DNA of 64,000 nucleotides from Methylacidimicrobium sp. B4 (GTDB taxonomy: Bacteria > Verrucomicrobiota > Verrucomicrobiia > Methylacidiphilales > Methylacidiphilaceae). The notes beneath the pieces are model-generated. The model did no database searches, was not told where the DNA came from, and saw only the letters and a program-made list of their open reading frames with translations. The position numbers were made by a program, and so were the translations under genes. How positions within the stretch are numbered: the stretch's first letter is position 1; each line of letters opens with the position of its first letter. Positions 1 through 64,000 of this stretch are shown one piece after another. The stretch is taken from positions 1,178,001-1,242,000 of the forward strand of contig NZ_CP066203.1 of the NCBI RefSeq assembly GCF_017310545.1, written 5' to 3'.

Positions 1-22
1 GCGGCCTCATCTGCTCCGCAGG

Positions 23-682
23 CTACTGGTCCTTCTTTTCCGCCTTCGCTCCGGAGAGGGACCCAAGCTCGTCGACCTTCCATGGCCCGGAATGGCTCCC
101 GCATTCGGCTCGGACCGCCCTCACCGCTTCTTCGTCGATGGCCGAGGCATGATTCCCCCAGGATTGACGCAGGAAGGTCAGGATCGCCGCGATCTTCTCG
201 TCAGTCAGCACGGTTTTCCAGGCGGGCATCATCCCGTTGTACTCGGCTCCCGCGACCGTGACCGGCCCCTGCAGCCCCCCAATCAGGATCGCCGTGAGGA
301 CTCGAGGGTCTCCGCTTACCCATTCCGAACCGGCGACTGGGGGAAACTGGCCGGCCATTCCCTGGCCGTTGGGTTGATGGCAGGCAGCGCAATTGGCTTG
401 GTACTGCTCTCGGCCGAGCGCTGCTGGATCGAGAGCCGGGGCTTTGGCCGCCGCTCCCCCCGAGGCGGTCGCCTCCGCCTCATGCGCCGAAGGCGCTGAG
501 GGCAGGCCGGCAAGGATCCCGCTGGCGTCATAGACGTCCCAGCGAAATCCGCCAGTGTATCGAAGGAAGTAGGCGATCGCGAAGAGCATCACGATCGTCG
601 CAAAGACGACGAACGAGCAGGGGATTTGGTCCCGAGGCCGATCTCCCGGCCCGCGCTTTTCCGGTTCGACTTCCTGATTCAT
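23..682 (-). CDS. membrane-anchored monoheme cytochrome c, CcoP-like, last gene of the ACIII/cbb3-like operon
   Basis: This 219-residue protein has one N-terminal membrane helix (about residues 23-41) and an Ala-rich linker. A single class I cytochrome c domain follows, with heme motif CAACH at residues 98-102 and probable distal Met ligand in GMMPAW near residue 152. It should sit on the periplasmic face and carry electrons. A true CcoP has two hemes, so this is a shortened analogue. Its ATG overlaps the stop of the upstream CcoO-like gene (ATGA at 679-682), which suggests translational coupling. The exact redox partner cannot be read from sequence. Confidence 0.85.
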   Translation of the reverse strand: MNQEVEPEKRGPGDRPRDQIPCSFVVFATIVMLFAIAYFLRYTGGFRWDVYDASGILAGLPSAPSAHEAEATASGGAAAKAPALDPAALGREQYQANCAACHQPNGQGMAGQFPPVAGSEWVSGDPRVLTAILIGGLQGPVTVAGAEYNGMMPAWKTVLTDEKIAAILTFLRQSWGNHASAIDEEAVRAVRAECGSHSGPWKVDELGSLSGAKAEKKDQ

Positions 683-1266
683 TGGGCGTGATCGTTCTCC
701 ACCGACGATGCTCGCTTGAGGGAAAGAAGATAGGCGACGAGCGCCCTCGCCTCTGGCCTGGGTATGACTTGAAATCCATGCGGCGGTGCATCGCGGCCCG
801 AAAGGGGCAAGGCATCGGGCAGTGGCGTCCCGAGCAGCGGGACGCGCGCGTACAGGTACCGGTAGGACGGCATCAGCGAGCCCGGAAAGATTGTTCGTGG
901 ATCATAGAGTAAACGGTAATACCAACGGGCGTCGGTGCGACGCTCTCCCACGTTGGCGAGGTCGGGCCCCAGGCGGAGCACGCCTAGCGGCACGATATGC
1001 TCCTCCCGATACTCGGACGGCGTCGTCCGGTGCGTGCCCCAGCCCCGGGCGATATCCGACCCGAGGTTCGCTGGGCGAACGACCTGCGTGTGGCAGGAAG
1101 CACAGCCGTTGGCCGCATAGATTTCGCCGCCGATGGCCGCTCGCCCGAAGGGCGCTCCGCCGGGTCCGGCCGGCCCGAGCTTCGTCAGGGGCATCCAGAC
1201 GAGAAGAACCCATCCCGCTCCGGTCGCCAGCAGGATCCCGAGGAGCAGACGTTTCGGTTCGGTCAC
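679..1266 (-). CDS. CcoO-like monoheme cytochrome c
   Basis: A 195-residue membrane-anchored cytochrome c resembling cbb3 oxidase subunit II. It has an N-terminal helix, heme motif CASCH (residues 55-59) followed by TQVVRP as in CcoO, a GPDLANVG segment, and a Met ligand in LMPSY near residue 132. The GTG start at 1266 is chosen because it overlaps the TGA of the preceding gene and has AAGGAG about ten bases upstream; the longer frame to 1353 would overlap the neighbour heavily. Genetic coupling to a degenerate subunit I makes a normal oxygen-reducing cbb3 enzyme unlikely. Confidence 0.85.
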   Translation of the reverse strand: MTEPKRLLLGILLATGAGWVLLVWMPLTKLGPAGPGGAPFGRAAIGGEIYAANGCASCHTQVVRPANLGSDIARGWGTHRTTPSEYREEHIVPLGVLRLGPDLANVGERRTDARWYYRLLYDPRTIFPGSLMPSYRYLYARVPLLGTPLPDALPLSGRDAPPHGFQVIPRPEARALVAYLLSLKRASSVENDHAQ

Positions 1267-2720
1267 GGCGTCCGCGCTCCTTCCATCGCTACACCCGGCA
1301 GCGCTGCCTTCTCTCCCTCGCGTCGATTCGACCCGCTTTCCACGAGGAGCCAAAGAAGATGGAGCCCGAAGACCGCGTGAGCCGCCAACAGGGCCGTCGC
1401 CGGGCCAGCCGCGCTACGCAGGAAAGGGAGAAGCGAAAGGATCACCTCATGGATCGGAACCTCGGCATTATCGAGCGCAACCCCTTGGAAAAGCCCACCG
1501 ATGGCGAGCAGGCCGGTCAGGAAGCTGATTCCATAGCTGCTGAGCAGGAAGTGCGCCTTCGCCAATCCCACGGATGGCCAGGAACGGCCGAGCACTCGCG
1601 GCAAGATGGTGTAGAGCAGAGCAAAGAAGGTCATGCCCAAAAAGCCGTACAGGAAGAGCGTCAACTGCGCTTCTTCCAGGACGGTGTAGTGCACGTAGCG
1701 GCTCCATGCCGGCAGGGCCAGCACCGCACCGAGCCCGGCGGCCACCAGGAAGGCGCCCATGCCGAATCGCAGGAAATGCCAGCCGGCATCCCACTGCTTC
1801 CCTTCCACCGGCGCTCTGCGAGCCGCCTCCCAAAATCCCAATCCGATCGCCACCGCCGCCACCCAGAGCAGGAAGCGGGAGGAGACGCCCGACGAAACCA
1901 TCCAGAGGGGGAAGGGTCCGCCCACCAGATGGGCCATTCCGGCAAGATTCGCAAAGAGCACCCAAGCCCAGAAAGCCCGGCGGCCCAGCCCTCCGAAGGC
2001 CGCCGGTCGGCCGAGCAAGCTGGGAAGGAGGAGGAGCACGGTCCCGAGAGCGAACGCCCCCAACCCTGCATAGAGGAGGCCGTCATTGAACCACCATTCG
2101 AGCGATCCAATGGCCACCCCGCGCACCGCCGGATCGTGCAACCAGAGTGCCGCCGCTCCTCCACCCCACGGAATCCAGACAAGTCCCAGAAGCAGGAATC
2201 GCGATGCGAGCGAACCCTCCTCCCACCGGCGCACCAGGAGGGCGACGAGCCACCCCGCGGAAAGGAGATAGGCCATCCCGAGCGAAGGCAGGGAGAATGT
2301 CGGCAATCCAAGCCAGGAGAGAGAACGACTTTCCCCGGCCAACACTCCGGTGATCCCGCTCCACAATCCCAAATTCCAGAGGAAGGACGAGGCGAGAAAC
2401 CAGCGTCCGCCGGGAAGAGAAAGCCTCCCTCCCTTCGTAACGGCCCAAAGAACCGCACAGAGCCCCATGGGGATGCCGAATCCGTAGACGAAGCTCAGGA
2501 AAGCCGCCGGGCTGATCCGTCCGAAGGTGAGCCAACCCCAGGTGCCCAAAAATCGGGGATCGACGAGCTTGAGGCTGCCGAGCAGCGCCAGAATGCTCGC
2601 TACCCAGAGCCAGACGGCCGCCGGGGCAACCAGCCCAAGGACGGGGACGCGCAAGGGCGATCCCTCGTCCCCGGTTCCAGCCCTTACCGGCATCTCCTCG
2701 GATTCAGAAGCTTCTGCCAT
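1263..2720 (-). CDS. CcoN-like heme-copper oxidase subunit I homologue lacking most metal ligands
   Basis: A polytopic membrane protein of 485 residues that can be matched by eye along its length to cbb3 subunit I (CcoN). Shared landmarks are TFGR near residue 66, EWWF near 208, HYT near 344 and a late HF...FQG block. The positions that hold the heme and CuB histidines in CcoN carry Ala (about 73), Asp (213), Ala (263), Gln (352) and Thr (354); only His264 remains. It is therefore predicted not to reduce oxygen and may be structural. The ATG at 2720 is preceded by GGAGG at good spacing. The gene lies between a small membrane protein and a CcoO-like cytochrome. Confidence 0.8.
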   Translation of the reverse strand: MAEASESEEMPVRAGTGDEGSPLRVPVLGLVAPAAVWLWVASILALLGSLKLVDPRFLGTWGWLTFGRISPAAFLSFVYGFGIPMGLCAVLWAVTKGGRLSLPGGRWFLASSFLWNLGLWSGITGVLAGESRSLSWLGLPTFSLPSLGMAYLLSAGWLVALLVRRWEEGSLASRFLLLGLVWIPWGGGAAALWLHDPAVRGVAIGSLEWWFNDGLLYAGLGAFALGTVLLLLPSLLGRPAAFGGLGRRAFWAWVLFANLAGMAHLVGGPFPLWMVSSGVSSRFLLWVAAVAIGLGFWEAARRAPVEGKQWDAGWHFLRFGMGAFLVAAGLGAVLALPAWSRYVHYTVLEEAQLTLFLYGFLGMTFFALLYTILPRVLGRSWPSVGLAKAHFLLSSYGISFLTGLLAIGGLFQGVALDNAEVPIHEVILSLLPFLRSAAGPATALLAAHAVFGLHLLWLLVESGSNRREGEKAALPGVAMEGARTP

Positions 2721-2739
2721 GATTCCCATTCCTCCGCCA

Positions 2740-3150
2740 TCAGGGTTTTGGAGCGGAAGAAGGCGGTTGTCGCAAGAGAGCACCGGGGAGAAGCACCTTC
2801 GACGGGCCGACTTCCTTACTCTTCAGCCGCTCTTCTTCCAACTCCATCGCCCGCTCGATGGGCAGGGCAACAACCCCTTTGCCCCGATCGATCCACTGGT
2901 ATCGGCCCAGCATTTCCCGATCGGCCTTGCGCAAGGCTTCGAGCCGACTGACCCGCTCGGCCAACTCCTGCTTCGCGTCCCTTTCCTCCGCCTGCGTCAA
3001 GCTCCGGGTGACCAGAAAGACGCCTACAGTCGGCCACACGAGCAGAAACACCCCCCACCAGTACGCCATCATGCCCGGAGATCGCTTCCCGCTAGAAGGC
3101 TTGCGAACGGCTTTCGCTTCCCCTCTGCTGCCATCGTCCTCGTTCGGCAT
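2740..3150 (-). CDS. small single-helix membrane protein of the ACIII operon
   Basis: A 136-residue protein with one membrane helix (about residues 27-48), then a charged helical segment and a motif reading YQWIDRGKGVVALPIERAME. Similar W-D-K/R-x-K-G-V-x-x-P-I-x-x-A-M segments occur in small proteins next to cytochrome oxidase and ACIII genes, which suggests an assembly or accessory role (inference). An ideal AGGAGG lies six bases before the ATG. It starts 12 bases after actF. No enzymatic motif is visible. Confidence 0.7.
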   Translation of the reverse strand: MPNEDDGSRGEAKAVRKPSSGKRSPGMMAYWWGVFLLVWPTVGVFLVTRSLTQAEERDAKQELAERVSRLEALRKADREMLGRYQWIDRGKGVVALPIERAMELEEERLKSKEVGPSKVLLPGALLRQPPSSAPKP

Positions 3151-3162
3151 GCGGGTCCTCCT

Positions 3163-4371
3163 CTAGCTGACGACCTCCAGCGACTCGCGCAGGCGGGGGT
3201 CGTGCTTGGGATAGAGCTCGCAGGAAACGAGCCGCCGCAAGAATGCGCCCGTCATGAGGCACGCCATTCCCACCCAGACAACGACCTCGAGCACCCCGAT
3301 CGCTACCCCTTTTTCGAAGACCCCAGGAAGGATGAGCCAATAGAGCTCGCCCGCCTGCATCAGAAGCACCCACGATGCGGCCAGTGCGAGCATTTTCGGG
3401 TTGCGCTTGGTCGCCTGCGAGAGAAGCAGGAGAAAGGGCACGAAGAATCGGCCGAGCACCAGGCCGATCGCAAACCAGTTCCAGCTTCCCCGGTTGCGCT
3501 GGATGAAGAAATAGGTCTCCTCGGGGATATTGGCATACCAGATCAACATATATTGGCTGAAGGCGAAATAGCCCCAAAGGGCGGTGAAGGCAAAGAGCAG
3601 CTTGCCCAGGAGGTGGAGATGTTCTTCGGTCATCTGCGGCAGGTGGCCCTTTCCCCGCAGCCAAAGAAGGATCAGAGTCCACAGAGCCAGGCTCCCACCG
3701 GCCGCTCCCACGAAGACAAAACCTCCCCAGAGGGTCGAGCCCCAGCGGAAGTCGAGCCCCATCAGCCAGTCGATCGCCGCAAAGGTCATGCAGGCGCCAT
3801 AGACGACGAGAAGGCCGTAGGAGAGCTTCTGCATGCGCACCGTGTGCCATGGATCGCCGTCGCCATCCTGGCTGCGGGAGCCGTTCCAGAGAAAGCGAGC
3901 GACAACGATCCAAAAGGTGAAGAACAATACCGCCCGGATTGTGAAAAACGGCAGGTTGAGGTAGGCCGACTTCGCTTGCAGCGCCCGGTCGTGAGCGAGG
4001 GCGGGACTCGTCCACTCGTAGAGATAATGGCCCCAAAAGGCGTCCCAGAGGATCGGCAGAAAGAGCAACGCGACCCACGGGAAGAGGCTCGCGACGTTTT
4101 CCACCTGCCGGCGTAGGAGGGCTCCCCATCCCGCATTGGTCACGTAGTGGAGCAGCACCCAGAAGAGCGCTCCGGCACAGAGGCTGAAAAAGAAAAAGAA
4201 GGAAAAGAGCCAGCCATGGAAAAATTCCTTCGGGTGCCACCAGGCTCCGGCGAATGAGGCCGTCAGGAGCAGAGCGCCCGCGCGTTGGAGTCGCCCGCCG
4301 AGCGCCTGGATTTGCGCCGCCGGAAGAGGAACGGAGGGGCGAAGCTCGGGAGCAGATTCAGTGTGACCCAT
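3163..4371 (-). CDS. actF: alternative complex III subunit ActF
   Basis: A polytopic integral membrane protein of 402 residues, about ten helices, resembling ActF of alternative complex III, the quinol:electron-acceptor oxidoreductase that replaces bc1. Landmarks include an FHGWLFSF segment, WGHYLYEW, FAAIDWLMGLD, the FAFSQYMLIWYANIPEE block and a late PFLLLLSQATKRNP. ActF resembles the quinol-binding ActC/NrfD fold but carries no cofactor. The ATG at 4371 follows the actE stop by two bases; the frame stays open upstream, but that part is antisense-like sequence inside actE. Confidence 0.92.
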   Translation of the reverse strand: MGHTESAPELRPSVPLPAAQIQALGGRLQRAGALLLTASFAGAWWHPKEFFHGWLFSFFFFFSLCAGALFWVLLHYVTNAGWGALLRRQVENVASLFPWVALLFLPILWDAFWGHYLYEWTSPALAHDRALQAKSAYLNLPFFTIRAVLFFTFWIVVARFLWNGSRSQDGDGDPWHTVRMQKLSYGLLVVYGACMTFAAIDWLMGLDFRWGSTLWGGFVFVGAAGGSLALWTLILLWLRGKGHLPQMTEEHLHLLGKLLFAFTALWGYFAFSQYMLIWYANIPEETYFFIQRNRGSWNWFAIGLVLGRFFVPFLLLLSQATKRNPKMLALAASWVLLMQAGELYWLILPGVFEKGVAIGVLEVVVWVGMACLMTGAFLRRLVSCELYPKHDPRLRESLEVVS

Positions 4372-4373
4372 CG

Positions 4374-4985
4374 CTATTTCCCCTCCAGCTCCGGCCGCTC
4401 CGCAATCGGGACGTCCGCAAGCGTCGCATTTTGACTGAGCTGCAAGGCCCGGATGTAGGCGACGACGGTCCAGCGCTCTTCCACGCTCAGGTTGGCTCCG
4501 TATCCCAGCATCAGCCCCTGTCCGTGGGTGATGACGTAGAAGATCTGACCGTCCGGCATCTGCCGGGTGTGATCCGAATGGTAGTTGGGCACTCCGACAA
4601 GGCCGTACTGGGTCGCAATGCCGTTTCCCGATCCCGCCGCTCCGTGACAGGCGCTGCAAAAGATTTCAAACCGTTCCTTCCCCTTCTTGAGCGTTTCGGC
4701 GGTCACGGAAATAGGGATCCCATCCCCCCAGTAATCTCCGATCATCCCGGTGTTCAGGTAGGGCTGATCGACCGGATCGCTCGTCGGAACCGTCCCCGTT
4801 ACGGGGTAGCGGCTTGCCCGGCGATCGGGAAAGAAGAGGCTGGGAGCCTGCTCCTTCACTTTGGCCTGTCGCACCATGTCGGGAAAAATTTCGATGGGGT
4901 TGCGCGTCGTCTTGGTACCGCGGAATCCCGTGACGCTGACCACCGCAAACACAAGGCAGGCGAGGAACAAGAGGAAGGTACGCAT
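4374..4985 (-). CDS. actE: alternative complex III monoheme cytochrome c ActE
   Basis: An exported cytochrome c of 203 residues. It has a hydrophobic signal or anchor at residues 3-20, one heme motif CSACH (110-114) and a distal Met probably in QGLMLGYG. It should accept electrons from ActA/ActB and pass them to the terminal oxidase or a soluble carrier. The start at 4985 gives a clean signal sequence and sits 13 bases after the actCD stop; a start at 5111 would add a charged, non-signal-like extension. It is followed two bases later by actF. Confidence 0.92.
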   Translation of the reverse strand: MRTFLLFLACLVFAVVSVTGFRGTKTTRNPIEIFPDMVRQAKVKEQAPSLFFPDRRASRYPVTGTVPTSDPVDQPYLNTGMIGDYWGDGIPISVTAETLKKGKERFEIFCSACHGAAGSGNGIATQYGLVGVPNYHSDHTRQMPDGQIFYVITHGQGLMLGYGANLSVEERWTVVAYIRALQLSQNATLADVPIAERPELEGK

Positions 4986-4998
4986 GTTTCCGGGCAGC

Positions 4999-7014
4999 CT
5001 ATCGAGGAATATAGGTGAGTCGTCTCCCTCCCAAACGTTCCAGGAATTCCCGGCTTTCGGCCGGCGAGAACGCGGGATCCCTCGCTTCGATGACGAGGAA
5101 GAATCCGTCATCGGTCGCTCGTCGAGAAAGCTCCCCCCAATTCCAGACCGGATGGTGAGGTCGCGGAAGCCGCGAGAGAAGGACGACGGCCAGAAAGCCG
5201 CTGAATGCGGCGAAAAGAATGGTCAGCTCGAGCAAAACGGGGACGAAAGCGGGGAGGCTGAAGTAGGGCTTGCCTTGGACGACGGTCGCGTAGAAAAGGC
5301 CCTGCAGTTGACCGGTCGTCAAGCTTCGAAGCAATTCGGGGCGCGGGACTGAGGTGGCCGTCACCATGGCAATCCCAATGAGGAGGCCCAGCAAACCTCC
5401 CATCAACACGAAAAAGGAGACACGGGATTTGGGAAGGCGCATCGCCTGCTCCATGCCATGAATGGGATGGGGCGCATAGGCATCCCACCAGACGTATCCT
5501 TTCTTTCGGGTCTCCTCGCTCGCCCTTCGCAGATCCTCTTCCGAGGAAAATTCCGCTCCCAATCCGTAGATCTCCCGGCTCGGCAGCAAGGGTTCCGGCT
5601 CATCGAACGGGGCTTCCGGCTCCCGCGGCCGACGCGGCTTCGCCAGCAGGGTCTTGATCTCCGCGATGGAGATCGCGGGCAAGACGCGCAGAAAGAGCAG
5701 GAAGAGGAAAAAGAAGAGGCCAACGCTGCCGAAGAAGAGCCCCCAATCGACCCAGGTCGGGAGATAGTGGCGCCAAGAGGAAGGCAGAAAATCCCGCTCG
5801 AGGCTGACCACAATGATCGAATAGCGCTCGAACCACATGCCGACGTTGATGAGCACCGATGCCGTCCAGAGGATCCACGGATGGATTCGAGGGAGCCGGA
5901 ACCAGAAGATCTGAGGTAGGAGGACGTTGAATCCGAACATGAAGAAGTAGGTCGCGCAGTCGGGGCCCGTGATCCGATTCCAGAACGTGTATCGTTCGTA
6001 GGGATTGGCTCCGTACCAGGCCATGAAGAGCTCGATCAGATAGGAGTAGCCAACCAGCGATCCCGTCGCCAAGAGCACCTTCGCCATATTGTCCAGGTGC
6101 TTCTCCGTAATCATGTCCTTGAGGCGAGGATAGGCGGCGCGCAGCGGAACCATGAGCGTGACGATCATCGCGAACCCGCTGAAGATGGCTCCCGTAATGA
6201 AATCGGGTGGGAAGATGGTCGTATGCCATCCCGGCAGCACGGTCGTCGCGAAGTCGGTGGAGACCACCGAGGCGACCGAAATCACAAGGACGCTCACCAC
6301 GCCCGCGATGCAGAGGTATCCCGCCTCGTAGTGACGCCACGCCCGAAGCGAACCCGTCCATCCCCAGCAGAGCACGTGGTAGAGGCGTTTCTTCCACAGC
6401 TTGGTCGCCCGGTCCCGAAGGGAGGCGATATCGGGAAGCAGGCCGAAATACCAGAACAGGCAAGAGACAGTGAAATAGGTTCCCACGGCAAACTCGTCCC
6501 AGAGGAGAGGAGCGCGGAAGTTCTGCCAGACCGCGTACGATTCCGGGACCGGCACCATGTACCAGAACATCCATTGTCGCCCGATGTGGAAGAGGGGGAA
6601 GACCGCCGCGCAGAGGACGGCGAAGATCGTCATGGCCTCGGCGGCCCGATTCACCGAGTTCCGCCACCGTTGGCGCGTGAAGAGCAAGATCGCCGAGATC
6701 AAGGTGCCGGCATGCCCGATCTCGATCCAGAAGACGAAGTTGAGAATGGCCACACCCCAAAAGACCGGGCTCTGCAGCCCCCAGACACCCAAGCCCGTGC
6801 TGATGAAATAGACGACGACCAGCGGCACCGCTCCCGCCAAGACTCCGAAAGCCACTACGGCAAGCCACCACCAGAGGGGAGCCGGCTTTTCCACCACGGA
6901 GCAGACCGCGTCGTTTACCCAAGAAGCTTCCCTCTCGTTCAAGACGAGCGCCGGGCGCGCCAGAAGCTCCCGACCGCTTTCCGCTCTATCGACCGCGTTC
7001 TCCACCCTCGGCAT
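4999..7014 (-). CDS. actC: alternative complex III ActC-ActD fusion protein
   Basis: One 671-residue frame encodes two subunits that are separate in most described complexes. Residues about 1-470 are an NrfD/PsrC-family quinol-oxidising membrane subunit (ActC), including EIGHAGTLISAILL and the PFERY-like NPYERYTFWNR region. The C-terminal ~180 residues are ActD (DUF3341), recognisable by the GYVWWDAYAPHPIHGME block, two helices and a C-terminal DGFFLVIEA segment. No stop or frameshift separates them. The ATG at 7014 has GGAAGGA six bases upstream, better spaced than the ATG at 7020. It is followed by actE. Confidence 0.9.
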   Translation of the reverse strand: MPRVENAVDRAESGRELLARPALVLNEREASWVNDAVCSVVEKPAPLWWWLAVVAFGVLAGAVPLVVVYFISTGLGVWGLQSPVFWGVAILNFVFWIEIGHAGTLISAILLFTRQRWRNSVNRAAEAMTIFAVLCAAVFPLFHIGRQWMFWYMVPVPESYAVWQNFRAPLLWDEFAVGTYFTVSCLFWYFGLLPDIASLRDRATKLWKKRLYHVLCWGWTGSLRAWRHYEAGYLCIAGVVSVLVISVASVVSTDFATTVLPGWHTTIFPPDFITGAIFSGFAMIVTLMVPLRAAYPRLKDMITEKHLDNMAKVLLATGSLVGYSYLIELFMAWYGANPYERYTFWNRITGPDCATYFFMFGFNVLLPQIFWFRLPRIHPWILWTASVLINVGMWFERYSIIVVSLERDFLPSSWRHYLPTWVDWGLFFGSVGLFFFLFLLFLRVLPAISIAEIKTLLAKPRRPREPEAPFDEPEPLLPSREIYGLGAEFSSEEDLRRASEETRKKGYVWWDAYAPHPIHGMEQAMRLPKSRVSFFVLMGGLLGLLIGIAMVTATSVPRPELLRSLTTGQLQGLFYATVVQGKPYFSLPAFVPVLLELTILFAAFSGFLAVVLLSRLPRPHHPVWNWGELSRRATDDGFFLVIEARDPAFSPAESREFLERLGGRRLTYIPR

Positions 7015-7040
7015 CTTCATTCCTTCCCTTAGTGCTCTGC

Positions 7041-10000
7041 TCAGCCCGCACGACGGCTCGTATCCCCGATCGGTCCTTCCGGCTCTCGCGCGCTTGGGCG
7101 GTCCTCCCCTGCCCCGAGATCGGGATTCGGATTGCGGACCCGCGCCAGATAAGAAACGCGCGGGCGCACGTTGAGAAATTCCAATACCCGATAAGCTCGA
7201 GAGTCCGCCTTCCAGCGAGAAACTTGGCTTTCCGGATCCGCCAGATCTCCGAAGACGATCGCTCCGGCGGGACAGGCCTCTTGGCAAGCCGTCCGCACGC
7301 TATCCCGAGGAATGGGTTGCGGCACGCCGTCGCGGGCCCGGACAAGAGTAGCAATCTTGGCTTCCTCGACCCGTTGGACGCAAAAGGTGCACTTTTCCAT
7401 CACTCCCCGCATCCGGACAGTCACGTTGGGATTGCGCTGCATCTGGATGGTCAGGGGGCTTCCCAGGGCGCCGAACGGGCCCAGGTAGAGATTTCCCACC
7501 GACCATGGACCGATCTTTTTCGTCTTCAGGACGTCGCGCTTGTTGAAATCGAAGAAATTGAAGCGACGCACCTTGTAAGGGCAATTCGCCGCGCAGGCCC
7601 GCGTGCCGATGCACCGATTGTACGCCATCACGTTGAGCCCCTCCTCGCTGTGTACGGTCGCATTCACGGGGCAGACCGCTTCGCAGGGAGCGTTCTCGCA
7701 CTGTTGGCAGAGCATCGGCTCGGGCATCGTGCGCAGATCGGCCTCGGTGCCCAGAAAATACCGGTCGATACGGATCCACTGCATGATCCGGCCACGGATC
7801 ACCTGCCCCTTGCCCACGATCGGCACATTGTTCTCACTCTGGCAGGCGATGACGCAGGCATTGCATCCCACGCAGCTCCCCAGGTCGATCACCATTCCCC
7901 ACTGGTAAGCGCCCTTGCTTACCCCTTCGGTATACGCGGGCCCGGGCTGCTTGGCGCCGTAAGGGTTGGGATAGATCGAAACCTCCGGGACCGATCGTGC
8001 CTCCCCATCCTCTCGCTTGGCGAAATCGGGTACCGCACGATACTCGGCCAGGCTTCCCTCCCGCACCAAGCCCCGATTGCCGGGATCCCCGTGGATCTGC
8101 GACTGTGCGATGGGGTAGCTCCTCCCGGACCGAATCGCCGAAACCCCCGAGGCGTAGCGCAAGGTCTCCCGAGACCGGAGCAAGTAGGCATTGAACCCAT
8201 GGCCTTGCGCCACTCTCCCGCCGAAGGAGCGTCCGTATCCGAGAGCGAGCGAAAGAGCGTTCTCGGCATGCCCCGGAACGACGAGTGCTGCGGCTTCCAG
8301 TCGGCGGCCGCCGCTTTCCAGCAGCAGCAGCTCCGCCTGCCGGGAATCTCCGCCGCTGGAGGAGAGCCCCAGCTTGCGAGCCGTTTGCGGGCCCAGGAGG
8401 ACCGCATTGTCCCAAGTGAGCTTCGTAATGAAATCCGGTAGCTCCTGCAGCCAGCCGTTGTTAGCCTGGCGCCCGTCGCCGATTTTCGTGCAGGGATAGA
8501 AGGAAAGCTCGAGCCCGTGCGCTGCCGGCCTTCGAGCCAGATCCTTCGCAACTACGGGCTCTGCCTGATCCCAGCGCGGCTCGGGAGAGAGCGGACTGGG
8601 GGCACTTCCCGGCCAGAATCCGTCGTGGAGGCACCGCCGCCATGCTTCCGTTCGATCCTTTTCCTCGACGCGGCAGAGCCGCACGAAGCTCTCCTGCACC
8701 CTTCTCGCCGCGATGGGCAAGGGCAGGAGGGGAGGCCCTCCGGCAAGGGGAGGCTGCGAAAGCTGCATCGGGTTCGCTTCTTCCGGCACCGCCAAGGCGT
8801 CTGTCTCTCCGCACAAGGCGGCCAGAACCTCAATCTCTGAGAGGGCGCCGAAAAGAGGCAGGATCATGGGCTGCGCGCTCAGGTAGGTCCCATCGGGCCC
8901 GAAGGCATCTCCCCAGCTCTCCAGATAATGAGCCATGGGAGCATGCCAGTGGCTTGCCTGCGCGGTCTCGTCCGCTAAAAGTCCGAGATGGATGACCTGC
9001 GGCACGCTCCGCTGCAGCCGCAGCCAGTCGAGATCCACCGGCGCCGTATAGGCCGGATTGGCTCCGAGAATCAGAAGGGCACGGACATCTTCCTTCCGGA
9101 TCTGCTCCGCAAGCGACTCGAGCGACTCTGCCTCGTCCTCCAAGGCCGGAATCAGATCGAGAGCCGAGCGCTTTTCGAACGCCAGGTTCATCGTCAAGGC
9201 CAGCAGGGCCGCAGGCGCGGGAAAGTCCCGACCCATGACGATGAGAGGACGCTTGGCTCGGAAGAGATCCTGGGCGACGGCCTTCGCCCACTTCCGCACC
9301 GGCTCCCCCCAATCCTCCGCCACCACCCGGCCGAAGGGGTCGAGCTGCGCGAGCCCGGCAGCCGCGAGCTCGCGCGCCACCAAGGCGAGAAAGGCCGCCT
9401 GATCTCCCGCCCGCAAAGCGAGCCGGTGATCGGCGATCGCGCCCGTGGAAGTCAGCCGCTCTTCGACCGCGTAAATCCGGCTCATCCCATCCCCTGGATT
9501 CAGCAGCCTGCGGCGCGCGGCAATCCCGCGCACGGCCCACGGCCCTTCCTGGTCCCCCGAAGCAAAGTCGCAGCCGATGGAAAGAATGACGTCGGCTTCC
9601 GCCCAACGCGGAAGAAGCGTCAACCGTTCCCCAAAGAGCTGCCGGGTCGCGGCAAAGCGGTCCCTATTCCCCAGCGGACTGTAGGTGCAGAGAATCGCTT
9701 CCGGATAGCGCTTCCGGAACTCCTCCCGGAGGCCGGCGAGGGTGGGAGAGACAGTCGGCTCGACGACGACCGCAAGCCCCGCCCCCTTGGTTTCTCGCCA
9801 GGAGCCGATCGACTTGCCCAGGAGCTCGACAAACCGCTGGCGCGTCGCAGGGTAGCCATTCTCCAGGAAGCCCACCGCCCGATCTGGATCGTAAAGATCG
9901 AGGATGGAAGCTTGAAGCTGAGGGGTGAGCCCCGCATCGGAAATAATCCGGTTCGCTTCCAGGTGCGTCGGCCGACCCTCATAGGTCGTCACGAAGAGTG

Positions 10001-10295
10001 AGACCCCACCGTAGACCGCGGGGGCTGTGGTCGCATAGAGGAGCGGTTTTCCTGGAACCACCCACTCGGGACTCGCCGTGTACGGGACCAGATGACCTTC
10101 CGGACGTCGGCAGCTCGCCAAGCCGATCCCTCCGAGGGCGAATGAAGCCCCCATGACGCGCAGGAAGCTCCGGCGGCTGATCGACTCCCAGGCAAAATCG
10201 CGGGACGGCTCAGCAGCCTCCAAGGAGGATGCCGCCTCTCCGGAAGAAAAGGCATCGCTCCCCGCAGTCCTTGGCCTCGTCTTCTTGGGTTCCAT
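7041..10295 (-). CDS. actB: alternative complex III Fe-S/molybdopterin-like subunit ActB
   Basis: A 1084-residue periplasmic subunit with a twin-arginine signal (SRRSFLRVMGAS, about residues 40-51). The large N-terminal part is of the molybdopterin-oxidoreductase fold, known in ActB not to bind the cofactor. The C-terminal part is a ferredoxin-like domain with four cysteine clusters: CVGCNACVIAC, CQQCENAPCEAVCP, CIGTRACAANCP and CTFC...ACQEACP. These clusters should carry electrons from quinol to the cytochromes. The ATG at 10295 has GGAGGGG eight bases upstream; an in-frame TTG at 10319 is less likely. It lies directly after actA. Confidence 0.94.
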   Translation of the reverse strand: MEPKKTRPRTAGSDAFSSGEAASSLEAAEPSRDFAWESISRRSFLRVMGASFALGGIGLASCRRPEGHLVPYTASPEWVVPGKPLLYATTAPAVYGGVSLFVTTYEGRPTHLEANRIISDAGLTPQLQASILDLYDPDRAVGFLENGYPATRQRFVELLGKSIGSWRETKGAGLAVVVEPTVSPTLAGLREEFRKRYPEAILCTYSPLGNRDRFAATRQLFGERLTLLPRWAEADVILSIGCDFASGDQEGPWAVRGIAARRRLLNPGDGMSRIYAVEERLTSTGAIADHRLALRAGDQAAFLALVARELAAAGLAQLDPFGRVVAEDWGEPVRKWAKAVAQDLFRAKRPLIVMGRDFPAPAALLALTMNLAFEKRSALDLIPALEDEAESLESLAEQIRKEDVRALLILGANPAYTAPVDLDWLRLQRSVPQVIHLGLLADETAQASHWHAPMAHYLESWGDAFGPDGTYLSAQPMILPLFGALSEIEVLAALCGETDALAVPEEANPMQLSQPPLAGGPPLLPLPIAARRVQESFVRLCRVEEKDRTEAWRRCLHDGFWPGSAPSPLSPEPRWDQAEPVVAKDLARRPAAHGLELSFYPCTKIGDGRQANNGWLQELPDFITKLTWDNAVLLGPQTARKLGLSSSGGDSRQAELLLLESGGRRLEAAALVVPGHAENALSLALGYGRSFGGRVAQGHGFNAYLLRSRETLRYASGVSAIRSGRSYPIAQSQIHGDPGNRGLVREGSLAEYRAVPDFAKREDGEARSVPEVSIYPNPYGAKQPGPAYTEGVSKGAYQWGMVIDLGSCVGCNACVIACQSENNVPIVGKGQVIRGRIMQWIRIDRYFLGTEADLRTMPEPMLCQQCENAPCEAVCPVNATVHSEEGLNVMAYNRCIGTRACAANCPYKVRRFNFFDFNKRDVLKTKKIGPWSVGNLYLGPFGALGSPLTIQMQRNPNVTVRMRGVMEKCTFCVQRVEEAKIATLVRARDGVPQPIPRDSVRTACQEACPAGAIVFGDLADPESQVSRWKADSRAYRVLEFLNVRPRVSYLARVRNPNPDLGAGEDRPSAREPEGPIGDTSRRAG

Positions 10296-10320
10296 CAACT
10301 CATCCCCTCCTTCGCGCAAC

Positions 10321-10974
10321 CTACCGGTGACAGGCAGAGCAGTTGTCGGAGGGCTGAATTTTCTCCTGCTCGACCAGATGCTTGCCCATCTCGACCTGCG
10401 ATTGCCCGCTCGGGAGCTGCCATCCTAGATCAAAAACCTTCTCCTGCGGCCGGACGAAATACTCCGGATTCCGATGACAATCCAAGCACCAGCTCATGCT
10501 CAGGGGGGTCTTGTGATAAATGGTCTTCATCTGGTTCACCTCCCCATGGCAGCTGAAGCAGCTCACCCCCCGGTTCACGTGGGCGGAGTGGTCGAAGTAG
10601 ACGTAATCCGGCAATTGATAGACCCGAGTCCATCGCACCGGCTCTCCACTCTCCCAGCTCTCGCGCAATGCGGCCAGCTTCGGGCTGTCGGCTTTGACCA
10701 TCCGGTGGCAGGACATGCAGGTTTGGGTCGTCGGCACGTTGGAAAATCCGCTCTTCTCCACGAAGCTATGGCAGAAGCGGCAGTCGAGCCCAAGGCCCGT
10801 TACATGCAGGGAATGATCGAAGGGAATCGGCTGCTTGGGCATGTAGCCGACTCGCGTGTATTTCGGCGTGAAGTAGTAGGCGATCCCAGCGACCGTCAGG
10901 GCGGCGATGATGAGAATTCCAACTACGATCTTCCGGGGAAGCTCATTGGCCGCTTTCCCGAAAAGATTCGCCAT
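10321..10974 (-). CDS. actA: alternative complex III pentaheme cytochrome c ActA
   Basis: A 217-residue cytochrome with one N-terminal membrane helix (about residues 14-33) and five heme motifs: CRFCH, CMSCH, CFSCH, CLDCH and CSACH, the last at the C-terminus. Spacing and order fit ActA. It begins the operon actA-actB-actCD-actE-actF. The 180 bases upstream should hold the operon promoter, but no convincing -35/-10 pair was seen. No strong ribosome site precedes the ATG. Confidence 0.93.
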   Translation of the reverse strand: MANLFGKAANELPRKIVVGILIIAALTVAGIAYYFTPKYTRVGYMPKQPIPFDHSLHVTGLGLDCRFCHSFVEKSGFSNVPTTQTCMSCHRMVKADSPKLAALRESWESGEPVRWTRVYQLPDYVYFDHSAHVNRGVSCFSCHGEVNQMKTIYHKTPLSMSWCLDCHRNPEYFVRPQEKVFDLGWQLPSGQSQVEMGKHLVEQEKIQPSDNCSACHR

Positions 10975-11156
10975 TCGTTACACCCCGGCCCCTGCGATTC
11001 TGCGAGAAAGACCCTCCCGTCCAGGAAGCTCCCGTCGCCTGGAACCTCCTCCCGCAGTGAAAAACCGGCTAACACAGCGGCTGCTAGGCAACAAGCCTTT
11101 TGGCGGGGAAGATAGCGAAAACCCGAGCATGCTCGATGACATTTCCCTCTTTCCCG

Positions 11157-11228
11157 TGGCAGGGGAGAGAATCGAACTCTCGACCAAGGGCTTATGAAAC
11201 CCCTGCTCTGCCGCTGAGCTACCCTGCC
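11157..11228 (-). tRNA. tRNA-Met (anticodon CAT)
   Basis: The minus strand folds into a complete cloverleaf: 7-bp acceptor GGCAGGG/CCCTGCC, D arm GCTC...GAGC, anticodon loop TTCATAA and T arm GAGAG-TTCGATT-CTCTC. The CAT anticodon means elongator Met, although a lysidine-type Ile(CAT) cannot be ruled out by eye. The 3' CCA is not encoded. Confidence 0.93.
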
Positions 11229-11370
11229 GGACGGATCTTGACGCGACCTCTACCTCCCACGTCCCGCGACAAGCGGAGGCCTCTCCCGGCGCAACCGAAT
11301 TACCGCTATTCTTTTTGGCGCTGGGGGAAGGTCAACACAAATTCCGGAATCCATGAGGCGGAGAAAGAAC

Positions 11371-11398
11371 TTTGCCTTTGGCCGAATCTCTCTACAAT
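11371..11398 (+). promoter_or_regulatory. probable promoter of tRNA-Pro
   Basis: TTTGCC (11371-11376) and TACAAT (11393-11398) are separated by 16 bases, and TACAAT matches the -10 consensus at five of six positions. Transcription would begin about 7-8 bases before the tRNA-Pro gene, as expected for a tRNA. Confidence 0.5.
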
Positions 11399-11412
11399 GG
11401 CTCTCAGCTTGG

Positions 11413-11486
11413 CGGGCTGTGGCGCAGTCTGGTAGCGCGCTTGGTTCGGGACCAAGAGGTCCAGGGTTCAAATCCCTGCAGCCCGA
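11413..11486 (+). tRNA. tRNA-Pro (anticodon CGG)
   Basis: The cloverleaf is intact: acceptor CGGGCTG/CAGCCCG, anticodon stem CTTGG/CCAAG with loop TTCGGGA, T arm CAGGG-TTCAAAT-CCCTG and discriminator A. The 3' CCA is not encoded. The YfiH-family gene begins 12 bases downstream, so both may share the tRNA promoter. Confidence 0.95.
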
Positions 11487-11497
11487 GTGGACCCTGT

Positions 11498-12184
11498 ATG
11501 GCTACGACATCGTCAGCCACCCCGCTCGATTCTATCGCGTCGGCTCACACAGAATCGCGGAAGCAGGCGACCTCCGGCGTCCGGTCGTCATGGGAATTTT
11601 TTCCTGCCCTTACCGCAGCGAAGGTTCCCCACGGCTTTTCCCTTCGAACCGGCGGGATCGACCATCCCCCTCCGATTCGCGACCTCGGCATCGACCCCGA
11701 CCGCCTGATCGGAGCCGAGCAGCCCCACGGCAATGAGATCGCTTTCGTCGAAAACGCCTCGCGTCGGTTCTATCCGGGCGTCGATGGTCTTCTCACCCAA
11801 TGCCCAGGAGTTGCGCTCAAGATCCGGATCGCGGACTGCGCCGCCGTCTATCTCTTCGATCCGGAGATTCCGGCCCTCGGCCTCGTCCACTCCGGACGGA
11901 GGGGGAGTGAAGCAGGGATCGTTACCAAGGCGATCGAGGGGTTCCGAAATCGCTGGGGCTCCCCGGCCGAACGCCTGATGATCCAAATCAGCCCCTGCAT
12001 CCGTCCGCCCCACTACGAAGTCGATTTTGCGCGGCAGATCCGGGAGCAGGCTCTGGACATGGGAGTTCGCTCTCTCTTCGACTGCGAAACCTGCACGGCC
12101 TGCCACCTCGACCGCTATTTTTCCTATCGGGCAGAGAAGGGGAAGACCGGGAGAATGTGGGCGGTCGCCATGCTGCCGGTTTGA
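11498..12184 (+). CDS. YfiH/DUF152-family purine nucleoside phosphorylase (polyphenol-oxidase-like)
   Basis: A 228-residue protein of the YfiH/laccase-domain family. Tested members phosphorolyse or deaminate purine nucleosides; in some bacteria they affect peptidoglycan editing. The metal-binding triad is visible: His77 in QPHGNE, Cys114 in IADCAA and His131 in LVHSGRRG. The family's usual WRG here reads RRG. The ATG at 11498 is the only start in frame that includes the whole domain. It is 12 bases after tRNA-Pro and has no clear ribosome site. Confidence 0.82.
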   Translation: MATTSSATPLDSIASAHTESRKQATSGVRSSWEFFPALTAAKVPHGFSLRTGGIDHPPPIRDLGIDPDRLIGAEQPHGNEIAFVENASRRFYPGVDGLLTQCPGVALKIRIADCAAVYLFDPEIPALGLVHSGRRGSEAGIVTKAIEGFRNRWGSPAERLMIQISPCIRPPHYEVDFARQIREQALDMGVRSLFDCETCTACHLDRYFSYRAEKGKTGRMWAVAMLPV

Positions 12185-12246
12185 GCTTGCCTGGACCCCC
12201 TTCGGCGCGAGCGATCGTTCGAAGAGTTCGCCGACCCCACCCACAA

Positions 12247-12609
12247 TCAAAGAATGCCTTGGCGGCGCATCTCGGAAGCGATCTGGTCCGCTTCCCGTTT
12301 GCGCTCGCCGTTCTTCTTGGCCTTCCAAGCCTCGTAGGATCTCCCATCGGCCGCATCGGCTCCGCTCAGCACGATCTCCTCGATCTCCCGATAGGGAATG
12401 CTCACGGAGCCAGAGCCTTCGGAGAGCATCAACTGGACGAAGGCTTCCGTCCCCTCACCCACACGGTTGAAAAGATAGCCCGTCAGGGTCCTGCCCCCGG
12501 AAAGGTGCAGGGTGATGTCTCCACGGTAATGAAAGGCCATCTCGATCTGGTCCACCAGCTTCCCAATCGCTGGCGCCTCGCCCCGGGAGCGGATCGAACG
12601 TTCTTCCAT
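12247..12609 (-). CDS. conserved hypothetical protein downstream of hpnH
   Basis: A 120-residue soluble protein I cannot assign. An N-terminal beta-rich segment (FHYRGDITLHLSGG, GYLFNR, then SIPYREIEEIVLSG) looks like a small SH3- or PRC-like barrel. It is followed by a charged C-terminal helix (YEAWKAKKNGERKREAD). No signal peptide or membrane helix is seen. It starts 26 bases after hpnH on the same strand, so co-expression with hopanoid synthesis is likely; a functional link is inference. Confidence 0.7.
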   Translation of the reverse strand: MEERSIRSRGEAPAIGKLVDQIEMAFHYRGDITLHLSGGRTLTGYLFNRVGEGTEAFVQLMLSEGSGSVSIPYREIEEIVLSGADAADGRSYEAWKAKKNGERKREADQIASEMRRQGIL

Positions 12610-12635
12610 GATGCCGGCCTCCCTGCTCCCGCTTC

Positions 12636-13721
12636 CTAGACCGCTACCGTTTCCTGCCGCTTCCCCGGGTGGCGCGGGGGCGTTTGGTCGATGCCCGACG
12701 ACGGTGGGGATGCTCCATCGCCCAGGCTTGCACGAATCGTGCGGAGCAGCCCGGCAAAGGAACCGAAGGTGTCATTGACGGCACTCGGCTCGTATCCGGA
12801 ATGGACCATGCAATCGGCACAGCGAGGATTCCCGCTGCGCCAGCCATAGTCTTCCCAGCGGGTCGTCTGCATGAGCTCCTGGAAGCTCCTTGCGTATCCC
12901 TCCTGGAGAAGATAGCAAGGGCGCTGCCAGCCGAAGATGTTGTAGGTCGGGTTGCCCCAGGGAGTGCAATCGTACTCGATCTTTCCTTGAAGGAACTCGA
13001 GGAAGAGCGGGGAGAGATTGAACTTCCAGCTTTTCTTTCGCTCTCGGAAGACCTCGCGGAAAAGCACCCGCGTCTTCTCCCTCTTCAGGAAGTGCGCTTG
13101 GTCGGGAGCCTTCTCGTAGCTGTACCCCGGGGAGAACATGATCCCCTCGATCCCCAGCTTCATCGCTTCGTCGAAGAACTTGCGAATCCTCTCGGGGTCC
13201 GCCCCGTCGAAAAACGTCGAGTTAACGGTTACGCGAAAGCCGCGACGAACCGCTTCCTGAATCCCCGCGACCGCGGTCTTGTAGACGCCGTCCCGACAAA
13301 CTGACTCATCATGATCTTCTTCGAGGCCGTCAAGATGGACGCTGAAGGTCAGATACTGCGACGGGCGAAAGAGATCGATCTTCTTTTTCAGCAGGAGTGC
13401 ATTGGTGCAGAGATAGATGTACTTCTTGCGCGCAATCAGGCCTTCTACGATGCGATCGATCTCCGGATGAATCAGCGGCTCGCCCCCGGGGATGCTGACG
13501 ATGGGAGCGCCGCACTCCTCCACAGCCGCCCAGCACTGTTCGGGCGTCAGCCGTCGGTTCAGGATGTGATCCGGATATTGGACCTTGCCGCATCCCGCAC
13601 AGGCGAGATTGCAGCGAAAGAGGGGTTCCAACATGAGGACCAGGGGGTATCTCTTCCGGCCTGTGAATCTCTGTTTGAGAATATAGGAAGAAACCGTCCA
13701 AATTTGCGAGAGCGGCACCAT
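12636..13721 (-). CDS. hpnH: hopanoid biosynthesis radical SAM protein HpnH
   Basis: A 361-residue radical SAM enzyme with the cluster motif CNLACAGC (Cys37, Cys41, Cys44) and a SAM-site GGEPL. The N-terminal start (VPLSQ, YILKQR, FTGRKRYPLVLMLEP) is typical of HpnH. A C-terminal cysteine group (CADCMVHSGYEPSA) is also present. HpnH joins adenosine to a hopene-type triterpene, the first step to bacteriohopanetetrol side chains. Other hopanoid genes, such as squalene-hopene cyclase, are not in this window. It lies downstream of tatA and the MEP-pathway genes dxr and ispG. Confidence 0.93.
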   Translation of the reverse strand: MVPLSQIWTVSSYILKQRFTGRKRYPLVLMLEPLFRCNLACAGCGKVQYPDHILNRRLTPEQCWAAVEECGAPIVSIPGGEPLIHPEIDRIVEGLIARKKYIYLCTNALLLKKKIDLFRPSQYLTFSVHLDGLEEDHDESVCRDGVYKTAVAGIQEAVRRGFRVTVNSTFFDGADPERIRKFFDEAMKLGIEGIMFSPGYSYEKAPDQAHFLKREKTRVLFREVFRERKKSWKFNLSPLFLEFLQGKIEYDCTPWGNPTYNIFGWQRPCYLLQEGYARSFQELMQTTRWEDYGWRSGNPRCADCMVHSGYEPSAVNDTFGSFAGLLRTIRASLGDGASPPSSGIDQTPPRHPGKRQETVAV

Positions 13722-13775
13722 AAGGTTTCCAGGGTACGACGAGACAGCGGACTGTCAATCCTCGAAACGGCACAC

Positions 13776-14069
13776 TCAGGAGGATTTCTCTCCCCCCCGG
13801 GGGACCGCCCCGTCAGGGGACGCCATGGGCGCAGAAGGAGCAGGAGAGGACTGAGCCGTGGATGCGGAGGAGGTGCCGACCTCAGGTTCTCGCAAGGAAT
13901 GGTGCATCTCCCGTTCGAAGTCCTCCCGGGCCTTGTGGAACTCGCCCAGGGCCTTGCCAACGCCTCGTGCCAGCTCGGGAAGCTTTTTCGCGCCGAAGAG
14001 AAGGAAGACGACGACGAAGATCCAAAACCACTCTGAACCCGACGGCAAGCCGAATGCCAACCAGAGCAT
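13776..14069 (-). CDS. tatA: Sec-independent translocase protein TatA/TatE family
   Basis: A 97-residue protein with a short N-terminal membrane helix, the hinge FGAKKLPELARGVGKALGEF, an amphipathic helix and a disordered Ser/Pro-rich tail, all standard for TatA. It forms the pore for folded exported proteins such as the twin-arginine ActB encoded in this window. No tatB or tatC lies alongside. Confidence 0.93.
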   Translation of the reverse strand: MLWLAFGLPSGSEWFWIFVVVFLLFGAKKLPELARGVGKALGEFHKAREDFEREMHHSLREPEVGTSSASTAQSSPAPSAPMASPDGAVPRGGEKSS

Positions 14070-14168
14070 ATTCGACTCTACTCTCTTCCCGGATTTATGC
14101 CAACTCCGATCCGCCTCCCGCCAGGGCGGGAGCGGCTTTCCCTTGCCTGCTAGAAAAGGCGAAGGACA

Positions 14169-15929
14169 TCAAGACGAAGGCGGCTCTACCCATTTCCCTT
14201 CCCCGGCAATGAGCGAGATCAAGGAGTCGACCGCCTGCTCCTGCGGGATATTGAACCGGACCGCCTTCTTCCCGACGTAGAGATTGACCTTGCCCGGAGC
14301 CCCGCCGACGTAGCCGAAGTCGGCGTCGGCCATCTCCCCGGGACCATTGACGATGCAGCCCATTACCGCAATCTTGACCCCTTTGAGATGCCCGGTCGCC
14401 TTCCGGATCCGCGCCGTAGTTTCCTGCAAATGGAAGAGAGTCCTCCCGCACGAGGGGCAGGCCACGAAGTCGGCTTTGAAGCTCCGGTTGCCGGTCGCTT
14501 GCAGAATGTTGTACGAAAGCTCGAGCGCCTTCCGCGGATCGGCTTCTCCCCGCAAGAGGATCGCGTCCCCAATACCGTCACAGAGAAGGGCTCCGAGCTG
14601 GAGGGCGCTGTTGAGCAGAGATCGCAGCGGATCTCCCTCCTCCCCCGGGAAGAAGGTGTCCTTGAGCAGAATCGGGTGGTGCGCCGGGATCCGCGCAGCG
14701 AGCATCCGAAAGGCATAGAGTGGAGGATAAGGACAGCCATCCCGGATGGTAACCAATCGAGGGGGTCCGCCCCCCAATGCCGTCAGTGCCGCCGAATCCT
14801 CTGGGTCCACCTCCTCGACGAGGCGCGGCTGGTAGCCGAGCTCCGGAACGATTTCGGTTCCCGCGGACGCCGCCTCCAACGCCGCAAGGTTCTCCTCGAG
14901 AACGGCGACGCGCACCGGCTCCCCTCCGCCAACCGTGGGATTCCGGTCCCAACGGTGTGACTCCCGGCGCTGAAAGGAAAACGGGTCGAACGGAGGGACG
15001 ATTCGGTCCCGCGGTCGCGGAGCGGTGGCGAACTGCTCGACCAGCGAGCGCAACGCCTTGGCCACGGGAATCTCCCGCACGCTATCCTCCGTCAAGGAGA
15101 CGCGGATCGTATCGCCGATTCCATCCGCCAAGAGGGCGCCGATACCCACAGCACTCTTGACCCTTCCGTCTTCTCCGTCTCCCGCCTCCGTCACTCCGAG
15201 GTGAACCGGATAGTTCCAATCAGGACCAAGCTCCTGGAGAGTGGCCACCAGCCGCCGATAGGCCGAGATCATGATCCGGGGATTGGAAGCCTTCATCGAG
15301 AAGACGATCCGGTGAAAGCCCGCCTTCCGGCAGATGCGCGCATACTCGAGGGCGCTCTCGACCATCCCCAGCGGGGTGTCCCCGTACCGATTGAGGATGC
15401 GGTCGGAGAGGCTGCCATGATTGGTTCCGATCCGCAGGGCGATCCCCCGTCGCAGACAGAGCTCCACGAGCGGAAGGAAGGAGTCCTCCAGCTGCTCGAC
15501 GGCGGATGCGTACTCGGCATCGGTATAGCTTCGAACCACGAACTTCTTCCGGTCCGCATAGTTGCCGGGATTGATCCGGACCTTATCCACCCACTGCGCA
15601 GCCTCCATGGCCGCCTCGGGCTTGAAATGGATGTCCGCGACCAGCGGGACCGGGCAACTGCGTCTTCGAAGCTCTTCCCGGATGGCCCGAAGGTTTGCGG
15701 CGTCCTTGACCGTAGGAGCGGTGATGCGCACAAGCTCGCAGCCGGCCTCGACCAAGTCGAGAGCTTCCCGCACGCACGCTTCGGTATTCAGGGTGTCGGA
15801 GGTCAGCATCGACTGAAGGACGACGGGGGATCCGCCTCCGATCGTAACCGGGCCGACGGGTACCTCCCGCGAGCTGCGCTTGATGTACCGGGAAGGGTCG
15901 GGAACGAAGGGGGAAGCGCTGTGTGTCAT
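14169..15929 (-). CDS. ispG: 4-hydroxy-3-methylbut-2-enyl diphosphate synthase, long three-domain form
   Basis: IspG converts MEcPP to HMBPP in the MEP isoprenoid pathway using a [4Fe-4S] cluster. The 586-residue length is well above the ~370 residues of the E. coli type, because of an extra domain between the TIM barrel and the cluster domain, as in plant, Chlamydia and Bacteroidetes enzymes. The cluster residues are in CPSCGRT and MGCIVNGPGE, the latter with the conserved Glu. The ATG at 15929 follows the rseP stop by two bases; no strong ribosome site is seen, so coupling is likely. Confidence 0.94.
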   Translation of the reverse strand: MTHSASPFVPDPSRYIKRSSREVPVGPVTIGGGSPVVLQSMLTSDTLNTEACVREALDLVEAGCELVRITAPTVKDAANLRAIREELRRRSCPVPLVADIHFKPEAAMEAAQWVDKVRINPGNYADRKKFVVRSYTDAEYASAVEQLEDSFLPLVELCLRRGIALRIGTNHGSLSDRILNRYGDTPLGMVESALEYARICRKAGFHRIVFSMKASNPRIMISAYRRLVATLQELGPDWNYPVHLGVTEAGDGEDGRVKSAVGIGALLADGIGDTIRVSLTEDSVREIPVAKALRSLVEQFATAPRPRDRIVPPFDPFSFQRRESHRWDRNPTVGGGEPVRVAVLEENLAALEAASAGTEIVPELGYQPRLVEEVDPEDSAALTALGGGPPRLVTIRDGCPYPPLYAFRMLAARIPAHHPILLKDTFFPGEEGDPLRSLLNSALQLGALLCDGIGDAILLRGEADPRKALELSYNILQATGNRSFKADFVACPSCGRTLFHLQETTARIRKATGHLKGVKIAVMGCIVNGPGEMADADFGYVGGAPGKVNLYVGKKAVRFNIPQEQAVDSLISLIAGEGKWVEPPSS

Positions 15930-15931
15930 GG

Positions 15932-17365
15932 CTACTTGGTTTCCGAAGGCGAGGCGGGATGGATCTTCCCTGGGAACTGCATCTCCGGCCCCTTCGAGCC
16001 TCTCCAAGGCAGATCCTGGACATCGAAGAAGGTCACATAGAGGATGAAGCCGACGATCAAGGTCGCAAAGATCACTTGGAGCGCCTCGAGGAGGCGGACG
16101 CTGAGCGGCCTCCCTCGCACCCATTCGGCAAGGGAAAGGAGGATGTGCCCGCCGTCCAGGACCGGAATGGGCAGGAGGTTGAGGAGGGCCACATTGACAT
16201 TGAAGAGCACGCTGAACCAGAGAGCGAGCCTCCAGCCATACGGACTCTGGAAGAGCAGGTAGTACAAGCGCATGATGCCCACGGGGCCGGAAAGATGCTG
16301 CGGCTTGATATCCGAGCGGGGAGAGAGCATGGCTGTCACGGTACTGGTCATCGCCCGCACGCTAAGGAGAATCTGCTCCACGGGATTCGGATGCACGATG
16401 CTCATCGTACCCGCTAAGTCCCACTGAATTCCGATTCTGGGAACAGTCTCCGCCACCGGCACCTCCGGGACGATCTCAACCGCTCGGTTTCGGCCCGCTC
16501 GAGCCACTTCCAGGGAGAGAGGCTTGCCCGGATGCTTCAGAACGTAGTCATTGAGCGCAATCGGCGAGCGGAGGCGTCGACCATCGACGGAGAGGATCTG
16601 ATCGCCCGGCAGCAACCCCGCTTCCGCAGCGGGGCTCTTCGGGAAGACCCGGGCGATCGTCGGAGTCTCTTCGGGCAGGATCAAGATCTGTCGCAATCCC
16701 TTGCGCTGGAGGAAGCCCCGTTCCTCCCGAACGGGGGCAACGGACAACGTGAGCATCTTCCCTTCGCGTTCCACCGTGATGGGGATCTCGCTCTCCTCGC
16801 TTCGGACGATGTTCCAGGTGATCGCACTGTCATCCATCCCCTGAAAGCGGCGAACCGGATGCCCATCCACTTGAAGAATCCGGTCACCAGCCTGAAGCCC
16901 CGCCTTCTCCGCCGGCGAGTCGGGAAAGACATACCCGATTGTCGTTGTCGCCTCGCTCTGGCTGACCGGTCGACCGACCACCCAGACGATGAGCGAGAAG
17001 AGAAAGGCCAGCACGACATTGGCCGCTGGCCCCGCCAGGGCCACGAGAATCTTGTCCCACGGCTTGGCAGGAGGAAGCGGGTCGGTGCCCCCCGCCTGTT
17101 TTCCCTCGAGGAGCTCAGCTCCCGCCATCTGGGGGAGCGCCACGAATCCCCCCGCCGGGATCCAGCCCAAGGCGTAGGTGACCCCGGCCACCTCTTTCTC
17201 CCAGAGAGCCGCCCCAAACCAGATTTGAAAACGCTCCACGTGGATCCCCCGCAGCCGAGCGGCCAGGAAGTGCCCCAATTCGTGGACCACGATCAAGACA
17301 TTGAAGAGAAAGAGGACCTCGAGCAGGGTCCCCGCGAACCGCACGATTTCGCCGAACGGCACCAT
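15932..17365 (-). CDS. rseP: site-2 intramembrane zinc metalloprotease RseP
   Basis: A 477-residue inner-membrane protease with the zinc motif HELGH at residues 28-32 in the first helix, two PDZ-like regions in the middle, and NLLPIPVLDGGH near the C-terminus as the second catalytic motif. It cleaves membrane-bound regulators such as anti-sigma factors and remnant signal peptides. The start at 17365 lies two bases after the dxr stop. The dxr-rseP-ispG order with minimal spacing indicates one transcript. Confidence 0.94.
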   Translation of the reverse strand: MVPFGEIVRFAGTLLEVLFLFNVLIVVHELGHFLAARLRGIHVERFQIWFGAALWEKEVAGVTYALGWIPAGGFVALPQMAGAELLEGKQAGGTDPLPPAKPWDKILVALAGPAANVVLAFLFSLIVWVVGRPVSQSEATTTIGYVFPDSPAEKAGLQAGDRILQVDGHPVRRFQGMDDSAITWNIVRSEESEIPITVEREGKMLTLSVAPVREERGFLQRKGLRQILILPEETPTIARVFPKSPAAEAGLLPGDQILSVDGRRLRSPIALNDYVLKHPGKPLSLEVARAGRNRAVEIVPEVPVAETVPRIGIQWDLAGTMSIVHPNPVEQILLSVRAMTSTVTAMLSPRSDIKPQHLSGPVGIMRLYYLLFQSPYGWRLALWFSVLFNVNVALLNLLPIPVLDGGHILLSLAEWVRGRPLSVRLLEALQVIFATLIVGFILYVTFFDVQDLPWRGSKGPEMQFPGKIHPASPSETK

Positions 17366-17367
17366 GG

Positions 17368-18531
17368 CTAAGGATAGCCCTTCTTGCGGATCCACTCAAC
17401 TGCCGCAATGCGCGCCTCTTGGTCGACCCGCTGCAAGACTTCCAGGTCCCTTGCCTCGACCGGCTTGTGCGCCTCGATCGCCGCTTCCACGCATCGTGCG
17501 ATCGCCGGAAACGGAATCCGCCTCTCCAGAAATGCAGCGACGGCCACCTCGTTGGCGGCGTTGAGCACGCAGGGTGCCGTCCCGCCCGCCTCCCCGGCCC
17601 GACGAGCCAACCGGAGCGCCGGGAAGCGCTCATGATCCGGCTCTTCGAACGAGAGGCGGCCGACGGTCGCCAAATCCAGAAATCGCACGGGGCTCGGGAG
17701 GCGCTCCGGATAGGTAAAGGCATATTGGATCGGCAGGCACATGTCGGATTGGCTCAGCTGCGCGAGCTGGGAGCCGTCCACGAATTCGACCAGGGAGTGA
17801 ACGATGCTCTGCGGATGTACGACGACGTCGATCGCCGAAAAGGGCGCGGAAAAGAGCCAATGCGCCTCGATCATCTCCAGCGCCTTGTTGAACAGGGTCG
17901 CCGAATCGATCGTGATCTTCTTTCCCATCTTCCAGGTCGGATGATCCAAGGCGTCTTCGACCGTGGCCGTCTCGATCCGCCGGGCGTCCCAGGTGCGGAA
18001 GGGCCCGCCCGAGGCGGTCAGGACGATCCGCCGCAGATGGGCGGCCGGAGCCTCCCCGAGGCATTGAAAGACCGCGTTGTGCTCGCTGTCGACGGGCAAG
18101 ATCGCGATCTTCCGCGCCCGGGCCTCCGCCATGACGATCTCCCCGGCCATCACAAGGACTTCCTTGCTGGCCAAGGCCAAGCTCTTTCCCGTTCGAATTG
18201 CGGCCAGAGAGGGACCGAGCCCCGCGGTCCCTACGATCGCCACGAGCACCATCTCCGCCTCTGTCTCGGCTACCAGCTCGGATAGCCCGACCGCACCGTG
18301 GTAGATTCTGGTCTTCGCGGGGAAGCCCTGGCGCCAGGCGTTGCCCGCTGGCGGGCTATGGAGCCCGACCGCTCTGGGACGAAACTCATCGGCCTGCGCC
18401 CGCAACTCGTCAAGCTGCCTTCCGGCAGCCAAGCCGACCACCTCGAGTCGTTCGGAGAGTTGCCGGACGACCGTGAGCGCACTCCGCCCGATCGAGCCCG
18501 TCGAGCCGAGGATCAGGACGCGCTTTTTCAT
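17368..18531 (-). CDS. dxr: 1-deoxy-D-xylulose 5-phosphate reductoisomerase
   Basis: Dxr makes 2-C-methyl-D-erythritol 4-phosphate, the committed step of the MEP pathway. The 387-residue protein has the NADPH motif [10 protein letters not shown] near the N-terminus, then [19 protein letters not shown], and the metal/substrate region around [15 protein letters not shown] and [12 protein letters not shown]. The ATG at 18529-18531 overlaps the rplT stop (ATGA), so it is translationally coupled to ribosomal protein L20. Confidence 0.95.
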
Positions 18532-18905
18532 GCCGCCGGGACGGCCGGCAGGCAAACTTTCTCTTTGGCGAGGGAAACGATGCGGGAGAACTGTTCCGGG
18601 GAACGGACCGCGAGATCGGCCAGCACCTTTCGGTCGAGGCCGATTCCCGCTTGGGTCAATCCCTCCCAAAAGCGGCTATAGGTCATCCCCTCCGCTCGAG
18701 CCGCCGCGTTGATTCTGGCAATCCAGAGGCTGCGGAATTCTCGCTTTCGGGCCTTCCGATCCCGGTAGGACCAATACTTGGCTTTGAAAATCGCGTCTTT
18801 CGCATACCGGTAGAGCTTGCTCCGCCTTCCGCGGAAGCCGCTCGCCTGCTCGACGACGCGCTTGCGCCGCTCGCGCGAAGCCGGCCCATTCGTTGCTCTT
18901 GCCAT
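18528..18905 (-). CDS. rplT: 50S ribosomal protein L20
   Basis: A 125-residue basic protein with the L20 hallmarks: [21 protein letters not shown], then [14 protein letters not shown]. It binds 23S rRNA and is needed for 50S assembly. It follows rpmI and infC in the classical order, with a 160-base gap from rpmI, and overlaps dxr by four bases. The longer rpmI-rplT gap could hold an L20 autoregulatory structure, but I did not identify one. Confidence 0.96.
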
Positions 18906-19065
18906 AATTCGTTCCTTTCTTTCGTGCCGCTCCCCTCAAGCGAAGCGAGCACGGTCTCGCTCCGAGAAACCTGGGGATGTTGCCGGCTCCTTCCCGGAAA
19001 GTCAAAGAGGAAAGGTTGGCAGGAGGCGGCGTCCGGAAGCGTTCCAGCCTGTCCGAAGACCTGTC

Positions 19066-19275
19066 CTAGCCAAATGGGAGGCTGTCGCGCACATGACCGA
19101 CGTCCTCGCTCCGGACGGCCTTCGCCTTGCCCAGACGCCGCATTCTCTTTCGATTCTTGCTGGAAGCCAGATGACGCCTCCCCGCGCGAGGGGCAAGCAC
19201 CTTTCCTCGAGCCGTTACCTTAAATCGCTTGACGACCGCCTTCTTGGTCTTTCTGCGAGCCACTGCTTTGGGCAT
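19066..19275 (-). CDS. rpmI: 50S ribosomal protein L35
   Basis: A 69-residue basic protein beginning MPKAVARRKTKK and containing KRFKVTARGKV and HLASSKNRKRMRRLG, typical of L35. The ATG at 19275 is chosen over an upstream start at 19311 because MPK is the family start and the extension would overlap infC. It sits between infC and rplT. Confidence 0.95.
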   Translation of the reverse strand: MPKAVARRKTKKAVVKRFKVTARGKVLAPRAGRRHLASSKNRKRMRRLGKAKAVRSEDVGHVRDSLPFG

Positions 19276-19307
19276 ACCCTCTTCTTCCTTTCTCTCACGG
19301 TGAGGGC

Positions 19308-19898
19308 TCAAGCGCTCTCCGCTTCCCCTTCCTCCGTATACTTGTGGGTTCTCTTTTGCGCGGGCAGAGGGAGAAGCATCAAGACAATACTTCGACCGAT
19401 CGGCTTGATCTCTTGGTCCGCCGCTCCGACGTGGCCGAGATCATCGCGCACGCGCTTCATCAGCTCCACGGCAAGCTCCTTGTGGATATTCTCCCGCCCG
19501 CGAAGCAGCAGATTGAAGCGCACCTTCATGCCCTTCCACAGGAATCCTTCCGCGTGCTTCAGCTTGATCTGGTAATCGTGCGCATCGATGTTGAGGTGGA
19601 GTTGCAGCTCCTTGAGCTTCGAGGTGCCCGCGCTCCCCTTCTTCGAATCCTTCTCCTTCTTGGCCTGCTCGTACTTATACTTGCCGTAATCGAGGATCTT
19701 GCAGACCGGAGGCTTGGCATTGGGAGCCACTTCCACCAGGTCGAGCATCCTGCCGCGCGCGGCCGCCTGAGCCTCGCCCGCAGACATCACCCCGAGCGGC
19801 TTTCCGTCGGAGTCGATAACGAAGACCTCCGGTGCACGGATGAATTGATTGATCCGTACGCGAGGCTGCCGTTGAAAGGAACGAAACGGAGGGCGCAC
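19308..19898 (-). CDS. infC: translation initiation factor IF-3
   Basis: A 196-residue IF-3 with both domains: the N-terminal RINQFIRAPEVFVID...G region and the C-terminal KELQLHLNIDAHDYQIKLKH region. Between them is the linker CKILDYGKYKYEQAKKEK. IF-3 keeps subunits apart and checks start codons. Start is a GTG at 19898, two bases after the thrS stop; a rare start codon is usual for infC and is tied to autoregulation elsewhere. Confidence 0.95.
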   Translation of the reverse strand: MRPPFRSFQRQPRVRINQFIRAPEVFVIDSDGKPLGVMSAGEAQAAARGRMLDLVEVAPNAKPPVCKILDYGKYKYEQAKKEKDSKKGSAGTSKLKELQLHLNIDAHDYQIKLKHAEGFLWKGMKVRFNLLLRGRENIHKELAVELMKRVRDDLGHVGAADQEIKPIGRSIVLMLLPLPAQKRTHKYTEEGEAESA

Positions 19899-19899
19899 G

Positions 19900-21735
19900 C
19901 TACAGAGACCGCCTTGCCACCTCTTCGACTACCTGATCCACAAATGCCGTCAGGGTCATTACGCCGAGGTTCCCTCGCTTGCGGCTCCGCACCGAGAGAT
20001 TCTTTGAAGATTGCTCGTTCTTTCCAACAATGGCCATATACGGGATCTTCTGCCGTTCGGCAATGCGAATTTTCGCATTCAGCGTCTCGCTTTTCTCATC
20101 GACGGTGACCCGCAGCCGCCGCTGCCGCAATGCGGCGGCGACCTCCCGCGCGTAATCGAGCTGCAGGTCGCTGATCGGCAAGATCCGCACCTGCTCCGGA
20201 GCAAGCCAGACCGGAAAATCCCCCCCGAAATGCTCGGTCAGGATGGCCAGGAAACGCTCGAGCGAACCAAACGGAGCGCGATGGATCATGACCGGACGGT
20301 GGTCGCGATTGTCGGAGCCAACGAAGGTCAGCCCAAAGCGGATGGGCAGGTTATAGTCGAGCTGCACCGTGCCCAGCTGCCACTCGCGCCCCAAGCAGTC
20401 CCGGACCAGGAAGTCGATCTTGGGGCCGTAGAAAGCGGCCTCTCCCGCCTCTTGCGTAAAGTCGAGTCCCGCCAGCCGAATCGCGGAGGCGAGCGCGGCC
20501 TCTGCCTTCTCCCAAAGCTCCGGCTCGCCGATGTATTTCTCGGATTCGGGTCCGCGCAGGCCCAGTCGGATCCGGCAATCCCGCAAATCGAGCGTGGCAA
20601 GCACGGTCCGGACGAGCTCCAGGCAGCCTCCTACCTCGGCCTCGACCTGGTCCTCTGAGCAGAAAATGTGCGCATCGTCCTGAGTAAACCCACGCAGCCG
20701 AGTCATGCCGCCCAACTCTCCGGACTTCTCCCAGCGATAGACCGTGCCGAACTCGGCAAGCCGCACCGGAAGCTCGCGATACGAACGGGGGCGGCTGGCG
20801 AAGATCCGGATATGCATGGGACAGTTCATCGGCTTGAGCAGATAGCCGCCGAGCGCTCCGCTCTCCATCCGGTTGGCATAGTCCCCGCAGCTGCATCCCT
20901 CGTGAACCAGGTTCTCCCAAGCCGCAGGCTCCGGAATCGGAGGGTACTGGGACTCCCGGTAGAAGGGGAAATGACCGGAGGTGCGATAGAGCCCGAGCTC
21001 ACCGATGTGGGGGGTAAAGACGGTCTCGTACCCCTGCGCGGCCAGAAGCTCGCCCAGGAAGGCCTGAAGCTCCTGACGGATCAGGGCCCCGCGAGGAAGC
21101 CAGAGCGGGAGGCCGGCGCCCACCGCGTCGTCGAAATAGAAGAGCTCAAGCTCGCGACCGAGCTTGCGATGATCCCGTCTCTTGGCCTCCTCGAGTCGTG
21201 CCAGGTGCTCCTCGAGCTCGCGCTCGGTGGCAAATGCCGTTCCATAGACCCTTTGGAGCTGGGGATTTCTTTCGTCCCCTCGATAATAGGCGCTGGCGAC
21301 ATGGGTCAGCCGGACCGCTCCTACCAACGCGGTGCTTCTCACATGGGGGCCGGCGCAGAGGTCGAGGAACTCTCCGTTCTGGTAGAGCGTGATCGGCTCA
21401 TCCTCGGGAATGCCGCGCAGGATATCGAGCTTGAACTCACTCGGCACCGGCCGTTCGGAGAGAGCACCAAGCCGGCCGCGCAGCGCCAGCTTCTCGGCTT
21501 CCTCCCGGCCGGCGGGCACGCAGACGAACGGTTGCCCGGCGCGAACAATCTCGCGCATCTTCCCTTCAATCGTTGGGAAGTCCTCGGGAGAAATTCGATG
21601 GGGGAGAGAGAGGTCGTAGTAGAAGCCGTTCTCCACCGGAGGTCCGGCGGCCAACTGGGCCTCCGGCCAGATCTCCAGTATCGCGGTTGCCAGGATGTGC
21701 GCGGCGGAATGCCGCAAGGTTTCAAGCTCGGTCAC
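19900..21735 (-). CDS. thrS: threonyl-tRNA synthetase lacking the N-terminal TGS domain
   Basis: Charges tRNA-Thr. The ~611-residue protein begins almost directly with the editing domain: HSAAH lies about nine residues from the start, and the second editing pair is in CAGPH. The class II catalytic core and C-terminal anticodon domain (LPISDLQLDYAREVAAALR) follow. The usual ~60-residue TGS domain is absent, and no upstream frame restores it. The GTG at 21735 has a weak GGAAG; a TTG at 21774 is the only alternative. It heads the run into infC-rpmI-rplT. Confidence 0.93.
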   Translation of the reverse strand: MTELETLRHSAAHILATAILEIWPEAQLAAGPPVENGFYYDLSLPHRISPEDFPTIEGKMREIVRAGQPFVCVPAGREEAEKLALRGRLGALSERPVPSEFKLDILRGIPEDEPITLYQNGEFLDLCAGPHVRSTALVGAVRLTHVASAYYRGDERNPQLQRVYGTAFATERELEEHLARLEEAKRRDHRKLGRELELFYFDDAVGAGLPLWLPRGALIRQELQAFLGELLAAQGYETVFTPHIGELGLYRTSGHFPFYRESQYPPIPEPAAWENLVHEGCSCGDYANRMESGALGGYLLKPMNCPMHIRIFASRPRSYRELPVRLAEFGTVYRWEKSGELGGMTRLRGFTQDDAHIFCSEDQVEAEVGGCLELVRTVLATLDLRDCRIRLGLRGPESEKYIGEPELWEKAEAALASAIRLAGLDFTQEAGEAAFYGPKIDFLVRDCLGREWQLGTVQLDYNLPIRFGLTFVGSDNRDHRPVMIHRAPFGSLERFLAILTEHFGGDFPVWLAPEQVRILPISDLQLDYAREVAAALRQRRLRVTVDEKSETLNAKIRIAERQKIPYMAIVGKNEQSSKNLSVRSRKRGNLGVMTLTAFVDQVVEEVARRSL

Positions 21736-22018
21736 GATGTTTCTTCCGTTGTTTCCCTCTTCCGATCCTCGCAAGAGTATGCCCGGTCCCGCCGATCGAC
21801 AAGAAAGGAGGAGATGGGTCTGTCCACCTGGCTCGCGAGAGCTCTTGCCCGTAACCCATTCCGACGCTCAACAAAGCAGACGCCCTCAGATTTGCAAGCC
21901 GCAGGCAGAAATTTCAAAGGGAAGCGGCCGGACCGACCCTTTGGGTGGAAGAAGATCTTCCCGCAACGCCCGCCTTGCCGAAGCCCATTCTGCCGCGTAG
22001 CCTCGGCCACCGCCGCCG

Positions 22019-22825
22019 ATGTTCGCCTACTACGTCGACAACCTCAGCCCCTATCTCGTCCGCTTTCCGGGCGGCTGGGGAATCCGGTACTACGGCCTCG
22101 CCTATCTCCTCGGCTTCCTCTTCCTCTGGTGGGGGCTCCATGATCAGCGGAGAAAGGGCTGGCTTCGCTTAACCGACCGACAGGTCGATGACTTCGTGTT
22201 CTGGCTCGCTCTTGGCGGCGTCATCGTGGGGGGCAGGCTCGGCTACTGCCTGCTCTATGACCTTCCTCACATTCTCCGCCAGCCGCTGGGGCTTTTTGCC
22301 CTCTGGCAGGGAGGAATGTCGAGCCACGGAGGCATCGGCGGGGTCCTGATCGTCCTCTTTTTGAGCGCGCGACGGTGGGGGGTTCCCTTTTTCCATCTTG
22401 CCGATGCCGTTGCCTGGTGCACGCCCGTGGGGCTCGGGTTGGGGCGGATCGCCAACTTCATCAACGGGGAGCTTTGGGGTCGACCCGCCACGGTGCCTTG
22501 GGCCGTAATCTTTCCGGAGGCCCCACCGGTGCGAGGGCTGCCGGTCCCACGCCATCCGTCACAACTCTACGAAGCGGCGCTCGAAGGGTTGTTTCTCTTC
22601 GCGCTGGTCGCCTGGCTGCGGGCGCGCGGCTCGCGAGAAGGCACGGTCGCCCTCTCCTTTCTCGCCGGCTACAGCGTCGTGCGCATCCTGGCGGAATGTT
22701 TTCGCGAGCCCGATGCCCAGATCGGGTTCTATTTCGGTTTCCTGACACAAGGGCAGCTTCTATCGATGGTCACGCTCGTTCTCGCGGCCCTCCTCTGGTG
22801 GCTACGAAGGCGGAGTGATGCCTAG
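22019..22825 (+). CDS. lgt: prolipoprotein diacylglyceryl transferase
   Basis: A 268-residue inner-membrane enzyme that adds diacylglycerol to the lipobox Cys of prolipoproteins. It has about seven helices and the Lgt signature GRIANFINGELWGR, with the upstream HGGIGG and RHPSQLYEA blocks. No ribosome site is visible before the ATG. It is divergent from thrS and its end overlaps the convergent citramalate synthase gene by four bases. Confidence 0.95.
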   Translation: MFAYYVDNLSPYLVRFPGGWGIRYYGLAYLLGFLFLWWGLHDQRRKGWLRLTDRQVDDFVFWLALGGVIVGGRLGYCLLYDLPHILRQPLGLFALWQGGMSSHGGIGGVLIVLFLSARRWGVPFFHLADAVAWCTPVGLGLGRIANFINGELWGRPATVPWAVIFPEAPPVRGLPVPRHPSQLYEAALEGLFLFALVAWLRARGSREGTVALSFLAGYSVVRILAECFREPDAQIGFYFGFLTQGQLLSMVTLVLAALLWWLRRRSDA

Positions 22826-24438
22826 ACCACCACGGGGGATCGCTTCGAGCGCAGGAGCCAATACTCGATGCTGTCGACGAGGGCCTCCCAGGAAGCCTCC
22901 ACGATGTTGGTCGAGACGCCGACGGTCGTCCAGCTTGTCATCCCATCCGATGATTCAACCAGGACCCGTGTTACGGCTCCGGTGCCCCCCACGGGCCCCA
23001 GGATTCTCACCTTGTAGTCGCGCAGGCCGACGCGGGCGAGGTCGGGATAAAATCGCTCGAGGCCGCCGCGTAGAGCCCGGTCCAAGGCATGAATCGGGCC
23101 GTCACCCTCAGCCACCGTGTAGACGGCCTCTCCCCTGACCGACAGCTTCACCGTGGCCTCGGAGACTTCATACTCCTTGGCGGGAAAGTGTCGGATCGAG
23201 ACATGGTACTCGACCAGCTGGAAGAACGGAGGATAGGGAAGCAAGCGTCTGCGAAGGAGCAGCTCAAATGATGCGTCCGCTGCTTCGAATTCATAGCCCT
23301 TTCCTTCCATCTCCTTGATCTGCTGGAGTGCTGCGCCCGTGCGCGCATCATCCTCGCGGAGCGCCAATCCCAACTCCCGTGCCTTGATGGCGATATTGCT
23401 TCGTCCGGAAAGCTCGCCTACGAGAACCCGGCGACGATTTCCCACGGCTTCCGGCTCGATATGCTCGTAGCTGCGGAAGAGCTTGCCGATCGCGTTGACG
23501 TGAGTGCCTCCCTTGTGAGCGAAAGCGCACCGGCCGACGAAGGGCGCCCGCGGATTCGGCGCGAGATTAGCCGTCTCGTCGACGAACCGGGAAAGCTCCT
23601 GGAGGCGCGAAAGACCTCCGGGGGGAAGCGCGCTCCTGCCCAGCTTGATTTCCAGATTGGCGATGGTCGAGATGAGGTTGCAGTTGCCGGTCCGCTCCCC
23701 GTAACCGTTGACCGTCCCCTGGACTTGAGTCGCCCCCGCTTGGACCGCGGCCAACGCGTTGGCAACCGCAAGCTCGCTATCGTTGTGCGTATGAATGCCG
23801 ACGCGGGAGCCGACCTTCTGCCGGGCCAGGGCGGTCAGCTGCGCGATCCTCTCGGGCAGAGATCCGCCGTTGGTGTCGCACAGAACCACCCAGTCGGCAC
23901 CCGCCTCGGATGCGGCCGCAAGGCACTCCAGAGCATAATCGGGATCCTCCCGATATCCGTCGAAGGCATGCTCGGCGTCGTAGATCACCTCTTTCCCGCG
24001 GGCCTTGAAGAAGGCGACCGTGTCTCGGATCATCGCCAAGTTCTCCGCGGGAGTGGCACGCAGGATTTCCCGGACATGCAGAAGCCAAGTCTTGCCGAAG
24101 ACCGCGACGGATCCCGTTCCGGCATCCAGGAGCATGCGAATCTGGGGATCCTGCTCCACGGAAATGCCAGCCCTTCGGGTACTCCCGAACGCGACGATCC
24201 GGCTCGCCCGGAGCGGAAGACGCGAAACCTCCTGGAAAAACGCCAGATCCTTCGGATTGCTTCCCGGCCATCCCCCCTCAATGTAGGAGATCCCCAGCTC
24301 GTCGAGCTTCTGGACGATCCGCAACTTATCCGGAAGGGAGAAGTGGACATTCTCCCCTTGCGCGCCATCGCGCAGGGTCGTGTCGTAGATTGTGACGACC
24401 CCATCGGAATTGCAAACCCGCTCTGTCCGGCCCGACAT
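22822..24438 (-). CDS. cimA: (R)-citramalate synthase
   Basis: A 538-residue HMGL/isopropylmalate-synthase-family enzyme. It condenses pyruvate and acetyl-CoA to citramalate, giving a threonine-independent route to isoleucine. The N-terminal barrel has YDTTLRDGAQ and HTHNDSELAVAN, then NGYGERTGNCNL; a C-terminal regulatory (LeuA dimer) domain includes YKVRILGP. The protein fits CimA better than LeuA by the EGGWPGSNPKD segment and length. The ATG at 24438 is preceded by TAGGAG. Confidence 0.9.
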   Translation of the reverse strand: MSGRTERVCNSDGVVTIYDTTLRDGAQGENVHFSLPDKLRIVQKLDELGISYIEGGWPGSNPKDLAFFQEVSRLPLRASRIVAFGSTRRAGISVEQDPQIRMLLDAGTGSVAVFGKTWLLHVREILRATPAENLAMIRDTVAFFKARGKEVIYDAEHAFDGYREDPDYALECLAAASEAGADWVVLCDTNGGSLPERIAQLTALARQKVGSRVGIHTHNDSELAVANALAAVQAGATQVQGTVNGYGERTGNCNLISTIANLEIKLGRSALPPGGLSRLQELSRFVDETANLAPNPRAPFVGRCAFAHKGGTHVNAIGKLFRSYEHIEPEAVGNRRRVLVGELSGRSNIAIKARELGLALREDDARTGAALQQIKEMEGKGYEFEAADASFELLLRRRLLPYPPFFQLVEYHVSIRHFPAKEYEVSEATVKLSVRGEAVYTVAEGDGPIHALDRALRGGLERFYPDLARVGLRDYKVRILGPVGGTGAVTRVLVESSDGMTSWTTVGVSTNIVEASWEALVDSIEYWLLRSKRSPVVV

Positions 24439-24500
24439 CACTCCTACCTTTCTCGCAGAAAACCCCTGGACAAAGGGAAAGCCAGGGAAGAGACTTTACA

Positions 24501-24869
24501 ATGATGCAGATCCAATGGAATCCGCAAGGAATTAAGCTGACGGCACCTCTTTACTCCTATATCGAGAAAAAACTACAAAAGCTCGAGCGCTACGAGGATC
24601 GGATCGTCGGGGCTCACGTCACCGTCCAGCATGATCCGCCCAAGGCTACCCTCAACAAGCAAGCCTTCATCGTCAAAGTCCATCTTTCCCTCCCCGGACG
24701 GGATCTCCACGCGGAAGATCACGGACACGACCTCTACCAGGCGATCGACCTGATCGCGGACCGTCTGGAAGGTCAGCTCCGGCGCCGGAAAACCGAACTG
24801 ACCGAAAAGCGTCGACACGAATCCCGAGAAGCAAAGGGGGAGGTCCACTCCGGTCCACCGCCGGAATAG
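24501..24869 (+). CDS. hpf: ribosome hibernation promoting factor, short form
   Basis: A 122-residue HPF/YfiA-family protein with the S30AE fold (QIQWNPQGIKLT, YIEKKLQKLERY, HDLYQAIDLIADRLEGQLRRRK). It binds the small subunit and inactivates ribosomes in starvation. It lacks the C-terminal dimerisation domain of long HPF. Start is supported by GGAAGAG about eight bases upstream. It is divergent from cimA. Confidence 0.9.
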   Translation: MMQIQWNPQGIKLTAPLYSYIEKKLQKLERYEDRIVGAHVTVQHDPPKATLNKQAFIVKVHLSLPGRDLHAEDHGHDLYQAIDLIADRLEGQLRRRKTELTEKRRHESREAKGEVHSGPPPE

Positions 24870-24926
24870 CCAGCGGGTGTTCCCGCGCCCTTCCTGCCCG
24901 AGCCGTAGATCGGACGCCAACGCCCA

Positions 24927-26678
24927 CTACAGCGCTCCCTCCGTTCCGCCCGTTGCGCCACCAAGACGCTCGAGCTCTTCCCGAGCCGCTGCGACGAGCG
25001 ATCTCAGGTTGTCTTGTCCGAACGAAAAGGGGACCCCGGCAGCGGCAAAAAGCTCGGGAAGGGGCTTCGAGCCTCCGAAGGCGAGTGCCCGTCGGTATGC
25101 TTCCAAGGCGCCGGCAGGGTCGATCAGGGAGCGTCTCCAAATCCCCAAGGCGCCCAGCTGGGCGATCCCATACTCGATGTAATAGAAAGGATATTCGAAG
25201 ATATGGAGTTGCCGGTGCCAGAGGGAACGCAGAACCTCTTCGTACCCGGACCAGTCCTCTCTTCCGCCGAAACGCCGCAGCAACTCTACCCAGGAGGCAG
25301 CCCTCTCGTCCCGGGAATGATCGGGATGGGTGTAGAGCCAGTGCTGGAACCCGTCCACTACCGCCATCCAAGGAAGAAAGCGGAGGATTCCCTCCAGATG
25401 GTTGCGACGAGCCCGCCGCAGCTCTTCTTCTCCGTAAAACTCTCCCAGGTAGGGAGCGGCCAAAAGCTCCATGGACATTGACGCCACCTCGCAAAATTCC
25501 AAGGGAGCGGAACGATAGGCATAAAGAGGCTGGGTACGGGCAAGAAGGGTATGAAACGCATGGCCGCTCTCATGCAAGAGGGTTTCGAGGTCGCGATGGG
25601 TACCGACCGCGTTCATGAAGATGAAGGGCAGTCGAGCTTCGGAGAGCGTGCTCTGGTAGCCGCCAGGGGCCTTCCCCTTTCGGTTCTCGAGATCAACCAA
25701 GTTGTCCCGGCGCAATTGCCCGAAGAGATCTCCCAACGGTTCGTCGAGGGCGCGGATGACCTTTTCGGTCTTTTCCAGCAGCTCGCCACTCGTCCGAAAC
25801 GGGCGAAGCGGGGGCTTCCCCTCGATGTCGACCGCTAGATCCCAGGGACGTAGGCGCTCCACCCCCAGCCGCTTTTCGCGTCGAACATCCATCTCCCGGC
25901 AAAGAGGGACAACTGCTTCTTCGATCGCCCGACCGAACTCGAGGCAATCTCCCGGGGTGTAATCGAATCGCTCGGCGCGCGCGAAGGCATATTCGCGGTA
26001 GTCGGGAAAGCCGGCGCCGGCAGCGATCTCCCTTCGCAAGGCAAGAAGGCGATCGAAGATCTCCTCCAGCGTCTCGGCGTCTTGCCCCCTGCGCCAGGCG
26101 ATCTGCTCCCAGGCCGTTCGCCTCCTCGCTCGATCCGGCTCCTCGAGCACCCTTCCCACCTGGGCGAGCGTCTGCTCCTTCCCGTCGAAGAGGATCGTCA
26201 TCGCCCCGATGACCTTTTGATATTGCTGAGAAAGGCGCGCCTCCTCCGTCTCCCGTGCAATATTCTCCTCGCAAAAAAGGCGCACCTGCATTTCCACGCT
26301 CCGCCGGAAGACCGCGTAAGAATCGGGGAGCGTGTTGATACACGGGTGCTGGCAAAAGGCACGGAGGATTCCCATCTGCCGTGCCTTCCTCCACGGATCA
26401 ACGACAGTGAGAATTTCCAGATACGCTTTCTCGCGCTCCGGATCATCCGTCTGAGCGGTCATCGCGATGTAGCGCTTGGCCCGCACCTCGTCCATCGCGG
26501 CCTGGACTTCGTCGTAATGACCGAGCCAAGCTTCCAAAGCGGGCGCCGATCGGGCATCGCCCAGCTCTCGTTCGAGCCGCCCGAAATGTTCCTCGAGAAC
26601 GGGTAGGGAACAGAGGTCGGTCTCGGCGGGGAGAAAAGTGCGAGCGGCAAAGGGAGCAACAGGAGCGAACGAGTTCAT
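24927..26678 (-). CDS. M3-family oligoendopeptidase (PepF-like)
   Basis: A 583-residue zinc metallopeptidase of family M3. The HESGH motif lies near residue 370 with the following Glu-containing helix (FCEVASMSMELLA), as in oligoendopeptidase F. No signal peptide is seen, so it should degrade peptides in the cytoplasm. ATG at 26678 is preferred to an in-frame GTG at 26699; neither has a good ribosome site. It lies 43 bases after the PHP-glycosyltransferase gene on the same strand. Confidence 0.88.
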   Translation of the reverse strand: MNSFAPVAPFAARTFLPAETDLCSLPVLEEHFGRLERELGDARSAPALEAWLGHYDEVQAAMDEVRAKRYIAMTAQTDDPEREKAYLEILTVVDPWRKARQMGILRAFCQHPCINTLPDSYAVFRRSVEMQVRLFCEENIARETEEARLSQQYQKVIGAMTILFDGKEQTLAQVGRVLEEPDRARRRTAWEQIAWRRGQDAETLEEIFDRLLALRREIAAGAGFPDYREYAFARAERFDYTPGDCLEFGRAIEEAVVPLCREMDVRREKRLGVERLRPWDLAVDIEGKPPLRPFRTSGELLEKTEKVIRALDEPLGDLFGQLRRDNLVDLENRKGKAPGGYQSTLSEARLPFIFMNAVGTHRDLETLLHESGHAFHTLLARTQPLYAYRSAPLEFCEVASMSMELLAAPYLGEFYGEEELRRARRNHLEGILRFLPWMAVVDGFQHWLYTHPDHSRDERAASWVELLRRFGGREDWSGYEEVLRSLWHRQLHIFEYPFYYIEYGIAQLGALGIWRRSLIDPAGALEAYRRALAFGGSKPLPELFAAAGVPFSFGQDNLRSLVAAAREELERLGGATGGTEGAL

Positions 26679-26721
26679 TGGAGAAAACACCCTTGCCACC
26701 GGTGAGGGACGGGGGCAAGCC

Positions 26722-29139
26722 TCAATGCGGTCGTTCGGCAGGAGATCCGACCGATTCCCAAAATCGGCCGAAGGCCTGTTCCCAATTCCACGACCGGCGA
26801 ACTTCTTCCGCTGCCCTTTCGCGCTCGGCGAGAGTGGGAGGAGCGATCAGCAGATCAGAGATCGCACGCACCCATTCTTCCCGGGAGCCAGCCCGACAGG
26901 CACGCCCCATCCCGAACTGAGCCAGAAGCTCCGGGGGTCCGCCCACATCCGATACCACAACGGGCAGCCCGGAGGCCATGGCTTCGAGAACCGCATTGCC
27001 GAATGTATCGGTTGTGCTCGGGAAAACGAAAATATCCGCGGAAGCATACGCCTGGCTCAGTTCCCTGCCGGTCAAGACCCCGGTAAAGAGCGCTTCGGGA
27101 AGAAGGCGCATCAATTCCGGACGATAGGGGCCTTCTCCCACGAACGCGAGGGAGAATTTCAGGCCTCGATTCCGCAACCCTTCGGAGACCGTCGGCAAGA
27201 ACCCGAGCTCCTTCTCCTTGGAGATCCGTCCGACGTAGAGGAGCACAGGGCCCGCCGCTCCACGCCGCGTCCAGAAATCGGGTTGCCGGAAGGAGGGGTG
27301 GAACGAATCGACCTCGATGCCGCGTGGGAGAATCTCCAGCTTTTCCTCGGGCAGACCCCGCTTTCTCCAGGAACGGAGGTAGGTAGAAGAGTTCACATAG
27401 GTCTTCGCCATCTGGCCGTAAAACCAGTCCATATAGCTCCATGCCAGCCCTTCCATCCACGAATCCTGGCTGAGAAAGCGCGTATACTGCGGGAAGTCGG
27501 TGTGGTAGATGCCCACCGTTCGCAGACCGAGGATCTTCCCGATCGCCAGCGCGGAGAGCCCGATCGGTCCCGGCGTGCTGACGATCAGTTCGGTGAATCG
27601 CTCCTTATGCACGAATTCGAGGAGGTCAAAAAAAGGAGGGAACGCGAGCTTCTGCAACTCGTATTCCGGGATCGCAAACTCGCCGATCGGAGGAAAGTTC
27701 CGGAAGCGGATTCCATCGATTTTCGGGTGGGCCCGCGAGGTGACGACGGTTAAATCCGCCCCGACGCGGGACGCGGCCTGGGCCATCGCCTGGATCGTCC
27801 TGGTGACTCCGTTGACCTCGTCGAGGGTATCGGTGAACCACGCCCGTTTGCACGAGAGGATCTCGGCGGGAGGTGAGGAAAGGTAGCGGCGGCAGAGATC
27901 CCGCAGGAACCCACGATCAAAACCTTGGCGTTGAAAGGCCAGAAGATGGGGAGCCGCCGCGGCCCCCACAGGCAGGAGCCCTGCGACGGACTGGAACGCT
28001 TCGAGCACGCTCCCGCGCCCGAGCTGGGCAACCGCACCGCCCAGGAGACGATAGGCCAATTGGTTCACGAGATAGGAGGCGACGCGAAACGAAGCGTCCA
28101 CCGGGGTTGCCGCCCGGCCGATGATCCGATCGATCTCTCCCCGAACCTCGGCGTTGGTAAAGAAATCGGCAAAGGCGCGTACCAGCGTCCCCTCTCCGGG
28201 TTTGAGCAGCTCGAAGACTTGCCCGCTGCGCACCGCCGCCGCCAGGTGGCCGATCCGTTCTCCTAGGGAAAATGCCGTTGGGTTTTGCCCGGAGACAAAG
28301 CGCTCGGCGATCTTTTGCAGCAGAGCCGCCGCCAAGGGAGCGGACTGCCGAAGCCGCTCCTGAGCATACTGGAATCCGATGTTGTAAAAGGCGATCGAGA
28401 CGCGCGCCGGGTCGCCCGGCACCCCGCCGCCGGTTCTACCCTTCCCGGAAAAGAGCCCCCGGAAAAACCCGTCGATGGTGCCGTCGTCATCGACTTCCGT
28501 CCACAAGGTCCCTAGGGAAAGCCCCCCGTGATCGTTCGATCCCCCCACAAAAATTTTGCGGTGGCATTGGCCGTCAACGGGAGCCATCCCTTGGCGCTTC
28601 GCCATTTCGGCAATTCGCTCGGGTGTCAAGGCAAGCAGGCAGAGACGAGCAATCTCCTGCGGTAGCCCGGGACGGCTGCCGTCCGCGGTCTCGAAGCCGC
28701 GAAAGAGCAAAATCAGCTTCTCGAAGTGATCGGGAGAGAATTTGCCGTTGAGATTTTCCAAAGGGTGAGCAACCGCGTGAGGAATCTTCCTCGACCGGAG
28801 AAACGATGCCAGCTCCTCGATATCCGGGGCGAGCTCTTGAATGCGCGGGTGGTCTGCTTCCTGGATGTTCCAGACCAACAAATGAATCTCGCATCCGTCG
28901 GCAAAAAAAGTCGTTACTTCCTCGCTCAGGAAGACGTCGGGATGTCGTTCCCGCATCTCCAGGCAGCCGTCGATGCGATCATGGTCGGTGATCGTCTTCC
29001 ACCTCATGCCTGCCGCGGAGAGCTTCTGATAGAGAGTCTCGGGATCGGTGTAGCTCTGCCGGCAGCCGATCTTGCGCAAGATCCACTCGGAAGGCCGGTC
29101 CGAATACCGGGAATGAAGATGGAGATCAGCGCGAGACAT
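26722..29139 (-). CDS. PHP-domain/GT4 glycosyltransferase fusion
   Basis: An 805-residue two-part protein. Residues about 1-400 resemble the PHP phosphoesterase superfamily (DLHLHSRYSD at the N-terminus, TITDHDRIDG, a GGSNDHGGLS segment), which binds metals through His and Asp. Residues about 430-800 form a GT4 glycosyltransferase with YVGRISKEKELG, VGEGPYRPEL and the ExxxxxxxE-type TFGNAVLEAMASGLPVV. It probably transfers a sugar from a nucleotide donor to a lipid or glycan; the PHP half could dephosphorylate an intermediate (inference). It overlaps the upstream deacetylase gene by 14 bases. Confidence 0.82.
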   Translation of the reverse strand: MSRADLHLHSRYSDRPSEWILRKIGCRQSYTDPETLYQKLSAAGMRWKTITDHDRIDGCLEMRERHPDVFLSEEVTTFFADGCEIHLLVWNIQEADHPRIQELAPDIEELASFLRSRKIPHAVAHPLENLNGKFSPDHFEKLILLFRGFETADGSRPGLPQEIARLCLLALTPERIAEMAKRQGMAPVDGQCHRKIFVGGSNDHGGLSLGTLWTEVDDDGTIDGFFRGLFSGKGRTGGGVPGDPARVSIAFYNIGFQYAQERLRQSAPLAAALLQKIAERFVSGQNPTAFSLGERIGHLAAAVRSGQVFELLKPGEGTLVRAFADFFTNAEVRGEIDRIIGRAATPVDASFRVASYLVNQLAYRLLGGAVAQLGRGSVLEAFQSVAGLLPVGAAAAPHLLAFQRQGFDRGFLRDLCRRYLSSPPAEILSCKRAWFTDTLDEVNGVTRTIQAMAQAASRVGADLTVVTSRAHPKIDGIRFRNFPPIGEFAIPEYELQKLAFPPFFDLLEFVHKERFTELIVSTPGPIGLSALAIGKILGLRTVGIYHTDFPQYTRFLSQDSWMEGLAWSYMDWFYGQMAKTYVNSSTYLRSWRKRGLPEEKLEILPRGIEVDSFHPSFRQPDFWTRRGAAGPVLLYVGRISKEKELGFLPTVSEGLRNRGLKFSLAFVGEGPYRPELMRLLPEALFTGVLTGRELSQAYASADIFVFPSTTDTFGNAVLEAMASGLPVVVSDVGGPPELLAQFGMGRACRAGSREEWVRAISDLLIAPPTLAERERAAEEVRRSWNWEQAFGRFWESVGSPAERPH

Positions 29140-29866
29140 AGCGAAGATAGCTGAGAGGGCGAGCTCCTCGATCGAGGACCCGCTTGACGATCCGTTCAAT
29201 CTGACTGCGAATCGGGCGATAGACCAAATCTGATGGGTGGAGGCTCACGCGCACCACGTTCCGGGCGGAATCCCGGGAAAGGAGGCGATTCCAGGCGAGA
29301 GAAGAGGCCCTGCGCCAGCCCGCGCGGGTACTCCAGCAGTGGGTCCGCGTGGGAGTCCAGCGCTCGACGGGGCGAAGGGTCAGGATCCCGCCGATCTGCG
29401 TCGTGTAACGAAACCCTTCCCGCGCCAGCAGTTGCGGCAGCTCCGAAGCCATTAGCCAGCCAGGAGCCACGAATCCTTCGGTCGGCCAACCCTGCGCTGC
29501 AAAGAGCTCGCGGGCGAAACGGAGGCGCTGAACGGCCATGGTCTGCGGCAGGTCGAAAAACTCCGCTTCCCGCCGGGTATAGATCTCCGTCCAAAACCAG
29601 CTCCGCAAGCCCTGCGCCCCGGCCTCACGCGAATGGAAGCAACCGTGTACGACCACTTCGTCTCCCTGTTGCCTTTGGAGATCGACCCATCGACAGAACT
29701 CGGGATCTTCACAGAAGGACGGTCCCTCGTGGTAGGCGGGAATGACGAGCAGGCTCGCTTCCCCAACCCCCCAGTCCCGCAACTGCTCCCGCTGTCGGGC
29801 CACGAGCGAAAGAGACGCTGGGTGGAGGTCGTGGAGAGAGACGATCAGCGCAGTCGCCTCTTTCAT
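29126..29866 (-). CDS. DUF2334-type polysaccharide deacetylase-like protein
   Basis: A 246-residue protein of the NodB/polysaccharide-deacetylase fold in its DUF2334 form. The N-terminal SLHDLHPAS carries an Asp, EVVVHGCFH gives the His/His metal site, and VAPGWLM and SLHPSDL give the later motifs. It is predicted to remove acyl groups from a sugar polymer or glycolipid. There is no signal peptide, so a cytoplasmic substrate such as a lipid-linked sugar is plausible. The ATG overlaps the stop of the GNAT gene. Confidence 0.82.
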   Translation of the reverse strand: MKEATALIVSLHDLHPASLSLVARQREQLRDWGVGEASLLVIPAYHEGPSFCEDPEFCRWVDLQRQQGDEVVVHGCFHSREAGAQGLRSWFWTEIYTRREAEFFDLPQTMAVQRLRFARELFAAQGWPTEGFVAPGWLMASELPQLLAREGFRYTTQIGGILTLRPVERWTPTRTHCWSTRAGWRRASSLAWNRLLSRDSARNVVRVSLHPSDLVYRPIRSQIERIVKRVLDRGARPLSYLRYVSR

Positions 29867-30573
29867 TCGTGCGCAGGCGGGTGAGCGCCGTAAAGCCGGG
29901 GGTTGGCCTCGAGGTCCTTGACCACCGTGCAGAGATAGACCGACCCCGGGAAACGGTCGGCGTACTTGGTGACCGCCACCCGGTCCACCACTCGAAAGCC
30001 GTAACGCTCGAACATCTTTTCCCCTCGACGGCGATCGAAGACGACGATCTGGCCGTAGACCGCCTTTTCGCCCTTCTGGACGAGGTAGCCCAAAAACGCG
30101 TCTACCAGCTCCCGAGTCCGCGTCACGCTGCGCCACGGCGCCAGAATATTAAAATGAAAATGGGGGATGCCCGGAAGGCTTCGCGGAGATTCCCGACGCC
30201 CGTTCCAAAGGAGCCAGTGCAGATACCGACGGCTAGCGGGACGATAGAACGGATAGCGAGGGAGCATGCGCAGGAAGAGTTGCACGTTATGGATGGCATG
30301 ATATCGAGACTTGGCACGCGAGTTCCGGCATCCCGTCAGGTAGCCGACAATCGTCCCTCCCGCCTCGCAAACCAGCGTCGATTCCGGCTCTCTGTCCGTG
30401 TAGTAGGATGTCAGGTAGTCAGCGAAGAGCTCGCGATCTTCGAAGACCTGGTCGATCGGGGAGCCCAAAAATCCGGTATCCGCGCAGACCCGACGAACTC
30501 CTTCTCGATCGCTCGCCCGGTAAGGACGAATCGCGACGGGGGCCGTCTCTTTCCCTTCTGCGGTCGTGTCCAT
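29863..30573 (-). CDS. GNAT-family N-acetyltransferase
   Basis: A 236-residue acetyltransferase. It has the N-terminal IRPYRASDREGVRRVCADTGF, a central ESTLVCEAGGTIVGYLTG strand pair and a C-terminal FERYGFRVVDRV, all typical of GNAT. The substrate is unknown. Being coupled to a deacetylase and two glycosyltransferases suggests acylation of a sugar or lipid headgroup. The ATG at 30573 gives a complete domain; the open frame continues upstream to 30825 but that part lies inside the GT gene. Confidence 0.8.
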   Translation of the reverse strand: MDTTAEGKETAPVAIRPYRASDREGVRRVCADTGFLGSPIDQVFEDRELFADYLTSYYTDREPESTLVCEAGGTIVGYLTGCRNSRAKSRYHAIHNVQLFLRMLPRYPFYRPASRRYLHWLLWNGRRESPRSLPGIPHFHFNILAPWRSVTRTRELVDAFLGYLVQKGEKAVYGQIVVFDRRRGEKMFERYGFRVVDRVAVTKYADRFPGSVYLCTVVKDLEANPRLYGAHPPAHE

Positions 30574-30599
30574 CTCCCCTCTTTCGCTCCGGCCGGTGG

Positions 30600-31811
30600 C
30601 TACTCTGCCCGGGCCGCTCCCAGCGGAAGTGCCGCCGTCTCCTCGGTCCGATCGGCCCCTCCGATCGCCAGCCGGTAGTAACGCCACAGCGCCGCGAAGA
30701 CGTTCGGCCACTGGTAGATCTCCCTCGTCCGTAGCGAAGCGGCAATCCCGATCTGCCGCAGGTCCTGCCCGGCGGCATGCTCGATTGCTCCCGCCAGCTC
30801 CTCGGGGCAGTTTCGCTGCGCCCATAAGTCGAGGCCGGCATGGATATGATCATCCATGTTGGTCCCCCGGATGCCGATGACGGGGCAACCGCAGGCTTGG
30901 CTTTCGACAGCGACCAGGCCGAAGGTTTCGACGACTCCTGGATGGACGAAAAGATCCGCCGCTCGGTAGCATCTCCGCAGCTCGGTCTTCTTTTCGATAT
31001 AGGGCCGCCAGATCACTGCATCGGTTTCCTCCTGCAACCGCTGCACCTGCCTCCTCAGCGGTCCGTCACCGACCACAAGGAGCCGATAGTCACGTCGATG
31101 CGAGGCTCGAAGGGTTCGGAACGCGTGCAGCAAGACCGATATGTTCTTTTCTCGAGCGAGCCGCCCCACGTAGAGGAGCAGAAAGGCGGGATCGGGCACC
31201 GCGAGCTCTTCCCGCCATGCCCGATCGTCTGGCCCGGGACAAAACGTCTCCGCGTCGACTCCGAGCCGAATCGGGATCGTGTTGGTCACTCCCCAGGACT
31301 CCAAAAGCTTCTGAAGGGTGATCGAAGGCACGAAGGTGTACTGGAAGCAGGAGTACAACCGAACGATGTATTTCCGGGCCGCGGAGAGGACCATCTCCTC
31401 GACCAGGCGGCCCCCGAAGCGACAAGCCGTGCGCAAATACGCATCCGGAAAGTGGGAGTGATAGAAGCTGACGGCCGGAATGCCCAGCTCTCCCGCCCCT
31501 CGCAGGGCTGTCCACGCCAAATGATAGGGATCCCCGGACTCGACAATATCGGGGCGAATGTCGCGAAGAATCGAGCGGACCAGCGGAACGTTGCAAAGGA
31601 CTCGATAGCGGGAGGTCCGGTCGATCTTCGGAGAGGCAATCGTGATCAGATGCGTCCGGCCCTCGCTCTGATGCGATGTCCTCTCTCCCGGGACGATCAG
31701 GTAATGCTCGTCCTCCGTTCGTCTGCTGACATGTTCCTGCTTTTCGCCGAGATAACGGCGCACCCCGCCGCTCCGCGGCGAATAGAATTGGGTCACGTCA
31801 CAGATCTTCAT
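30600..31811 (-). CDS. GT4-family glycosyltransferase
   Basis: A 403-residue GT-B glycosyltransferase. It has a Gly-rich N-terminus (FYSPRSGGVRRYLGEK), YHSHFPDAY, the donor-site LYVGRLAREKNISVL, VVGDGPLRRQV and a C-terminal VETFGLVAVESQACGCPVIG. It resembles mannosyl- or glucosyltransferases that build glycolipids or exopolysaccharide. It is the first gene of the four-gene run GT4-GNAT-DUF2334-PHP/GT4, with a 26-base gap before the GNAT gene. Confidence 0.88.
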   Translation of the reverse strand: MKICDVTQFYSPRSGGVRRYLGEKQEHVSRRTEDEHYLIVPGERTSHQSEGRTHLITIASPKIDRTSRYRVLCNVPLVRSILRDIRPDIVESGDPYHLAWTALRGAGELGIPAVSFYHSHFPDAYLRTACRFGGRLVEEMVLSAARKYIVRLYSCFQYTFVPSITLQKLLESWGVTNTIPIRLGVDAETFCPGPDDRAWREELAVPDPAFLLLYVGRLAREKNISVLLHAFRTLRASHRRDYRLLVVGDGPLRRQVQRLQEETDAVIWRPYIEKKTELRRCYRAADLFVHPGVVETFGLVAVESQACGCPVIGIRGTNMDDHIHAGLDLWAQRNCPEELAGAIEHAAGQDLRQIGIAASLRTREIYQWPNVFAALWRYYRLAIGGADRTEETAALPLGAARAE

Positions 31812-32012
31812 CGGGGCGCCATCCTTTTTCTTCGCCGAGCGCGACCATTGCCTTCCCCCGGGCCGCCGCTCATTGAATACATTTTTCTGGCTGAAACAAG
31901 GAAAGGATAGGAAAGGTTTTCGGCCGGACGGCTACGGCTCGGGAGAGAGCACATCGCGATTTGCCTTGAGGGCGAAGATGGAAAACGGAGTTTCTCTCCT
32001 ACGGGAAACGAG

Positions 32013-33446
32013 GTGTACAAGCAACCCCATTCTGTTTCGGGAGCCTTCCGAGCGCCCCCTTCGGTCTCCCTGCCCTCCCGCCTTTTTGTGACCTTAGCCT
32101 GGATCGGGCTCGCCCCCGCCCTTCCGGCAAAGGCCCAGTCCTCGGATTCCGCTCTCTCCGCCAGTCCCGTAGTATCGGAGGCCGCCGAGCTGCAGAAGGC
32201 GCTCGAAGAGGGAGGGATCGCCATCCAGACCGCGCGCCCGGGCGTACGACTCAGCGGATATCTCGACAGCTCGTTCGTCGATAACTTCATTCCTCCCAAT
32301 GCCCGAATTCCGACCCGAATGGCCGACGACGGCATCCCCGGCGGAGGGTTCAATTTCAACGCGGTCCGGCTCCTTCTCGAAAAGCCGCTCGATGACCAGA
32401 ACCGCTGGGAAACGGGATTCCGTGCGGATGTTTTCGTCGGCCAGGATGCGGCTTCCATGGGGGGACCGGACAACCTGGCTGGCCTGGGCACCCCGACGGA
32501 GGCTGGAAACGCCCGGAATGGCTCAAGCTTCCTGCTGGCCGAAGCCTATGCCAGCTTTCGGATCCCCGTTGGTAACGCCATCGACCTGAAGGTGGGAAAG
32601 TTCGTTCCTCCTTTAGGGTTCGAGGTGATGGAGCGCCCAGGCAACGTCAATTTCACCTATGGAAATCTCTACACCAACCTGATCCCAGAGATGGTCACCG
32701 GCATGGAAGCGGTCTATCGACCGCTCGATTGGGTGGAAACGACGCTCGGAGTGCTCGACGGATCCTTTAACGCAGCGCGCGCGGGCTTCCCGTTTTTCGG
32801 TGAAAGCACAAACACCCTCGGCAATGCGGCGGCCTATCTTTTCCTCGCCTCCGCGGGATTCGACGCACCCGCCCGCAATGCCCGCCTGATGGTAAGCGGC
32901 CTCTACGGGCCGAACGGGGCGAACCCTCCCGGCTTTGGATTGGCTCCTTCCCTTCCGGGTGCCGGAGTCTTTGTCGAAAGCCCCCTGAACCAGGCCGCGC
33001 CGTTCTTTTTAGGGGATGTCTGGGGAGAGTGGATTCCCCAGGCGGCACGCGACCGGCTCCTTCTCGCCTGGGAGACGACCGGTGGCTTCTACGAAGGGGT
33101 CGGTGCCCCCGGGACTGGCCCACTCCAGTCGTCGAGCTGGATCGGAGCCAGCCTTTGGGCCAAGTATCAGATGAACAGCCTCGCCAGCGCCGCCCTCAGG
33201 ACCGATTGGATTCATGGGAGCGCCAACGAGATCCTTTCCGACCACGCCGGACCGACCGACATCTATAGTGTCACCGGGACTGTCGCCTTTGACATCTGGG
33301 AGAATCTGCTGGTGCGAACCGAATTCCGTATGGATTGGGGCGCCGCCGTCTACGGGACCCCGCTTTCCCCCATGGGAGCCCTTCTCTTCCCCATCTCGAG
33401 CGGCCCGGCTTTCCTCTGGGCGGTGGAAACCGTCTACTCGTTTTGA
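32013..33446 (+). CDS. BBP2 (OmpL-like) beta-barrel outer-membrane porin
   Basis: A 477-residue outer-membrane protein. It has a signal peptide ending near AKAQ, a short helix (EAAELQKALEEGGIAIQ) and a barrel with the family blocks FNFNAVRLLLEKPL, ETGFRADVFVGQDA, LKVGKFVPPLGFEVMERPGN and a C-terminal aromatic residue (VYSF). Such barrels are thought to pass small solutes. Start is GTG at 32013, giving a signal peptide with a basic n-region. Three paralogues lie at 58.7-63.7 kb. Its last 438 bases overlap the convergent protease frame. Confidence 0.88.
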   Translation: MYKQPHSVSGAFRAPPSVSLPSRLFVTLAWIGLAPALPAKAQSSDSALSASPVVSEAAELQKALEEGGIAIQTARPGVRLSGYLDSSFVDNFIPPNARIPTRMADDGIPGGGFNFNAVRLLLEKPLDDQNRWETGFRADVFVGQDAASMGGPDNLAGLGTPTEAGNARNGSSFLLAEAYASFRIPVGNAIDLKVGKFVPPLGFEVMERPGNVNFTYGNLYTNLIPEMVTGMEAVYRPLDWVETTLGVLDGSFNAARAGFPFFGESTNTLGNAAAYLFLASAGFDAPARNARLMVSGLYGPNGANPPGFGLAPSLPGAGVFVESPLNQAAPFFLGDVWGEWIPQAARDRLLLAWETTGGFYEGVGAPGTGPLQSSSWIGASLWAKYQMNSLASAALRTDWIHGSANEILSDHAGPTDIYSVTGTVAFDIWENLLVRTEFRMDWGAAVYGTPLSPMGALLFPISSGPAFLWAVETVYSF

Positions 33447-34229
33447 CGGTCGGGGCCGCCGCGCTCCTCCGATCGATTGGCGGTCGAGCCAGCGAGCAAC
33501 GATCGGGCCTGCGATCACGAGGCCGACGCCCTCCACGGACAGGCCGGCCACTTTCGCAAAGCAGAGCCCGACCAGCTTTCCTTCGAGGTCCAGAACCGGC
33601 GCGCCGCTGTCCCCCTGATTCACAGGAGCATCCACCTGGAGCAGAGAGAGGGCAAATCCCTCTGGCAGATCGATCCTTCGCGGTTGCGAGCTGAGTATGC
33701 CCCGCGACACCGTGTTCCGATAGCCCATGCCGGAGCCGAGTACGAGCACCGTCATCCCCAACAATCCCTCGGACAGGCTGGAATAGGGAAAGACGGCCGG
33801 CAGGGGTCCGGGCTCCACGCGCAAAAGGGCGAGATCGATCCTTACGTCGGAACGGATCAAATGAGCGAGCCGCACTCTCCCATCAAAAAACGTGACAAGC
33901 AGTTCCCTGCGCGCCACCCTCTTACCGAGCACGTGTGCGCAGGTCACCACATCCCCTCTTTTCGACACGACCAGGCCGGTTCCCATCCCCTCGATTTTCC
34001 GCGTGGGCCCGAAGAGACCGCAACTCCGCTTTTCGACCGATATGGAGACCACCGCCGGCAGCGTGCGCCGAATCACCGCGACCGTAGCCCGGTCGCACGC
34101 GACAAGGGCTTCGGCAGGCTCCGGCCGCCCGATCGCGACAAGCACCCCTACGAAAATGAATACTCCACCCATTGCCGCACCCCGTCGCCGTCGACCGGCT
34201 GGCCTAGGGCTACGTAAGGCGGGCAGCAT
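33009..34229 (-). CDS. secreted trypsin-like serine protease (DegP/HtrA-type domain, no PDZ)
   Basis: The first ~260 residues form an exported trypsin-fold domain with the full triad: His in VTCAHVLG, Asp in RIDLALLRV and Ser in NQGDSGAPV. A hydrophobic signal (GGVFIFVGVLVAIG) precedes it. The frame then runs a further ~145 residues antisense to the porin 3' end, a low-complexity tail with no PDZ domain. The true C-terminus could be in this overlap or the overlap could be real. The start is uncertain: ATG at 34229 or 34172. Confidence 0.72.
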   Translation of the reverse strand: MLPALRSPRPAGRRRRGAAMGGVFIFVGVLVAIGRPEPAEALVACDRATVAVIRRTLPAVVSISVEKRSCGLFGPTRKIEGMGTGLVVSKRGDVVTCAHVLGKRVARRELLVTFFDGRVRLAHLIRSDVRIDLALLRVEPGPLPAVFPYSSLSEGLLGMTVLVLGSGMGYRNTVSRGILSSQPRRIDLPEGFALSLLQVDAPVNQGDSGAPVLDLEGKLVGLCFAKVAGLSVEGVGLVIAGPIVARWLDRQSIGGARRPRPSKRVDGFHRPEESRAARDGEEKGSHGGKRGPVDGGAPIHTEFGSHQQILPDVKGDSPGDTIDVGRSGVVGKDLVGAPMNPIGPEGGAGEAVHLILGPKAGSDPARRLEWASPGGTDPFVEATGRLPGEKEPVACRLGNPLSPDIP

Positions 34230-34340
34230 GAAGCTACTCTGCCGGATGGCGGTCGAGATGACAATGCGGCATCCCGGCGGAGGCACCCGATGAAGATCGC
34301 TGGGGGGAAGCGCCCCCCGCCAGGATAATGATGCGCCGGC

Positions 34341-34369
34341 TTGACAAGAGACGAAAGCCTTTCCACCCT
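34341..34369 (+). promoter_or_regulatory. possible -35 element close to a start codon
   Basis: A perfect TTGACA at 34341-34346 lies 37 bases before the GTG of the glycosyltransferase gene. Seventeen bases downstream only a poor -10 (CACCCT) is seen. If used, transcription would begin at or beside the start codon, giving a leaderless message; no ribosome site is visible there. Confidence 0.3.
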
Positions 34370-34377
34370 GACGCGTC

Positions 34378-35442
34378 GTGCGAATCGCGCAAATTGCCCC
34401 TCCGGTAGAGCGCGTTCCCCCGGAAGGCTATGGGGGAACGGAGCGGGTCGTCTCCTTTTTGACGGAGGCGTTGGTCGACCTCGGACACGAAGTCACCCTT
34501 TTTGCCAGCGGGGACTCCCGCACCCGGGCAAGGCTGCGTTCCGTCTGCCCGCAAAGCCTTCGCAAAATGCCTGATTGCCGGGATTACCTCCCCTATTTCC
34601 TCTTGGAGATCGATGCCGCACTCTGCTTGGAAGCCGAGTTTGACCTTCTCCATTTTCACACGGAGTTTCTCCACTTCCCCTTGTTCCGAAAAGAGCCGAA
34701 CCGAGCGCTCACGACTCTCCATTTCCGGCTCGATACGCCCGAGGTGAGCGCTCTCTTCCATGGCTTCCCGGAAATGCCGGTCGTGGCGATCTCCGAAGCG
34801 CAGCGCGGCAAGCTCAAGCATGCACGCTGGGTGGGAACCGTTCACCACGGGCTGCCCAAAAACCTCTACACCCTGGGCACCGGCGCGGGAGGGTATCTCC
34901 TCTTCCTCGGGCGCATCTCCCAAGAGAAGCGGCCCGATCTGGCAATCGAGATCGCCCGGAGGGCGGGACTTGACCTGATCATCGCGGCCAAGATGGACCC
35001 GCGCCATGACGCCGAATATATCGAGACCGTTCGTCCGCTTCTCTCCCTTCCGCACGTCCATTTCCTGGGAGAAGTGAGCGAACGCGAGAAGCAAGCCTTG
35101 ATCGGAGACGCGGTGGCGATGCTCTTCCCAATCAATTGGCCGGAACCCTTCGGCCTGTCTGCGATCGAAGCGCTCGCCTGCGGCACGCCCGTCATCGCCT
35201 TCCCGTACGGGGCGATACCAGAGATTCTCGAACCCGGGACCACAGGACTCCTGGTCCAGAACGTGGAAGAAGCCGCCCGAGCGGTGCCCGTTGCCGCGGG
35301 GCTCTCCCGGAAGCAGATCCGACTCTCCTTCGAAAGGCGATTTACCGCGGAACGGATGGCCAAGGACTATCTGGCAATCTATGAAACGCTGCTCGGTCAA
35401 AGGCCCGGATCGATCCCGCCGCCTTTCCCGGTGAAAGCATAA
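34378..35442 (+). CDS. GT4-family glycosyltransferase
   Basis: A 354-residue GT-B enzyme. The acceptor domain has PPEGYGGTERVVSFLTEAL and FDLLHFHTEF; the donor site has LFLGRISQEKRPDLAIEIA and EPFGLSAIEALACGTPVIAF. It belongs to the group acting on small sugars or glycolipids, and the substrate is not evident. Start is GTG at 34378 giving VRIAQIAPPVE. It is separate from the glycan operon at 26.7-31.8 kb and converges on the carboxypeptidase gene with a 46-base overlap. Confidence 0.87.
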   Translation: MRIAQIAPPVERVPPEGYGGTERVVSFLTEALVDLGHEVTLFASGDSRTRARLRSVCPQSLRKMPDCRDYLPYFLLEIDAALCLEAEFDLLHFHTEFLHFPLFRKEPNRALTTLHFRLDTPEVSALFHGFPEMPVVAISEAQRGKLKHARWVGTVHHGLPKNLYTLGTGAGGYLLFLGRISQEKRPDLAIEIARRAGLDLIIAAKMDPRHDAEYIETVRPLLSLPHVHFLGEVSEREKQALIGDAVAMLFPINWPEPFGLSAIEALACGTPVIAFPYGAIPEILEPGTTGLLVQNVEEAARAVPVAAGLSRKQIRLSFERRFTAERMAKDYLAIYETLLGQRPGSIPPPFPVKA

Positions 35443-36263
35443 TCCAAAAGAGCCACGGCGTCGTTCCACTTGTTGGGGCTATCGAGCAGGATGAGGGCCA
35501 CCTTGCGTTCCCCACGCTGACAGAGGGCCGCATAGGTGTGGCGGGCTTCCCGGGTGTATCCGGTCTTGGCTGGCCCCATTCCCGGATAGGGTCCGAGAAG
35601 ACGGTTGGTATTCATCAGATATTGCACGGGCTTTCCGTCGACGGTCAGAAGCGAAAAACTCTCTGTCGAACAGATGGCGCGGAGCTCTTCTATGGCAAGC
35701 ACCGCTTCGAAAATGCGCAGAAGATCGCTGGCGCAGGTTAGATGTCCGGGCTCGCTCATTCCGTTCGGATTGACGAAATGCGTTCGCTCGCAGCCCATCT
35801 CCTTGGCACGAGCGTTCATCTCGAGGACGAAGGCATCGACCGTGCCGGAGACGGTTCGAGCCAATGCCAAGGCCGCTTCGTTGCTCGAGTTGATGAGAAG
35901 CGCCCGAACGAGATCCGCCGTCGTGAAGCGATCGCCTGGCAAAAGCCGAACGGTGGGCACCTCCCCAGGCAGGCTGAGATCATCGGGCTGGATGGTGATC
36001 TCTCCCGCCAATCGGGTCTTCTCATAGACCAGCAAGGCCGTCATGAGCTTGGTCGTGCTGGCCGGCGGATGACGATCGTGAACGTCCCGCTGGAAGATCG
36101 GCTTCCTCGAGCCCTCGTCCCAGAGCAGCACCGAGCCAGCCTGCACGCGGGAATCGAGGGAGTTTCCCGCTCCTTTCAGCGGGGCTCCGTAGCAAAGGAA
36201 GAGGCAGCCGGCGAGAGCACAGATTCTCCCGCTTGCCCAACCTCTCCGATTCCTCAATCGCAT
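35397..36263 (-). CDS. D-alanyl-D-alanine carboxypeptidase (penicillin-binding protein 5/6 family)
   Basis: A 288-residue serine peptidase that trims the terminal D-Ala from peptidoglycan stem peptides. The three penicillin-binding motifs are present: STTK (Ser69 to Lys72), SSN (126-128) and KTG in GPAKTGYT. An N-terminal hydrophobic segment (ICALAGCLFLCYG) is the signal. It lacks the C-terminal membrane-anchoring domain of E. coli DacA, so it should be periplasmic and soluble. The ATG at 36263 is chosen because the frame upstream of it is not signal-like and runs towards tRNA-Leu. Confidence 0.9.
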   Translation of the reverse strand: MRLRNRRGWASGRICALAGCLFLCYGAPLKGAGNSLDSRVQAGSVLLWDEGSRKPIFQRDVHDRHPPASTTKLMTALLVYEKTRLAGEITIQPDDLSLPGEVPTVRLLPGDRFTTADLVRALLINSSNEAALALARTVSGTVDAFVLEMNARAKEMGCERTHFVNPNGMSEPGHLTCASDLLRIFEAVLAIEELRAICSTESFSLLTVDGKPVQYLMNTNRLLGPYPGMGPAKTGYTREARHTYAALCQRGERKVALILLDSPNKWNDAVALLDYAFTGKGGGIDPGL

Positions 36264-36323
36264 CGCTCCCCCCCCTACTCCCCGATCAGAGTCTCCCCGG
36301 GACCCCGGAAGCGGAAAAGTCTC

Positions 36324-36408
36324 TGCCCACGGTGGGACTCGAACCCACACGGGAGTTACCTCCCACGGGATTTTAAGTCCCGTGTGTCTGCCATTCCACC
36401 ACGTGGGC
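36324..36408 (-). tRNA. tRNA-Leu (anticodon TAA)
   Basis: The minus strand gives an 85-base class II tRNA with acceptor GCCCACG/CGTGGGC, anticodon loop CTTAAAA, a long variable arm and T arm GTGGG-TTCGAGT-CCCAC. The TAA anticodon reads UUA/UUG. The 3' CCA is not encoded. Confidence 0.94.
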
Positions 36409-36439
36409 CCTCCTCGATTTTCCCACTCTTCTTTCTACA

Positions 36440-36460
36440 GGTCCGGAGCCGCTCCGGACC
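36440..36460 (-). terminator. 9-bp GC hairpin, possible terminator
   Basis: GGTCCGGAG and CTCCGGACC form a perfect 9-bp stem with a 3-base loop between the secreted-protein gene (ends 36489) and tRNA-Leu. There is no T-run on either side, so intrinsic termination is uncertain; it may instead be a processing or pausing structure. Confidence 0.35.
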
Positions 36461-36488
36461 AGCCAATTGCGACGGGAGAGAGCGCGTC

Positions 36489-36920
36489 TCACTGCCCCTT
36501 CGGACCCACGATCACCCACCAGTATCGAAATTCGCTGAAACGGAGCGTGCCCTCCTGTCGCCCGACCCAAGCGGGAACATAGGGCTCCTCCTCACGTTCG
36601 ACCAGAAGAATGCCGTCCCCGCCGTTCTTAGCGGCGATTCGCGCCGCATGCTTCCGCGGGCGATTCGTCTCCAAGATGCCGATGCGCCGAAACGCTCGGC
36701 TGGGAGGGGAGCTCCAAACCGCGATCTTTCTCTTCGTTCCGCCCACCGTGACGTTGACGTAGTCATCGGGGGAAAGCTGCCCCGCTTTCCGGACAGAGGA
36801 CGGGAGGGGTTTCTTGAGCGGATAGTAGGCGGTTTTGGCCCACGCGGACGGGCTGGTAGCCGCCGCTGCCAGGATTGCTACGAAAACGAAGAACCCATGC
36901 CGATGAAATGACGTGCGCAT
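36489..36920 (-). CDS. secreted hypothetical protein
   Basis: A 143-residue exported protein with a signal peptide (FFVFVAILAAAATSPSAWA). The mature part contains DDYVNVTVGG, KIAVWSS and a repeated basic-aromatic pattern, ending FRYWWVIVGPKGQ. I do not recognise the family. The core (RAFRRIGILETNRPR, AARIAAKNGGDGILLVE) resembles the alpha/beta layout of small periplasmic proteins in which a heritable GAD-ILVE strand follows a helix. The ATG at 36920 begins the signal; AGGAA lies five bases upstream. Confidence 0.7.
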   Translation of the reverse strand: MRTSFHRHGFFVFVAILAAAATSPSAWAKTAYYPLKKPLPSSVRKAGQLSPDDYVNVTVGGTKRKIAVWSSPPSRAFRRIGILETNRPRKHAARIAAKNGGDGILLVEREEEPYVPAWVGRQEGTLRFSEFRYWWVIVGPKGQ

Positions 36921-36929
36921 GGGAATTCC

Positions 36930-36958
36930 TGGATAAGCTATGCTTTTGCTGCCGTCAA
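36930..36958 (-). promoter_or_regulatory. possible promoter of the secreted-protein gene
   Basis: TTGACG (36953-36958) and TATCCA (36930-36935), 17 bases apart on the minus strand, sit so that the -10 ends nine bases before the ATG at 36920. The -35 is good and the -10 matches only half of the consensus. Confidence 0.35.
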
Positions 36959-37052
36959 CCTTGTTTTCTCCTCGATTATCGCTCGGAGATCTCGATCGAT
37001 TCATTGACGGAGCAGGCACCGGGTTCGTAGCCTCGGGCGGGAGCCCGATCCC

Positions 37053-37832
37053 ATGGAGCGGATCCTTGATCTACTCTCCTTGACCGCGTCCACGCTGATC
37101 GAACTTGGGCAGCGTGCACCGGTCACCTTCCTCGTCCTTCTCGGGTTCGCCTCCCTGTCCGCGGCCCTTTCCTGGCTCTTGCTCACCCATTCGGTACTCC
37201 TCTGGAACAAGCGCTTCGCCGCAAGAGCCCAACGCCACCCGCTCTGCGCTCTTGCGGCTCTGGCCACGCTCTTCGCGGTACCGCTCCTTTTCGGGGCTTC
37301 CTTGATCCAGCCGTTCGTCCACCGATCCATCCGGGAAGAGGCTGGGAAGGCTTTGGCCGATCCCCGATGGCAAGAATCGGCGTTCGATCAAGCCTGGGGA
37401 ACCATTCTCCGGAGAAGGCTGGAGCCGCTTCTGCCGCCACGAGAAGCACACTGCCTGGTGCTGACAACCGCCGCGGCTCGCGAGGCGGCAGCGGGCGCCT
37501 ACTCCGCCGCGGCAGTCGCGCGCTTTTCCGAAGCGAGTCGCGTTCCGGGTTCCCTCCTCGGCTTGTCTGCGGCGGCAACGGCGGAGGCACTCTCGGCAGA
37601 CATGCAATCGTTTTTCGACTTCTCCCCAGGCCTCTACCCCGAAGCGCGAATCGAGCAGGTCATTGTCACATCCTGGAGTGCCACCGCCAATCGCCGCAGC
37701 AGAGAAGCGGCAAGGCAGGTGCAGTCCCTTGCTGCACTTCTTCTGCTTCTTCCGCATCTGGCCGCATTCGGCGTCGTCGGGTGGTCGGGCTATCGCGAAA
37801 TCGGCTCAGGGCACAGAGCGGGGAATCGGTAG
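37053..37832 (+). CDS. hypothetical membrane protein
   Basis: A 259-residue protein I cannot assign. It has two N-terminal membrane helices (about residues 22-45 and 65-88), an Ala-rich soluble middle with two short hydrophobic segments, and a C-terminal helix (about 222-240). No catalytic motif is visible. Start is the ATG at 37053 with GGGAG upstream. It lies immediately left of the IS607-type element, and its reading frame is intact. Confidence 0.6.
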   Translation: MERILDLLSLTASTLIELGQRAPVTFLVLLGFASLSAALSWLLLTHSVLLWNKRFAARAQRHPLCALAALATLFAVPLLFGASLIQPFVHRSIREEAGKALADPRWQESAFDQAWGTILRRRLEPLLPPREAHCLVLTTAAAREAAAGAYSAAAVARFSEASRVPGSLLGLSAAATAEALSADMQSFFDFSPGLYPEARIEQVIVTSWSATANRRSREAARQVQSLAALLLLLPHLAAFGVVGWSGYREIGSGHRAGNR

Positions 37833-37905
37833 GTAGGCCAAAGGGGGGTTGCCGACAGTTGACTAATCAATAGACATAACTCACGTTGCATGGCATTTTT
37901 TTCCC

Positions 37906-38466
37906 ATGAAGCTGAGCGTCTGGGCGAGGCGGCAGGGGATTGGCTCCAAGACGGCTTGGCGGATGGGGAAGGACGGGAAGATGCCGGTGGCGGTCGAGCA
38001 GCTGCCGACCGGGACGGCGATCGTGCATGCGGAGGAGAGGCAGCCCGGCGGAGTTGCCCTCTATGCGCCCGTCTCCAGCGCCGGCCAGAAGGCCGATCTG
38101 GACAGGCAGCTGGCACGGCTGACGGAGTGGGCGCTCGCCAAGCGGTAGCCGATCGTCGATGCGGTCAAGGAGGTTGGCTCCGGGATGAACGGCCATCGCA
38201 AGGGGCTCTTGCGGATCTTGCGCGATCCGAAGGTCGGCGTCATTCTGGTCGAGCATCGGGACCGGCTGATGCGCTTTGGATTCGAGCATGTGAAGGCGGC
38301 CTTGGCTGCGCATGGCAGATCCCTGCTGGTTGTCGATCCCGAGGAGATGACCGACGACATCGTCCGCGATCTGCACGAGGACATCGAGTCGATGTGCGCG
38401 AGGCTCTATGGCAAGCGGTCCGCCAGGAACCGGGCGAAAAAGGCGCTGGAGGCTCTCCATGAGTGA
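37906..38466 (+). pseudogene. tnpA: IS607-type serine recombinase TnpA, interrupted by an in-frame TAG
   Basis: The frame encodes an N-terminal MerR-like helix-turn-helix and the start of the resolvase domain, with serine(s) in YAPVSSAGQKADLDRQ near residue 57. A TAG at 38146-38148 then interrupts it. The same frame continues, with no shift, through KEVGSGMNGHRKGLL, VEHRDRLMRFGFE and a C-terminal RLYGKRSARNRAKKALE, which are standard IS607 blocks. An ATG at 38185 could restart the C-terminal half only. Without suppression of the stop the enzyme is inactive. Confidence 0.85.
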
Positions 38467-40088
38467 TCGTCCGGTCTTCACCTACCAGACGCGCTTGAGG
38501 CTGACGGAGGGGCAGGTCGCGGCTCTGGACGGCTATGCGGATCTCTACGGGCGAGCCGAGCGGGCCCTCTTTGCCAGGATGCGGGTGGGGATTCCGATGG
38601 GCGATCTCAAGCGCGAGTTCCTGCGGCGCTTTGGGATCACCGCCCGGCAGTTCAACGCGATTCGCGTGGGCCTCGAGGGCAAGATCGCCTCGATCCGGGA
38701 GCGGCTTCCGGAGTGGATCGCCGAGGCCGAGGCCCGCATCCAGAGAGCCGAAAGGGTCATCCGCATTCTCTCGGCGAGGGAGCCAGGCTCGGAGAGGCTT
38801 CATCAGAAGAAGCGGCGGCTTGGGAGCCTTCGCGCCAGGCTCGCGGCACGGATCGCCGACCGGGACTCGGGTCGCGTCCGCCTCTGCTTCGGCTCCCGCC
38901 GCCTCTTCCGCAAGCAGTTTGCCCTCAAGGAGAACGGCTATGCCAGCCATGCGGAGTGGAAAGAGGATTGGCAATCCGCACGGAGCACCCAGTTCTTCGT
39001 GATCGGCTCGAAGGACGAGACCGCGGGCAACCAGTCCTGCCAGGCTTCGGCCGAGGACGACGGCAGTGTCACGCTGCGTCTGCGTCTTCCCGACGCACTG
39101 GCCTCGGATGGCAAGCTTCTGGTCATTCCCGACGTGCGATTCGCCTATGGCCAGGAGGAGATCCTTCAGGCGCTTGCCGCGAGCCGGGTTGTCTTGTCGC
39201 AAACCAAGACGGGCAAGCCTGTCCGGAAGCGGGAGGGAGTGGCGGTAAGCTACCGCTTTTTCAGGGACCGGAAGGGCTGGCGGGTCTTCGCGAGCGTCCC
39301 GGCCAAGCCCGTTCCCGTTGCAACGAGCCGTCTGGCGGGAGCGGTTGGGATCGACATCAACCACGACCATCTGGCCGTGGCGGAGACGGACCGGTTCGGC
39401 AACCTGCGGCGGGCCCTTCGGGTGGATCTCAACCTCTACGGCAAGACCGAAGATCAAGCCAAGGCGATCATCGGCGACGCGGCGAGGATGATTGTGGAGA
39501 TGGCACGGGAGCGTGGTCTTCCCCTGGTCCTTGAGCGGCTGGATCTCAAGAAAAGGAGGGCTGAGCTTGAGGTGGCGAGTCCATCCGCCGCCAGGAAGAT
39601 CTCGTCGTTTGGCTACTCCAAGACCATTTCCCTGCTCAAGGTGGGGTGTTTTCGAGCCGGAGTCGAGGGGATCGAAGTCGATCCGGCCTATACTTCCGTG
39701 ATGGGTGCCATGAATCATGCGCGTCGTCACGGCATCGGTTCTCACCAGGGCGCGGCCTATGCCGTGGCCAGGAGAGGCTTGGGCCTCTCCCAAGCGTCCG
39801 ACCGTGCGGGAGGCCATTGCGCCAGCCCGCAATGGCGGCCACCTCACCTTTGCCCTACCCGCGAGGAATCGGGCGAAGCCTGTGTGGTCGTTCTGGTCGG
39901 AGGTTCGGAGGAGGCTCAAAGCGGCGCAGGCAGCGCATGCCCGGTCGGGAGGCTTGCGAGAGCCACCCGCGCCTTTGCTCCCGGAAACGCGGGCATTGGG
40001 CGCAACCTGGGCATTGCCGGCGCAATCCCGGCACGCGAACCGTCGGCAGAACGGTTCGGCCGACGTCATCGACGACCTTCCCTGGTAG
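38459..40088 (+). pseudogene. tnpB: IS607-associated TnpB with a probable frameshift
   Basis: TnpB is the RNA-guided nuclease relative of Cas12. From ATG 38459, which overlaps the tnpA stop, the frame runs to about 39790. It includes the RuvC-I Asp in GIDINHDHLAVAE and the RuvC-II Glu in LVLERLDLKKRR. After RRGLGLS the natural continuation (KRPTVREAI, ARNGGHLTFALPARNRAKPVWS) lies in the next frame and ends at 40088. The original frame instead yields non-family sequence to 40111. A one-base net change near 39790 explains this. Confidence 0.78.
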
Positions 40089-40122
40089 TGGAATGGTTGT
40101 CTATGGTTTGAGGAACGGTTGC

Positions 40123-40878
40123 ATGTCCACCGCAAGATTGCTCGGGATAAAGACGGCGGCTTGCTTCCTCGGCCTGGGAAGCTGCCTTGTCTTGGTCCGG
40201 GCGGCCCAGCTGCCGGTCCGACTCCTTTCGGATCATGCCTATGCGCAACTTGTTCCGGGCAGGCCGATCTCGCTCCCGGCTCCGTCGCCACGACTCGTCC
40301 CGCGCGTGCAATACCAGGAAGAAATCGTCCTGGAGAACGGTGATCAGAGCGCGAGGCTTCGTTTTTATTCCGAGGAGGATCCGGCCAGTCCGCCGCTCTC
40401 CTTTCAGGCGTGGGAGCGGGAAAGAGCGGTCGAACCCGTTCGGGAAATCGCACCCGAGGAGCTGGTTCGCCTGGGGGAGAAGAGCGGAAATCCCGTGCTC
40501 TATGCCTGGACGATTCCCCTGGTCTTCGCACCGCGGGAAACCAAGCGCATCCGGATCGAGGCCGAATACGCGGTACAATCGGTTTCCGAGCGCCCGCGAA
40601 ACGACCGTTTCGAAACCTACTTCTCCTTCTGGGGCTGGCAGCCTTCGACCGCCGATCTCCTCTTTCGCTTCGATCCCACGCCGATGATCTCGGCGATTCC
40701 CTGCCTCGGCCGCTCGCCGACGCCCGGGCTTGCCCCCTGGCTCCTTTCCTCCTGGTTCACGATCCGACCGGCGGGATATCAATCGAGGGGTCTTACGGTC
40801 TGGTGGCGGTTCCAGGAAGCACGGACCCCGGAGCATTGCGAGAAGATCTGCGTCGAATGGCCCGCATGGTACCGATGA
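40123..40878 (+). CDS. secreted hypothetical protein
   Basis: A 251-residue protein with a signal peptide (TAACFLGLGSCLVLVRA) and a beta-rich mature part. It has alternating strands such as ARLRFYSEEDP, LYAWTIPLVFAP and IRIEAEYAVQS, then FETYFSFWGWQPS and a C-terminal WWRFQEA. The layout suggests a periplasmic or outer-surface beta-sandwich, but I do not recognise a family. It begins 13 bases after the IS607-type element, so its original promoter may be displaced. An in-frame ATG at 40093 lies inside the element end and is less likely. Confidence 0.62.
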   Translation: MSTARLLGIKTAACFLGLGSCLVLVRAAQLPVRLLSDHAYAQLVPGRPISLPAPSPRLVPRVQYQEEIVLENGDQSARLRFYSEEDPASPPLSFQAWERERAVEPVREIAPEELVRLGEKSGNPVLYAWTIPLVFAPRETKRIRIEAEYAVQSVSERPRNDRFETYFSFWGWQPSTADLLFRFDPTPMISAIPCLGRSPTPGLAPWLLSSWFTIRPAGYQSRGLTVWWRFQEARTPEHCEKICVEWPAWYR

Positions 40879-40897
40879 CCGGCGGGACCTGCTGGCG

Positions 40898-42031
40898 CTA
40901 CCGCCGGAGAATCACCTGAGCCCGTTCGTCAAGCCCACGGGCCTCAGCGAGGGAAGGGGCGATCACCGAGTAGTGACCCATCTTCCGCTTCGCCGCCGGC
41001 CGGGTTTTTCCGTAGAGATGGAGACGCAGGCCGGGCAGGGAAAGAAGGGAGCCCCAATCGGGCTCACCCTGAGCCCATGCGTCGCCCAGAATGTTTCGCA
41101 GCAGGATGGGGCTCCGCAAGGAGGCATCGCCCAGCGGCAGCCCGGCGATGGCCCGCAGCTGCTGCTCGAATTGGCTCGTCACGCAGCCGTCCAGGGTAAA
41201 GTGTCCGGAGTTGTGCGGACGCGGGGCGAGCTCGTTCACGAGCAGCTCCCCCCCTTCGGCGAGGAAGAACTCGACGGCGAGCACGCCCACCAATCGCAAC
41301 GCCGAAGCGATCGCGACGGCGATCTCTTTCGCGGTCCCCTCAATGCGCTCTCCCAATCCGGACGGCACCAGGGAATAATCGAAAATGCCCTCCCGATGGA
41401 AGTTCCTGGGAATCGGGAACACCCCGACCGCACCTGCGGCGGATCGTCCGACGACGGCGGAAAGCTCCGCCACGAGCCGCACCTTCTTCTCCAGGATCGC
41501 CGGCACCCCTCCGAGTCCACGCCACGCCGGCTCCAGATCCTTGGGCGCTGCGATCTCGGCCTGCCCCTTCCCGTCGTATCCCAGCCGCGCGGTCTTGAGC
41601 AGGGCGGGGGTCCCCACGGTCCGGAGGGCTCGCTCCAGATCGCCTGCGCGCTCGATGGGCGAGAACGCGGCTACCGGGCAGTGCTGCCGAGCCAAAAATG
41701 CCTTCTCCCGGAGACGATCCTGGCAGACCCGCAGGATCTCGGGCGAAGGGAGGACCGGCCTTTTCCCTTCGAGAAAGGAGACGCTCTCCACAGGGATGTT
41801 CTCGAACTCGTAGGTGATGACGTCCGCGTTACTGGCAAATTCCTCCAACGCCTCTCGCTCCGTGAAGGGAAAGCACCAATGGCGATCCGCCAGCACGGCG
41901 GCCGGACTTTCCCGATCGGGGTCGAAAACCTGGACGCGGTAACCCATCCTTCTGGCTTCACCCGCGAGCATCCGCCCGAGCTGACCGCCGCCCACAATCC
42001 CGATGGATGAGCCGGGATACTTCGGACTCAT
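40898..42031 (-). CDS. purK: N5-carboxyaminoimidazole ribonucleotide synthase
   Basis: A 377-residue ATP-grasp enzyme that carboxylates AIR to N5-CAIR in purine synthesis. Visible are the N-terminal [27 protein letters not shown], the ATP-grasp [12 protein letters not shown], and the metal/ATP site [12 protein letters not shown]. Its ATG at 42031 overlaps the purE stop (ATGA), so the pair is coupled. Confidence 0.95.
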
Positions 42032-42525
42032 ATCGTCTGATCGAGAACCCGCTGCGTCTGCGCGTTGCGGAATTTGCGCAAGCGCTCGGCGAGCTCCAGG
42101 TCGTGCAAGCTCAAGATCGAGATCGCAAGCAGGGCGGCGTTTCGTGCACCGGCCTCTCCGATCGCCAGGCAGCCTACGGGAACGCCGTAGGGCATCTGCA
42201 CGATCGACAAGAGAGAGTCCACTCCCCGCAAAATCCGCGTTTCGACGGGGACACCGAGCACCGGAAGAGGGGTGTAAGCGGCGAGCATGCCGGGCAGGTG
42301 GGCGGCCCCTCCAGCACCCGCGATCAGGACCTTGATCCCCCGCTCGGCTGCCGACAGAGCGTAATCACGCAGCTTTTCGGGGGTGCGATGGGCGGAGATG
42401 ATCGCCTTTTCATGAAGCACGGAAAATTGCTGCAAGACCTCGGAAGCTCCCCGCAGGATCTCCCAATCCGACTGGCTCCCCATCAGGATGGCTACAACCG
42501 CATCCGTCCCCAAACCTTCCCTCAC
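42028..42525 (-). CDS. purE: N5-carboxyaminoimidazole ribonucleotide mutase
   Basis: PurE turns N5-CAIR into CAIR. The 165-residue protein has the family blocks [33 protein letters not shown] and [11 protein letters not shown]. Start is GTG at 42525, supported by GGAGGG seven bases upstream and by the normal family length. An ATG at 42582 would add a 19-residue extension and has the purine-rich box directly against the codon. Confidence 0.94.
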
Positions 42526-42649
42526 GCTCGATCCCTCCGCTCTGCCGCTGGTTCTCTCCGAGAGAGACAAAACCACCGGCATTCCCCTCGTTTCGCATCT
42601 TTTCGCGCACCGAGGGGCGACTTTCTGTTCCGTACCCGCGGACTCTTTT

Positions 42650-42739
42650 CTACCGCTTCTTCGCGGCCTGCCCCTTCTTGCTGTTCTTTTCGACCTTCTT
42701 GGCCGCCGGCTTTTTGGCCACCTTCTTCTTTTCCGTCAT
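42650..42739 (-). CDS. possible in-frame internal gene: 29-residue lysine-rich peptide
   Basis: Inside the last part of coaC an ATG at 42739 is preceded by AGGAGGTGAACGAG, a perfect anti-16S match at good spacing. It would give [20 protein letters not shown] plus nine further residues in the same frame as coaC. The peptide is a Lys/Ala-rich tail like those of histone H1-like or HU-tail proteins, and could bind nucleic acid. It may be an independent product, a relic of a gene fused to coaC, or chance. Confidence 0.45.
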
Positions 42740-43390
42740 CTCGTTCACCTCCTTTCCTTTCTGCTCAGACAACGCAATCGTTCCCCGTTCGGGAAGGGCA
42801 AGCTCCTTCCCTGCGGGCGGCGGTGCGATCCTCGAAGCGGCGGCGGAAGGCCAAAGCTCCTCGACCGCGGCGTAGAGCCGGTCGACGGGCCAGAGTCGTC
42901 CGGGGCCCTCGGCTCCGCACGAGAGAAGCCCCGACTCCGGACCAATCCAGCGCACACCCCGCCTTTGGAGCAGAGCGAGGTTGTCGCGAACCGCCGGGTG
43001 GCTCCACATCTGGGTATTCATGGCCGGAGCGAGCACAACCGGCGCTGTGGTGGCGAGAAGCAGGGAGGAGAGGAGATCGGGAGCCAAGCCGCACGCATAT
43101 CGACCGATCAGGTCCGCGGTCGCGGGGGCAATGAGCACGACTCGTGCCCGCTCTGCCAACTCGATATGAACGGCCCGACTCCCGAGCATTCCAGGGCTGT
43201 CATCGGTGTAGGCGGGACGGCGGGTTACCGCTTCGAACGACAGGGGACGGACGAAATGGCAAGCCGCCACGGTCAACACGACGTCGACGCGGTATCCCCC
43301 CTGCGTCAGCCGGCTGGCTAGATCGATCGAGCGAAATGCGGCGATCGATCCAGTCACGCCGAGAAGAACGGTAGGTCCGTCATTCTCCAT
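42650..43390 (-). CDS. coaC: phosphopantothenoylcysteine decarboxylase (CoaC), with Lys-rich tail and no CoaB domain
   Basis: A 246-residue flavoprotein decarboxylase of coenzyme A synthesis. It has [18 protein letters not shown], the active-site His in [13 protein letters not shown], the [13 protein letters not shown] block, and [16 protein letters not shown] with the PXMNXXMW motif. The CoaB synthetase domain that usually follows in bacteria is missing; residues 180-246 are low-complexity and basic. CoaB must come from elsewhere. The start at 43390 overlaps the gmk stop by 11 bases. Confidence 0.87.
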
Positions 43391-44018
43391 ACAACGTCAG
43401 CCTGCGGCTCAGATATCGCTCGGCTCGCATGATGGCGCGAAACTTCGTCAGGTCCTCCTCCACCGAGCCCGAGAGGATCGTGTACTTGAACTCCTTCCAC
43501 GCCTTCATCTCTTCCCGGCCTCGCTCCAGCCTTCGCGCAATCTCCTTTTCGTTTTCCGTTCCACGCTTCCTCAGCCGCCGCTCCAGCTCGGTGAAGGTCG
43601 GGGGCATGATGAAGACATCGACGAGGGACGATTTCAACCGAGGGTCCTCCTGGCTGCGAATATTCCTGGCCCCCTGAACATCAATGTCCAAGAGGACATC
43701 CTTCCCTTCGGACAGGGCATCGATCGCCGTCCCTCGCAAGGTCCCGTACCAGCAACCATGCACCCTGGCGTACTCCAGGAACTCCCCTGCCGCGACCTTC
43801 TCAAAAAACTGTCGGTCATCGAGAAAAAAGTAGTCCTCCCCATCCACTTCTCCCGGCCGAGGCTGCCGGGTCGTACAGGAGATCGAAAAGACGAAGTCGG
43901 GTGTGCGGCGCAAATTTTCGCAAAGCGTGCTCTTGCCCGTCCCGGAGGGCGCCGAGATGACGAAGAGAATCCCTTCTCTGCGAAATGCAGCGGCCTCCTC
44001 TCCCTTGACGAATGGCAT
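43380..44018 (-). CDS. gmk: guanylate kinase
   Basis: A 212-residue kinase converting GMP to GDP. P-loop SAPSGTGKST, GMP-binding SCTTRQPRPGEVDGEDYFFLD and the VLLDIDVQGARNIR block are present. The ATG at 44018 begins MPFVKGEEA and has a purine-rich GGAAGAG upstream; the frame is open further upstream into trpB but without homology. It follows trpB by 70 bases and precedes coaC. The rpoZ gene often found next is absent. Confidence 0.94.
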   Translation of the reverse strand: MPFVKGEEAAAFRREGILFVISAPSGTGKSTLCENLRRTPDFVFSISCTTRQPRPGEVDGEDYFFLDDRQFFEKVAAGEFLEYARVHGCWYGTLRGTAIDALSEGKDVLLDIDVQGARNIRSQEDPRLKSSLVDVFIMPPTFTELERRLRKRGTENEKEIARRLERGREEMKAWKEFKYTILSGSVEEDLTKFRAIMRAERYLSRRLTLYGE

Positions 44019-44088
44019 GATCTCTTCCACCGACTCGACTCTTTTCGGATCGCCCCGGGAAAATCTCACTTCCTTCTCGGGCTCGGTT

Positions 44089-45339
44089 TCAAAGCAGGGC
44101 GGCCTCCCTCGTTCCAAAGCCGCCGCTCCCGCCAGAGCCTCGCTCGCTCTCCATCCGGACCACCTGCTCGACATCCTTGTCGCCGCGGCCCGAGAGATTG
44201 ACCAGGAGCACCGCGTCGGGAGGAAGCTGCTTGGCCAGGCGAATGGCATGCGCGATCGCATGGGCGCTTTCGAGTGCGGGGATGATGCCTTCGGTGCGCG
44301 CCAGCAGGAAGAACGCCTCCAGGGCTTCCTGATCGCTCGCGGCCGTATACTCCGCCCTTCCGATCTCCCGCAGGTAGGCATGCTCGGGGCCGACCGCCGC
44401 GTAGTCCAGCCCCGCCGAGATCGAGTGAGTCAGCGCAATCTGTCCTTCGTCGTCCTGCAGGACATACGTCCTGGTTCCTTGCAGCACCCCGACGCTCCCG
44501 GCCGAGAAGCGGGCGGCATGATCTCCCAGTCGGGGACTCCGGCCCCCGGCCTCCACCCCGATGAGACGAACCTCTGGATCGTCGAGGAACCCATGAAAGA
44601 TCCCGATGGCGTTGCTCCCTCCCCCCACGCAAGCCACTACGGCGTCGGGAAGCCTTCCCGCGCTCTCGAGGATCTGTTGCCGCGCCTCCCGGCCGATGAC
44701 GCTTTGAAAGTCCCGGACCAACGTCGGAAACGGATGTGGGCCCAGCGCCGAGCCGAGGATGTAGTGAGTCGAGCGCACTGTCGCGGCCCAATCGCGCATC
44801 GCGGCGTTGACCGCCTCCTTGAGAGTACGCTGCCCCCCCCGCACCGCGACCACCTCTGCGCCGAGAATCTCCATGCGGGCGACATTCAGGGCCTGACGCT
44901 CCATGTCCACCTCGCCCATGTAAATGGAGCAAGCAAGTCCGAACCGGGCGCAGACAGTCGCCGTGGCCACCCCGTGCTGACCGGCTCCGGTCTCGGCAAT
45001 GACGCGCTTCTTCCCCATCCGCACGGCCAAGAGGGCCTGGCCAAGAGTGTTGTTGATCTTGTGCGCCCCGGTATGGAGAAGATCCTCCCGCTTGAGATAG
45101 ATGCGTGCGCCTCCAAGCCTTTCCGTCAGGCGCTCGGCGAAGGTAACGGGGGTGGGCCTGCCCGCAAACGTCCGGAGCAGATGGTCCAGCCCCTCCCGGA
45201 AGGCCGGATCCTCCTTGGCGACACGGTAGACTTCCTCGAGCTCGGCCAGGGCCGCCACCAGAGACTCCGGCGCAAACCTTCCTCCATAGGAACCGAAATG
45301 ACCTCCGAGGTCCGGAAGGCTGGCTAGAGATCCTTGCAT
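44089..45339 (-). CDS. trpB: tryptophan synthase beta subunit
   Basis: TrpB joins indole and serine with PLP. The protein (416 residues, or 422 if the upstream ATG at 45357 is used) has [15 protein letters not shown] at the start, the PLP lysine in HTGAHKINN, the loop [12 protein letters not shown], and the phosphate site [10 protein letters not shown]. trpA is not in the window. The start overlaps the trpF stop by 16 bases. Operon order is trpC-trpF-trpB. Confidence 0.95.
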
Positions 45340-45938
45340 CTTCGTACAAATTCCCATACACGCTTCGGATCCTTTTTGCCAGGAGCAAGCTCGACCCCGC
45401 TGGCCACGTCCACCCCGAACGGATGGGTGCGCTCGATGGCTTCCGGGACATTCTCAGGAGTCAACCCTCCGGAGAGGATCACAGGCTGACGCACCCTCTC
45501 CGCAAACCTTCGGGCGAGAGACCAATCGAGTGTGCGGCCGGTTCCGCCCCAGGCGGAAGACGGACTATCCAGAAGCAGCGCCGCGGAAGGAAAGTGGAAT
45601 TCCGCGCTGCTCGGCCATGGTGGACGGAGGGCCTTGATGATCCGCCGAGGCCGAAGTGATGCGCAAAATTCCGCGCTTTCGGCCCCATGCAGCTGCCACG
45701 AGCTGAAGCCGGCCGCCGATTCGATCCGTTTGATCTCACCGGCACCAGGATTGACGAGAACGGCCACGCGCTCCACGAAGGGCGGAAGCGCCTCGAGGAT
45801 CTCCGCGGCGTCCGCCGGAGTCACGTACCGCGGGCTCCCGGGATAGAGGACGAATCCGAGAGCATCGGCCCCGGCGTCGATCGCCATCCGAGCGTCCTCG
45901 AGCGAGGTGATTCCGCAAATTTTGACTCGAACCGGCAT
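45324..45938 (-). CDS. trpF: phosphoribosylanthranilate isomerase
   Basis: A 204-residue TIM-barrel enzyme of tryptophan synthesis. It has [24 protein letters not shown] at the N-terminus, [21 protein letters not shown] and [10 protein letters not shown], and a C-terminal [10 protein letters not shown] with the phosphate site. The catalytic Cys is in KICG and the general acid Asp in the barrel end. It starts 17 bases after the trpC stop and overlaps trpB. Confidence 0.95.
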
Positions 45939-45955
45939 GCGCAGAACGCTCGGTG

Positions 45956-46768
45956 CTACCTCGGAGGCCGCCGCTCCCCCTTCTCCCCCGCTCCCCTCCG
46001 GAGCTCCGCCACTTTCGCTTTCGGATTCGCAGACCGCATCAGGGCCTCCCCGACGAGAATGGCATCGACGCCCAGGGACCGGAAGTGCCCAGCCTGATTT
46101 CCAGAAACGATTCCGGACTCGCTGACGGCTACCCGATCTTCCGGTATGGAGCCCACGAGCCGCTCCGTCGCCGCCAGGTCGATCGAGAACGTATGGAGAT
46201 TCCGATTGTTGATTCCGATCAGCTTCGCATCGATCGAGAGGGCCCGGTCGAGCTCGGCTGGATCGTGCACTTCGACAAGAGGTTCCAACGCCAAATCGAG
46301 CGCGAGGGCATGCAGGTCGCGCAGCTCGGGCGGCGACAATGCCGCCACGATCAGCAGCACCGCATCCGCTCCCATGAGCACACTCTGATAAAGCTGCACT
46401 GGCGAAAGGATGAAGTCCTTACGCAAAAGCGGCAGATCGACCGCGGCCCGGACCTGGCGGAGATCTTCCAGGGATCCAGAAAAGAAGGGCGCGTCGGTGA
46501 GAACGCTGATCGCCTCCGCACCGGCATCGGCGTAGCAGAGCGCCTGCTGGATCGGATCGCAATCGGGCGCGATGGGCCCCGCCGAAGGAGAAGCCCGCTT
46601 GACCTCGGCGATCAGGGTTACGCACTCCCTCTTCTTGAGCGCACGCGCCATCGAGCGCAAGCGACGACTCGAAGGACGCGCCTCCCGCCGCATCCGTTCC
46701 AGATCCGAGCCGAGATCCGCGATTTCCGCTCGTTTCCGCAGCAGGATTTGCTGCAGCCTGTCTTGCAT
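45956..46768 (-). CDS. trpC: indole-3-glycerol-phosphate synthase
   Basis: A 270-residue TIM-barrel enzyme that closes the indole ring. Visible are LIAEVKRASPSAGPI with the catalytic Lys, SVLTDAPFFSGS, LPLLRKDFIL, ADAVLLIVAAL, LIGINNRNL and VSESGI. The ATG at 46768 is supported by AAGGAAGG directly upstream; the frame is open to 46894 but without homology. First gene of trpC-trpF-trpB, divergent from the TPR protein. Confidence 0.95.
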   Translation of the reverse strand: MQDRLQQILLRKRAEIADLGSDLERMRREARPSSRRLRSMARALKKRECVTLIAEVKRASPSAGPIAPDCDPIQQALCYADAGAEAISVLTDAPFFSGSLEDLRQVRAAVDLPLLRKDFILSPVQLYQSVLMGADAVLLIVAALSPPELRDLHALALDLALEPLVEVHDPAELDRALSIDAKLIGINNRNLHTFSIDLAATERLVGSIPEDRVAVSESGIVSGNQAGHFRSLGVDAILVGEALMRSANPKAKVAELRRGAGEKGERRPPR

Positions 46769-46950
46769 CCTTCCTTGGCCCTCCCGTTCTTCAGCGCTGG
46801 ATCTTGCTCTGCGCGCCACCGGTTCCTCCAGCGCAATATGACGGTCGAGCGCTTCCCGGGCAAGGCGTTCGTGAGCGATCACCGGCGGGCGCAATGGGCC
46901 CTCTCAAGGCTCTACAAATCCCACGCAAACAGGCTATTAATGAAAGACTG

Positions 46951-46980
46951 TTGACTTTTTACGCATCCGAAAGCCACAAT
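46951..46980 (+). promoter_or_regulatory. probable promoter of the coiled-coil/TPR gene
   Basis: TTGACT (46951-46956) and CACAAT (46975-46980) are 18 bases apart, and CACAAT ends nine bases before the ATG at 46990. No ribosome site precedes that ATG. The geometry would give a leader of only a few bases. Confidence 0.42.
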
Positions 46981-46989
46981 CCCGGACTC

Positions 46990-48936
46990 ATGCGCCTCTC
47001 TCTGCGAGTTGGCGTCGCTTGCCTGCTCTTGGCGATCGCCTTTCCGGCTCGTGCGGCCTACCCGCCGCAGGATCAGTTTTTACAAGCCTACCTGAGCCTG
47101 CAAGAGGCGGAGCAATTGGAAAAGAAGGGGGATGGGGTCGCCGCCCATTCGAAGTACCTGGACGTCGAAAGAAAGCTCGAGCTGCTCAAGAAAAACAATC
47201 CCGACTGGGAGCCTTCCATCGTCGCGTTCCGCCTTCGCTACGTTCGCGGCAAGCTTGCCCTCTGTGAGGATACCCGCAAGAAGGGAGCCTCCGAGTCCGA
47301 GGTCACACAGCCGGAAAGAGCCGGCACAGCCCCCTCATCGGCGGCGCGGGATGGGTCGGGAGGCCTGGGAGGGAGCCATACCGCTTCCGCGAATAGCGGG
47401 GCCGCCTCCGGCGAGGGTAGCGGCAACCGGCAGCTTTTCCTCTTGCGCAGCAGAATCTCCCAGCTCGAAAGCGAGTTGACCTCGACGAAGTCCCAGCTGC
47501 AGGCGGCGGTTTCGGAGGCGGGATCCCTGCGCGAGCGGCTCCAGAGCGCCCGCAAGGAGCTGGCCATCGCCCAGTCCTCGAACGTGGAGGAGCGGATCGC
47601 CGCGGTCCTGCAGGAAAACAATGCACTCAAAGCGCAGCTTGCACAGACGGAAGGAAAGATCCGGGCCCTTCAGACCGGCAATGATGAGAATGCGGTAGTC
47701 GGCATCCGCGACCAGCTCAAAGGAGTGCAGGAGCAGCTCGCCGTCCTCGAGCGGGAAAACCAGATCTTCCGGACGACGGCAAGCTCCCTGAAGTCCCAGC
47801 TGGAAACCGCGCAGCAGCGGCTCGCCGAATCGGCGCGCCAATTTTTGGCCTCCTCCGGGAACGAGCAGCTGAAAAAGGAAAACGAGATCCTGCGGGGCAT
47901 CATCAACCGACAGCTCCAGGAGCAGGCTCGCCGCGAAATGGCGAAGAAGCTCGTCACCGAGGAGCTTCAATCCCTCAAGGTGGATTCCCAATTTGTGCAA
48001 AGGCAGCTGGAGATTCTTTCTTCTCCGCTCGCCTCGCTGACTCCAGAGGAGCTTGCGCTCCTCAAAAGCCCGACGGTCGCGCCTCAAGAGCGCTCGGACA
48101 AGCAGGCGTTTGCTGCCATCCTGAAGCAAAAGGCCAAGCAGATGGGCATCCTCCCGCAGAGCTCCGACTCGACGCAGGCGAGCCCGTCCTCCTCGGATCT
48201 GGATGCGGCCTCTCCAGCCACTTCGGACGACCACCCGCCCGGACAGCTGGTTTCGATGGAGGGAGGAACGCCGGCGCGCGCGTCGGGCGAGTCAAAGCCC
48301 GAAGCCTCCCCAGCATCCCAGCCGAGCTCCGGCGTCGTTGCTTCCGACACCGGGTCCGAGGGCAACAATGCCTCCTCCCTCTCCCCTGAGATCCGAAAGC
48401 TGGCGGAGCAGGCGGCGGGTTACTTCAACGAGCAGCGCCATGACGAAGCCGCCAAGGTCTACGATGAGATCCTGCAAAAGGACCCAGGGAACGTCTTCGC
48501 CTGGGCAAACCTAGGGGTGGTCCGCTTCCAGCAGAACCGCTACGAGGACGCCGACAAGGCGCTGCAGCAGGCCATCAAGCTCAACCCGAACGACGCATTC
48601 TCCCACTCCGTTCTTGGCATCGTCTACTACCAGCAGGGCCGCTATGACAATGCCATCTCCATGCTCACCCGCTCCATCGTCCTCGATCCGAATGATCCCC
48701 GCACCCGAAACTATCTAGGGATCGCTTGCGCCAAGAAGGGATGGCAGGAGGCGGCAGAAAAGGAGCTTCGCCGCGCGCTTGAGCTCAATCCGAACTACGC
48801 GGACGCCCACTTCAACCTTGCCGTCATTTACGCAACGCAAAAGCCGCCTGCCAAGGAGCTCGCCAAGCGCCACTACCAGGACGCCCTCAGCCTTGGGCTC
48901 CCCAAGGATGCCGGCCTCGAAAAATTCCTGGAATAG
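46990..48936 (+). CDS. exported coiled-coil and TPR protein
   Basis: A 648-residue protein with a signal peptide (VACLLLAIAFPARA). A helical N-terminal segment is followed by a long coiled coil at about residues 140-330 (repeated Q/E/L heptads, from LRSRISQLESELTSTKSQLQ), a Ser/Pro linker, and about four TPR units at 470-640 (NEQRHDEAAKVYDEIL, NRYEDADKALQQAIKLNP, GRYDNAISMLTRSI, AAEKELRRALELNP). It is probably a periplasmic or outer-membrane scaffold. It is the first of four plus-strand genes leading to the multiheme cytochrome. Confidence 0.85.
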   Translation: MRLSLRVGVACLLLAIAFPARAAYPPQDQFLQAYLSLQEAEQLEKKGDGVAAHSKYLDVERKLELLKKNNPDWEPSIVAFRLRYVRGKLALCEDTRKKGASESEVTQPERAGTAPSSAARDGSGGLGGSHTASANSGAASGEGSGNRQLFLLRSRISQLESELTSTKSQLQAAVSEAGSLRERLQSARKELAIAQSSNVEERIAAVLQENNALKAQLAQTEGKIRALQTGNDENAVVGIRDQLKGVQEQLAVLERENQIFRTTASSLKSQLETAQQRLAESARQFLASSGNEQLKKENEILRGIINRQLQEQARREMAKKLVTEELQSLKVDSQFVQRQLEILSSPLASLTPEELALLKSPTVAPQERSDKQAFAAILKQKAKQMGILPQSSDSTQASPSSSDLDAASPATSDDHPPGQLVSMEGGTPARASGESKPEASPASQPSSGVVASDTGSEGNNASSLSPEIRKLAEQAAGYFNEQRHDEAAKVYDEILQKDPGNVFAWANLGVVRFQQNRYEDADKALQQAIKLNPNDAFSHSVLGIVYYQQGRYDNAISMLTRSIVLDPNDPRTRNYLGIACAKKGWQEAAEKELRRALELNPNYADAHFNLAVIYATQKPPAKELAKRHYQDALSLGLPKDAGLEKFLE

Positions 48937-48939
48937 CTC

Positions 48940-48968
48940 TTGACATTACAATCTATTCGAGGCTAACG
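48940..48968 (+). promoter_or_regulatory. possible promoter of the seven-heme cytochrome
   Basis: A perfect TTGACA (48940-48945) begins just after the TPR gene stop. Seventeen bases on, CTAACG is a weak -10. It leaves about 36 bases of leader containing GGGAG nine bases before the cytochrome ATG. Confidence 0.3.
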
Positions 48969-49004
48969 CAATGATCGCGACAAACGCGCAGGGAGCGTTG
49001 CACT

Positions 49005-51416
49005 ATGTGCCCACAGAACGTACGGGTACCCGGCTGCTTGGTTCTGCCGTTGCTATGGCTGACGTTCGTTCTGCCTGCTAGCGCCGACGTTGCGAGTTAC
49101 GATCCGAACCCCCCATTCCGGCTCGACCAGCTAAAGCCGGTCGAGGTCCGGGACGAGATTTCCCACCTCACCCTCAAGGCCTACCAGCCGAAGAATCCCT
49201 ACAACATCCTCATCAACTACGAGCTGGGGATGCACTGCGTGGGGTTTGACATCTCCTACTGCTGCGTCATCCCTCCGTATAACTCCTTTCAAGCCCAGGC
49301 GGTCGAGTCCGGCCGAAACGGCAAGCGGCCGAAGCTGCTCTCCCCGGCCGATCAGGTCAAGCTCTACTACTTCCTGCGCGACAACAGCTATTCGGAAGGC
49401 AACAAGATGAAGTACTGGTCGGTCCTCAAGGACGTGAACGGCAACGGCACCATGTCCGACCCCGGGGACAACATGGCCAACTACGTCTGGGAGCATGTCT
49501 TCATCTACAAGGATCTCGAGGGGACTCTGCCCCCGGACTGGTCGATCCAGAAGAGGATTCACATCGGCAAGGACCTCGAGATCCCCATCGATGCGGGCCC
49601 CTCGGGCAAGCCGCTTGCGGGAGGGTACCTCGACTATGCCGGAGATCAAGGCGGGGACATCGTCTTCACCGATTCCCTGATCCCGGATGTGAAGAATGTC
49701 CGTTTGACCCTGACCGCGGCGAATGTCTGGGACGCGCTCGGCCTGCCCCTGACGGCATTCTACGACTCGACGAGGAAAGGCACCATCCGGAGCGTGACCA
49801 ACGCAGATTTCCAACCCTACCAATATTCGACCGTTCAGCTACGGGACCAAGAGGGCAAGCCGATCCTCGCCGACGGGAAACCGGTCCAGTTCTTTGGCAC
49901 CAACCCGGTCGACATTCCCAACTGCGTCCTCTGCCACTCCTCGGATGGCCGGGGGGCGAAGCTCTCCAAGCAAGCGGGCATGACCTTGTTCGAGAAGGAA
50001 TACGATTACTGGAAAAGAAACTATCCCGACGAGTCCGAGTATATGGCGAGGCTCTCTTCCTCCTCCATCAACCTGCTCGAGATCCATGACAAGATGTTCC
50101 AGACGCAATTCCTCAAGGAGTACAATCCGAATGCGTCCTCGAACCGTCTCGGAAGCGTCGGGTCGGTCAACTGCGCCGACTGCCATGGCGACAATGTCTC
50201 TGGCAACCTCCAGGAACCGCGCCCGGGAGCGACCGGATATCCTACGACGAAAGCAAAGCCGCTCGCCCCGTCGATTCATGCGGCCCACGCGGCCTTCTTG
50301 GCCGATATGAACGACAAGGCGGGGAGAACGGTTTCCTGCCAGGCCTGCCACCCGACGCACTGGCAGAACCCGAAGAAGAACGACTTCGACACGAACCCGT
50401 TTCAGATCACCGACTCCTACGGAAACAACAAGTTCGCCGAGTCCGACCAGAGGATTGCGGGGGGTGGCTGCTATTTGCGAAGAGACGCCCACACCAACCC
50501 GCACGTTCAGCCGCCGTTCTTCCTCAACTCCCTGGGCAAATGGTATCTCGAGAACGTGAGCCTGCGGGATGAGAACGACAAGCCACTCCGTCAAATGAGG
50601 GGCCTGACCTGTACGAATTGCCACAACCAGCTTTCGATCGAGCTCTATGCCCGAGACGACCTGGACGACGTCGTCTCGCAAAAGGGAACGACCTTACGGA
50701 ACAAGAGCGTAGAAGAGATCCGGAACGAGGTCGCCCGTGGAGAGGTCGAGCGCTTCCTGGAAATGGCCGATCCCAGGGTTCGGAACGGGAATAACCCCGT
50801 CTACGCCTATTACGCCGACCACAAGGGAGCCACTCTCGTCAAGGCTTCCAAGGATAAGGAAGGCCATCTCAAGCTCTTGCCGTGGAACGCGAGCGAAGGA
50901 GAGCCCGTTTCGTACGACAGCGCTTCGGGGGGAAGCGATTGGTGGCTCTCCGCCAGCGAACCCAAGTGCGCTACCTGTCACGCGGCCCCCTTCGTCGAAA
51001 GCGAAGGCGGGAAGTATTTTCCGATCGATCAACCCCACAAATATGCCCTCTACCGATACTCGAAGGCGCATGGCTCGCTCTCCTGCCAGTCTTGCCATGA
51101 ATCGATCCACGGCCTCTACCCGGTCCGCTTCGAAGGAGACGAAAATACGGTCGACCTGACTACGCGTCAGGCCGCCTTGCAGTATTCTCCCGACGGCCGG
51201 TATGCCGGACCCGTCAGTTGCGCCGCCTGCCACACCGTCAACCAGAAAGGGGTGCCGACCCTGCTGGCGGGAACCGATTACGCCGACGACTACTGGGCAT
51301 CGGTCGTTCTCTTGCACTACATGCGCGAGGGAGACGAGAAGCTGCCGGTACAGGAGCTTTTGCGCAAGTATCCGTACCGGGGCTCCCGGAACGTCGTTCT
51401 CCAAGGCTGGAAGTAG
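49005..51416 (+). CDS. seven-heme exported cytochrome c with Cys-rich N-terminal domain
   Basis: An 803-residue exported protein with signal peptide (LVLPLLWLTFVLPASA). Heme motifs are CVLCH, CADCH, CQACH, CTNCH, CATCH, CQSCH and CAACH, spread over the C-terminal two thirds. The first ~270 residues lack hemes and hold YELGMHCVGFDISYCCVIPP, a block seen in some other large cytochromes and perhaps metal-binding. It should act in periplasmic or outer-surface electron transfer; donor and acceptor are unknown. GGGAG lies nine bases before the ATG. Downstream are two MFS transporter genes. Confidence 0.88.
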   Translation: MCPQNVRVPGCLVLPLLWLTFVLPASADVASYDPNPPFRLDQLKPVEVRDEISHLTLKAYQPKNPYNILINYELGMHCVGFDISYCCVIPPYNSFQAQAVESGRNGKRPKLLSPADQVKLYYFLRDNSYSEGNKMKYWSVLKDVNGNGTMSDPGDNMANYVWEHVFIYKDLEGTLPPDWSIQKRIHIGKDLEIPIDAGPSGKPLAGGYLDYAGDQGGDIVFTDSLIPDVKNVRLTLTAANVWDALGLPLTAFYDSTRKGTIRSVTNADFQPYQYSTVQLRDQEGKPILADGKPVQFFGTNPVDIPNCVLCHSSDGRGAKLSKQAGMTLFEKEYDYWKRNYPDESEYMARLSSSSINLLEIHDKMFQTQFLKEYNPNASSNRLGSVGSVNCADCHGDNVSGNLQEPRPGATGYPTTKAKPLAPSIHAAHAAFLADMNDKAGRTVSCQACHPTHWQNPKKNDFDTNPFQITDSYGNNKFAESDQRIAGGGCYLRRDAHTNPHVQPPFFLNSLGKWYLENVSLRDENDKPLRQMRGLTCTNCHNQLSIELYARDDLDDVVSQKGTTLRNKSVEEIRNEVARGEVERFLEMADPRVRNGNNPVYAYYADHKGATLVKASKDKEGHLKLLPWNASEGEPVSYDSASGGSDWWLSASEPKCATCHAAPFVESEGGKYFPIDQPHKYALYRYSKAHGSLSCQSCHESIHGLYPVRFEGDENTVDLTTRQAALQYSPDGRYAGPVSCAACHTVNQKGVPTLLAGTDYADDYWASVVLLHYMREGDEKLPVQELLRKYPYRGSRNVVLQGWK

Positions 51417-51448
51417 AAGTCGCGGAGCGCTCACCAGCCGATCCCTGG

Positions 51449-52876
51449 ATGGACGGAAGCGTTTTTCTCGGCGTGCCTACGACGCCATCATGCTATGGTG
51501 GCTTTCACTTCGTGGTGAGCTTTAAAGTCCGCCGTCCGCGCCCCGTTTCCGATGAGTCTTCCCCCTGCGGGAACACCCCATCTCCCGCAGTCCGCACAGT
51601 GACTCCGTCGGGGGCCGGAAAGTGGGAGCGGCTCGCCTGGAGCTGCTTCGACATCGGCAGTTCCTCCTTCACCACCGTCATTGTCGACCTGGTTTTCGCC
51701 GTCTATTTCGTTCGCGTCATCTGTGCCCACCGGATCGATGCGACCTGGCTATGGACCCTGGCTCTCTTCGCCTCCCAAGCCTTTGTCGCCCTTTCCTCTC
51801 CCTGGATCGGCGCCATGGCCGACGTCCTGGGCTGCAAGAAGCGAATGCTCTTCTCCGCCTATGCGGTCTGCATCCTCTCGTCGCTGAGCTTGGCGCGAAT
51901 GGGAGAAGGAGACGTCTGGCCAAGCCTGATCACCTTCGCCGTCACGAACATCTCGTTCTCCTTCGCCGACAATCTCATGGCCGGCTTTTTGCCCGAGATC
52001 ACCACCTTTGATTCTCTTGGCGCTCTCTCCGGCTGGGCGCGTTCCTTGGGGAACTTGGGTAGCTTGGCCAACTTGCTCCTGGTCTCGCCTCTGCTTGCCT
52101 CGGGCTTCACCGTCTCCAACGCAGGCCGCATCCAGACCGCCCTGGCTCTGACGACCCTCATCTATGGCTTGGCGGGACTCCCTGCACTTCTACTTTTACG
52201 CGAGCGAACGGAAGCCGTTGCCGGCGATCTCGGACAGGCCCTTCGACAAGCCACGCGCCGCCTGGGCGACTCGGTACCCGACGTCGTGCGCCCGGGAGCG
52301 TTGCGAACTTTCTTTGCCTCATCCCTTCTCTGTGGCGCGGGCGCAACCATCGTAATGGTCGTCGTGGCCATCTATGCGCAGATGGCGATCGGGATGGCGG
52401 ACACCGAACAGGACCTGGTCTTGCTCGCCGTCCAGGGCGGGGCGTGCGTCGGGGCCTTCCTTCTGGGCAAGGTCAAGGATTGGATCGGCTCCGCGCGGAC
52501 GCTACAGCTCGTCGTCCTCGTGTGGGTAGTCTCTTCGGTCGCTCTGGTCTGCGTGCAGTCGAAACCGCTCTTCTGGGCTACGGCCTTTCTCGTCGGGATC
52601 GGGAATGGATCCCTCTTCGCCGTCAGCCGTGCCGTCATGGGACTCCTCTCCCCGGCTACGGCGCGAGCCCAATATTACGGGCTCTGGTTCGTCACCGGAC
52701 GGGTCGCTGCCGCAGTCGGGCCTCTTCTTTTCGGAGTGCTCTTCCAGGCGACTCATTCCTTCCGGCTACCCATGACCATCCCCTTGGTCTGCTTCGCTTT
52801 GGGCTTCCTGATCCTCCTTGCTCTGCCATCGGACCGCACCCAGCCAGCCGTTGCCCGCCCGCCCGCGATGCCTTGA
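51449..52876 (+). CDS. MFS transporter, UMF1/Atg22-like (copy 1)
   Basis: A membrane transporter with about 12 helices. The N-terminal WERLAWSCFDIGSSSFTTVIVDLVFAVYF and the ADVLGCKKRM loop place it in the UMF1/Atg22-like branch of the major facilitator superfamily. The substrate is unknown; Atg22 in yeast exports amino acids. It is closely similar to the next gene, so it is one of a tandem pair. The ATG at 51449 gives an unusual 50-residue N-terminal extension; a GTG at 51599 is an alternative. Neither has a ribosome site. Confidence 0.82.
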   Translation: MDGSVFLGVPTTPSCYGGFHFVVSFKVRRPRPVSDESSPCGNTPSPAVRTVTPSGAGKWERLAWSCFDIGSSSFTTVIVDLVFAVYFVRVICAHRIDATWLWTLALFASQAFVALSSPWIGAMADVLGCKKRMLFSAYAVCILSSLSLARMGEGDVWPSLITFAVTNISFSFADNLMAGFLPEITTFDSLGALSGWARSLGNLGSLANLLLVSPLLASGFTVSNAGRIQTALALTTLIYGLAGLPALLLLRERTEAVAGDLGQALRQATRRLGDSVPDVVRPGALRTFFASSLLCGAGATIVMVVVAIYAQMAIGMADTEQDLVLLAVQGGACVGAFLLGKVKDWIGSARTLQLVVLVWVVSSVALVCVQSKPLFWATAFLVGIGNGSLFAVSRAVMGLLSPATARAQYYGLWFVTGRVAAAVGPLLFGVLFQATHSFRLPMTIPLVCFALGFLILLALPSDRTQPAVARPPAMP

Positions 52877-53063
52877 CAGGGTCTCCCGATCACGGTTAGC
52901 TCGAGCAAGCGCTTACTCGAAGAGGCGCCCAAGACTGATCCCATGACCGACTTCCGTTCCACCAATCACGCGGTGGCCTGGTGGGCTTCCCCTCACCGAT
53001 CCGTCGTGGACCGGCCCGAGAGCACCCGAATGCGGCAGGCCTTCTCCTGAAACCGGTTTTTCC

Positions 53064-54356
53064 ATGCACGCTTCCGAGAAAGCCCTTTCTCCCCAACTGC
53101 GTCAGGCACCCCCGAGCAGAGCCGAGAAGGTGGCATGGTCGTTCTTCGACTTTGCCAACACCGCATTTAACACCCTCATCGTCGATCTGGTCTTCGGCAC
53201 CTATTTTCTACGCGTCATCTGCGCGCATCGAACCGATGCGACCTGGCTCTTCGGTTGCGCCCTCTTCGTCTGTCAAACCCTCGTTGGGGTGATCTCTCCG
53301 CTGCTCGGGGCCCTGGTCGACGTGACCGGGAAAAAGAAAAGGATCCTCTCGTTCTCCTACGCCATATGCATCCTCTCCACGGCCAGCCTCGCCGCAATGG
53401 GCGAAGGTGACGTCTGGGCGAGCCTGATCGCGTTCATGGCGGCATCGGTTGGTTATGCGTTCGCAGAGAATCTCACGGCGAGCTTTCTTCCCGAGCTCGC
53501 TCTCCCGCAAGAGATCGGCAGGCTATCGGGCCTGGCAAGGGCGCTCGGCAACGTGGGCGGCTTCCTCAGCGTGGTCGCTGCGTCTCCGCTCATGAGCCCG
53601 GGATTTACGCTCGCCAACTCTGGGGCCATCCGGCTGATTTTTCTCTTGACCGCCGGCATCTACTGTGCGGCGGGCCTTCCCACGATCCTCTTCGTGCGGG
53701 AACGCGGGTGCGCGGCGCAGCGGGATTGGAAGGGTGCCCTGGAAGCTTCCCTGCTTCGTCTCTCCCGCACCTTCCCGAAGCTTTTCCGCGAGGCGCGCCT
53801 TCGTCTCTTCTTCGGTGCATTCCTGCTCTACGCCACCGGAGCGGCCATGGTCATGGCGATGGCCGCCCTTTACGGCGAGATGCAGATCGGTCTTGCGGGC
53901 AACGAGCCGGTCTTTCTCCTTCTTGCCATCCAGACCGGCGGCTGCGCCGGAGCGATCCTTTTCGGGTTCATCGAGGATACCCTCGGTTCCAAGAGGACCT
54001 TGCAGCTGATCGTCTGGATCTGGTTCCTGGGAATGGGCGGCTTTTACTTCGTCCAGGACAAGCTCGCCTTCTATGCCGTTTCCGCGATCCTGGGAATGGG
54101 CGGAGGCTCCCTGCATGCCGTCAGCCGCGCCGTAGTCGGCATTCTCGCCCCGAAGAACGAACATGCCGAGTACTTCGGGCTATGGGGACTCTTCGGTCGC
54201 CTAGCCGCCGGATCGGGCCCTCTCGTCTTCGGTCTTCTTTCGCAGCGTCTTCACTCATTCCACACGCCAATGCTCGCCTCGTTCGTCTGCTTTGCGCTTA
54301 GCCTCGCTCTGCTCTCTGCCCTGCCCGCATTGCGTTCGGCCGACACCGAGTCCTAA
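53064..54356 (+). CDS. MFS transporter, UMF1/Atg22-like (copy 2)
   Basis: A 430-residue transporter with about 12 helices, paralogous to the preceding gene: VAWSFFDFANTAFNTLIVDLVFGTYFLRVICAHRTDATW aligns almost without gaps, as do MGEGDVW, GGSLHAVSRAV and YFGLWGLFGRLAAGSGPL. UMF1 family, substrate unknown. The ATG at 53064 is the natural start by comparison with the paralogue. About 190 bases separate the pair. Confidence 0.85.
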   Translation: MHASEKALSPQLRQAPPSRAEKVAWSFFDFANTAFNTLIVDLVFGTYFLRVICAHRTDATWLFGCALFVCQTLVGVISPLLGALVDVTGKKKRILSFSYAICILSTASLAAMGEGDVWASLIAFMAASVGYAFAENLTASFLPELALPQEIGRLSGLARALGNVGGFLSVVAASPLMSPGFTLANSGAIRLIFLLTAGIYCAAGLPTILFVRERGCAAQRDWKGALEASLLRLSRTFPKLFREARLRLFFGAFLLYATGAAMVMAMAALYGEMQIGLAGNEPVFLLLAIQTGGCAGAILFGFIEDTLGSKRTLQLIVWIWFLGMGGFYFVQDKLAFYAVSAILGMGGGSLHAVSRAVVGILAPKNEHAEYFGLWGLFGRLAAGSGPLVFGLLSQRLHSFHTPMLASFVCFALSLALLSALPALRSADTES

Positions 54357-54495
54357 GGGATTTCCATGGGCGCTTCATCCCACGCGCCGTTGGACCTTCC
54401 CCTGCCATTCGGGTGAATGCCGTTCTTTTCCCCTGGGCTACCCCTACCCTCTCGCGCCGCAAGCCGGAGAAAGGAGGCGCAAGCAAAGGGAAGCG

Positions 54496-54582
54496 CGGAC
54501 AGGGTGGGATTTGAACCCACGGTGGGGTTTCCCCCACGCTCGATTTCGAGTCGAGTGCCTTAAACCGCTCAGCCACCTGTCC
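54496..54582 (-). tRNA. tRNA-Ser (anticodon CGA)
   Basis: An 87-base class II tRNA on the minus strand: acceptor GGACAGG/CCTGTCC, anticodon stem CTCGA/TCGAG with loop CTCGAAA, a long variable arm (GTGGGG...CCCCAC) and T loop TTCAAAT. It reads UCG codons. The 3' CCA is not encoded. Confidence 0.94.
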
Positions 54583-54599
54583 GAGGCGACTGCATCTCT

Positions 54600-55058
54600 T
54601 TACACCTTCTGCTCCTCCGCCGCAATCAGGGAGACAAATTCCGCCGGATCCTTGACCCGGAGAAGCCGGGCTCGGGAGGACGCCTCGTGAACGACGCGAG
54701 CCAGCGCCCCCACGGCGATCAGATAGTCCGTATGAAACTGCTTGGGCACCCCGATGACGAAGACGAGCTTTACCGCCGGCTGATCGTCCTGAAGCACCAC
54801 CCCCTCGGTGCTTCTTCCGACCGCCACGACGAGATTCCGTACATGGTCGCTCCGTACGTGAGGAAATCCGACCTCGCTATCGAACCAGAGCTGTCCACTG
54901 CCCTGGACGGTAAGCAGTTCTTCCAGGAACGCCGAAAAGTCATCGATTTCCGGCGCTTCCCGCAAAAGCTCCGCCACCTCGCGGATCGCGTCGGTCCACG
55001 TGCGGGCGCGAATGTGCAAGGAGACTCTTTCCGGCTTGATCCATTCGGCCAGCCTCAC
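54600..55058 (-). CDS. PTS EIIA (nitrogen-regulatory, PtsN-like) protein
   Basis: A 152-residue EIIA-fructose/Ntr domain. The phosphorylatable His lies in GFPHVRSDHV, followed by LVVAVGRSTEGVVL and LVFVIGVPKQFHTDYL. The start is GTG at 55058, overlapping the nadK stop (GTGA) with GGAGG five bases upstream; an in-frame TTG at 55118 would bury the gene in nadK. Such proteins regulate metabolism through their phosphorylation state. No EI or HPr gene is in the window. Confidence 0.86.
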   Translation of the reverse strand: MRLAEWIKPERVSLHIRARTWTDAIREVAELLREAPEIDDFSAFLEELLTVQGSGQLWFDSEVGFPHVRSDHVRNLVVAVGRSTEGVVLQDDQPAVKLVFVIGVPKQFHTDYLIAVGALARVVHEASSRARLLRVKDPAEFVSLIAAEEQKV

Positions 55059-55954
55059 GACCGCCTCCGATCCGTCTCCACTTGCCGCCCCGGCGTCGGC
55101 ACGCTCGCGCCGCTCCAACGGAGCTTCTGCCGAAGAATTTGAAAGAAGTCCCGGCGCGCCAGAAAGGCGAGCGTGACCGGATGCGGGGCGGCACGGATCT
55201 CAACCCAATCCCCATGGTGCAGGACCCCACTCGATTGGCCGTCGAACTCCAATCGGACAGGGATCGCTCGCTCCGGCACCGTCATCCGAACGCGCGAATC
55301 GGCCGAAAAGACCAGAGTGCGATTGGTCAGGCTGTGAGGGCAGAGCGGCGTCAGCCCAAAGACTCGAGCCTCGGGTACAACGATCGGACCCCCCGCGGAA
55401 AGAGCATAAGCCGTCGAACCCGTAGGTGTAGCCACGACGAGGCCGTCAGCCTGAAACTCTGTAACGGGCAGATCCCCCGCGAGAACCTCGATCCGAGCCA
55501 TGTGGGAAGAGCTCCCCCGGAAGAAAACAACGTCGTTGAACACGCAAGGAATGTGCAATTCCTGGCCTCCGACCTCTCCCCGCACTTCCAGGGCCAGACG
55601 TTGGCTGTGACGCAACAGACCTGCGGCCAAGTCAGGGAGCGCTTCGAGAATTTCTTCCCGGGTTACCGCGGTCAGAAATCCAAGGCCGCCGATGTTCACC
55701 CCGAGGATCGGCACGGGATTCGGGTAGACCTCATGGACCACGCGCAACAGGGAACCGTCGCCCCCCGCAACGATCAGAAGATCGACTTCCGCGATCAAGC
55801 GAGCCAGATCTCGCCCCGCTACCCCGATGAGCCGCGCGGTCTGTTCTTCCCAGAGAAAAGGAAAGCCATGCTTGCCGGAAAACTGCTGGATCTCCCGAGC
55901 CAGCGCCCGAGCCCCCGGCTTCTTGCGATTGGCGATCACACCGATCCGCAGCAT
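55055..55954 (-). CDS. nadK: NAD kinase
   Basis: A 299-residue enzyme that phosphorylates NAD to NADP. GGDGS (residues 64-68) binds the substrate, followed by GVNIGGLGFLTAV and the TPTGSTAYALSAGGPIV block. The ATG at 55954 has GGGAAG upstream; the frame extends to 56098 but without homology. Coupled by overlap to the EIIA-Ntr gene. Confidence 0.94.
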   Translation of the reverse strand: MLRIGVIANRKKPGARALAREIQQFSGKHGFPFLWEEQTARLIGVAGRDLARLIAEVDLLIVAGGDGSLLRVVHEVYPNPVPILGVNIGGLGFLTAVTREEILEALPDLAAGLLRHSQRLALEVRGEVGGQELHIPCVFNDVVFFRGSSSHMARIEVLAGDLPVTEFQADGLVVATPTGSTAYALSAGGPIVVPEARVFGLTPLCPHSLTNRTLVFSADSRVRMTVPERAIPVRLEFDGQSSGVLHHGDWVEIRAAPHPVTLAFLARRDFFQILRQKLRWSGASVPTPGRQVETDRRRS

Positions 55955-56173
55955 CTGCTTCCCACCCGCCTCGTCTTTGGAATATCTACGGATACGCCCT
56001 CGTTTCCGGACGCCGGTCCCCAAGGTGCGCTCCTGCTCTCCAGCGCCGCAGCCGATCCGTCGCAAGCCACCGTAAAGGAAAAGCCGGACCGAATGCAACC
56101 TCGGCGGAACCCGCGGAAGGTCCGTGCTCGAACCGCGCGGAAGCAGGGATCTCCACCCGAGAGAGTCTCTGGG

Positions 56174-56245
56174 AGCCGCTTAAGGGATTCGAACCCTTGA
56201 CCCACGCTTTACGAAAGCGTTGCTCTACCTCTGAGCTAAAGCGGC
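56174..56245 (-). tRNA. tRNA-Thr (anticodon CGT)
   Basis: The minus strand gives a full cloverleaf: acceptor GCCGCTT/AAGCGGC, D arm GCTC...GAGC, anticodon stem ACGCT/AGCGT with loop TTCGTAA, T arm AAGGG-TTCGAAT-CCCTT and discriminator T. It reads ACG codons. The 3' CCA is not encoded. Confidence 0.94.
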
Positions 56246-56427
56246 GTGGCTTTGCTCCCCTTCTTGTTCGAACGGATGGCGCGAGAGGAGAGAACTATGC
56301 GGCAGATCCGGCGGCTTGCGCAACTCGAATGTCTTCTCCGGACCCCTTCCACGGCTCCCACGAGCATTCTTCCCATCCGATTTCGCGCTTGTCAGCCAGA
56401 GCCGATGAAGGCTTCATAGGCACTGTC

Positions 56428-57036
56428 ATGCGGAACGAGCGCCTCTCCTTTTCGCCGCTCGAGGACGGAATTCGCGGCGGGTTCCCCCTTGTCGCCTCCC
56501 TGCTCCTTCTCGTGGCGGCCATCGCCGCCGGGATCGGAATTTACGCTTGGCAGAAGCATGCGCGGAGGCTCCACTGGGGAGAGGTCGCCTCCGCGTACGC
56601 CAGAGTCACGAACTCCTCGGAGCGTTTGGCACTGATCGAACGCCACCGCAACATGCCCCAGAGCGCCCTTTGGCTGCTGCAAACCGCCTCAGCCCAGTTT
56701 CAGGAGGGAGCCTACGGAGCGGCGACGAAGAGCTTTCGGCTCTTCGTGGAGTACTACCCCAAGCACCCTCTTCGGCCCGCCGCCCTTTTGGGGACAGCCG
56801 TGGGATCGGAGGCCGAAGGGAAACGGGAAGAAGCCGCTCGTTCTTACCGCACGGTGATCGACGAGCAGTCGACCGATCCCTACCGATTGATCGCGGAGAT
56901 CAATCTCGCCCGGCTGGACATCGAGCAAAAGCAGTATGCTCCAGCAAAAGCGCTTCTGGATTCGATCCGTCGGCGGAGACCGGTCAACCGCTTCGAGGGA
57001 GAAGTCCAGGACCTTCAGGATCGGCTGCCGCCGTAA
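56428..57036 (+). CDS. single-helix membrane protein with TPR-like repeats
   Basis: A 202-residue protein with a cytoplasmic N-terminus, one membrane helix (about residues 20-42) and a periplasmic TPR-like part (SERLALIERHRN, GAYGAATKSFRLFVEYYP, GKREEAARSYRTVIDE, QYAPAKALLDSI). The layout resembles YfgM, a chaperone-network partner of the Sec translocon. The ATG at 56428 is chosen because earlier ATGs add a low-complexity leader overlapping tRNA-Thr on the other strand. Confidence 0.75.
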   Translation: MRNERLSFSPLEDGIRGGFPLVASLLLLVAAIAAGIGIYAWQKHARRLHWGEVASAYARVTNSSERLALIERHRNMPQSALWLLQTASAQFQEGAYGAATKSFRLFVEYYPKHPLRPAALLGTAVGSEAEGKREEAARSYRTVIDEQSTDPYRLIAEINLARLDIEQKQYAPAKALLDSIRRRRPVNRFEGEVQDLQDRLPP

Positions 57037-57079
57037 TCCGACGTAGAGCTGCCGCCTCCTTTTTCGAGCCCGGAGCGGC

Positions 57080-58324
57080 TCAGGCGCGATTTCCTTCCGC
57101 TGCCGAAGCTCGCCCGGAAAGCCCGAAGGCGTCATGGACCGCGCAAACGGCTCGCTCTGCCGAATCCTCATCGATGACAACGGAGATCTTGATCTCGCTC
57201 GTGGAGATCATCTGGACATTGACACCGGCGTCGGCCAGCGCCTGAAAGAGGCGCGCCGCCACCCCGCTGTGGGAACGCATGCCGATCCCGACGACCGAGA
57301 GCTTGGCAACCCCTTCCTGAGCTCGGGGGGCGGACGCCTGGAGTTCCTGCACAGCCGGCTCGATGATGCGCAGCGCCCGCGAGAGGCTGTCTCGATTCAC
57401 CGTGAAGGTGATATCCGTTAGCCCACGGTCCGAGACGTTTTGCACGATCATATCGACCGAGACGCCGTGATCGGCAACCGACGAAAAAATCTTTGCCGCT
57501 ACTCCTGGGCGATCCGGAACCGCCGGAATCGTCAGCTTCGCTTGATTCCGCTCGAGGCTGACTCCTCGAACGACGACATCTTCCATTGATTTTGCTTCCG
57601 CTTTCACCATCGTCCCTCGCGCCTCGGAAAAACTCGATCGGACCTCAAACACCACCCGAAACTTCTTCGCGAACTCGACCGATCGGCTCTGCATGACCTT
57701 CGAGCCCGCAGCTGCCATCTCCAACATCTCGTCGTAGCTGATCTCGTCGAGCTTCGTGGCCGTAGGCACCAGGCGCGGATCCGCCGTATAGACGCCCTCC
57801 ACGTCGGTGTAAATCTCGCAAAGGTCTGCCTTGAGCGCAGCAGCCAACGCGATCGCCGTCAAGTCGGAGCCCCCCCGCCCAAGCGTGGTAATGCTGCCTT
57901 GAAGATCCTGCCCCTGAAAGCCAGCCACGACCACCACGGAGCCTTCGTCGAGAAGCTGATGAATCTTTTTTGGACCGATATTCAGAATCCGGGCCCGGGT
58001 GTGCGAGCCGTCCGTGACAATCCCCGCTTGCGCCCCGGTCAAGGGTACCGCGTGAACCTTCTTGGCGTGCAGCGCCATGGCGAGAAGTGCCGTCGTCGTC
58101 TGCTCTCCCGTAGCCAAGAGGAGATCGAGCTCGCGCCCCATCGGATCCGGATGCACCTGCCGCGCCAACCGCAAAAGCGAGTCGGTGACGCCGGACATGG
58201 CGGAGACCACGATGACGAGCCGGTCTCCTCGTCCATGACGCGAGGCGATTCGGCCCGCCACACGGTCGATGCGTTCGACATCGCCGACCGAAGTCCCGCC
58301 GTACTTCTGGACGACAAGCGCCAT
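57080..58324 (-). CDS. lysC: aspartate kinase
   Basis: A 414-residue enzyme starting the aspartate pathway to lysine, threonine and methionine. N-terminal KYGGTSVGDVERI, VSAMSGVTDSLL, TTLGRGGSDLTAIALA, then two C-terminal ACT domains (IPAVPDRPGVAAKIFSSVAD and VVGIGMRSHSGVAARLFQAL) for feedback inhibition. The ATG at 58324 has GGAG about eight bases upstream; the open frame to 58468 is not homologous. A separate internal small subunit was not sought further. Confidence 0.94.
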   Translation of the reverse strand: MALVVQKYGGTSVGDVERIDRVAGRIASRHGRGDRLVIVVSAMSGVTDSLLRLARQVHPDPMGRELDLLLATGEQTTTALLAMALHAKKVHAVPLTGAQAGIVTDGSHTRARILNIGPKKIHQLLDEGSVVVVAGFQGQDLQGSITTLGRGGSDLTAIALAAALKADLCEIYTDVEGVYTADPRLVPTATKLDEISYDEMLEMAAAGSKVMQSRSVEFAKKFRVVFEVRSSFSEARGTMVKAEAKSMEDVVVRGVSLERNQAKLTIPAVPDRPGVAAKIFSSVADHGVSVDMIVQNVSDRGLTDITFTVNRDSLSRALRIIEPAVQELQASAPRAQEGVAKLSVVGIGMRSHSGVAARLFQALADAGVNVQMISTSEIKISVVIDEDSAERAVCAVHDAFGLSGRASAAEGNRA

Positions 58325-58738
58325 GTCAGCAGCTCCACCCCTTCGCCTCGGATGCCCGGATCCCTCGGGACCCGATCCACGATCGCATCTCCGAGAACCG
58401 GGCTCGTCCGTTCCCTCGACATCCGATCCGCCTGCTGTGGCGGAAGGAGAGGTGCCGAACCAAGGCATGCCTGCGGAGACGGGCAGCGGGAGGATTCTGA
58501 ATCACCGAGCGCAATGCTTCTCTCGAATTACGGGAGGGTACGCCGAATCCGCAGGATAGGCAATGCGAATGACTTGCCGGAGGAGGGGAGGAAAAAAAGA
58601 GCGGCATGGGCTCGCCCATGCCGCTCTCTCGGGAATCGTCAGAGGAGGAAAACGATTCGTTCGAGGTATCTGTAAGCTTTGACGCAACCGCCTTCTCTTC
58701 CGTTCAACTCGTCGACACTTTTTCTGCTTCCCCCGCAG
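58325..58738. other. intergenic region between lysC and the porin cluster
   Basis: About 410 bases without a supported gene. The left part holds the upstream region of lysC, with several imperfect GC-rich inverted repeats but no clear promoter. The middle holds the intrinsic terminator at 58591-58626. The right part, up to the porin stop at 58739, has nothing I can name. Confidence 0.6.
58591..58626 (-). terminator. Rho-independent terminator of the porin cluster
   Basis: A perfect 12-bp stem (GAGCGGCATGGG / CCCATGCCGCTC) with loop CTCG on the plus strand. Read on the minus strand it is followed by a run of seven T, which is the classical form. It lies about 110 bases after the stop of the porin gene at 58739. 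Confidence 0.9.
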
Positions 58739-60358
58739 CTAGTACGAATAGACCACGTCGAGCGCGAAGAACCAGAAGGGTCCGTTGCTTAGCGCGGCCA
58801 AGCCGTTTCCGCTCGTCGGCGCAACGCCCTCAGCGGGAGTATAATAAGTCATGAATCCCTTGCCATAATCCATCCGATTCTCGATGCGGATCATGAAGTT
58901 GTCCGCGAGGTCGAACCGCCAGTCGACCGTCACGTCCCAAATATCCGCGGGAAAGAGGTAGGCGCTAAAGATCTGGTTGTAGTTGGTGTGGTCGAACTGC
59001 TCCCTCCACGCCATGCTGAAGAGCTTGTTGAACTTGTAGATCTGATAGATCGCGACGCCAAAGAAGCTGGTCGAACCATTGTAGCCCCCCGGAGGGAGCC
59101 CCGCGCTGGGGAAGACGCCCAGGCTGCCCAACGTCGAGGCGCCCATCTGGGGCAACCCGGCCGGAAGCACGGCGGCATTCGAGAATCCGCCGACGAGCTC
59201 ATAGGCGAACTCCAGCTTCTGGTCTTTGACCCACTTCGGGATCCAGGTGCCGAAGTCGTTGAATTCCATGAAGAGGCCATTGTCATTGTAGGGAGAGGGA
59301 ACGATATCCCCGCCGATGTCGTACGCCCCCGCATAGTTAGCACCCGGACGAGTGCCGAATCCTGGGGGATTGACCCCGTCGGGCGCCACCGCGTACCCGA
59401 AAGTATTGAGGAAGAGCTTATCCTTCGAGACATAGTCGTACATGTTCCAGAAGACGTAACTATTGCTGCTGTTGATCATGTTGTTCACCATCCCATAGTA
59501 GGGATAGCCCGAGCGCGATACGTTCCATCCGCCGTTGGTCACGCCAAACCGCGTCGTCCAGCAGTCGTCGATCTTATAGATCCCCTCTCCTCCCACCATC
59601 GTAAATGGCTCGAAGTTGTTGAAGAGGATGCCATAGCTAAAGTTGAAGTTGGCCGGCCGCTCCATGACCTCGAGCCCGATCGGCGAGGCATACTGGCCAA
59701 TGTGGAACTCGATGCTCTTATCTCCGATCGGCACCTTGAACTGCACATAGGCCTGCTCGAGGAAGATGCCACTGGAGTTGAAGCCAATGCCGGTATTGGT
59801 GAAGCTGCCGTTTCCCGTGACCGCGTCAGGTTCGCCCAAGGCCGCATCCTGTCCAAAGATCACGTCGGTCCGAAAGCCCGCTTGCCACTTGTTTTCGTCC
59901 GTGAGCGCTTTCTCCAGAGCCACCTTCAGCTGGTTCATGTTGAAGGAGCCTCCCGGAATCCCGTCGGTGGTGAACCGGAGAGGCATGGAGGGATAGGAGG
60001 GAAGCGGTGTTCCCCTCGGCACCCCGGAGATCGCAGGGTTTGCCGCGATGACGGGCACTTGATTGAAGGACGGGGCATTGACCAGATTGTACGTGTAGCT
60101 CGCTTCCACGTAGCCAGTCAGCTTGATCCCCGGGTTCTGGGCTTGCGTGGCCGCAATCCCCTGCTCTTCGAGCATCTTCTGCAGTCGCTCCATCTCCTCG
60201 GGGCTCCCCTGGAGTGACCCAGCGTCCGCAGAACCGGCCGAAAGCTCGGGGGTGCTTCCTCCTGAGGAACCCTCGTCCGCCGCCCAAAGAGAGCCCAGCG
60301 GCAGAAGAAGCAGCCCGAAACCCCACACGATCCCCTTCCCGCACAGTCTTCTTTTCAT
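58739..60358 (-). CDS. BBP2 (OmpL-like) beta-barrel porin
   Basis: A 539-residue outer-membrane protein with signal peptide (GFGLLLLPLGSLWA). A short periplasmic helix (EMERLQKMLEEQGIAA) is followed by the block NAPSFNQVP shared with its neighbours and a barrel with the family motifs ASYTYN, FRTDVIFGQDAALG, VPIGDKSIEFHIGQYASPIGLEVMERPANFNFSYG and a C-terminal VYSY. Last of three porins read right to left; it begins 26 bases after the previous one and ends before a strong terminator. Confidence 0.88.
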   Translation of the reverse strand: MKRRLCGKGIVWGFGLLLLPLGSLWAADEGSSGGSTPELSAGSADAGSLQGSPEEMERLQKMLEEQGIAATQAQNPGIKLTGYVEASYTYNLVNAPSFNQVPVIAANPAISGVPRGTPLPSYPSMPLRFTTDGIPGGSFNMNQLKVALEKALTDENKWQAGFRTDVIFGQDAALGEPDAVTGNGSFTNTGIGFNSSGIFLEQAYVQFKVPIGDKSIEFHIGQYASPIGLEVMERPANFNFSYGILFNNFEPFTMVGGEGIYKIDDCWTTRFGVTNGGWNVSRSGYPYYGMVNNMINSSNSYVFWNMYDYVSKDKLFLNTFGYAVAPDGVNPPGFGTRPGANYAGAYDIGGDIVPSPYNDNGLFMEFNDFGTWIPKWVKDQKLEFAYELVGGFSNAAVLPAGLPQMGASTLGSLGVFPSAGLPPGGYNGSTSFFGVAIYQIYKFNKLFSMAWREQFDHTNYNQIFSAYLFPADIWDVTVDWRFDLADNFMIRIENRMDYGKGFMTYYTPAEGVAPTSGNGLAALSNGPFWFFALDVVYSY

Positions 60359-60384
60359 CCTCCTCCTCCTTTCTGCGCGTGGAC

Positions 60385-61959
60385 TTAGTAGCTATAGACG
60401 AATTCGAGGGCGCCGAGGAAGATGGGGCCGTTGCCGGAGTAGAGAAGGGCACTTGGGGAGGTAGTGCCTTGGTAGGGATAGCCGTAGTAGCCCATGACAC
60501 CGAGGCCCCAGTCGATTCTTCCTTCGAGCCGCATCATGAAGTTCTCGGCGAGGTCGAAGGCCAAGGTGGCGGTATACTCCCAGATATCGGTGGGGGCGTT
60601 GTGGCCGGCCAGGATGCTGTTCCAGCCCGCCTGCATCCATTCGGCGCGTTGGGAGAGGCTGACGATCGAGTTGAACTGGTACTTCATGTGGAGGGCGGCG
60701 CCATACCAGTTGGAGGGGCCGCTGTAGAGGCCCATTGGCAATCCGCTGACCGCGGGAGAGACGTAGCTCACGTCATTGTTGTAGAAGCCCCCGGTCAACT
60801 CGAAGCCCAGGAGGAGCCGGTCGTGGGCGAACTTTGGGGCCCAGGAGCCCCAGACATCGCCCAGGAAGAAGGCGTTGTTCTGGTTGAAGGGCCCCTCTCC
60901 GCGAATCCCCTGTGCGATGCCGTAGGGCTGGGCTACCCCATTGATCGGAGAGGCTCCGAAGCCCGGAGGATTGACCCCGTTGAACCCGTACATCGCAGTC
61001 GCGCTCAGGATCGCGTTCTTCCCCTTGGCCTCCCACTGCCCGTTCCAAAAAAGCAGATAGGCATCGTTGCTATCGATCGTGTTGTTCAAATAACCGTTGT
61101 AGAGGTAGCCCCCACGGGAGACATCGAAGCCTCCGTCGGCCACCCCGAAGCGAGTCGACCACTGGTCGTCAAAATGGTAGATCGCCTGCATCCCCGTGAG
61201 CGTCGTCGGCAAAAGATTGCTGAAGAGCAGCCCGTAGCTGAAGTCGAGGTTCACCGGCCGCTCCACCACCTCGTAGCCCGCCGGATCGACAAACTTCCCA
61301 ATCCGAATGTCGAGCCCGTTGCCCACCGGTACCCGGAAGACCACGTAGGCCTGCTCCAACCAGAAGCTCGAGGTGTTGAAGAGCACCAGCGAACTGGCGT
61401 TGGTCCCCAAGCCCCCAATCGTGTCCGGAGCCCCAATCGAGGCGTCCTGCCCCACGATCAGATCCGCCCGAAACCCCGCCTGCCACCGGTTCTCATCGGT
61501 AAGCGGCTTCTCCAGGGCCAGCTTGAAGGCGTTCATGTTGAAGCCCCCGCCCGGAATCCCATCCACCGGCTCCCGCCCCGGAATCGCCGGATACCCTAAA
61601 GCCTGCCCCGCCGCATTGGTCGGCCCCGCATACCCCGCCGGCGCCGCAAAACCAGGCACCTGGTTAAACGATGGCGCGTTGATCGCGTTGTAGGTGTAGC
61701 TCGCATCCACATACCCCGATAAGACAATCCCCTTGGTGTTCGCCTGTACCGGTATCCCCTGATCCTCCAACCGCTTGATCAGCTCCGCTACCTGCGAGCT
61801 CTGCGAGCTCTTCTTCGTACCGCTCGTGTCGTTCGTGTCGTTGGCGCTGGCGGATTCCTCCGCGGCGAGCGCCGACCCGGCCAACCAGATCCCCAAAAAG
61901 ATCCCTGAAAGTCCGGAGACCGCATACGCCAGTCTCCGCCCGTACCTCAACGATTTCAT
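60385..61959 (-). CDS. BBP2 (OmpL-like) beta-barrel porin
   Basis: A 524-residue porin with signal peptide (SGIFLGIWLAGSALA), the helix VAELIKRLEDQGIPVQ, NAPSFNQVPGF, FNMNAFKLALEKPLT, FRADLIVGQDAS, IRIGKFVDPAGYEVVERPVNLDFSYG and a terminal VYSY. Its 5' half uses many cytosine-ending codons, unlike its last ~300 bases. Second of three tandem paralogues; probable co-transcription with the gene at 58739. Confidence 0.88.
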   Translation of the reverse strand: MKSLRYGRRLAYAVSGLSGIFLGIWLAGSALAAEESASANDTNDTSGTKKSSQSSQVAELIKRLEDQGIPVQANTKGIVLSGYVDASYTYNAINAPSFNQVPGFAAPAGYAGPTNAAGQALGYPAIPGREPVDGIPGGGFNMNAFKLALEKPLTDENRWQAGFRADLIVGQDASIGAPDTIGGLGTNASSLVLFNTSSFWLEQAYVVFRVPVGNGLDIRIGKFVDPAGYEVVERPVNLDFSYGLLFSNLLPTTLTGMQAIYHFDDQWSTRFGVADGGFDVSRGGYLYNGYLNNTIDSNDAYLLFWNGQWEAKGKNAILSATAMYGFNGVNPPGFGASPINGVAQPYGIAQGIRGEGPFNQNNAFFLGDVWGSWAPKFAHDRLLLGFELTGGFYNNDVSYVSPAVSGLPMGLYSGPSNWYGAALHMKYQFNSIVSLSQRAEWMQAGWNSILAGHNAPTDIWEYTATLAFDLAENFMMRLEGRIDWGLGVMGYYGYPYQGTTSPSALLYSGNGPIFLGALEFVYSY

Positions 61960-62088
61960 CCTCCTCGTCCTCCTTCAGTCCAAGAAACCGGATCGACCAT
62001 GAACTCACCGAGGACATCCCCGGCTTCAACCGTCCATGGACAAAGCAAAACGTGTGCCAGCTTTTCGCCGGAAATCCGTGGCTTCGTC

Positions 62089-63705
62089 TCAAAAGGTGAA
62101 GACCGCCTCGAGCCCCGCGAAAAAGAAGGGGCCGCTGGAAGAGCCCACGAGTCCGTTGCCAGCGAGTCCGACATCGGCCGGCGGGATCCCGTCTGCGGGC
62201 GCATAATAGTTCATCATGTTGTTGCCCCAATCCATGCGATACTCCGTCCGCACCATGAAGTTATCGGCCAGGTCGAAGCGGAGGGTGACCGTTGTGCTGT
62301 AGATGTTCGTCGGCGCGATCATCCCTTCGAGATAGCTGTTCCAGGAAGCCTGAAGCCACTGCTCCCGCAGAATCAGGCTCACGAGAGGATTGAATCGATA
62401 GATCTGATAAAGCCCGGCCCCCAGCCAGTTGGTCGGACCTCCGTAGCCGGCGGCATACGGGAAAAGCGGAAAGATCCCCAGCGCGGTTTCCGTCGCCGGA
62501 CCCAAGCCCGTGATTCCCGCTGGAGCGACGGCATTGTTGTAGAAGCCGCCGATGAGCTCATAGGCGAACTGCAGCCGCTTCCGGTAGACGAAGGGGGGGG
62601 TCCAGATTCCATAATCATTGAGCTCCATGTACGTTCCCGGAGAGTTGTACGGTCCCGAAACGATGTCCCCGGCCGCATAGGCACCCGGATAGAAGGTGTT
62701 GCCCACCATCCCCGGTGATGTGCCGAAGCCGGGCGGATTGGTCCCATGGGGCCCATAGAGCATCCCATAGGTCGACAGAAAGCTCTTGTCGGGAGAGGTA
62801 TAGTCGACATTGAAGGTCAGCAGGAAGCTCGATAGGCTATTGATCGAGTTGTTGACCATCCCGAAGAAAGGGTAGCCCCCTCGCCCGGTGTTGAACCCTC
62901 CGTCGGTCACACCTCCCCGGATGGCCCAGCAATCGTCCACCCGGAAGAGGAACTGGGTCCCCACCAGCACGAACGGCTCGACATTGTTGAAGAAGAGGCC
63001 GTAGGTCATGTTGAAGTTTGCTGGTCGCTCGAGGACTTCCAGGCCGATCGGGGCCGCGAACTTTCCGACGTGCACTTCCAGCTTGCGGTCGCCGATCGGA
63101 ATTTGAAACTGGACGTAGGCCTGCTCCAGGAAGACCTCGCTCGTGTTGAAGCCCAATCCCGTCGAGTTCGCGCTGCCGGTTCCGGAAAGGAAGTCCGGCA
63201 CTCCGAGCGCGGCGTCCTGGGCAAGCATGAGGTCCATCCGAAAGCCGGCATCCCAGCGGTTCTCCGTCGTCAGCCCTTTTTCTGCCCAGAGCTTGAGCTG
63301 GTTGAGGTTGAAGCCCCCACCCGGAATGCCGTCGTCCGCCAGCCGCATCGGAAGAAGCGGATAGCCTCTGGCGAGCCGGCTTCCGCCTCCAGGGGTTGGC
63401 GCAACGAAGCGCGGCACCTGGTTGAAGGACGGGGCGTTGATGAAGTTCATTTCAAAGGCGCTATCCACATAGCCTCCCAGCTTCACCCCGGGAGAGGGCG
63501 TACTCACGGCCATTCCCTGCTGCTCCAAGAGCTGCTGGAGATGCTGGGCCTCCGCCTCATCGCCCGTTCCGGGAGATGCCGTCAGATCCAACTCCCCCTC
63601 ACTTCCTCCGCCCGTGGCACCGAAGAGGGGCTGCGGCACTGCGCCGACAAGAAACAAGGCGGCAACGATGGTCGCGGTGAAGACGCCGTTCCGGAACCGC
63701 TGCAC
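62089..63705 (-). CDS. BBP2 (OmpL-like) beta-barrel porin
   Basis: A 538-residue porin with signal peptide (TATIVAALFLVGAVPQPLFGA), helix AQHLQQLLEQQGMAVS, NAPSFNQVPRF, FNLNQLKLWAEKGLT, FRMDLMLAQDAALG, VHVGKFAAPIGLEVLERPANFNMTYG and C-terminal VFTF. GTG at 63705 with GGAGA upstream gives a normal signal peptide; an ATG at 63783/63786 is possible. First of three tandem porins, 130 bases before the next one and downstream of the NtrC-type regulator. Confidence 0.86.
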   Translation of the reverse strand: MQRFRNGVFTATIVAALFLVGAVPQPLFGATGGGSEGELDLTASPGTGDEAEAQHLQQLLEQQGMAVSTPSPGVKLGGYVDSAFEMNFINAPSFNQVPRFVAPTPGGGSRLARGYPLLPMRLADDGIPGGGFNLNQLKLWAEKGLTTENRWDAGFRMDLMLAQDAALGVPDFLSGTGSANSTGLGFNTSEVFLEQAYVQFQIPIGDRKLEVHVGKFAAPIGLEVLERPANFNMTYGLFFNNVEPFVLVGTQFLFRVDDCWAIRGGVTDGGFNTGRGGYPFFGMVNNSINSLSSFLLTFNVDYTSPDKSFLSTYGMLYGPHGTNPPGFGTSPGMVGNTFYPGAYAAGDIVSGPYNSPGTYMELNDYGIWTPPFVYRKRLQFAYELIGGFYNNAVAPAGITGLGPATETALGIFPLFPYAAGYGGPTNWLGAGLYQIYRFNPLVSLILREQWLQASWNSYLEGMIAPTNIYSTTVTLRFDLADNFMVRTEYRMDWGNNMMNYYAPADGIPPADVGLAGNGLVGSSSGPFFFAGLEAVFTF

Positions 63706-63862
63706 CTTGCATCTTCTCCCTACGGGGGCGAATCTACCCTGAGGCGGGACCCGGCTGGGAATCAAAAGAGGGCCAACCCGCATCAACAGGCGATCAAAAC
63801 CGTTGTGGGCTCTCTCCGCTAGCTTTTTGCAGCCCTGAGCGCCCTTGGTCGCAACTTCGACT

Positions 63863-64000
63863 TCACACGGCCCGGTCTTCGAGGGGTACGCTAGCGATCT
63901 TGCGCAGAAGCGTCTTTCGGCTGATGCCGAGTTTCCGGGCGGCTTCGCTCCGATTGCCTCCGCAAGAGTGGAGCGCTTGGAGAATCCACTGTTTTTCCGC
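63863..64000 (-). CDS. NtrC-family response regulator, C-terminal Fis-type HTH (truncated by window edge)
   Basis: The last 45 residues of a minus-strand gene: EKQWILQALHSCGGNRSEAA, then RKLGISRKTLLRKI and a short tail. This is the Fis-type DNA-binding helix-turn-helix that ends sigma-54-dependent regulators; the AAA+ and receiver parts lie beyond 64000. The stop is at 63863-63865. It lies upstream of the three porins in their direction of transcription, so it might control them (inference). Confidence 0.85.
   Translation of the reverse strand, partial: AEKQWILQALHSCGGNRSEAARKLGISRKTLLRKIASVPLEDRAV

Follow-up and report, generated by a model that had tools for sequence, protein, structure and literature searches.

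The window, the whole 64,000-nucleotide stretch of Methylacidimicrobium sp. B4 DNA analysed here, encodes a homologue of CcoN, the catalytic subunit of C-family (cbb3-type) cytochrome c oxidase, that lacks five of the six metal-ligand histidines of that subunit as well as its catalytic tyrosine. We propose, with a probability of roughly 0.6, that this former oxidase core now acts as a metal-free scaffold for a pair of c-type haems, which would form a wire from alternative complex III (ACIII) to another oxidase.

A CcoN homologue encoded beside ACIII

The gene occupies positions 1263–2720 and is read on the minus strand from an ATG at 2720 to a stop codon whose last base is 1263, giving 485 amino acids. 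It belongs to a run of genes, all on the minus strand, ordered actA-B-CD-E-F-p136-ccoN-ccoO-ccoP, in which an ordered ACIII cluster (actA, B, C, D, E, F) is recognized from Pfam matches and from orthologous clusters. The ACIII genes are actA (10321–10974), for a multihaem cytochrome c subunit (Cytochrome_C7, 1.6e-13); actB (7041–10319), for an iron–sulfur/molybdopterin-like subunit (Fer4 families and orthologues); a fused actC-actD frame (4999–7287) for membrane subunits, with a C-terminal ActD match at 2e-48 and an NrfD-like part assigned by homology; actE (4374–5111), for a monohaem cytochrome c subunit (Cytochrome_CBB3, 1.9e-12); and actF (3163–4659, start uncertain), for a membrane subunit that is identified by position and by homology to other clusters and that has no Pfam match in the profile search.

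Two membrane-anchored monohaem cytochromes c are encoded downstream of the CcoN homologue. The CcoO-like protein (679–1293; FixO/CcoO 1.1e-19, NCBIfam 2.4e-21) carries a CASCH haem motif and an MPSY sequence that holds the likely axial methionine; its start is uncertain, as the open frame extends to 1353, into the end of ccoN. The CcoP-like protein (23–682; Cytochrom_C 3.9e-12, ccoP 1.9e-7) has one haem motif, CAACH, instead of the two haems of canonical CcoP. Past the start of the window follow ctaD, ctaE, ctaF, a 188-amino-acid frame and coxB of an A-type (aa3) oxidase. A small single-TM protein of 136 amino acids (p136, 2740–3150), encoded between actF and ccoN, could be a further subunit of ACIII or of the oxidase; it is found at the same place in many relatives, with or without the CcoN metal ligands, and is kept in G008, a genome of the host's family in which ccoN is absent.

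The 485-residue protein is homologous to CcoN along its whole length, as had originally been predicted. In the profile search Pfam COX1 (PF00115) spans residues 32–421 (1.1e-15), and the TIGR00780 ccoN model matches at 2.4e-6 with 26.7 bits, which is below its curated cut-off of 583 bits; a relative with all ligands scores 235 bits against the same model. Solved CcoN chains (6xkw_n, 8smr_E and 9g6b_A) were aligned by phmmer, every single match being weak. An AlphaFold2 model (pLDDT 86.1, pTM 0.89) has as its top structural match the cbb3 CcoN chain 8smr_E, with Z of 47.8 and an rmsd of 2.2 Å over 443 aligned residues. Chains of cbb3 CcoN take the first five places among the structural matches (Z 46–48, about 440 residues, rmsd 2.2–2.7 Å), followed by cNOR at Z 41–43 and other oxidases at 36 or below, and this match of the predicted model identifies the CcoN fold of membrane helices. 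An identity as the cNOR subunit NorB was rejected on the absence of the HHYFWIG motif and the NorB ligand set. The locus is like CcoNOP of the C family in its CcoN fold, its CcoO-like and CcoP-like neighbours and its N-O-P order, but differs from it in having no metal ligands, no catalytic tyrosine, a CcoP-like protein with one haem rather than two and a TIGR00780 score of 27 bits against 583.

At the six ligand positions the protein reads Ala73 (minus-strand codon 2502–2504), Asp213 (2082–2084), Ala263 (1932–1934), His264 (1929–1931), Gln352 (1665–1667) and Thr354 (1659–1661), His264 alone being kept, and the cross-linking, catalytic tyrosine of TM7 is replaced by Ala257 (1950–1952). No gaps occur around the ligand motifs, where GRISPA73 is aligned with GRxRPLH, EWWFND213 with QWWYGH, AGMA263-H264 with AGPHH and AQ352LT354 with GHVH. 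This assignment is a sequence alignment backed by the fold match rather than a residue-by-residue superposition, and it agrees with the coordinates and all six residue letters named in the original prediction. A relative from the same genus (83% identity) has identical ligand-site letters (ADAHQT) and the neighbouring genus has SESHFV, so chance is not a sensible explanation of the ligand loss.

CcoN needs all six histidines to bind haem b, haem b3 and CuB. With five ligands and the tyrosine gone and no substitute ligand set seen, the protein very likely, judged from its residues, carries none of these three cofactors and cannot reduce oxygen. The original description of a non-catalytic subunit is supported.

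Intact, half-decayed and metal-free relatives

Among 388 Verrucomicrobiota genomes searched, relatives were found in 108, with all strong matches within the same class. Eighty-four distinct relatives, all from the class Verrucomicrobiae, have the ACIII–ccoNOP arrangement, and wherever the flank suffices the neighbours are the same: act genes upstream, and ccoO and ccoP downstream. The company of CcoO-like and CcoP-like cytochromes, named in the original prediction, holds across this set, as does the position beside ACIII. All six histidines and the tyrosine are present in 28 of the 84 (intact members); the other 56 retain three histidines or fewer, and none has the tyrosine (lost members). Replacement letters vary widely between lineages of lost members and form no common set, and one clade carries a fixed QQRHQQ. 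The same substitutions, for which a check in other Verrucomicrobiota had been suggested, are accordingly not general: 28 of 84 members are intact, and the lost ones show many letter sets that arose repeatedly. Position 264 is H, K or R in 42 of the 56 lost members, and what is conserved there may be a basic residue. The retention of His264 is thus correct, and its reading as a relic ligand does not necessarily follow.

A scan of named genomes added 80 loci with the same arrangement. Most are intact, including those of Coraliomargarita, Cerasicoccus, Geminisphaera colitermitum TAV2 and strain IMCC26134. Records titled Akkermansia muciniphila (L181, L202 and L221) also hold intact loci, 57–62% identical to an Opitutales-type query, and their titles may be wrong. 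Three named loci are half-decayed, reading HHARHH with Ser and HHRHHH with Gln in Opitutaceae and YHRHHH with Thr in Opitutales; all three have an altered CuB site and tyrosine and keep most haem ligands. These copies (L213:4647-6131, L217:6537-8012 and L227:4823-6214) are possible evolutionary intermediates. Together, the intact, half-decayed and metal-free versions form a natural series in which the roles of a haem–copper core beyond catalysis could be studied, and the series also bears on how electrons pass between respiratory complexes without a soluble cytochrome c.

The intact relatives are probably working oxidases, to judge from the six histidines and tyrosine in 28 of 28 and from two genomes that are 98–99% complete, G001 (1.7 Mb) and G146 (1.3 Mb), which have no PF00115 protein other than the intact copy and in which CydA of cytochrome bd was not found. 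In every searched genome that has a lost copy, one or more further PF00115 genes are present. The ACIII-linked C-type oxidase of Opitutaceae and relatives, which represents the intact branch, shares the locus and neighbours of the gene studied here at about 30% identity, but keeps the six histidines and tyrosine and is probably an oxygen reductase.

The reported cbb3 oxidase of verrucomicrobial methanotrophs

The host genome, a single 2.37-Mb contig (GC content of the window, 62%), carries two pmoA genes; other members of its family have pmoA too, and these genes mark the host as a methanotrophic member of the Methylacidiphilaceae. Published accounts, in the passages that treat these oxidases, credit verrucomicrobial methanotrophs except PQ17 with cbb3, aa3 and ba3 oxidases, the cbb3 genes adjoining ACIII (Schmitz 2021, PMC8498564), and state, citing Refojo 2010, that a C-type oxidase with ACIII occurs only in these methanotrophs and Opitutaceae. 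A genome paper ties the ACIII-linked cbb3 to high oxygen affinity (Kruse 2019, PMC6688271), and the cbb3 assignment is repeated in PMC11102522 and PMC10205796. The corresponding passages of these four papers make no mention of missing ligands, and a search of the open-access literature for ligand-less CcoN or haem–copper pseudoenzymes returned nothing relevant.

The listing of cbb3 beside ACIII in those passages of the Kruse and Schmitz papers would fit a still working cbb3-type oxidase, perhaps with alternative ligands. Such an enzyme is extremely improbable, as the protein lacks the two ligands of the low-spin haem, that of b3, two of the three for CuB and the tyrosine, lost members share no replacement set, and intact relatives keep all seven residues.

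No ligand-bearing, canonical CcoN was found in seven Methylacidiphilaceae methanotroph genomes, the best match reaching about 34 bits against the ccoN cut-off of 583. The other PF00115 proteins examined in the family are A-type, B-type or cNOR. PF00115 proteins of 465–534 amino acids from methanotrophs were considered as CcoN and rejected, since they contain HHYFWIG and are cNOR NorB, and a weak fifth PF00115 match in the host genome (C1:813270) is a membrane protein without haem–copper motifs. The published methanotroph 'cbb3' is most likely the metal-free CcoN homologue, given its position beside ACIII, the lack of another CcoN and the report of PQ17 as having no cbb3, as in G008. The metal-free protein contradicts these published assignments. 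With no ligand-bearing CcoN in the seven genomes, the high oxygen affinity must stem from a different enzyme (aa3, ba3 or bd), and these three types would carry out oxygen reduction in the host. Homology-based annotation will miscall the wider family, in which about two thirds of the sampled Verrucomicrobiae members cannot be high-affinity oxidases.

A full-length CydA, subunit I of cytochrome bd (481 bits), is encoded in the host genome outside the window (G000:C1:633680-634966), whereas reviews name just aa3, ba3 and cbb3 for verrucomicrobial methanotrophs; G008 has no CydA.

Selection and the history of ligand loss

The metal-free ccoN homologue is maintained by selection rather than decaying. 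Between two species of the genus (83% identity), dN/dS by the Nei–Gojobori method, for this one species pair, is 0.153 for the ccoN homologue, 0.152 for ActF, 0.129 for CcoO, 0.182 for CcoP and 0.062 for CtaD. Pseudogene status was rejected, the frame being open and the ratio of 0.153 showing no relaxed selection. A relic on its way to being lost could point to G008, where the whole module has gone outright. This is nonetheless a very unlikely description of the gene, considering that its dN/dS is 0.15, that the 56 lost members, which come from many families, have open frames, that a full fold is predicted for this protein and that the gene has persisted for long.

The ancestor was most likely intact, since all outgroups have six histidines and the tyrosine. 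On a tree of ACIII (ActB, ActC and ActF), parsimony requires at least 12 changes between intact and lost states and a single lost clade is rejected (p-AU 8e-90), which indicates that loss recurred; well-supported branches of this tree hold nine independent intact/lost pairs. A CcoN tree built without the ligand columns takes 3 to 5 changes. Many of its lost sequences are long-branched, and 49 lost members form one clade with 98% SH-aLRT. That clade is the evidence for a single ancient loss after which the metal-free ccoN spread among lineages by transfer, a matter of history only that is compatible with a scaffold function. We consider this course improbable in view of the ACIII tree. The CcoN data, too, are compatible with a group that unites family f5, intact and lost alike (p-AU 0.36), and the tree program flagged long-branch joins in them. 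Several losses are nested within intact groups in both trees (L213/L217; L040/L179/L196; L227; L126/L130), and intermediates altered at the CuB site exist. The simplest account is that ligands were lost repeatedly and that long-branch attraction affects the CcoN tree.

A putative electron bridge from ACIII

The partner cytochromes keep their haem motifs regardless of the state of CcoN: C..CH is present in 84 of 84 CcoO and 82 of 82 CcoP proteins. Among the loci examined, CcoO or CcoP was never found beside ACIII without CcoN. In G008 (L235, G008:C1:229000-248500) the order is actABCDEF-p136-ctaE-ctaF-coxB, with ccoN, ccoO and ccoP jointly absent between p136 and ctaE and the sole ctaD-like gene elsewhere. 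This genome presents a natural deletion of ccoN-ccoO-ccoP (and ctaD) in which ACIII and the remaining aa3 genes are kept.

In the model that we favour, the ancestral protein would have been the CcoN of an ACIII-linked C-family oxygen reductase that later gave up its three metal cofactors (haem b, haem b3 and CuB) along with the catalytic tyrosine while retaining the fold and membrane seat for the CcoO-like and CcoP-like monohaem cytochromes. Menaquinol electrons would exit ACIII through ActA/ActE and pass through the CcoO and CcoP haems to reach the CuA centre of the aa3 oxidase encoded downstream, an enzyme with a subunit II that lacks its own cytochrome c domain. In ACIII–caa3 clusters elsewhere such a domain is fused to CoxB, and the module would take its place.

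The main support for this bridge comes from CoxB. Proteins encoded next to the module and aa3 have an intact CuA motif and no C..CH (0 of 24), whereas a fused C..CH is present in eight of nine CoxB proteins from ACIII–oxidase clusters without the module; these nine come from other classes or are second ACIII copies, and the contrast (Fisher 6e-7, relatedness ignored) is clade-structured. It also lends support to the putative attachment to ACIII and the electron-exit or docking use envisaged in the original prediction. The module, a neighbour of both in gene order, may assemble physically with ACIII and aa3. ACIII–aa3/caa3 superoperons and supercomplexes (Flavobacterium johnsoniae, Rhodothermus and Acidobacteria) likewise have ACIII genes followed by an A-type oxidase; here, by contrast, CoxB lacks the cytochrome c domain, and the genes between encode a metal-free CcoN and, as separate proteins, two c cytochromes.

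An aa3 oxidase is adjacent in 23 of 56 lost members versus 1 of 28 intact ones (Fisher 2e-4, raw). We rejected the idea that an aa3 in cis drives ligand loss, as the association vanishes in the nine independent pairs, none of which lies in the expected direction. The 33 of 56 lost members with no aa3 next door indicate that aa3 is not the cis partner everywhere; in those, electrons would go to an oxidase encoded elsewhere. Nor is the module indispensable for transfer from ACIII to aa3, since G008 keeps ACIII, ctaE, ctaF and coxB without it.

The metal-free CcoN might instead have a membrane function of its own, for instance in conducting protons or quinones or in the coupling of ACIII, with the cytochromes as passengers. 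The basic residue at position 264 and the fixed QQRHQQ set hint at a new polar site, and the fold and many membrane residues are conserved. We regard such a function as unlikely: replacement letters differ widely among lineages, and the constant partners are two cytochromes with intact haem motifs. The scaffold reading extends, at slightly less than even odds, to about ten independent conversions within one class of an oxidase catalytic subunit into a metal-free scaffold, its two-haem wire from ACIII to an oxidase replacing the cytochrome c fused to CoxB.

Two further features of the cytochromes were observed. The CcoO haem motif has the form C.YCH in 28 of 28 intact loci (for example, L125, L132 and L137) versus 3 of 56 lost loci, and it possibly co-evolves with the CcoN haem site; canonical CcoO has its tyrosine elsewhere in the motif, and the pattern is therefore not used as evidence. 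An extra CcoP-like monohaem cytochrome is encoded upstream of ccoN in the lost loci L055, L060-L063, L070, L080, L084, L087 and L090.
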